Virus record (IMG/VR): IMGVR_UViG_3300039018_000297 | Coordinates: 1 to 20,573 of that record | Length of the DNA: 20,573 nucleotides | From: a virus | Strand: one strand, 5' to 3' | Part shown: positions 1-20,573 of the stretch, one piece after another | Layout of the letters: each line of letters starts with the position of its first letter | How positions within the stretch are numbered: position 1 is the first letter of the stretch | Notes under the pieces: model-generated | Database searches by the model: none | Told to the model about the DNA's origin: nothing | The model's input: only the letters and a program-made list of their open reading frames with translations | Program-made: the position numbers and the translations under genes

Positions 1-1
1 A

Positions 2-136
2 ATGAAAGAGAAATTGCCGGAAGACTTAATTGTCGCCGTCTCCACAGGCTCTACCATTGCGCCGGAAAATGATCCCCGGCCAGCGGTTTTGCAAATCGGA
101 CAGACGCTTACCAAAGCTATGTCTAAACTCCAGTAA
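2..136 (+). CDS. C-terminal end of a cut gene, or a 44-aa ORF
   Basis: An open frame runs from the window edge to a TAA at 134-136, giving at most 44 visible residues (MKEKLPEDLI to MSKLQ). The first in-frame codon is an ATG at position 2, so it cannot be decided whether this is a complete tiny gene or the tail of a larger one cut by the edge; the latter seems likelier. No motif is recognised. It lies 18 bases upstream of the next rightward gene, whose Shine-Dalgarno site follows directly after its stop, so it probably belongs to the replication operon. Confidence 0.5.
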   Translation: MKEKLPEDLIVAVSTGSTIAPENDPRPAVLQIGQTLTKAMSKLQ

Positions 137-154
137 AAGAAAAGGTACAATATA

Positions 155-817
155 ATGTCGAATATCACTACATTTGGCGGCGCTAACTTGCCGTCCGTTC
201 AATCACTCTCTGGCGCGCTGCGCTCCATTCAAACGGAAGTTGGGCCGACAGGAACAGTCATCATCAAGATGGACAAGACAGGCCATTGGGTTTTCGGTGC
301 AGACCAGACCGAAATCGAAGAAGGCAGCCTCTGGGCCGCTAACCCGTTCTCGTTCGTCCACGGCTATATTGCGTGGGGCAACGGCGAAGTGTTGGCTGAA
401 AAGCTGGTTCCGGTGTCAGAGTCGTTGCCAGAGTTAGAGCCAGCACCATCAGGCGCAGAACGCGGCTGGGAAATGCAAGTTGGTATGATGCTGGTTTGCA
501 CGAACGGCGAAGACAAGGGTATGCAGGCGCGTTTCGCTAACACATCGGTGGGCGCTAAACGCGCAGTGCAAGCGTTGGCAGTCGCCATCGCCGATCAGGT
601 CGAGAAAGACCCGACCAAGCCCGTGCCGTTGATTGACCTAAAGGTCGAGCATTATATGCACAAGAAATACGGCAAGGTGCTTACGCCTATTTTTAACATT
701 ACCGATTGGGTGTCTATGGATGCCAATGCGGTTGAAGAACCAGAGGATGCGGAATTGGAAGTCGCCGCTGAACCTGAAGCCGCTGAAGGTGCGCGTCGCC
801 GGCGTCGCGTAGCTTAA
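155..817 (+). CDS. Conserved phage replication-module protein, candidate ssDNA-binding
   Basis: This 220-aa protein starts at an ATG preceded by AAAGG nine bases upstream. The core (about 40-190) is mixed, with several aromatic and glycine positions, including stretches such as WEMQVGMMLVCTNG and FNITDWV. The C-terminus is strongly acidic (about 193-213), then ends in a short basic run RRRRR. Proteins of this general kind sit next to family A polymerases in many podovirus and siphovirus genomes, and an acidic tail is typical of single-stranded DNA-binding proteins, which use it to contact polymerase and helicase. The binding role is an inference from position and tail; I see no diagnostic OB-fold motif, and the terminal basic run is not typical. 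It could instead be a recombination or nucleotide-metabolism accessory protein. Confidence 0.8.
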   Translation: MSNITTFGGANLPSVQSLSGALRSIQTEVGPTGTVIIKMDKTGHWVFGADQTEIEEGSLWAANPFSFVHGYIAWGNGEVLAEKLVPVSESLPELEPAPSGAERGWEMQVGMMLVCTNGEDKGMQARFANTSVGAKRAVQALAVAIADQVEKDPTKPVPLIDLKVEHYMHKKYGKVLTPIFNITDWVSMDANAVEEPEDAELEVAAEPEAAEGARRRRRVA

Positions 818-828
818 GGGGTGTGAAA

Positions 829-852
829 GCCGGGGTGATCCACCACCCCGGC
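829..852 (+). other. GC-rich intergenic hairpin
   Basis: A perfect 9-bp inverted repeat, GCCGGGGTG and CACCCCGGC, encloses a 6-base loop between the stop of the 220-aa gene and the polymerase leader. No T-run follows, so it is not a standard rho-independent terminator. It more likely sets a processing end or stabilises the upstream message, or partly attenuates polymerase expression. Confidence 0.65.
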
Positions 853-877
853 GAGTAGCAGAAGAGTGAGAACTTCT

Positions 878-2833
878 ATGTCTAAATTATGGGTTGACTT
901 TGAAACGCGCAGCCGTTGCGACCTTCGCAGCCGCGGCGTGTACAATTACGCGCAGGACGCCAGCACAGATGTGCTGTGTATGTCATACGCATTTGATGAC
1001 GAAGACGTGCGGACGTGGCTACCCAATGAGCCTTTCCCGCAAGCCGTCAAAGATCACAAGGGGCTAGTGTACGCGCACAACGCAGCGTTCGAGCGCCTGA
1101 TATTCTGGTACGTCCTTCAGGTCGAGTTTAAGCTGGAGCAGTTTTATTGCACCGCAGCGCAGGCCCGCGGCAACTGCGCGCCGGGCAGCCTTGAGGATGT
1201 GGGCCGTTTTGCTGGCGCCACCATGAAGAAAGACCACCGCGGCGGACAACTGATCCGCGCGCTATCCATCCCGCAATCAGACGGCACATTCCGCGAAGAC
1301 GCCAAGCTGATGCAGGAGATGGTTGACTATTGCGAACAGGACGTGCGGGCCATGCGCGCCATAGCGCAGGCGCAGCGTCCGCTGTCCGACGAAGAGTTGG
1401 CAGACTATCATGTCAACGAGCGCATCAACGACCGCGGCGTGTTGCTCGACAGGTCATTGGCGCTGGCTGCCGTGCGCTACGCTGAAGCTGAATTGGCTGA
1501 GATACAAGACATTGTCGCAGAGATAACAGACGGCGAGATAAAGTCCGTCCGCAGCCCCAAGATGAAGAAGTGGGTGCTGGACAGGGTAGGGCCGCAGGCG
1601 CTTGAACTGGCGACCATTTACAAAGACGGCGAACCTAAGCTATCCATCGACAAGAACGTGCGGGCTAACTTGCTTGCGCTGGCAGGAGATAATCCAGATG
1701 AAGTACCATCGGAAGTTGCGGAAGTCATCCAGTGCGCGGACGATCTGTGGGCATCGTCCGTTGCCAAGTTTCAGCGTGCGGCGGCGCTTGCTGATGAGGA
1801 AGATCATAAGGTTAGAGGAGCGTTCGTATTTTCAGGAGGAAGTGCTACTGGCCGTGCTTCATCATTTGGGCTTCAAGTCCATAACTTCCCGCGCAAGTGT
1901 GCAGGAAACCCGGCATTAGTGCGGCAGGCTATGGTGCGCGGACACAGAATCGTTCCCGATCATGGCCGCCGCGTAACTGACGTTCTAAAAGGTATGCTGC
2001 GCCCATCGCTGATGGCGGGCAAAGGCAAGCGGCTTGTGGTTGCCGATTGGGCAGCCATCGAAGCGCGGGTGACGCCGTGGGCGTCCAACAGCAGCTTTGG
2101 CGCAAACAAGCTGGACATCTTTGCCAAGGGCGAGGATGTCTACAAGCACAACGCTATGGCGACTTTCCATGTCGGTTACGGCGATGTCAACACAGACCAG
2201 CGCCAGATCGGGAAAGTGCAAGAGTTGGCGTGCGGCTTTGCCGGCGGCGTCGGTGCGTTTGCCAGCATGGGCCGCATCTACGGCCTGCTGATGTCAGAAA
2301 GCGACGCAAAGCGCATGGTTGACGCATGGCGCAGGGCTAACAAGTGGGCCGTGCCTTACTGGTCTGGCCTTGAAGACACCTATATGCGTGCCATGCGTAA
2401 CAAGGGCCGCGAGTTCAAGATTGGCCGCGTCACATATTTATTTGACGGACTGCATCTTTGGTATGCGCTTCCGTCGCGCCGTGTGTTATGTTATCCTTTC
2501 GCCCGTTTCGACGAGGAAGGCAATCTGACCTACGCGAAGGCTTCTTGGAAGCCAGCCGCTGATGCTAAGGAGTGGCCTAGGGCGCGGCTATGGCGCGGTC
2601 TGGCGTGTGAAAACATCACACAGGCTGTCGCCAACGACTTGCTGCGCTACGCCTTGCGTCAACTGGACGATGTAGTTTTGCACATCCACGATGAAATCGT
2701 TTTGGAAGTGCCAGAAGCAGATGCAGAGGCTGCCGCAGCGCGGCTGGTGCAGATTATGTGTACGCCGCCACCTTGGGCATCAGGGCTTCCCCTGAACGCT
2801 GAAGTGGCTATCATGGATCGTTATGGAAAATAA
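878..2833 (+). CDS. Phage DNA polymerase family A with 3'-5' exonuclease domain
   Basis: A 651-aa replicative DNA polymerase of the Pol I type without the 5'-3' exonuclease domain. The proofreading exonuclease occupies roughly residues 1-170: ExoI has D7 and E9 in WVDFETRS, ExoII is HNAAFE (67-72), and ExoIII is YCEQD (151-155). The polymerase domain shows motif A VVADWAAIEAR (387-397), motif B starting RQIGK (R442, K446), and motif C with HDE (604-606). In motif B the residue aligned with E. coli F762 is leucine and that aligned with Y766 is phenylalanine. The ATG at 878 is preferred over an in-frame GTG at 866, because the purine-rich leader (AGAAGAGTGAGA) lies just upstream of it and the protein then begins MSKLWVDFETRS, as expected for the family. 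Its stop overlaps the Shine-Dalgarno site of the primase gene, so the two are probably coupled. Confidence 0.97.
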   Translation: MSKLWVDFETRSRCDLRSRGVYNYAQDASTDVLCMSYAFDDEDVRTWLPNEPFPQAVKDHKGLVYAHNAAFERLIFWYVLQVEFKLEQFYCTAAQARGNCAPGSLEDVGRFAGATMKKDHRGGQLIRALSIPQSDGTFREDAKLMQEMVDYCEQDVRAMRAIAQAQRPLSDEELADYHVNERINDRGVLLDRSLALAAVRYAEAELAEIQDIVAEITDGEIKSVRSPKMKKWVLDRVGPQALELATIYKDGEPKLSIDKNVRANLLALAGDNPDEVPSEVAEVIQCADDLWASSVAKFQRAAALADEEDHKVRGAFVFSGGSATGRASSFGLQVHNFPRKCAGNPALVRQAMVRGHRIVPDHGRRVTDVLKGMLRPSLMAGKGKRLVVADWAAIEARVTPWASNSSFGANKLDIFAKGEDVYKHNAMATFHVGYGDVNTDQRQIGKVQELACGFAGGVGAFASMGRIYGLLMSESDAKRMVDAWRRANKWAVPYWSGLEDTYMRAMRNKGREFKIGRVTYLFDGLHLWYALPSRRVLCYPFARFDEEGNLTYAKASWKPAADAKEWPRARLWRGLACENITQAVANDLLRYALRQLDDVVLHIHDEIVLEVPEADAEAAAARLVQIMCTPPPWASGLPLNAEVAIMDRYGK

Positions 2834-2843
2834 GGAGCAAGCG

Positions 2844-5192
2844 ATGAGTGAGGATCGCATTAAGTTCGTAGACTATATAGTCGGTTTGGCCGCTGGGACA
2901 GTGGGTGAGACTGCTTTGTTAGTCCGTCAGAAGCCCACGCATGACAGCGACGGCAATCTGATATACCACGCAGACGGCGCGCCCAAGGCCACCTTCCCTG
3001 CGTTCATGCCAGAAAAGGCCCGCATCAAAGAAGGCGAGGCTTGGTATGTCAACACAGGATCGTTCGTCGTTGACCGCTTTGTAGACGGCAAGCCCGCTGC
3101 CAAGTCGAGCAACGTCGAGTTCGTGTTGTTCATGATGCTGGATGACATCGGCACAAAGTCTAAGACACCGCCGCTTGACCCGACATGGATACTGGAAACC
3201 AGCGAAGGTTCGTTCCAGTGGGGTTATGCGTTCAACGAACAGCCAAACAAGGGCGACTTCTGCGCGGCTATCAAAGCTATTGCAGATGCTGGCTACACTG
3301 ATCCGGGCGCGACTAACGCTGTCCGTAACTGCCGTATCCCCGGCAGCGTCAACATGAAGCGCGGGCGCGGCAGCTTCCCTGCGCGGCTGGTCGAGTTCCA
3401 CCCTGACCGCGAATACACTTTAGAGCAGATTTGCACTGCGCTAAACGTCACGCCAGAGGAAGGCGACACCGCAGAGTTTAAGGCTGTGCAGTTGCGCGAC
3501 AAGGGTTTGGACAACGTCCTGACATGGTTAAGCGAAAAGAGCCTAGTCCTTAGCGCGCCCAACACAGACGGCTGGTGTGCTATCGTCTGTCCCAACCATC
3601 AAGAACACAGCGATGGCATGATCGAGGCGCGCTACAAGCCGCTGGATCGTTCGTTCTGCTGCTATCATGGACACTGCCAAGACTTAGACAGCCGCACGTT
3701 CCTTGATTGGGTAGCCAATAACGGCGGCCCAAAGGTAACGCCGGGTTTGCGTGACGAACTAATCGCTGAACGTATGGCGTCCATGTATGACAAGATAGCG
3801 CCAACGCAAGCCTTTCCTGACGAAGCCGCAGCGCGCGTGCGTGAGGTCGAAAAGAAAGAAGCAGGCCGGCTGGAACAAAGCGAGTGGTTCGAGCGTTTCG
3901 CTTACATACAGTCTGATGACTGCTATTTCGACATGGTGACACGCCAAGAGATAGCCCGTAACGTCTTCAACGCCCTGTTCCGTCACGTCGACTGTCGCTC
4001 TATCCATAAGAAGACGCAGCGCGTGCAGTCATCCATCTATTTTGACGAGCGCCGCCAAGATCGCGGTGCGCCTGCGCTGGCAGCGGTGACGTTTGCCGCC
4101 GGCGATGACGTTCTGGTGACGCGCGACGGGTTGGTTTACGGCAATAGGTGGACAAACGCCCGCCCTGATGTAGCCCTTAGCGATACAATCGCGGATCATG
4201 ATGTCGAACTTTGGCTAGAGCATTGCCGCAATCTGGTCGTTGATGATGCAGAGTTGGATCACATCCTTGACGCTATGGCGTTCAAGATACAGAATCCAAA
4301 CATCAAGATAAACCATGCAATCCTTATCGGCGGCGATGAAGGCGCGGGCAAGGATAGTATGTTCCAGCCCTTCCTTTGGGCGCTTGGCGGTAAGCATTGG
4401 CGCAACAGATCAGTCATTGAGGCTGGCGGGTTGGATAGCCAATGGGGTTATTCGTTGGAAGCTGAAGTGGTCATCCTGAACGAGTTGAAGGAACCAGAGG
4501 CGCGCGAACGCCGGGCGATGGCTAACAAGCTAAAGCCGCTGATCGCTGCGCCACCTGAAACGCTGTCGGTTAATCGTAAGGGTATGCACCCCTATGAGTT
4601 GGTCAACCGCCTGATGGTGGTCGCCTACACGAACGATCCGCTGCCTATCACACTGCCAACACAGGATCGTCGCTGGTTTTGCGTCTGGACACGCGCGCCG
4701 CGCATGACAACAGCCGCAGCCAAAACGCTGTGGAACTGGTATGAGGCCGGCGGCTATGAGAAGTGCGCCGCTTGGCTGCACCAACGCGACGTTTCGGCGT
4801 TTAACCCTGCTGCTGCACCGCCAGTGACCGAATGGAAGCTAAACATGGTCGAGCATGGTATGAGCGTAGCAGAAAGCTATCTGGTAGACATGATGCGGCT
4901 TCGGTCGGGCGTGTTTTCTGATGGTGTCATCGGTGGGCCGTTCCATCGTATCTGCGATGCGCTGGCGGTTAACGTGCCAGCCGGCGTTAAAATCCCACAG
5001 GCTGCGTTGCTTCATGCGTTGAAGGAAGCGGGCTGGATCGACATAGGCCGCATTAACTCAAAAGAGTATCAAAACAAGAAACACATATTTGCTGCGCCCG
5101 AAGCGTTGGAAAAGCACAACAAGTCAGAGTTGCGCCGCATGGTGGAAGAATTGCCCAAGTCGGGCATCATGCCAAACATCGGTAGGAATTGA
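2844..5192 (+). CDS. Bifunctional primase and SF3-type helicase
   Basis: A 782-aa replication protein expected to lay primers and unwind the fork for the adjacent polymerase. The N-terminal part resembles archaeo-eukaryotic-type primases of the RepB_primase or PriCT kind: MLDDIG (about 98-103), then TSEGSFQWGY and RIPGSVNMK (164-172). A probable zinc-binding segment follows (about 244-280; C249, H252 and a CCYHGHC cluster). The helicase part has a Walker A GGDEGAGKDS (496-505), Walker B-like VVILNELKE (542-550), a sensor-like VVAYTNDP, and a likely arginine finger DRRW (608-611), matching the DUF5906/SF3 group. The ATG at 2844 is chosen over one at 2823 because AAGGAG lies six bases before it. 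The stop codon TGA is embedded in the -35 box of the next promoter. Confidence 0.93.
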   Translation: MSEDRIKFVDYIVGLAAGTVGETALLVRQKPTHDSDGNLIYHADGAPKATFPAFMPEKARIKEGEAWYVNTGSFVVDRFVDGKPAAKSSNVEFVLFMMLDDIGTKSKTPPLDPTWILETSEGSFQWGYAFNEQPNKGDFCAAIKAIADAGYTDPGATNAVRNCRIPGSVNMKRGRGSFPARLVEFHPDREYTLEQICTALNVTPEEGDTAEFKAVQLRDKGLDNVLTWLSEKSLVLSAPNTDGWCAIVCPNHQEHSDGMIEARYKPLDRSFCCYHGHCQDLDSRTFLDWVANNGGPKVTPGLRDELIAERMASMYDKIAPTQAFPDEAAARVREVEKKEAGRLEQSEWFERFAYIQSDDCYFDMVTRQEIARNVFNALFRHVDCRSIHKKTQRVQSSIYFDERRQDRGAPALAAVTFAAGDDVLVTRDGLVYGNRWTNARPDVALSDTIADHDVELWLEHCRNLVVDDAELDHILDAMAFKIQNPNIKINHAILIGGDEGAGKDSMFQPFLWALGGKHWRNRSVIEAGGLDSQWGYSLEAEVVILNELKEPEARERRAMANKLKPLIAAPPETLSVNRKGMHPYELVNRLMVVAYTNDPLPITLPTQDRRWFCVWTRAPRMTTAAAKTLWNWYEAGGYEKCAAWLHQRDVSAFNPAAAPPVTEWKLNMVEHGMSVAESYLVDMMRLRSGVFSDGVIGGPFHRICDALAVNVPAGVKIPQAALLHALKEAGWIDIGRINSKEYQNKKHIFAAPEALEKHNKSELRRMVEELPKSGIMPNIGRN

Positions 5193-5218
5193 CAAACATT
5201 TGGTTGCAATGATATACT
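5189..5218 (+). promoter_or_regulatory. Near-consensus sigma70 promoter with extended -10
   Basis: TTGACA (5189-5194, perfect -35) and TATACT (5213-5218, one mismatch) are separated by 18 bases, and TG at 5210-5211 forms an extended -10. The predicted start is around 5223-5226, in GGG. The -35 overlaps the primase stop codon and only ~60 bases separate the start from a terminator, so no protein is expressed from it. This is the best promoter I see in the window. Confidence 0.8.
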
Positions 5219-5222
5219 GATA

Positions 5223-5285
5223 GGGTCAGCAATGCTCCGTTGGCCCTTTTAAGCCCCCTGCGTCTCACTCCGCAGGGGGCTTTTT
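5223..5285 (+). ncRNA. Predicted ~60-nt small RNA, promoter to terminator
   Basis: From the predicted start, the transcript would fold at once into an 8-bp hairpin: GGGTCAGC (5223-5230) pairs with GTTGGCCC (5239-5246), using two G-U pairs, around the loop AATGCTCC. A short TTTTAA linker and the terminator hairpin follow. A hairpin flush with the 5' end plus an intrinsic terminator is the build of a stable small RNA. There is no start codon with a ribosome site inside. The terminator loop TCTCACTC is complementary to leader motifs of several phage genes (see findings). A role in regulating translation is inference; it could also simply be a promoter remnant feeding a terminator, or a short decoy RNA. 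Confidence 0.6.
5253..5285 (+). terminator. Rho-independent terminator of the replication module
   Basis: A perfect 10-bp stem, GCCCCCTGCG (5253-5262) and CGCAGGGGGC (5271-5280), encloses the 8-base loop TCTCACTC and is followed by TTTTT (5281-5285). It stops rightward transcription two bases before the stop codon of the convergent leftward operon. On the minus strand the hairpin is followed by TTAAAAGGG, which is not a good U-tract, so the signal is mainly one-directional. Confidence 0.93.
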
Positions 5286-5286
5286 A

Positions 5287-5466
5287 TTATTCCTCCCACA
5301 CTGCTTCTGCGTCTAGGATCAGTTCGCAGGGTGGGTAGCGCAGATTGCTGACTTCAATGTCGGTTATCAAACCCCTAAAGGCAAGATGCTCCAACAGGCG
5401 ATAGGCCAGCGTAGCTTCAGCGCGCTTGTCGTAGTCCTCAAAGGCTTCTGCTTCTTCATCGGTCAT
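5287..5466 (-). CDS. Small acidic phage protein (59 aa), last gene of the leftward operon
   Basis: Starts MTDEEAEAFEDYDKRAEATL and ends in AVWEE. It is rich in acidic residues and predicted mostly helical, with a hydrophobic middle (AYRLLEHLAFRGLI). The ATG at 5466 overlaps the TGA of the preceding gene (ATGA), indicating translational coupling; GGAAACCAGA lies upstream as a weak ribosome site. An alternative TTG start at 5478 is less likely. No family is recognised. Its stop lies two bases from the T-run of the convergent terminator. It may be one of the small early phage proteins that bind host targets, but nothing in the sequence proves it. Confidence 0.75.
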   Translation of the reverse strand: MTDEEAEAFEDYDKRAEATLAYRLLEHLAFRGLITDIEVSNLRYPPCELILDAEAVWEE

Positions 5467-5648
5467 TCTGGTTTCCAATCTTTAGGATAAGGGACTGACT
5501 TGTAACTGGTTCTGTAAAGTCTGCCGTTTTCGTCGTAATGCTCTGTCACTGTCGAGCCGTCATCATTCAGGACAACGGCAAGGTCGCCAAGCAGGTGCAA
5601 TGGTCGCCCGGTCTTGGGGTCGATGCGGTATTTTATTTTGTCGGTCAT
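5463..5648 (-). CDS. Small phage protein of unknown function (61 aa)
   Basis: Begins MTDKIKYRIDPKTGRPLHLL and contains LNDDGSTVTEHYDENGRLYRTSY, a beta-rich, repeat-like pattern with charged turns (DDGS, DENG). It is soluble, with no signal peptide or membrane segment. The ATG at 5648 has GGAG eight bases upstream and overlaps the previous stop as ATGA; the longer in-frame extension upstream lacks a ribosome site and overlaps the preceding gene, so it is rejected. No family is recognised. Confidence 0.78.
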   Translation of the reverse strand: MTDKIKYRIDPKTGRPLHLLGDLAVVLNDDGSTVTEHYDENGRLYRTSYKSVPYPKDWKPE

Positions 5649-5806
5649 CCGTCTTTCTCCGGTGTTAGGAATGCAGTCAACACTACTGCGTGAAGCGTTC
5701 CGTTTGGTTTGCGAAACTCTGTATATCCATCTGGCATATCTGTGCGGATACACCCTTTGAAGTCCCAGCCCTGCCGCTTACCGGCTAATCTATAAGTGGC
5801 TGTCAT
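5645..5806 (-). CDS. Small phage protein of unknown function (53 aa)
   Basis: A short gene reading MTATYRLAGKRQGWDFKGCI to TPEKDG. The ATG at 5806 has AGGA seven bases upstream inside the end of the preceding gene, and its TGA overlaps the next ATG (ATGA). This coupling on both sides, together with the lack of any other use for the interval, supports it as real despite its size. The composition suggests a compact beta-containing domain with a single cysteine. No known family is recognised. Confidence 0.72.
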   Translation of the reverse strand: MTATYRLAGKRQGWDFKGCIRTDMPDGYTEFRKPNGTLHAVVLTAFLTPEKDG

Positions 5807-5809
5807 TTG

Positions 5810-5995
5810 CTATCCTAATCTAGTGATGAATGTGACGCCGTTGATCGTGCGGCACTTGAACGACTTGCCGTTGCGTATGCCATATTGCGACACGTTGCGG
5901 CTTGTGCGCTTGGCATGGCCCTTTTCGGTGGCTGGCATACTGCCAACTTCGCCAACGGCCAGCGTTCCCATTGGGTAAAACATAGGGCGGCTCAT
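5810..5995 (-). CDS. Small basic phage protein (61 aa), possibly nucleic-acid binding
   Basis: Starts MSRPMFYPMGTLAVGEVGSM and ends KSFKCRTINGVTFITRLG. The second half is rich in Lys, Arg, Ser and Asn (GHAKRTSRNVSQYGIRNGK), a pattern common in short phage proteins that resemble winged or homeodomain-like DNA-binding domains. That reading is an inference from composition. The ATG at 5995 overlaps the TGA of the preceding gene (ATGA). The longer in-frame extension to 6019 lies inside that gene and is not needed. Confidence 0.75.
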   Translation of the reverse strand: MSRPMFYPMGTLAVGEVGSMPATEKGHAKRTSRNVSQYGIRNGKSFKCRTINGVTFITRLG

Positions 5996-6201
5996 GTAAT
6001 CAGCCCCCGCGCTACGCAAGCCTGTCGCAGATGCTCAGGACGGACACCCCATCGCTTATAGATATTGCCATAGTCGCGCCTAACGTCTGACAGGTGCGCT
6101 TCCTGCGCCCGTAGCGCAGCCTTTAGCTTGTCATGCTCTTTAAATGCGTCTGCTGCGCGTTGCAGCACTTCGGCTTGTTCGTCGGTGTATGTATTTATCA
6201 T
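5992..6201 (-). CDS. Small helical phage protein (69 aa)
   Basis: Reads MINTYTDEQAEVLQRAADAF, then a charged helical stretch (KEHDKLKAALRAQEAHLSDVRRD) and GVRPEHLRQACVARGLIT. The first half looks like a helical hairpin or coiled coil. The end, with RWGVRPEHLRQACVARG, resembles a recognition helix of a small DNA-binding domain, but this is only a resemblance. Start at ATG 6201, one base after the previous TGA, with GGAA upstream. The TGA overlaps the next start (ATGA). Confidence 0.77.
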   Translation of the reverse strand: MINTYTDEQAEVLQRAADAFKEHDKLKAALRAQEAHLSDVRRDYGNIYKRWGVRPEHLRQACVARGLIT

Positions 6202-6202
6202 T

Positions 6203-6538
6203 TCATAATTCCAATGTTGTTGCTGGCTTCGCCCGCTTGTCGTTCAGTCTGTTAAGCCAAAAGGCTTGGTCTGGCCCGAACGCCCGCGCTGCGTGATATT
6301 TGAACAAAGCTAGGGCTAGATCGTCGTATCCTTTGCGCTTGTGCGTGACGATTAGCGGCGATGGTATCATGGCCTCTAAGTCTGTCCGCCGTGCGCGGTG
6401 GCGCGTTGTGGCGGCTTCTTCGATGTCGCGCAGCGTCAGGCGCAAGTTATGCTCCCTGTTGACGTGTTGCAGGACAGCGGACTTGTCGCTGATGTAGCTG
6501 CATAGGTGCTTTATCTGCTTGCGGACGGCATATTCCAT
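6203..6538 (-). CDS. Phage protein of unknown function (111 aa), basic, possible HTH
   Basis: The ATG at 6538 forms a TAATG overlap with the preceding gene, and AAAAAGGACAG lies upstream. The protein begins MEYAVRKQIKHLCSYISDKS. Residues ~1-45 look like two to three helices with a turn (KQIKHLCSYISDKSAVLQHV), which could be a helix-turn-helix; a basic stretch RHRARR follows at about 45-51. The second half (YDDLALALFKYHAARAF, FWLNRLNDKRA) is helical. It may be a small regulator or DNA-associated protein. A longer in-frame version to 6649 would overlap the preceding gene and has no better ribosome site. Confidence 0.77.
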   Translation of the reverse strand: MEYAVRKQIKHLCSYISDKSAVLQHVNREHNLRLTLRDIEEAATTRHRARRTDLEAMIPSPLIVTHKRKGYDDLALALFKYHAARAFGPDQAFWLNRLNDKRAKPATTLEL

Positions 6539-6738
6539 TAGCGTCTGTCCTTTTTGATGTAGCGGCCTGTCAACGGGTGGCGCAGCACTGCGTTGCGCTT
6601 CCAGCGTAGCAATTCGGCATTGTCGCGCAGCCATGCTTTGCGGAACCATTCACCGGCCTTGTGCGTGTCATACAGGATGAACAAGGTAGCGGCTTGCAGC
6701 GCCAGCAGCGCGATGATTGCGATTTGATATTGGTTCAT
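6538..6738 (-). CDS. Small single-pass membrane protein (66 aa) with basic tail
   Basis: The N-terminus MNQYQIAIIALLALQAATLF forms one clear transmembrane helix (about residues 5-23). The remaining ~43 residues are strongly basic (WFRKAWLRDNAELLRWKRN, then RYIKKDRR), which should stay in the cytoplasm by the positive-inside rule. GGAGG lies five bases before the ATG at 6738. Many phages make such early inner-membrane peptides for exclusion of competing phages, membrane alteration or lysis timing. A holin is possible, but no endolysin lies nearby and a single helix gives no specific support. No family is recognised. Confidence 0.75.
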   Translation of the reverse strand: MNQYQIAIIALLALQAATLFILYDTHKAGEWFRKAWLRDNAELLRWKRNAVLRHPLTGRYIKKDRR

Positions 6739-6798
6739 TTAGTCCTCCAGTATTAGGGTTAATAAGAAAAGGGCAGCACCAGCGATTAGCGCGGTCAT
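6739..6798 (-). CDS. Possible 19-aa hydrophobic peptide
   Basis: An ATG overlapping the TGA of the preceding gene (ATGA) opens a 19-codon frame, MTALIAGAALFLLTLILED, that is one hydrophobic helix. It fills the exact gap between its neighbours and carries the GGAGG of the next gene in its last codons. There is no own Shine-Dalgarno site, so it would need re-initiation by coupling. It may be a real micro-protein or merely a spacer that happens to be open. Confidence 0.35.
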   Translation of the reverse strand: MTALIAGAALFLLTLILED

Positions 6799-7028
6799 TT
6801 GGCGTTTAGTTGCGCTTGCAGCGATACAGTCTCTTCCATCCATGTGTCGCAGCGGTGGCTTAGTTCGTCGATTAGCTTTTTCGCGTCTTCTAGTTCCTCT
6901 TCAACGTCGATCAACGTCCACAGGCGCTCCAACAGGACAAGTTCTAGGTCGGTGGTGAGGTTGTCCCGTGCGTGGCGTGTCAATTCGACATCGTGCATCA
7001 TGCGGAGATAGTTGCGATCATTGGTCAT
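6795..7028 (-). CDS. Small acidic helical phage protein (77 aa)
   Basis: Starts MTNDRNYLRMMHDVELTRHA and is almost wholly helical, with heptad-like spacing in LLERLWTLIDVEEELEDAKKL, suggesting a coiled coil (about 30-70). The ATG at 7028 follows the previous TAA by one base (TAACATG), with AGGGA upstream. The longer in-frame extension to 7106 overlaps the preceding gene and is rejected. No family is recognised; a self-assembling or partner-binding role is inferred from the coiled coil only. Confidence 0.76.
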   Translation of the reverse strand: MTNDRNYLRMMHDVELTRHARDNLTTDLELVLLERLWTLIDVEEELEDAKKLIDELSHRCDTWMEETVSLQAQLNAK

Positions 7029-7029
7029 G

Positions 7030-7212
7030 TTATGCGTTCCCTTCATATGCCGTAAAAGGTAGCAGCTTGTTGCGCTGCTCCACCAAAAACTCGCGCAGCG
7101 TCTCAAACTCTGCTGGTTCGCTAATTACTATGTCATCCGTTTCGCCGCTGTCGATTAGGTCGCACAGGTCGAAATAGATTTCCTGTAGTGTCGTTTTCTG
7201 TTTGTTTGTCAT
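7030..7212 (-). CDS. Small acidic phage protein (60 aa)
   Basis: Begins MTNKQKTTLQEIYFDLCDLI and contains DSGETDDIVISEPAEFETLREFLVEQ. It is acidic, mostly helical and soluble. The ATG at 7212 is preceded by AAAAGGAAAC, which lies inside the end of the tiny upstream ORF. The next gene follows after a TAACATG junction. No motif or family is recognised. Confidence 0.75.
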   Translation of the reverse strand: MTNKQKTTLQEIYFDLCDLIDSGETDDIVISEPAEFETLREFLVEQRNKLLPFTAYEGNA

Positions 7213-7215
7213 GGT

Positions 7216-7305
7216 TCAGTTTCCTTTTAATGTGATGATGATTGCAGTGATTGATAGCACCAGAACGGCGGCAAAGCCGGCTAAAGCTAAAACGTGGGCG
7301 ATCAC
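7216..7305 (-). CDS. 29-aa membrane micro-protein
   Basis: A GTG start at 7305 overlaps the TGA of the preceding gene (GTGA), with GGAG seven bases upstream inside that gene. The product (MIAHVLALAGFAAVLVLSIT, then AIIITLKGN) is a single hydrophobic helix spanning nearly its whole length, with a short charged end. Its last codons hold the Shine-Dalgarno site of the next gene. The good ribosome site and the exact fit between neighbours support it; the function is unknown. Confidence 0.6.
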   Translation of the reverse strand: MIAHVLALAGFAAVLVLSITAIIITLKGN

Positions 7306-7553
7306 CACATATCTCCGCCGTTGTCGGCATAGTTGTTGATGTCGCTAAGCCATTCGGCATATTCTTCGCGCAGCGATGGGTCGAAAAGCCTGTAGCTGAC
7401 GTTGTTGCAGTATTTGTAGCGATTGGCGTATTCGCGGAAGAACAACGCAAACAGACTGGCCTTGTCATCCGCCTTGATGATTTCGGATTGATCCGGCAGA
7501 GGCCGGAAGCTGCCTAGCGCATAGCTGCTTTTGACGATGGTTGCCTGTGCCAT
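7302..7553 (-). CDS. Small phage protein of unknown function (83 aa)
   Basis: Starts MAQATIVKSSYALGSFRPLP one base after the previous stop (TAACATG), with GGAAGG upstream. The middle ASLFALFFREYANRYKYCNN and the end REEYAEWLSDINNYADNGGD are rich in aromatic and acidic residues and predicted helical. There is no signal peptide. No family is recognised. A longer in-frame version from 7616 has no ribosome site and overlaps the preceding gene. Confidence 0.77.
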   Translation of the reverse strand: MAQATIVKSSYALGSFRPLPDQSEIIKADDKASLFALFFREYANRYKYCNNVSYRLFDPSLREEYAEWLSDINNYADNGGDMW

Positions 7554-7554
7554 G

Positions 7555-7803
7555 TTATGCGCCTTCCACGTTAACGAATACATAGCCATCGCCTTTGACG
7601 TTGCCGCCTTGTGCAAATGTGCCTTGCCAGCCCATCTTGGCGATTAGGGCATCGGCAGCGGCCTTGTGGTTGCCGTCTGGATTTAGCTGGTAATCAAAAG
7701 GAACCATTATACTACCAGCGGCAGCGGTTGCCTTGATGCGTGAGCCTCTGGTGTTGGTTGGGCCCATATACTTTGTTTCGATTGCTTGTGTTATAAAAGT
7801 CAT
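7555..7803 (-). CDS. Conserved small phage protein (82 aa)
   Basis: The ATG at 7803 is set by a strong GGAGTGAGTGAG leader. The sequence (MTFITQAIETKYMGPTNTRG, SRIKATAAAGSIMVPFDYQL, HKAAADALIAKMGWQG) resembles a small protein that recurs in many phage genomes and plasmids with the pattern TKYxGPTNxRGSRIKA followed by a helix ending in KxGW. That similarity is from memory and no function is established for the group. It probably has a small beta domain with a helix packing at the C-terminus. A 7-bp hairpin lies between it and the upstream clamp-like gene. Confidence 0.82.
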   Translation of the reverse strand: MTFITQAIETKYMGPTNTRGSRIKATAAAGSIMVPFDYQLNPDGNHKAAADALIAKMGWQGTFAQGGNVKGDGYVFVNVEGA

Positions 7804-7841
7804 CTCACTCACTCCTATTATTGGCACTAGCGCCAGCCTCG

Positions 7842-7859
7842 CGGCGGATTGCTCCGCCG
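7842..7859 (-). other. GC-rich intergenic hairpin
   Basis: CGGCGGA and TCCGCCG form a perfect 7-bp stem around TTGC, between the clamp-like gene and the 82-aa gene. No T-run follows on the minus strand. It is one of three such hairpins separating the leading genes of the leftward operon, and likely shapes mRNA ends or ratios of expression. Confidence 0.55.
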
Positions 7860-7869
7860 TCCGGTGGTG

Positions 7870-8439
7870 TTAGGCGGCGACAGCGTCTTTCCATGCTGTA
7901 TCGGGCGCAGTGTGGCCTGTGCGTATTGGCATCAGGACAGCAAACGCGCTTGGATAGAGCGGAAAGGTAACACCGGCTGGTGACTGTCCGTTATGGTGCA
8001 AATGCGCTTCTAGTGAACTCTTGCCACCTAGCAGCTTGCCGATCTTGCCCATGTCAGCGACATAGGCGGGATTAAATTGCGCGACTTCGCCCGATAGGTC
8101 GCCGGTCGGAATAACGCGACGCCAATCGGGGAATGTGCCGTCTACCGGCTGGCAGGCAATGTCGCCGCACTGCGTAGGTGTCACTGTCAGGCTGTCGAAC
8201 TTATTGCCGGTCACTGCGCGCTTGATGACATCGATAGGGATAATCCACCCTTTAAATTCGGGAAGCTCACTAACGTCGATCTTGCCACAGAATAGCCGGT
8301 GTCCGTCAGTCGATACGACATATCCTAGTGGATCCACATAGACGCCATTCAGATAATAGCGGACTTTCTCCGTTGACGCGCAGACAAGCGCAGCGCGCAA
8401 TAGATCGGTAGGGATGGTTATGATTGTTTCGGTAGTCAT
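7870..8439 (-). CDS. Shortened DNA polymerase III beta-type sliding clamp protein
   Basis: This 189-aa protein aligns by eye with domain 2 and part of domain 3 of bacterial DnaN. The clearest matches are VRYYLNGVYVD (26-36; E. coli VRYYLNGMLFE), STDGHRL (43-49; ATDGHRL), FPDWRRVIP (103-111; FPDYRRVLP), FNPAYV (122-127; FNVSYV) and the end VLMPIR (168-173; VVMPMR). Domain 1 is missing and domain 3 is shortened, so it is about half the usual 366 aa. It could form a ring from three or more two-domain units, or act as a decoy that binds clamp-interacting proteins of the host. It sits in the leftward operon, apart from the polymerase it might serve. Start ATG 8439 with AAAGGA upstream. Confidence 0.9.
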   Translation of the reverse strand: MTTETIITIPTDLLRAALVCASTEKVRYYLNGVYVDPLGYVVSTDGHRLFCGKIDVSELPEFKGWIIPIDVIKRAVTGNKFDSLTVTPTQCGDIACQPVDGTFPDWRRVIPTGDLSGEVAQFNPAYVADMGKIGKLLGGKSSLEAHLHHNGQSPAGVTFPLYPSAFAVLMPIRTGHTAPDTAWKDAVAA

Positions 8440-8464
8440 GGTTTACTGTCCTTTACTGTATTGT

Positions 8465-8488
8465 AAGGCCGGCGGGATTGCCGGCCTT
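8465..8488 (-). other. GC-rich intergenic hairpin
   Basis: AAGGCCGGC and GCCGGCCTT form a perfect 9-bp stem with a 6-base loop, six bases after the stop of the 64-aa gene and before the clamp-like gene. No U-tract follows on the minus strand, so complete termination is unlikely; processing or attenuation is more plausible. Confidence 0.65.
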
Positions 8489-8494
8489 GATTTG

Positions 8495-8689
8495 TTATGC
8501 TTCTACAATCCGCGAGGCTTTAAACAGCTTGGCGGGCATGAATTGCTTGGCTTTATCCAGCGCAGCTTGAGCCGCTTCGACGCTGTCGAACCGATCACCT
8601 TCGCGCCCGCTAAAGCGCCAGATCGTGCGATACAATTCGATAGGTTCGCCGATCAGATTTACGTTCACTACTTTATAGGTCTTAGTCAT
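8495..8689 (-). CDS. Small phage protein (64 aa), unknown
   Basis: Starts MTKTYKVVNVNLIGEPIELY at an ATG preceded by CGGAGTGAGAACC, the leader that best matches the terminator loop of the predicted small RNA. The N-terminal half looks like a beta hairpin (YKVVNVN, YRTIWRFSG), followed by a helix DSVEAAQAALDKAKQF and a basic end KLFKASRIVEA. The fold could be a small alpha/beta domain. The long in-frame extension to 8902 overlaps the previous gene and is not credible. No family is recognised. Confidence 0.78.
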   Translation of the reverse strand: MTKTYKVVNVNLIGEPIELYRTIWRFSGREGDRFDSVEAAQAALDKAKQFMPAKLFKASRIVEA

Positions 8690-8713
8690 GGTTCTCACTC
8701 CGTTTGAAAAGGT

Positions 8714-8738
8714 CTGCGCGACGAGCTGCGCCGCGCAG
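8714..8738 (-). other. GC-rich intergenic hairpin
   Basis: CTGCGCG and CGCGCAG form a perfect 7-bp stem with an 11-base loop, between the 73-aa and 64-aa genes. No U-tract follows on the minus strand. Third member of the series of hairpins in the promoter-proximal part of the leftward operon. Confidence 0.5.
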
Positions 8739-8745
8739 GATAGGT

Positions 8746-8967
8746 TTACCATTCGCCGCCAGCGGCGCGGACTTCGTCGCGGCGCTCTGCCAGCGGCGCA
8801 AGTGCTTCGCGGACATTGGCGATTGCTTGCGCGATCGTTTCTGCGCCGTCGAGACATTCGAGAATGTCGCCGTCTGACCAGCACTCTACAACATAGTCCC
8901 AACCATCGGACTCATAGGTTTGCAGCGCGTGATTGCGGACGGCATTTATAAGGTCTTGTTCGTTCAT
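8746..8967 (-). CDS. Small acidic phage protein (73 aa)
   Basis: Begins MNEQDLINAVRNHALQTYES and continues through WDYVVECWSDGDILECLDGA and AIANVREALAPLAERRDEVR, ending AAGGEW. It is acidic and likely helical, with two cysteines. The ATG at 8967 is chosen over a GTG at 8976 because GGAG of the repeated leader lies eight bases before it. The pattern YVVECWSDGDI resembles small proteins often seen in phage early regions, but I cannot name a family. Confidence 0.8.
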   Translation of the reverse strand: MNEQDLINAVRNHALQTYESDGWDYVVECWSDGDILECLDGAETIAQAIANVREALAPLAERRDEVRAAGGEW

Positions 8968-8970
8968 GTT

Positions 8971-8991
8971 ACTCACTCCTTCACTGATTGA
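8971..8991 (-). repeat. Repeated 21-nt gene leader, copy 2
   Basis: Identical over 21 bases to 9193-9213. Here it makes up almost the whole gap between the RMF-like gene and the 73-aa gene and contains AAGGAGTGAGT, the Shine-Dalgarno site. The two first genes of the operon thus have the same ribosome-binding leader. Confidence 0.9.
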
Positions 8992-9189
8992 TTAATACTG
9001 ATCTGCGCTCTGCGCCCATTGAACCTGACGCATCGCGTCAGACCAGCCAAGATGCCAGCGGTTCCAGCGGCTGTCGATTGAGCGGTCACTGCTAGAGCTA
9101 TAAGGACAATCGACGCTGCGGTCGCCGCGCCCAAATGCGCTGTAGCCATCGTGGTACTCTACATTGTCGGTTCTGGTGTATTCGGTCAT
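8992..9189 (-). CDS. RMF/CrpP-like ribosome modulation factor family protein
   Basis: A 65-aa protein with the pattern of ribosome modulation factor: GYSAFGRG (15-22), CPY (28-30) and WHLGWSDA (45-52), matching RMF's GYxAxxxG...CPY...WxxGWxxA. RMF of E. coli binds the 30S subunit near the anti-Shine-Dalgarno region and drives 100S dimer formation. Relatives occur on plasmids and phages (CrpP group, linked to fluoroquinolone phosphorylation in some reports). Binding to host ribosomes is inferred from the motif. The ATG at 9189 is fixed by the repeated AAGGAGTGAGTG leader; an in-frame extension to 9423 lacks a ribosome site. As first gene of the leftward operon it should be among the earliest proteins made. 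Confidence 0.82.
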   Translation of the reverse strand: MTEYTRTDNVEYHDGYSAFGRGDRSVDCPYSSSSDRSIDSRWNRWHLGWSDAMRQVQWAQSADQY

Positions 9190-9192
9190 TTC

Positions 9193-9213
9193 ACTCACTC
9201 CTTCACTGATTGA
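9193..9213 (-). repeat. Repeated 21-nt gene leader, copy 1
   Basis: Leader of the RMF-like gene, identical to 8971-8991. It contains AAGGAGTGAGT and starts about where transcription would begin if the promoter at 9220-9247 is used. Confidence 0.9.
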
Positions 9214-9219
9214 GGTGTC

Positions 9220-9247
9220 AGAATACAGTTTGAGAGGGTATATGCAA
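9220..9247 (-). promoter_or_regulatory. Candidate promoter of the leftward operon
   Basis: On the minus strand TTGCAT (9247-9242) and TATTCT (9225-9220) are 16 bases apart. The predicted start near 9213 would give a short leader beginning with the repeated Shine-Dalgarno element. The match to sigma70 consensus is moderate. A second possibility is TTGCAC (9674-9669) with a perfect TATAAT (9650-9645), spacing 18, much farther upstream. Confidence 0.35.
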
Positions 9248-9357
9248 ATTAAAAATGCACCCGCGACTGTCGATTGCACTAAATTGTGTGGCATTTCTGC
9301 ACTACCCTCTAAAACCGATTTTAAGGCCCGTACAGCACGATTTGGGTTTGAGGGTAC
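9231..9357. repeat. Short TACCCTC repeats
   Basis: The motif TACCCTC followed by an A-rich end occurs three times: on the minus strand at 9230-9241 and 9346-9357, and on the plus strand at about 9303-9314. A related ACCCTCTAAC lies on the minus strand at about 9735-9744. They flank the promoter-like stretch and may be sites for a regulator. Confidence 0.45.
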
Positions 9358-9389
9358 CTCAGTATGGAAAGTGGTCGAGTCCGAAAACG

Positions 9390-9416
9390 TTCTGGTTCTG
9401 TTCTGTTTCTGTTCTG
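9390..9416. repeat. TTCTG microrepeat tract
   Basis: Five TTCTG units occur in 27 bases, spaced alternately five and six bases apart, with strong pyrimidine bias on the plus strand (CAGAA repeats on the minus strand). It lies immediately left of the GACGTC repeat cluster. Confidence 0.7.
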
Positions 9417-9423
9417 TTGTCAT

Positions 9424-9660
9424 GGGACGTCATTTGGAAAGCGCCAAATGACTACCAAATGGCAATCGGCGCTAATGAAAATAAATCTGTGGATAAGTTA
9501 TGCGAAAGGGACGTCATCAAACGTCATTCGGGACGTCATGGATTTTGGCGCAAATGACGTCCCGATAAATGGCTTGAATGCGCCGATCACAGGCAATCGG
9601 ACGTCAAATAGTCATGAATATTGTATTTAGCTGAAGATATAATAATTATAACCTATATGG
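9424..9660. other. Candidate replication origin
   Basis: The core of the repeat cluster is joined by a DnaA box identical to the consensus (TTATCCACA on the minus strand, 9488-9496) and followed by an AT-rich stretch at 9611-9660 suited to strand opening. Box, iterons and an AT-rich element in this order are the classical origin layout. The initiator is not identified; host DnaA plus a phage protein encoded outside or in the leftward operon is the likely pair. An operator or partition site is the alternative reading. Confidence 0.55.
9488..9496 (-). promoter_or_regulatory. Perfect DnaA box
   Basis: TTATCCACA on the minus strand, 9 of 9 with the consensus R-box, inside the GACGTC repeat cluster. 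I saw no second perfect box in the control region. Confidence 0.75.
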
Positions 9661-9713
9661 TTAGCAGTGTGCAATTCGCCGGCGAGTTGCGTTTTGAAAA
9701 AAAATGACGTCCC

Positions 9714-9734
9714 GTGTTACTGTACTAACACAGT
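9714..9734 (-). promoter_or_regulatory. Operator-like palindrome, copy 1 (inverted)
   Basis: GTGTTA and TAACAC are separated by six bases. On the minus strand the 21-base element matches 9821-9841 with one mismatch (ACTGTGTTARTACAGTAAC core). It touches the end of the GACGTC repeat at 9701-9714. Two inverted, near-identical dyads about 107 bases apart are typical of repressor operators. Confidence 0.6.
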
Positions 9735-9761
9735 TAGAGGGTTAGTTTGTTCTCATGGCTT

Positions 9762-9771
9762 ACGTTAACGT
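9762..9771. other. Perfect 10-bp palindrome between the operators
   Basis: ACGTTAACGT lies near the midpoint between the two operator-like elements. It is a possible binding site for a dimeric regulator, but could be chance. Confidence 0.35.
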
Positions 9772-9820
9772 CAAGCGTTGCGCGGGTGACTTGGCGCATC
9801 ATGACAACATGACGTCTGTC

Positions 9821-9841
9821 ACTGTGTTAATACAGTAACAC
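9821..9841 (+). promoter_or_regulatory. Operator-like palindrome, copy 2
   Basis: GTGTTA-N6-TAACAC (9824-9841) within the 21-base element shared with 9714-9734. A degenerate half-site TACTAACA recurs at 9872-9879. It faces the late, terminase-side genes. Confidence 0.6.
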
Positions 9842-9950
9842 ACCTAGCTAGCCGCTAGCCAATATGTTTTTTACTAACATCACTGTCAGTCCAAAGGGAA
9901 AGGCCAACCGAAAATCTACGCTATAGAACAAAGCCAGAACGCGTCGAGCA

Positions 9951-9964
9951 GGGGGGCACCCCCC
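9951..9964. other. G6/C6 palindrome
   Basis: GGGGGG, two bases, CCCCCC. A pure G:C block about 230 bases before the small terminase gene. Candidate roles are a packaging cut or recognition site or a transcription block. P22-like phages usually cut at a pac site within the small terminase gene, which argues against a cos reading. Confidence 0.4.
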
Positions 9965-10007
9965 ACAGGGCCGAGCGCCGCGTGGCTGACACGGTCACGG
10001 GTCGCAA

Positions 10008-10138
10008 ACAATTTTTTTATTTTAAAAAATATGCTACAAAGTATTTGGAGCGGTTGGGAATGAGGCGGTTGCGATCAGTCCTCTGGCCCACAGGCGATTG
10101 TCGAGTAGCCGCCGCTCTATTTATTTTTTTTTAAAATG
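10008..10138. other. Paired A/T tracts before terminase
   Basis: Two T-run/A-run blocks (about 10011-10031 and 10118-10138) flank a GC-richer centre; GAGCGG at 10048-10053 and CCGCTC at 10112-10117 extend this as an imperfect inverted repeat. Such tracts bend DNA, and TATGCT at about 10030 could serve as a -10 box. This may hold the late promoter or a packaging site; I cannot choose between these. Confidence 0.35.
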
Positions 10139-10192
10139 TCGCTGCACCAAAGCCTGTTGCGTATTTGTTCCCAGTAGATTATTGTGCAGCCA

Positions 10193-10690
10193 ATGACATT
10201 CTACTCACTGCCATTTACGCCAGAACGGACGCAGGCCACCGAGTCGCGGCTGGAGGCAATCTATGAAGCTGCCAAGTACGGGCTAAAAGGTGATAGCCTC
10301 GCTATGGCGGCTGGCATGACCCCGCGGCAATTTCGTGTGCTGGCGGAATCCGACCCGCTGGTCGAGATGGCTGAAGCCAAGGGGCGCAGTGAAGGTGAAT
10401 ACACCGCCGGCAAGACCATGTACGAAGCTGCGCGCGATGGCGACGCTAAGGCTGCGCTGGAAATACTCAAGCATCAGCACGGCTGGGTAGCCAAGCAGCA
10501 GATCGACGTGAACATCGACCAACAGATAAGCATCACAGGCGCACTGGAAAAAGCACAGACGCGCGTCATCGAAGGGCTGTACACCGAACTGCCCCGGCTA
10601 GAGGATAACTCCAATGCAAGCACCGATATATTCAGCCCAAGACGAAATGGAGTTGATGGCAAGGTTGTGGAGTCCGTCTCTAAAGGATGA
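10193..10690 (+). CDS. terS: Terminase small subunit
   Basis: A 165-aa protein that should recognise the packaging site and load the large subunit. The N-terminal part RLEAIYEAAKYGLKGDSLAM, AAGMTPRQFRVLAES is a helix-turn-helix typical of small terminases, followed by the usual GKTMYEAARDGDAKAALEIL helix and KHQHGW. The C-terminus is variable. Position directly before the large subunit supports the call. No clear Shine-Dalgarno site precedes either ATG 10193 or the in-frame GTG 10184, so the start is uncertain. Its last 77 bases overlap the large subunit gene in another frame. Confidence 0.88.
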   Translation: MTFYSLPFTPERTQATESRLEAIYEAAKYGLKGDSLAMAAGMTPRQFRVLAESDPLVEMAEAKGRSEGEYTAGKTMYEAARDGDAKAALEILKHQHGWVAKQQIDVNIDQQISITGALEKAQTRVIEGLYTELPRLEDNSNASTDIFSPRRNGVDGKVVESVSKG

Positions 10691-12149
10691 CCCCCTAGCA
10701 TTTGTCCTGTACACATTCCCGTGGGGCCAAGCTGGCACGCCGCTGGAACATTTCCCCGGCCCACGTAAATGGCAGCGGCAGATACTTAGCGACTTGCGTG
10801 ACCACATCAAAGAGAACAACGGTAAGATAGACTTCTCAACTGCGCGGATGGCGATTGCGTCAGGGCGCGGGATCGGCAAGTCTGCCCTAGTCTCATGGCT
10901 GACGATATGGATGCTATCATCACGCATCGGCTCGACAACCATCGTGTCGGCAAACTCCGAAGCGCAGTTGCGCTCCGTCACATGGGCAGAAATTACAAAG
11001 TGGCTAGCGATGTCGCTCAACAGTCACTGGTTCGAGATAGCCGCCACACGGATCATGCCAGCTAAGTGGCTGACGGAACTGGTCGAGCGTGACCTGAAGA
11101 AAGGCACGCGCTACTGGTCAGTCGAGGGTCGGCTGTGGTCTGAAGAGAACCCTGACGCCTACGCTGGTGTCCACAACTTCGACGGTGTGATGCTGATCTT
11201 TGACGAAGCCAGCGGTATACCCGACAGTATCTGGTCCGTATCGGATGGTTTCTTTACAGAGAATACTCCACATCGGTTCCATCTCGCCTTCTCCAACCCG
11301 CGGCGCAACACAGGCTATTTCTACGAAACCTTCCACAGCAAGCGGGCGTTCTGGTCAACACGCGTCATCGACGCCCGTGATGTCGAGGGTACAGACAAGA
11401 ACCTGTATCAGCGCATTATCGACGAGTACGGGCCAGACAGCTACCAAGCCAGTGTCGAAGTCTACGGTAACTTCCCCAGTGAAGGTGACGATCAGTTCAT
11501 CGGCAGCAATCTGGTTGATGACGCCATGAAGCGGCCACCTGTCAAAGATGACAGCGCGCCCATCGTCATAGGTGTAGACCCTGCACGCTTCGGAGCGGAC
11601 GCTACCGTCATCGCCATACGGCAGGGCCGTGACATCCTAGAGTTGCGGAGACACCGCGGGGCTGACACGATGGAAGTGGCCGGCTACGTCATCGACGCAA
11701 TAGAGCAGTTCAAGCCTGCACTGGTCTGCATCGACGAAGGCGGCCTAGGCGCAGGCGTCGTGGATAGGCTGAAGGAACAGCGGTACAAGATACGCGGCGT
11801 GAACTTCGGCAACAAAGCCAAGAACCAGATCATGTGGGGCAACAAGCGCGCAGAGATGTGGGGCGCCATGCGTGACTGGCTACGCACAGGCCACATACCG
11901 ACAGATAGGTTTCTGAAGACAGACCTCATCAGCCCGCGCACCAAGCCGGACAGCAAGGGTACACTGTTTCTTGAAAGCAAGAAAGATATGAAGTCACGCG
12001 GGCTTGCCTCTCCTGACGCAGCGGACGCCATAGCGGTCACGTTTGCCTTTCCTGTAGCATCACAGGATTTTCGACAAGGACGCGTTGACAGACGCTCTCC
12101 AAGCAGGTATTCTTCCGCTGGAGTTTCTACAAGCTGGATGGGCAGTTAA
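10614..12149 (+). CDS. terL: Terminase large subunit
   Basis: A 511-aa packaging motor with ATPase and nuclease domains. Walker A is SGRGIGKS (83-90) and Walker B LIFDEAS (194-200), with a coupling-type SNPRRNTG motif (227-234). The RNase H-like nuclease shows GVDPARFGAD (D322) and CIDEGG (D374), with a late acidic site around DAADAI (468-472). Length fits the family. The ATG at 10614 has GAGGAT eight bases upstream, and this start forces a 77-base overlap with the small subunit gene. The stop overlaps the next ATG (TAATG). The enzyme docks on the portal encoded four genes downstream. Confidence 0.96.
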   Translation: MQAPIYSAQDEMELMARLWSPSLKDDPLAFVLYTFPWGQAGTPLEHFPGPRKWQRQILSDLRDHIKENNGKIDFSTARMAIASGRGIGKSALVSWLTIWMLSSRIGSTTIVSANSEAQLRSVTWAEITKWLAMSLNSHWFEIAATRIMPAKWLTELVERDLKKGTRYWSVEGRLWSEENPDAYAGVHNFDGVMLIFDEASGIPDSIWSVSDGFFTENTPHRFHLAFSNPRRNTGYFYETFHSKRAFWSTRVIDARDVEGTDKNLYQRIIDEYGPDSYQASVEVYGNFPSEGDDQFIGSNLVDDAMKRPPVKDDSAPIVIGVDPARFGADATVIAIRQGRDILELRRHRGADTMEVAGYVIDAIEQFKPALVCIDEGGLGAGVVDRLKEQRYKIRGVNFGNKAKNQIMWGNKRAEMWGAMRDWLRTGHIPTDRFLKTDLISPRTKPDSKGTLFLESKKDMKSRGLASPDAADAIAVTFAFPVASQDFRQGRVDRRSPSRYSSAGVSTSWMGS

Positions 12150-12415
12150 TGGCAGACAAGAAAAAATCTGTGTCGTTGTCCGTAGGCCGTGGCGAAAAGT
12201 TGCCTGTGTCTAAGGGCGCGGGACTGACTGCCGCTGGTAGAGCCAAGTATAACGCTGCAACAGGCAGCAAACTAAAGGCGCCTGCGCCCAGCCCGAAGAC
12301 AAAGGCTGACGCAGGACGCAAAGCGTCATTCTGCGCGCGTATGGGCGCAGTGGCTGCCAAGGCTAAAGATGGCGAACGTGCCAAAGCAAGTTTGAAAAGG
12401 TGGAAATGCCCATGA
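12149..12415 (+). CDS. DUF6321-like small basic protein (88 aa)
   Basis: Lysine- and alanine-rich, ending SFCARMGAVAAKAKDGERAK and then SLKRWKC. The SFCARM...LKRWKC signature recalls the DUF6321 group of small phage proteins, which often sits next to terminase and portal genes; the name is from memory. The ATG overlaps the terminase stop (TAATG), and its TGA overlaps the next ATG (ATGA). A link to DNA packaging or virion DNA is suggested by place and charge only. Confidence 0.85.
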   Translation: MADKKKSVSLSVGRGEKLPVSKGAGLTAAGRAKYNAATGSKLKAPAPSPKTKADAGRKASFCARMGAVAAKAKDGERAKASLKRWKCP

Positions 12416-12570
12416 AACCCGGACTATATGCCAACATCCACGCCAAGAAAGCCCGCATTGCTGCTGGATCAGGCGAAAAAATGCGTAAACCCGGCGCTAA
12501 GGGCGCCCCTACCGCCAAGGCTTTCAAAGAAAGCGCCAAGACAGCCAAACCAGCTAAGAAGGGTAAATAA
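12412..12570 (+). CDS. Small basic phage protein (52 aa)
   Basis: Reads MKPGLYANIHAKKARIAAGS, then GEKMRKPGAKGAPTAKAFKE, and ends AKTAKPAKKGK. Start by ATGA overlap with the preceding gene. The MKPGLYANIHAK...GEKMRKPG...APT pattern recurs in phage genomes beside terminase and portal, which supports it as real despite its length. It is strongly basic and probably disordered; the function is unknown. Confidence 0.82.
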   Translation: MKPGLYANIHAKKARIAAGSGEKMRKPGAKGAPTAKAFKESAKTAKPAKKGK

Positions 12571-12801
12571 ATGCCAGCCAATAAATACACACGCGCACTG
12601 TACAAAGTCGGGACTGTAGCGGCTGAACGCGCTGCCGAAGCTAATCGTGACCCAGCCCGCAAGGCAGCAGCCATGAAGATCATGGCACGCGAAGGTACGA
12701 CAAGCGCAGCCGGCGGACGCGCACCAGTTAAAATGCCAAAACCTGTACAGGTCATCCGCACAACTGTGGCGATGAAACCAACGCCAACAAAGAAGAAGTA
12801 A
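12571..12801 (+). CDS. Small basic phage protein (76 aa)
   Basis: Begins at the base after the previous TAA: MPANKYTRALYKVGTVAAER, then AAEANRDPARKAAAMKIMAR and a proline/lysine-rich end (PTPTKKK). The first half is a likely helix, the rest disordered and basic. No Shine-Dalgarno is clear beyond the AAGGGTAAATAA preceding it. No family recognised; it belongs to the run of four basic small proteins. Confidence 0.75.
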   Translation: MPANKYTRALYKVGTVAAERAAEANRDPARKAAAMKIMAREGTTSAAGGRAPVKMPKPVQVIRTTVAMKPTPTKKK

Positions 12802-12802
12802 A

Positions 12803-12943
12803 ATGCCGCTGGTTAAATCACCTAGCAAAGCCGCGTTCCGCAAGAACATCAAGGCTGAGGTAAACGCCGGAAAACCTGTCAAACAGGCGGTCGCAATCGC
12901 GTACAGCGTGAAGCGTGAATCCGCTAAAAAAGGTAAAAAGTAA
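12803..12943 (+). CDS. Small basic phage protein (46 aa)
   Basis: Reads MPLVKSPSKAAFRKNIKAEV, NAGKPVKQAVAIAYSVKRES, then AKKGKK. The pattern AFRKNIKAEVNAGKPVKQAVAIAYSVKR recalls a short conserved phage protein often placed near portal or head genes; no function is established. A helical, amphipathic core with a basic tail. Start ATG 12803 overlaps the end region of the previous gene by one base beyond its TAA. Confidence 0.8.
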   Translation: MPLVKSPSKAAFRKNIKAEVNAGKPVKQAVAIAYSVKRESAKKGKK

Positions 12944-12948
12944 CCACA

Positions 12949-15183
12949 ATGGCTGATCCGACAGGTATTAACAAAGTAGGCGACGTAGCTGACATCGGTA
13001 GCGATCCAGCAAACACGCGTGGCGACCCTGATGTAATGGCAACTATGCGCCATCGTATGCAGATGGGTATGGCGGCGCTGTCGGACAGCCGTGAAGATGA
13101 ACTAGACGATCTACGGTTTATGGCCGGCAGCCCTGACAACCAGTGGCAGTGGCCAGCCGACGTGTTGGCGACCCGCGGCGCGGTGCAAGGCCAGACAATC
13201 AACGCACGACCATGCCTCACAATCAACAAACTGCCGCAGCACGTCCGTCAGGTCACGAACGAGCAGCGTCAGAACCGCCCAGCCGGTAAAGTTATACCCG
13301 TCGATGACAATGCTGACATTGAAGTGGCAGCGATCTTTGACGGCGTTGTGCGGCACATCGAATATATGTCCGACGCTGACGTTGCTTACGACACAGCCTG
13401 CGACAACCAAGTTACATATGGTGAAGGTTACATTCGTCTAATTACAGAGTATTGTAACGAAGAAACCTTCGACCAAGACGTTCGCATTATGCGCGTCCGC
13501 AACTCGTTTAGCGTTTACATGGACCCAACGATCCAAGACCCATGCGGTTCTGACGCTGAATGGTGCTTTGTCACGCAAGACATGACAAAAGACGAGTATG
13601 AGCGCGAATTTCCAGATGCGTCGCCCATTTCGTCGATTATGTCCACCGCTGTGGGCGATGAAAGCCTGTCCGCATGGCTTGACGAAGACACTGTCCGCAT
13701 CGCGGAGTATTTTTACTACAAACGCAAGCGTGAAACGCTAAATTTGTACCCCGATAACGTATCTGCGTTCAAAAATACCGACATGGATAAGCAACTGCGC
13801 GCCATGTACGGCAAACCTGTCCGCACACGCGAAGTAGACCGCAAAAAAGTCATGTGGATGAAGACCAATGGCTATGATGTGCTTGATGAGCGCGAGTGGC
13901 CGGGCAGTTGGATACCTGTCGTGCGCGTTGTAGGCAACGAATTTGAAGTGCAAGGTCAGATTTACGTATCTGGTCTGGTGCGGAACGCCAAAGACGCACA
14001 GCGGATGTACAACTACTGGACCAGCCAAGAGGCAGAAATGCTTGCGCTGGCGCCAAAAGCACCATTTATTGCATATGGCGGCCAGTTTGAAGGTTACGAA
14101 AACCAGTGGAAGACTGCCAACACGACCAACTGGCCGTATTTGGAAGTCAACCCAGACGTTACAGACGGCGCTGGGAACGTATTGCCGCTTCCGCAGCGTG
14201 CAGCACCCCCGCTGCCGCAAACAGGGCTGATACAGGCTAAAATGGGCGCTGGTGAGGACATCAAGTCCACCACCGGCCAGTATGACGCATCTTTGGGCGC
14301 GCAAGGCAACGAACGGTCTGCAAAAGCCATCACCGCACGCGAAAAGCAGGGCGATGTTGGCACATACCACTATGTAGATAACTTAGCCCGTGCGATCCGT
14401 CACATTACCCGCCAGCTTGTCGATATTATCCCTAAGATTTACGACACACAGCGCATTGCACGCATCATCGGCGTTGATGGGGAAGTCAGCATGGTCAAAA
14501 TGGATCCAATGCAGCAAGAGCCTGTCAAGGAAATTCGTGACCAAAATGGCGGTCTGATTGAAAAAATCTACAACCCGTCAATCGGCACATACGACGTTAT
14601 GGTCACTACTGGCCCCGGCTACATGACCAAGCGTCAAGAGGCACTCGACGCCATGTCGATGATTCTGCAATCCAACCCGCAGCTTTGGACTGTGGCCGGC
14701 GATCTGTTCATCAAGAACATGGATTGGCCCGGAGCGCAGGAAATGGCGAAACGGTTTAAGAAAATCCTTGACCCGAAAGTCTTGGAAGAAGGCGATCAAT
14801 CGCCTGAAATCATGGCTGCCAAGCAACAGATCGAAGCCTTGTCGCAAGAACTCAACCGTGTCTCTGACATCATGGAGAACATCCAAGACAGCGCGGAACA
14901 GCAGAAAATCTCCATCGACAAGTACAAGGCTGAAGTGCAGGCTTACGAAGCTGAAACCAAGCGCATCTCTGCGGTACAAAACAGCATGACACCTGAACAA
15001 ATTCAGGATATTGTCATGGGTACGATTGCAGGCGCACTGGATACAGGCGACTTGATCGGCGGTTCACCTGAAATGCGCGAAGTACCGCAGATGGACGAAC
15101 AGATGCAGCAAGCCCCTGAAATGGGTGAGCAGCCTGAGATGCCAATGGAAATGCCCGAACAAGCCCCTGAAGGAATGATGTAA
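12949..15183 (+). CDS. P22-like portal protein
   Basis: A 744-aa protein forming the dodecameric ring at the capsid vertex through which DNA passes. The N-terminal region RQVTNEQRQNRP, the YGEGYIRLITEY segment and the YDASLGAQGNERSAKAITAR region match P22-type portals. A long helical stretch at about 625-680 (QQIEALSQELNRVSDIMENI and following) fits the barrel or coiled coil, and the last ~40 residues are rich in Met, Glu, Pro and Gln. Size agrees with P22 gp1 (about 725). The stop overlaps the next ATG (TAATG). This call sets the phage as podovirus-like. Confidence 0.92.
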   Translation: MADPTGINKVGDVADIGSDPANTRGDPDVMATMRHRMQMGMAALSDSREDELDDLRFMAGSPDNQWQWPADVLATRGAVQGQTINARPCLTINKLPQHVRQVTNEQRQNRPAGKVIPVDDNADIEVAAIFDGVVRHIEYMSDADVAYDTACDNQVTYGEGYIRLITEYCNEETFDQDVRIMRVRNSFSVYMDPTIQDPCGSDAEWCFVTQDMTKDEYEREFPDASPISSIMSTAVGDESLSAWLDEDTVRIAEYFYYKRKRETLNLYPDNVSAFKNTDMDKQLRAMYGKPVRTREVDRKKVMWMKTNGYDVLDEREWPGSWIPVVRVVGNEFEVQGQIYVSGLVRNAKDAQRMYNYWTSQEAEMLALAPKAPFIAYGGQFEGYENQWKTANTTNWPYLEVNPDVTDGAGNVLPLPQRAAPPLPQTGLIQAKMGAGEDIKSTTGQYDASLGAQGNERSAKAITAREKQGDVGTYHYVDNLARAIRHITRQLVDIIPKIYDTQRIARIIGVDGEVSMVKMDPMQQEPVKEIRDQNGGLIEKIYNPSIGTYDVMVTTGPGYMTKRQEALDAMSMILQSNPQLWTVAGDLFIKNMDWPGAQEMAKRFKKILDPKVLEEGDQSPEIMAAKQQIEALSQELNRVSDIMENIQDSAEQQKISIDKYKAEVQAYEAETKRISAVQNSMTPEQIQDIVMGTIAGALDTGDLIGGSPEMREVPQMDEQMQQAPEMGEQPEMPMEMPEQAPEGMM

Positions 15184-15545
15184 TGAGTTGCGCTGATTTT
15201 ATAGGTACTCTGTTTCTCGCGCGCGATGTGGCTCACTCGACGCACCTGAACACGCGCAGCTTCTCCAAGCACTCTGCTTTGAACACGTTTTACGACGAAG
15301 TCATCGAACTGGCGGACAAATTTGCAGAGGCATATCAGGGAAAATACGGCCTAATTGGCCCTATTTCGCTTATGTCAGCTAAGAAGACTAACAACATTGT
15401 CGAGTTTCTTGAAGGTCAGGTAGACGAACTTGAGGAAATGCGATATAAAGTTGTCGATAAGGATTGTACCCCTTTACAAAACATTATCGACGAGATTTTT
15501 GGCCTGTATTACAGCACGCTGTATAAACTTAAATTTCTCGCATAA
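15183..15545 (+). CDS. DUF5856-like helical protein (120 aa)
   Basis: Starts MSCADFIGTLFLARDVAHST and continues HLNTRSFSKHSALNTFYDEV, then IIDEIFGLYYSTLYKLKFLA. The set ARDVAHxxHLxTRSFxxHxAL resembles a family of small phage proteins (DUF5856, from memory) with ferritin/Dps-like helical-bundle features: four helices with several His, Glu and Asp. The function is not established; a virion-associated or DNA-protecting role is possible. Coupled to the portal gene by TAATG. Confidence 0.82.
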   Translation: MSCADFIGTLFLARDVAHSTHLNTRSFSKHSALNTFYDEVIELADKFAEAYQGKYGLIGPISLMSAKKTNNIVEFLEGQVDELEEMRYKVVDKDCTPLQNIIDEIFGLYYSTLYKLKFLA

Positions 15546-15554
15546 GGACGCGCT

Positions 15555-15860
15555 ATGGAACTCTTAAACCCTTTAAGCAAAGCTGATTACCCTTCGTACA
15601 ATGTGGCTTATACCGGCACTGCTGGCAATACGTCCGAATGGCCTGCCGGCGCGCAAGGCGTTGTTGTTTGGTCGGATCAGGCTTGTTATATTGAAGTTGG
15701 CGTTAGTGCTGTAGCTACAACTGCCAGCACACCAATTCCACCCTTTACACCAATCCCTTTTGTGTTAGCCGTAAATACGTCAGGCGCTCCTTGGCGCGTA
15801 AGCGCGGTTCAGGTATCCACAGGCGGTACGGTGTATTGCAAACCGATTAATCGGAATTGA
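15555..15860 (+). CDS. Small beta-rich phage protein (101 aa), probably virion-associated
   Basis: Begins MELLNPLSKADYPSYNVAYT; the body (GAQGVVVWSDQACYIEVGVS, PIPPFTPIPFVLAVNTSGAP, STGGTVYCKPINRN) is made of beta strands and turns. AAGGA lies seven bases before the ATG. The position between portal and tailspike genes and the composition suggest a head-completion or decoration protein, but no family is identified. Confidence 0.78.
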   Translation: MELLNPLSKADYPSYNVAYTGTAGNTSEWPAGAQGVVVWSDQACYIEVGVSAVATTASTPIPPFTPIPFVLAVNTSGAPWRVSAVQVSTGGTVYCKPINRN

Positions 15861-15863
15861 TAC

Positions 15864-16025
15864 ATGGGCTTCGGCGGCGCTCTTCGTAACGGTATTGCTT
15901 TGGGCTTAGGAAGCATTATTAGCTTTATATCTGGGTATGCAGACGCAACTGTGCAAAACAATCTGCTGACTGAAATTGGAGACAACCTCGTCCAAGAGGA
16001 CGGCGGATTGTTGCTACTGGAGTAA
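15864..16025 (+). CDS. Small hydrophobic-glycine protein before tailspike (53 aa)
   Basis: Reads MGFGGALRNGIALGLGSIIS, then FISGYADATVQNNLLTEIGD and NLVQEDGGLLLLE. The first part is a glycine-rich hydrophobic segment; the end, LTEIGDNLVQEDGG, follows a pattern common in short phage proteins next to tail-fibre genes. Start ATG 15864 (with GGAATTGATAC upstream) and stop TAA five bases before the tailspike start support it. Function unknown. Confidence 0.72.
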   Translation: MGFGGALRNGIALGLGSIISFISGYADATVQNNLLTEIGDNLVQEDGGLLLLE

Positions 16026-16029
16026 TTAG

Positions 16030-18108
16030 ATGTCAGTAACCCCATCACCCATCGGCGGCTTTGCAGCACAGTTTTTTGATAACAATGGCGTTATCCTGTC
16101 GGGCGGCAAGATTTACACCTACGCAGCCGGCACAACTACGCCGCAAGCAGTCTACACCAGCGCGTCTGGCGCTACGCCGCACGCAAACCCTATCATTCTG
16201 GACAGCGCAGGACGCGTACCGGGCGGTGAGATTTGGCTGACTGACGGTCTGGTCTATAAGTTTGTCATCGAAACAGCGACAGCCATCCTGCTTGGCACAT
16301 ACGACAACATCACTGGCATCAATTCCAACTTCGTCAATTACACGATCCAAGAAGAAGTCATCACGGCCACCGCAGGCCAGACTGTGTTCAACCTTTCGAC
16401 GATCAACTACACGCCCGGCACAAACTCGCTGACCGTCTACATCGACGGCGTGAACCAGTATGTTGGCGACAGCTATATAGAAACAGACAGCGACACTGTT
16501 ACGTTTACGACCGGCGTACACGTCGGCGGCGAAGTGAAGTTTACCACAGCAATCCAGACAACTACTGGCGCTGTAGACGCGTCCATTGTAACATACGATC
16601 CGCCGTTCACTGGCGGCGTCATTACAAACGTAGAAGCTAAACTAGCCCAATATGTTTCGGTCAAGGACTTTGGTGCTGTTGGCAACAACATAGCAAATGA
16701 TACTGCTGAAATTCAAGCTGCATTAGATTATGCCGATACGGTCAATGGCTGCACAGTATATTTTCCCGAAGGCACATACCTAATCAGCGGCCCCCTGATT
16801 GTTTACAGCAATACAACCATTATTATGGGCGGCACGGTTAAAGTAGCTTCAATGCCTATTGGGGGCTATGAAACCGTATTTATAACCGATCCTGTTAGCC
16901 CTGCCGACAACATTCAATTTATCAACCCCCAAATTGACGCTAATAATGTTGTGCCGACTAGCGGCATTATGGTTCGTTACGGGGCCACCAATATCCGCGT
17001 TCAAGGCGGCTACATTCGCAACTGTGCCAACAGCGCCGCTCTTTCCGGCGGGCGGGCGTTTAACATTGAAGGTGGCACGGGAACGCAGAATGTCACTATC
17101 AGTGGCACAAACATTACGGACTGCTGGAACGGCGTTTCTCTTGCTGGCGGCGCAGCGCAAGCCAATTCCAACGTCAGCATTACCAATCTAACAATCAGCG
17201 ATTGTCAGGTTGCTATATCTTTGTTCGGCAACACATCAGGCTACCCGCATACTGGCGAGTTCATGCAGGCAGTGTTCTCAAACATTGCCATTCGCAACTG
17301 CGGCCATCTGACAACATTTACAACGCAAGCTGGCGTGATTGTTTCAGATCGCGGAAGCAACGTGTCGTTCAGCGACATATATGTGTTCAACGACGCGGCT
17401 TATGGCGCTGTCGGTTCTTTGTGGCGCGGTGATGCTAATAATATTAGCATGGATAATGTCACAATGGACGGCACTCTTACTGCCGCACTATTTGACTTTT
17501 CTAGCTATGCAGAAAGCAACTCTTACCCGTTGTCAGCTAACAGTTCATTGAATAGTCGTTTCATGAACGTAAAACACAACGGCACAATACCCATCATTAT
17601 TGCGCTGCCAATTAGCGGCGCTTCATATCTGACCAATTGTCAGTTTGATGTTATTACTGATGTTGTAACCAGCGGCGCTCCGGGAACAGCTAACACGGCC
17701 AACAAAACAACGTGCCGCTTAAAGGCATACAATAAAACGCAAAACGCATTCATTGAAGGCTTTTTGAGCGACATTGGATCGGTTACGTTTGCCGAATGGA
17801 CAAACAAACTATATCCGGCTGACAATTTTGCGGCGCGTGCATGGGGTTTATTTGACGGCACGACAGGCACAATGGCACGCAGCTTTAACGCTACTAGCGT
17901 TCGCAACTCTGCGGGTGACTACACCGTATCATTTGGCAACACGGCCCCTGTTGTAAGCTATGTGGTCGTTGCTTCTGCCGCTACAGCAACCGGATCAAAT
18001 CAAGTCTTGAGCATCCAGAACAAGACGCAGAACGACTTTGATATTTTTACCTTTAGCGGCGGCGTAGCAACAGATATGCCATCCATTAACTTTGTTGTTT
18101 ACTATTAA
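16030..18108 (+). CDS. Tailspike protein with pectate-lyase-fold domain
   Basis: A 692-aa receptor-binding protein expected to form trimers at the tail. The N-terminus (about 1-100), with FFDNNGVILSGGKIYTYAAG, ILDSAGRV and DNITGI, is a widespread head- or tail-binding module. Residues ~103-175 (ATAGQTVFNL, LTVYIDGVNQY, DTVTFT) form a beta-sandwich linker. VKDFGAVGNNIANDTAEIQA (211-230) begins a pectate-lyase-superfamily right-handed beta-helix that likely cleaves or binds a surface polysaccharide. The C-terminus (FDGTTGTMARSFNATSV, GDYTVSF) is a trimerising or receptor domain. Catalytic residues cannot be assigned by eye. GGAG precedes the ATG. Confidence 0.93.
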   Translation: MSVTPSPIGGFAAQFFDNNGVILSGGKIYTYAAGTTTPQAVYTSASGATPHANPIILDSAGRVPGGEIWLTDGLVYKFVIETATAILLGTYDNITGINSNFVNYTIQEEVITATAGQTVFNLSTINYTPGTNSLTVYIDGVNQYVGDSYIETDSDTVTFTTGVHVGGEVKFTTAIQTTTGAVDASIVTYDPPFTGGVITNVEAKLAQYVSVKDFGAVGNNIANDTAEIQAALDYADTVNGCTVYFPEGTYLISGPLIVYSNTTIIMGGTVKVASMPIGGYETVFITDPVSPADNIQFINPQIDANNVVPTSGIMVRYGATNIRVQGGYIRNCANSAALSGGRAFNIEGGTGTQNVTISGTNITDCWNGVSLAGGAAQANSNVSITNLTISDCQVAISLFGNTSGYPHTGEFMQAVFSNIAIRNCGHLTTFTTQAGVIVSDRGSNVSFSDIYVFNDAAYGAVGSLWRGDANNISMDNVTMDGTLTAALFDFSSYAESNSYPLSANSSLNSRFMNVKHNGTIPIIIALPISGASYLTNCQFDVITDVVTSGAPGTANTANKTTCRLKAYNKTQNAFIEGFLSDIGSVTFAEWTNKLYPADNFAARAWGLFDGTTGTMARSFNATSVRNSAGDYTVSFGNTAPVVSYVVVASAATATGSNQVLSIQNKTQNDFDIFTFSGGVATDMPSINFVVYY

Positions 18109-18119
18109 GGATACGCCCA

Positions 18120-18908
18120 ATGGCCGACAAAAAAATCTCCGCGTTAACCGCTGCGACAACACCTCTAGCTGGTACTGAAGTTCTGCCCATTGTGCAGAGC
18201 GCATCGACGGTTAAGGTAGCCGTCAACGATATGCTCGGCGTTACAAGCTGGACTTCGCCAGCAGTTAACTCTGAAGGCAATATGTTTTTGCGCGCCACAG
18301 ATACGTTAGCTACTGGTGTAGGTACGCAGATTGGCCTCGGCGGTAAGTACAACGCATCCAGCTATTTCCCTTTTGGTGCTGTTGCAGGGCGTAAGGAAAA
18401 CGCGACCAACAATAACGTAGCTGGCTATTTGGCTTTCTTGACCACCACTTCCGGCGGCACATTGACTGAGCGTGCAAGATTTAACAGCACGGGCAACTTG
18501 GCCTTCAGTGCCGCTGGTAATGGCATCGACTTCAGCGCAGCCACGCACGCGGCAGGCATGACCAGCGAATTGCTGAATGACTATGAGGAAGGCACTTGGA
18601 CGCCTACGGTTTCTGGCACAAACTTAAGTTTGTCTAGCATTAGCAGTGCATACTATACTATTATAGGCCGACAAGTAACGGTCTATTGCTACATAACAGT
18701 AGACAATTCAGGCGCCCCATCAACCGCACTTGTTCTTGGCGGCCTGCCTAAAACTTGCCTTGGGTACGGCCCTGCCTTCCGTTTCTACGGCCCAAATAAA
18801 TTTACGGGCGATTGTTACGTATCTGTGGGTACAGCAACCATTGTTGAAACAAACATTTTAGGTACGGGATCGTCAGCAATCATGGTGTCTGCAACTTATT
18901 TTTTCTAA
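18120..18908 (+). CDS. Tail-fibre-like structural protein (262 aa)
   Basis: Starts MADKKISALTAATTPLAGTE, an N-terminus common in phage fibre proteins (KISALTAATTPLAGTEVLPIVQ). The middle has short beta repeats (ARFNSTGNLAFSAAGNGIDF). LLNDYEEGTWTPTVSG (about 151-166) is the joint to a C-terminal beta-sandwich that recurs in other fibre tips (compare the AYTPTW joint of the next protein). It may be an adaptor or side fibre between the two spikes. AAGGA precedes the ATG at 18120. Confidence 0.85.
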   Translation: MADKKISALTAATTPLAGTEVLPIVQSASTVKVAVNDMLGVTSWTSPAVNSEGNMFLRATDTLATGVGTQIGLGGKYNASSYFPFGAVAGRKENATNNNVAGYLAFLTTTSGGTLTERARFNSTGNLAFSAAGNGIDFSAATHAAGMTSELLNDYEEGTWTPTVSGTNLSLSSISSAYYTIIGRQVTVYCYITVDNSGAPSTALVLGGLPKTCLGYGPAFRFYGPNKFTGDCYVSVGTATIVETNILGTGSSAIMVSATYFF

Positions 18909-18917
18909 GGTATATTT

Positions 18918-20156
18918 ATGAGCCTGACTAAAGCAACTTACTCCATGATTGACGGCGCTGCCGTCAACGTGCTTGATTTTGGGGCTGTTGGTGATGGGGT
19001 CGCAAATGACACCGCAGCCATTCAAGCCGCCATTAGCAGCGGTGCTAGAACTATTTGGTTTCCCGCCGGAACTTATTTAGTCACATCTATGCTTACCCAA
19101 GCCACTAACCAATCGTGGGTAGGTGAAGGCGGTCAACGGGCTACCACAATCAAAAAAGGCTTTAACGGCACTCTCGTCACTATGGGGTCGTTGGGAGAAC
19201 TTAGCCATCTTAACTTTGATGGTAATGGCGCTAGCTTTACAGGTAAAAACATTGTCGTTCCTGTGGGCTGTTTCTCACCTTTAATTGAGCGCGTGCGGTC
19301 CATTAATTCTGAAGCACAAGGGTTGTATTTTGAAGCCGACAGCGGCGGCGGCGCAACAGTCTCATTTTTTGAAGGTGTAACTACAGCGCCTACCACGCAA
19401 GCTGCAATTGGTTGCGCGGGGGACACTACCGCCACACCACGCTTTTTTAGCAACATCTGGCTTTCCGGCGGCCTTTTTGCCATTACGGGCATGAATGACA
19501 CGTTCATAACAAACGCATACGTCTACAAAATTGTAACTTCGTCAACCACAGCTAATTTTTACATCACAAATTGCCGATTTGCATCGTCGGGCGATCCTAT
19601 CGTTATTGAAGGCGCTGGCGGACAGTTTTCTAACTGTGCTTTTGCTGGCGCGATAACATTACAAAATAGCAGCGGCTTGGTTTTTGACAGCACTTGCGAG
19701 TTTGCGTTTGGAATTACTGAGGATGCAGCTACGTGTTTGTTTAACTCATTCTCCACACAGTCAGCAGCCTATACGCCTACATGGACGCAGCCTAGCGGCA
19801 CTCAACCCAGCTTAGGTGATGGTACGATTACTGGCCGCTATATTCGTGAGGGGCGTCAATGCACGGCCCAAATCGTTTTAACGATGGGGGCGACCACAAC
19901 TTACGGAAATAACCTTGTTGCGTACCAGTTTTCGCTACCTTTCTTTTCGCATAACGCCTACGTTCAAGAGTTACCACTTGTAGCTGTTGTCCAAGATGCG
20001 ACCGGAAGTAGCTATACATATAACGCCCAGATCAACGCGTCATCGAATAAGATTACCAGTGTTAATTGGAACGGCGCAGCGGCACGCGAAGGAAGCCCGA
20101 TTACGTGGGCGGCGGGCGATAAAATATTAATTAACCTTACATATTCCACGCAATAA
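18918..20156 (+). CDS. Second tailspike-like protein with pectate-lyase fold (412 aa)
   Basis: MSLTKATYSMIDGAAVNVLD leads directly into FGAVGDGVANDTAAIQAAI, the start of a pectate-lyase-type beta-helix, so the large head-binding domain of the 692-aa spike is missing. The short N-terminus (LTKATYSMIDGA) is a common adaptor in branched spikes. The helix runs to about 280; the end (AYTPTWTQPSGTQPSLGDGT, FSLPFFS) is a beta-sandwich tip seen in other phage fibres. It probably attaches through another tail protein and gives a second polysaccharide specificity. AAGG precedes the ATG. Confidence 0.9.
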   Translation: MSLTKATYSMIDGAAVNVLDFGAVGDGVANDTAAIQAAISSGARTIWFPAGTYLVTSMLTQATNQSWVGEGGQRATTIKKGFNGTLVTMGSLGELSHLNFDGNGASFTGKNIVVPVGCFSPLIERVRSINSEAQGLYFEADSGGGATVSFFEGVTTAPTTQAAIGCAGDTTATPRFFSNIWLSGGLFAITGMNDTFITNAYVYKIVTSSTTANFYITNCRFASSGDPIVIEGAGGQFSNCAFAGAITLQNSSGLVFDSTCEFAFGITEDAATCLFNSFSTQSAAYTPTWTQPSGTQPSLGDGTITGRYIREGRQCTAQIVLTMGATTTYGNNLVAYQFSLPFFSHNAYVQELPLVAVVQDATGSSYTYNAQINASSNKITSVNWNGAAAREGSPITWAAGDKILINLTYSTQ

Positions 20157-20201
20157 CCTAATGTCCGGCGGGATAGTCGGTCTGGAAACAGGAGAAAGAA
20201 A

Positions 20202-20474
20202 ATGGCTTTAGAGAAAAAAATAGTAGTTGATTTAATCGAAGTCACTGAAAATGGCTGCGTGCAAGTCCGCACAAAGACCGCCATCCTCGAAGACGGCGAA
20301 CAGATCAGCGGCACATTCCACCGTCACGTTGTCGCTCCAGGCGATGACTACAGCGCCGAAGATGCCCGTGTGCAGGCTGTCTGCGCCGCAACGCACACTT
20401 CCGAAGTGGTAGCTGCGTATGCCGCAGAGCAAGCCAAGAACGCGCCGGCAGCACTGCCAGAAGCAGAAGTTTAA
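20202..20474 (+). CDS. Small phage protein after tailspike (90 aa)
   Basis: Begins MALEKKIVVDLIEVTENGCV and contains VRTKTAILEDGEQISGTFHR, followed by HVVAPGDDYSAEDARVQAVC and an Ala/Glu-rich end. The pattern of a beta domain with KTAILEDGxxIxxTxHRxxxxPGDD recurs in small phage proteins near fibre genes; no function is known. GGAGAAAG lies before the ATG. It is set apart from the tailspike by 45 bases and from the next gene by a strong hairpin. Confidence 0.82.
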   Translation: MALEKKIVVDLIEVTENGCVQVRTKTAILEDGEQISGTFHRHVVAPGDDYSAEDARVQAVCAATHTSEVVAAYAAEQAKNAPAALPEAEV

Positions 20475-20483
20475 CGATATTGC

Positions 20484-20513
20484 CAGACTGCATCAAATGA
20501 TGTAGTCTGGCCT
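20484..20513 (+). other. Strong intergenic hairpin
   Basis: A 13-bp stem (GCCAGACTGCATC, AAAT loop, GATGTAGTCTGGC) with one G-U pair, nine bases after the stop of the 90-aa gene. No U-run follows, so it probably marks an RNA 3' end or a processing site separating fibre from head or scaffold expression. A second small dyad, CTGATG/CATCAG, is at 20523-20539. Confidence 0.75.
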
Positions 20514-20559
20514 ACAACCGTACTGATGCGGCTCATCAGGAACTCTTTAAGGGTTAAAC

Positions 20560-20573
20560 ATGGACGATAATGT
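20560..20573 (+). CDS. Start of a further late gene, cut by the window edge
   Basis: ATG at 20560 with AAGGG six bases upstream, encoding MDDN before the edge. Too short to identify. By position it could be the scaffold or another structural gene, since coat and scaffold are not seen elsewhere in the window. Confidence 0.6.

Follow-up and report, generated by a model that had tools for sequence, protein, structure and literature searches.

A predicted phage small RNA behind the primase gene, with two loops complementary to ribosome-binding sites in the same genome

Comparable regulatory RNAs

Most described phage small RNAs have one phage gene or host genes as their targets. Lambda OOP and P22 sar are encoded opposite their target and share long complementarity with a single gene. 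Both are very short (77 nt for OOP, 68/69 nt for sar), and sar blocks initiation of ant translation (PMC12197685). Other regulatory RNAs encoded by phages include VpdS (phage VP882) and PreS (phage lambda), both reported to be Hfq bound; PreS targets the host dnaN, and VpdS affects the levels of phage and host mRNAs (PMC12197685). Among bacterial RNAs, LhrC of Listeria monocytogenes carries CU-rich motifs in hairpin and terminator loops that block the Shine-Dalgarno (SD) sequence (PMC4132741), and AbcR of alphaproteobacteria selects its many mRNAs by conserved motifs that are short and exposed, one within the first hairpin (CUCCCA) and one between the hairpins (GUUCCC) (PMC5461406).

The window, i.e., the whole stretch of DNA analysed (20,573 nt, IMG/VR record IMGVR_UViG_3300039018_000297), encodes a similarly short predicted RNA. 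As in LhrC, both loops contain a CUCC-type motif, which is GCUCC in the first and CUCACUCC in the second. This likeness would concern the mechanism only and implies no homology: LhrC is bacterial, multicopy, and stress induced, also uses a single-stranded stretch, and has no phage context or co-varying regulon. Unlike sar and OOP, the present RNA is encoded apart from its predicted targets, which are many and complementary over 7 to 10 nt; the sites that match its loops lie ~2.4 to 4.4 kb from the element. The short exposed motifs are shared with AbcR, which differs in its bacterial origin, its regulation of transport genes, and its sequence and structure. In contrast to VpdS and PreS, the present RNA is predicted to target the phage itself, at many of its ribosome-binding sites (RBSs).

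The element would act like the CU-rich anti-SD small RNAs and is a member of no family tested. The sequence-only reading had assigned the element to no named family, which holds at the Rfam gathering thresholds, and no member family was found at relaxed thresholds either. The best weak matches were to the alphaproteobacterial ar14 (RF02344; 27 bits, gathering threshold 58.8) and the Burkholderia ncS54 (RF02871; 25.4 bits, gathering threshold 43). The cis-antisense arrangement of OOP and sar is not seen, as positions 5223-5286 fall between the primase stop and the leftward ORF that ends at 5287. A blastn search of phage records returned nothing matching the element region. A pattern scan of IMG/VR for the two loops gave mixed contexts among the matches listed and was set aside as evidence.

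Promoter and predicted small-RNA gene

The predicted gene sits between the primase stop codon and the end (5287) of the first leftward ORF. Its features are as follows.

5189..5218, + strand: sigma-70-type promoter, -35 TTGACA and extended -10, with a fixed 18-nt spacing in 51 distinct relatives
5189-5194, + strand: -35 TTGACA, overlapping the primase stop TGA at 5190-5192
5210-5218, + strand: extended -10 TGATATACT, with TG at 5210-5211 and TATACT at 5213-5218
5223..5286, + strand: predicted small RNA of ~60-64 nt, from fold, conservation, covariation, and strand test
5223..5246, + strand: hairpin 1, 8 bp with an 8-nt loop
5231-5238, + strand: loop 1, AAUGCUCC, with the core UGCUCC (complement GGAGCA)
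5251..5282, + strand: hairpin 2, an intrinsic terminator of 12 bp followed by a U-rich tail
5263-5270, + strand: terminator loop (loop 2), UCUCACUC
5264-5271, + strand: octamer CUCACUCC in the terminator loop, the complement of GGAGUGAG

The promoter matches 11 of 12 consensus positions with its 18-nt spacer and is the top-scoring site within positions 4500-6000; the predicted RNA would start at 5223-5226. Folding of 5223-5286 gives -38.1 kcal/mol (z score of -6.6), and none of 200 shuffled sequences is as stable. The promoter, 5' hairpin, and terminator that the sequence-only reading had placed at 5189-5285, without a protein, are all located there, as is the overlap of the promoter with the primase stop codon, and no ORF of at least 50 aa lies on the + strand of this interval. 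The extended -10 it had described is present as well, with the correction that relatives conserve TGnTATA, which is nearly invariant, and leave the last two positions free.

Conservation in relatives and sister clades

A search of IMG/VR with the primase yielded 80 loci. The close relatives of the window form clade A (~75 contigs, mostly with 84-94% primase identity), in which the element has the general build of a trans-encoded small-RNA gene, a short noncoding unit with its own promoter and an intrinsic terminator. Promoter, hairpin 1, and terminator are found together, directly behind the primase stop, in 75 of the 76 clade-A contigs examined; in the single exception (L156), the end of the contig cuts the primase gene short. 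Among 51 distinct clade-A elements, the -35 is TTGACA in 50 and TTGACG in one, TGnTA is constant, and the spacer measures 18 nt in every case despite 31 different spacer sequences. A covariation check, proposed along with the sequence-only reading, comes out in its favor: the hairpins are conserved with compensating changes. In an alignment of 30 RNAs, 99.7% of the pair cells hold standard pairs, 10 of 23 pairs show changes on both sides, and the observed pairing and covariation values are matched by 0 of 500 shuffles. The terminator loop segment CTCACTCC is invariant in 30/30 RNAs, although the terminator stem varies, and the octamer CUCACUCC is unchanged throughout clade A.

The condition set to refute the sequence-only reading, a terminator retained while promoter and 5' hairpin are lost, does not hold in clade A, the closest clade. 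Clade B (~72% primase identity) has the terminator only, with the loop UGCCUCACUG, and no promoter was found. Clade C combines a CCUCACU terminator with a hairpin 1 whose loop is mostly UUUGCUCC, and a search upstream of this hairpin found no recognizable promoter. Members of clade D, whose primases are mostly ~55% identical to that of MW202483.1 (itself 52% identical to the window's), mostly have ordinary terminators behind the primase gene. The lone terminator of clade B and the ordinary ones of the more distant clade D would suit the view that the element does no more than terminate the replication operon, its promoter-like sequence and first hairpin being incidental. That view is very unlikely, given the fixed spacing over so many spacer sequences, the compensatory changes in hairpin 1, and the match of the invariant loops to RBSs.

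A covariance model search of 50 sources found no second copy of the element: apart from weak strand-mirror or marginal matches, it hit only the site behind the primase gene. In some relatives (L101, L110, L123, L130, L135, and similar contigs), hairpin 1 is extended by an insertion, and the resulting long arm contains another segment resembling GCUUUGCU; loop 1 ends in CUCU in most of these contigs.

Ribosome-binding sites of the leftward arm

The complement of the terminator loop octamer recurs in the window at the RBSs of four leftward genes.

9194..9201, - strand: target RBS GGAGUGAG, gene with ATG at 9189
8972..8979, - strand: target RBS GGAGUGAG, gene with ATG at 8967
8694..8701, - strand: target RBS GGAGUGAG, gene with ATG at 8689; predicted 10-bp duplex of -18.7 kcal/mol
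7808..7815, - strand: target RBS GGAGUGAG, gene with ATG at 7803

Under an order-1 model of the arm, 0.035 such sites are expected, and the predicted duplexes range from -14.6 to -18.7 kcal/mol. In the 4-kb flanks of the relatives and the window itself, GGAGTGAG occurs 89 times on the minus strand downstream of the element, immediately before ATG in the cases displayed, and not once on the other strand or in the upstream arm. With 10-kb flanks, GGAGUGAG is the most frequent octamer before clade-A leftward start codons (73 distinct contexts). The actual octamer ranks first among 168 letter permutations of the loop-2 complement (mean, 0.93); this value, like the other permutation and Fisher values given here, was computed on related contigs without correction for phylogeny. 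GGAGUGAG precedes no rightward start of the same genomes and no minus-strand start in clade B, C, or D. Distinct clade-A occurrences of the loop-2 complement comprise 77 before ATG, 34 that are the RNA element itself, and 2 elsewhere. The proteins encoded downstream of these RBSs fall into 35 unrelated clusters, the best guard against the relatedness of the contigs. From their small size and arrangement, we infer that the leftward genes are early genes.

Loop 1 corresponds to RBSs as well. The commonest leftward RBS octamer of clade C is GGAGCAAA, the complement of its loop-1 sequence UUUGCUCC (32 contexts, best of 280 permutations). In clade A, GGAGCA[A/G] RBSs are found in 43 of 51 contigs whose loop 1 ends in CUCC and in 4 of 17 with a loop ending in CUCU (Fisher test, 9e-6, on related contigs and uncorrected for phylogeny); the match is of 6 to 7 nt, as the 8-nt partner of the clade-A loop, GGAGCATT, has no occurrence. 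The element has the general hallmark of base-pairing small RNAs, conserved exposed segments that are complementary to distant initiation regions and co-vary with them. The correspondence is not uniform: 17 of 75 clade-A contigs have no GGAGTGAG RBS within the stretch covered, and some clade-C members retain CUCACUCC, yet GGAGTGAG is found in no clade-C RBS. Minimum-energy cofolding of the RNA with its targets, a method that excludes loop-loop pairing, gives almost no net gain, and the predicted accessibility of the target sites is mixed.

On the minus strand, the terminator loop itself becomes GGAGUGAG, and its stem can form from both strands. A protein acting as a translational repressor might accordingly bind GGAGUGAG in mRNA, with the 3' end of the leftward transcript serving as a hairpin decoy and the + strand RNA being irrelevant. 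Hairpin 1 speaks against this, as it pairs only when the + strand is read (238 of 240 pair cells versus 169 of 240 on the - strand; 70 G-U versus 1 A-C), and so do the promoter on the + strand and the U-tract that follows the + strand hairpin. Such a decoy is highly improbable, and the strand preference of hairpin 1 points to the + strand as that of the functional RNA.

Two products of this arm have partial assignments. The small protein at 8992-9189 (-), whose RBS is one of the GGAGUGAG sites, weakly matches ribosome modulation factor (20.2 bits to PF04957, which has a cutoff of 27.9). The product of 7870-8439 (-) matches PHROG 3007 (RusA-like resolvase) and, more weakly, the DNA polymerase sliding clamp (PHROG 947; PF02767 below the cutoff); the two library names disagree.

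Primase, DNA polymerase, and other rightward starts

Complementarity to the two loops is also found at the starts of the replication genes.

2841..2858, + strand: primase start hairpin GCGAU-GAGUGAGG-AUCGC, ATG at 2844, loop at 2846-2853
2834..2841, + strand: primase SD GGAGCAAG, fitting the loop-1 core UGCUCC
864..870, + strand: DNA polymerase RBS GAGUGAG, ATG at 878, complementary to loop 2

The primase start GCG-ATGAGTGAGGATCGC, i.e., the 15 nt from the ATG with the preceding GCG, is invariant at the nucleotide level in all 74 distinct sequences from clades A, B, and C, which were collected with a pattern that required the peptide start and allowed synonymous codons. Later primase codons vary synonymously, and AGT is rare in the gene (2 of 36 serines). 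The stem of the start hairpin has a pair probability of ~0.99, and its loop GAGUGAGG is complementary over 8 nt to the CCUCACUC of the terminator loop. For the window, where that loop reads UCUCACUC, the match comprises 7 Watson-Crick pairs and one G-U. This frozen start is present in all three clades with a CCUCACU loop and absent in clade D, which has no such loop.

Most of clade A has the primase SD GGAGCAAG, and GAGUGAG is the DNA polymerase RBS in most clade-A members. In part of clade B, the latter is replaced by AGUGAGGCA, which matches the clade-B loop UGCCUCACU. A third rightward gene, located upstream (MQHSKIVGGST...), has the RBS AGUGAGGU in clades A and C (e.g., L087:6177 and L178:5915, +), which matches CCUCACU over 7 nt.

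GGAG/CUCC is common to all SD sites and anti-SD loops, and GGAGUGA differs little from the SD consensus GGAGGUGA. The RNA could thus be real while GGAGUGAG and GGAGCAA are simply sites preferred by the ribosome, their likeness to the loops a coincidence and the true target a host mRNA or a protein. This seems unlikely: in the same genomes, none of the 116 rightward RBSs with GGAG carries TGAG, against 71 of 326 on the leftward side (Fisher test, 6e-11), the preferred octamer shifts along with the loop from clade A to clade C, and the primase start hairpin is complementary though it lies outside the SD.

The position directly after the DNA polymerase and primase genes, and the fact that lambda OOP was once considered a primer (PMC12197685), would fit an origin RNA that primes or activates DNA replication. 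The strong terminator that ends the predicted RNA and the lack of a clear GC-skew switch exactly at the element make this extremely improbable, and it would leave the co-variation of loops and RBSs unexplained.

Proposed function

The element is most likely a phage-encoded base-pairing small RNA that represses early and replication genes at the level of translation, with a probability of roughly 0.84 judged from sequence comparison. That it acts in trans, as the sequence-only reading proposed, has strong comparative support, because its loops are complementary to, and co-vary with, many RBSs elsewhere in the phage. This correspondence between loops and target sites is the main finding here; the earlier reading had the gene, not its targets. 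Promoter, hairpins, invariant loops, complementary sites, and co-variation are features of the genomes themselves; the following model adds that the RNA would be made and would pair in the cell, that its effect would be repression, and when this would occur.

In clade A, the RNA would be transcribed from its own sigma-70 promoter and also by readthrough from the replication operon; in members with no promoter found, the 3' end of the replication mRNA would supply it, as an RNA derived from the 3' untranslated region. It would fold into two hairpins. Loop 2 (CUCACUCC) would pair with the GGAGUGAG SD sites of the leftward arm and with the DNA polymerase RBS, and would form a kissing loop with the primase start hairpin, while loop 1, which reads UGCUCC in most clade-A members and UUUGCUCC in clade C, would pair with GGAGCA(A/G) SD sites, including that of the primase. 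Pairing over an SD or a start codon blocks 30S binding, with LhrC (PMC4132741) and P22 sar (PMC12197685) as examples. The same block here would most likely repress early and replication proteins, resulting in replication feedback and early-gene shutoff.

A more specific reading, offered tentatively at a little less than even odds, is an RNA "address code." Genes that join the leftward arm would carry one of two SD barcodes, GGAGUGAG or GGAGCAA, for which a single RNA would provide the two reading loops, with kissing-loop feedback on the primase, and loops and barcodes would change together between clades. As part of this reading, and with the same reserve, an RNA derived from the 3' untranslated region would be ancestral and would have gained its own promoter in clade A.

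Through RBS barcodes, one short RNA appears to address a whole phage regulon. The barcodes cover 35 or more unrelated small proteins, whose functions are largely unknown, and the RNA also appears to feed back on primase and DNA polymerase. The model of posttranscriptional turn-off of phage early genes is testable, offers a handle on which uncharacterized genes share regulation, and describes a predicted natural multitarget translational repressor with defined pairing sites.

Host leads

A search of genome collections gave one match, in an uncultured lake bin. The final T that a -10 normally keeps is not fixed in clade A (TATACT, TATATG, TATACG, TATAGG); this may be a clue to the polymerase of the host. 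The gene at 12949-15180 (+) encodes a P22-like portal protein that is ~70% identical to those of OR003940.1 (Gammaproteobacteria phage) and MW202483.1 (Manatee Spring) and ~41% identical to that of Rhodoferax phage P26218; these similarities are a possible lead to the host group.
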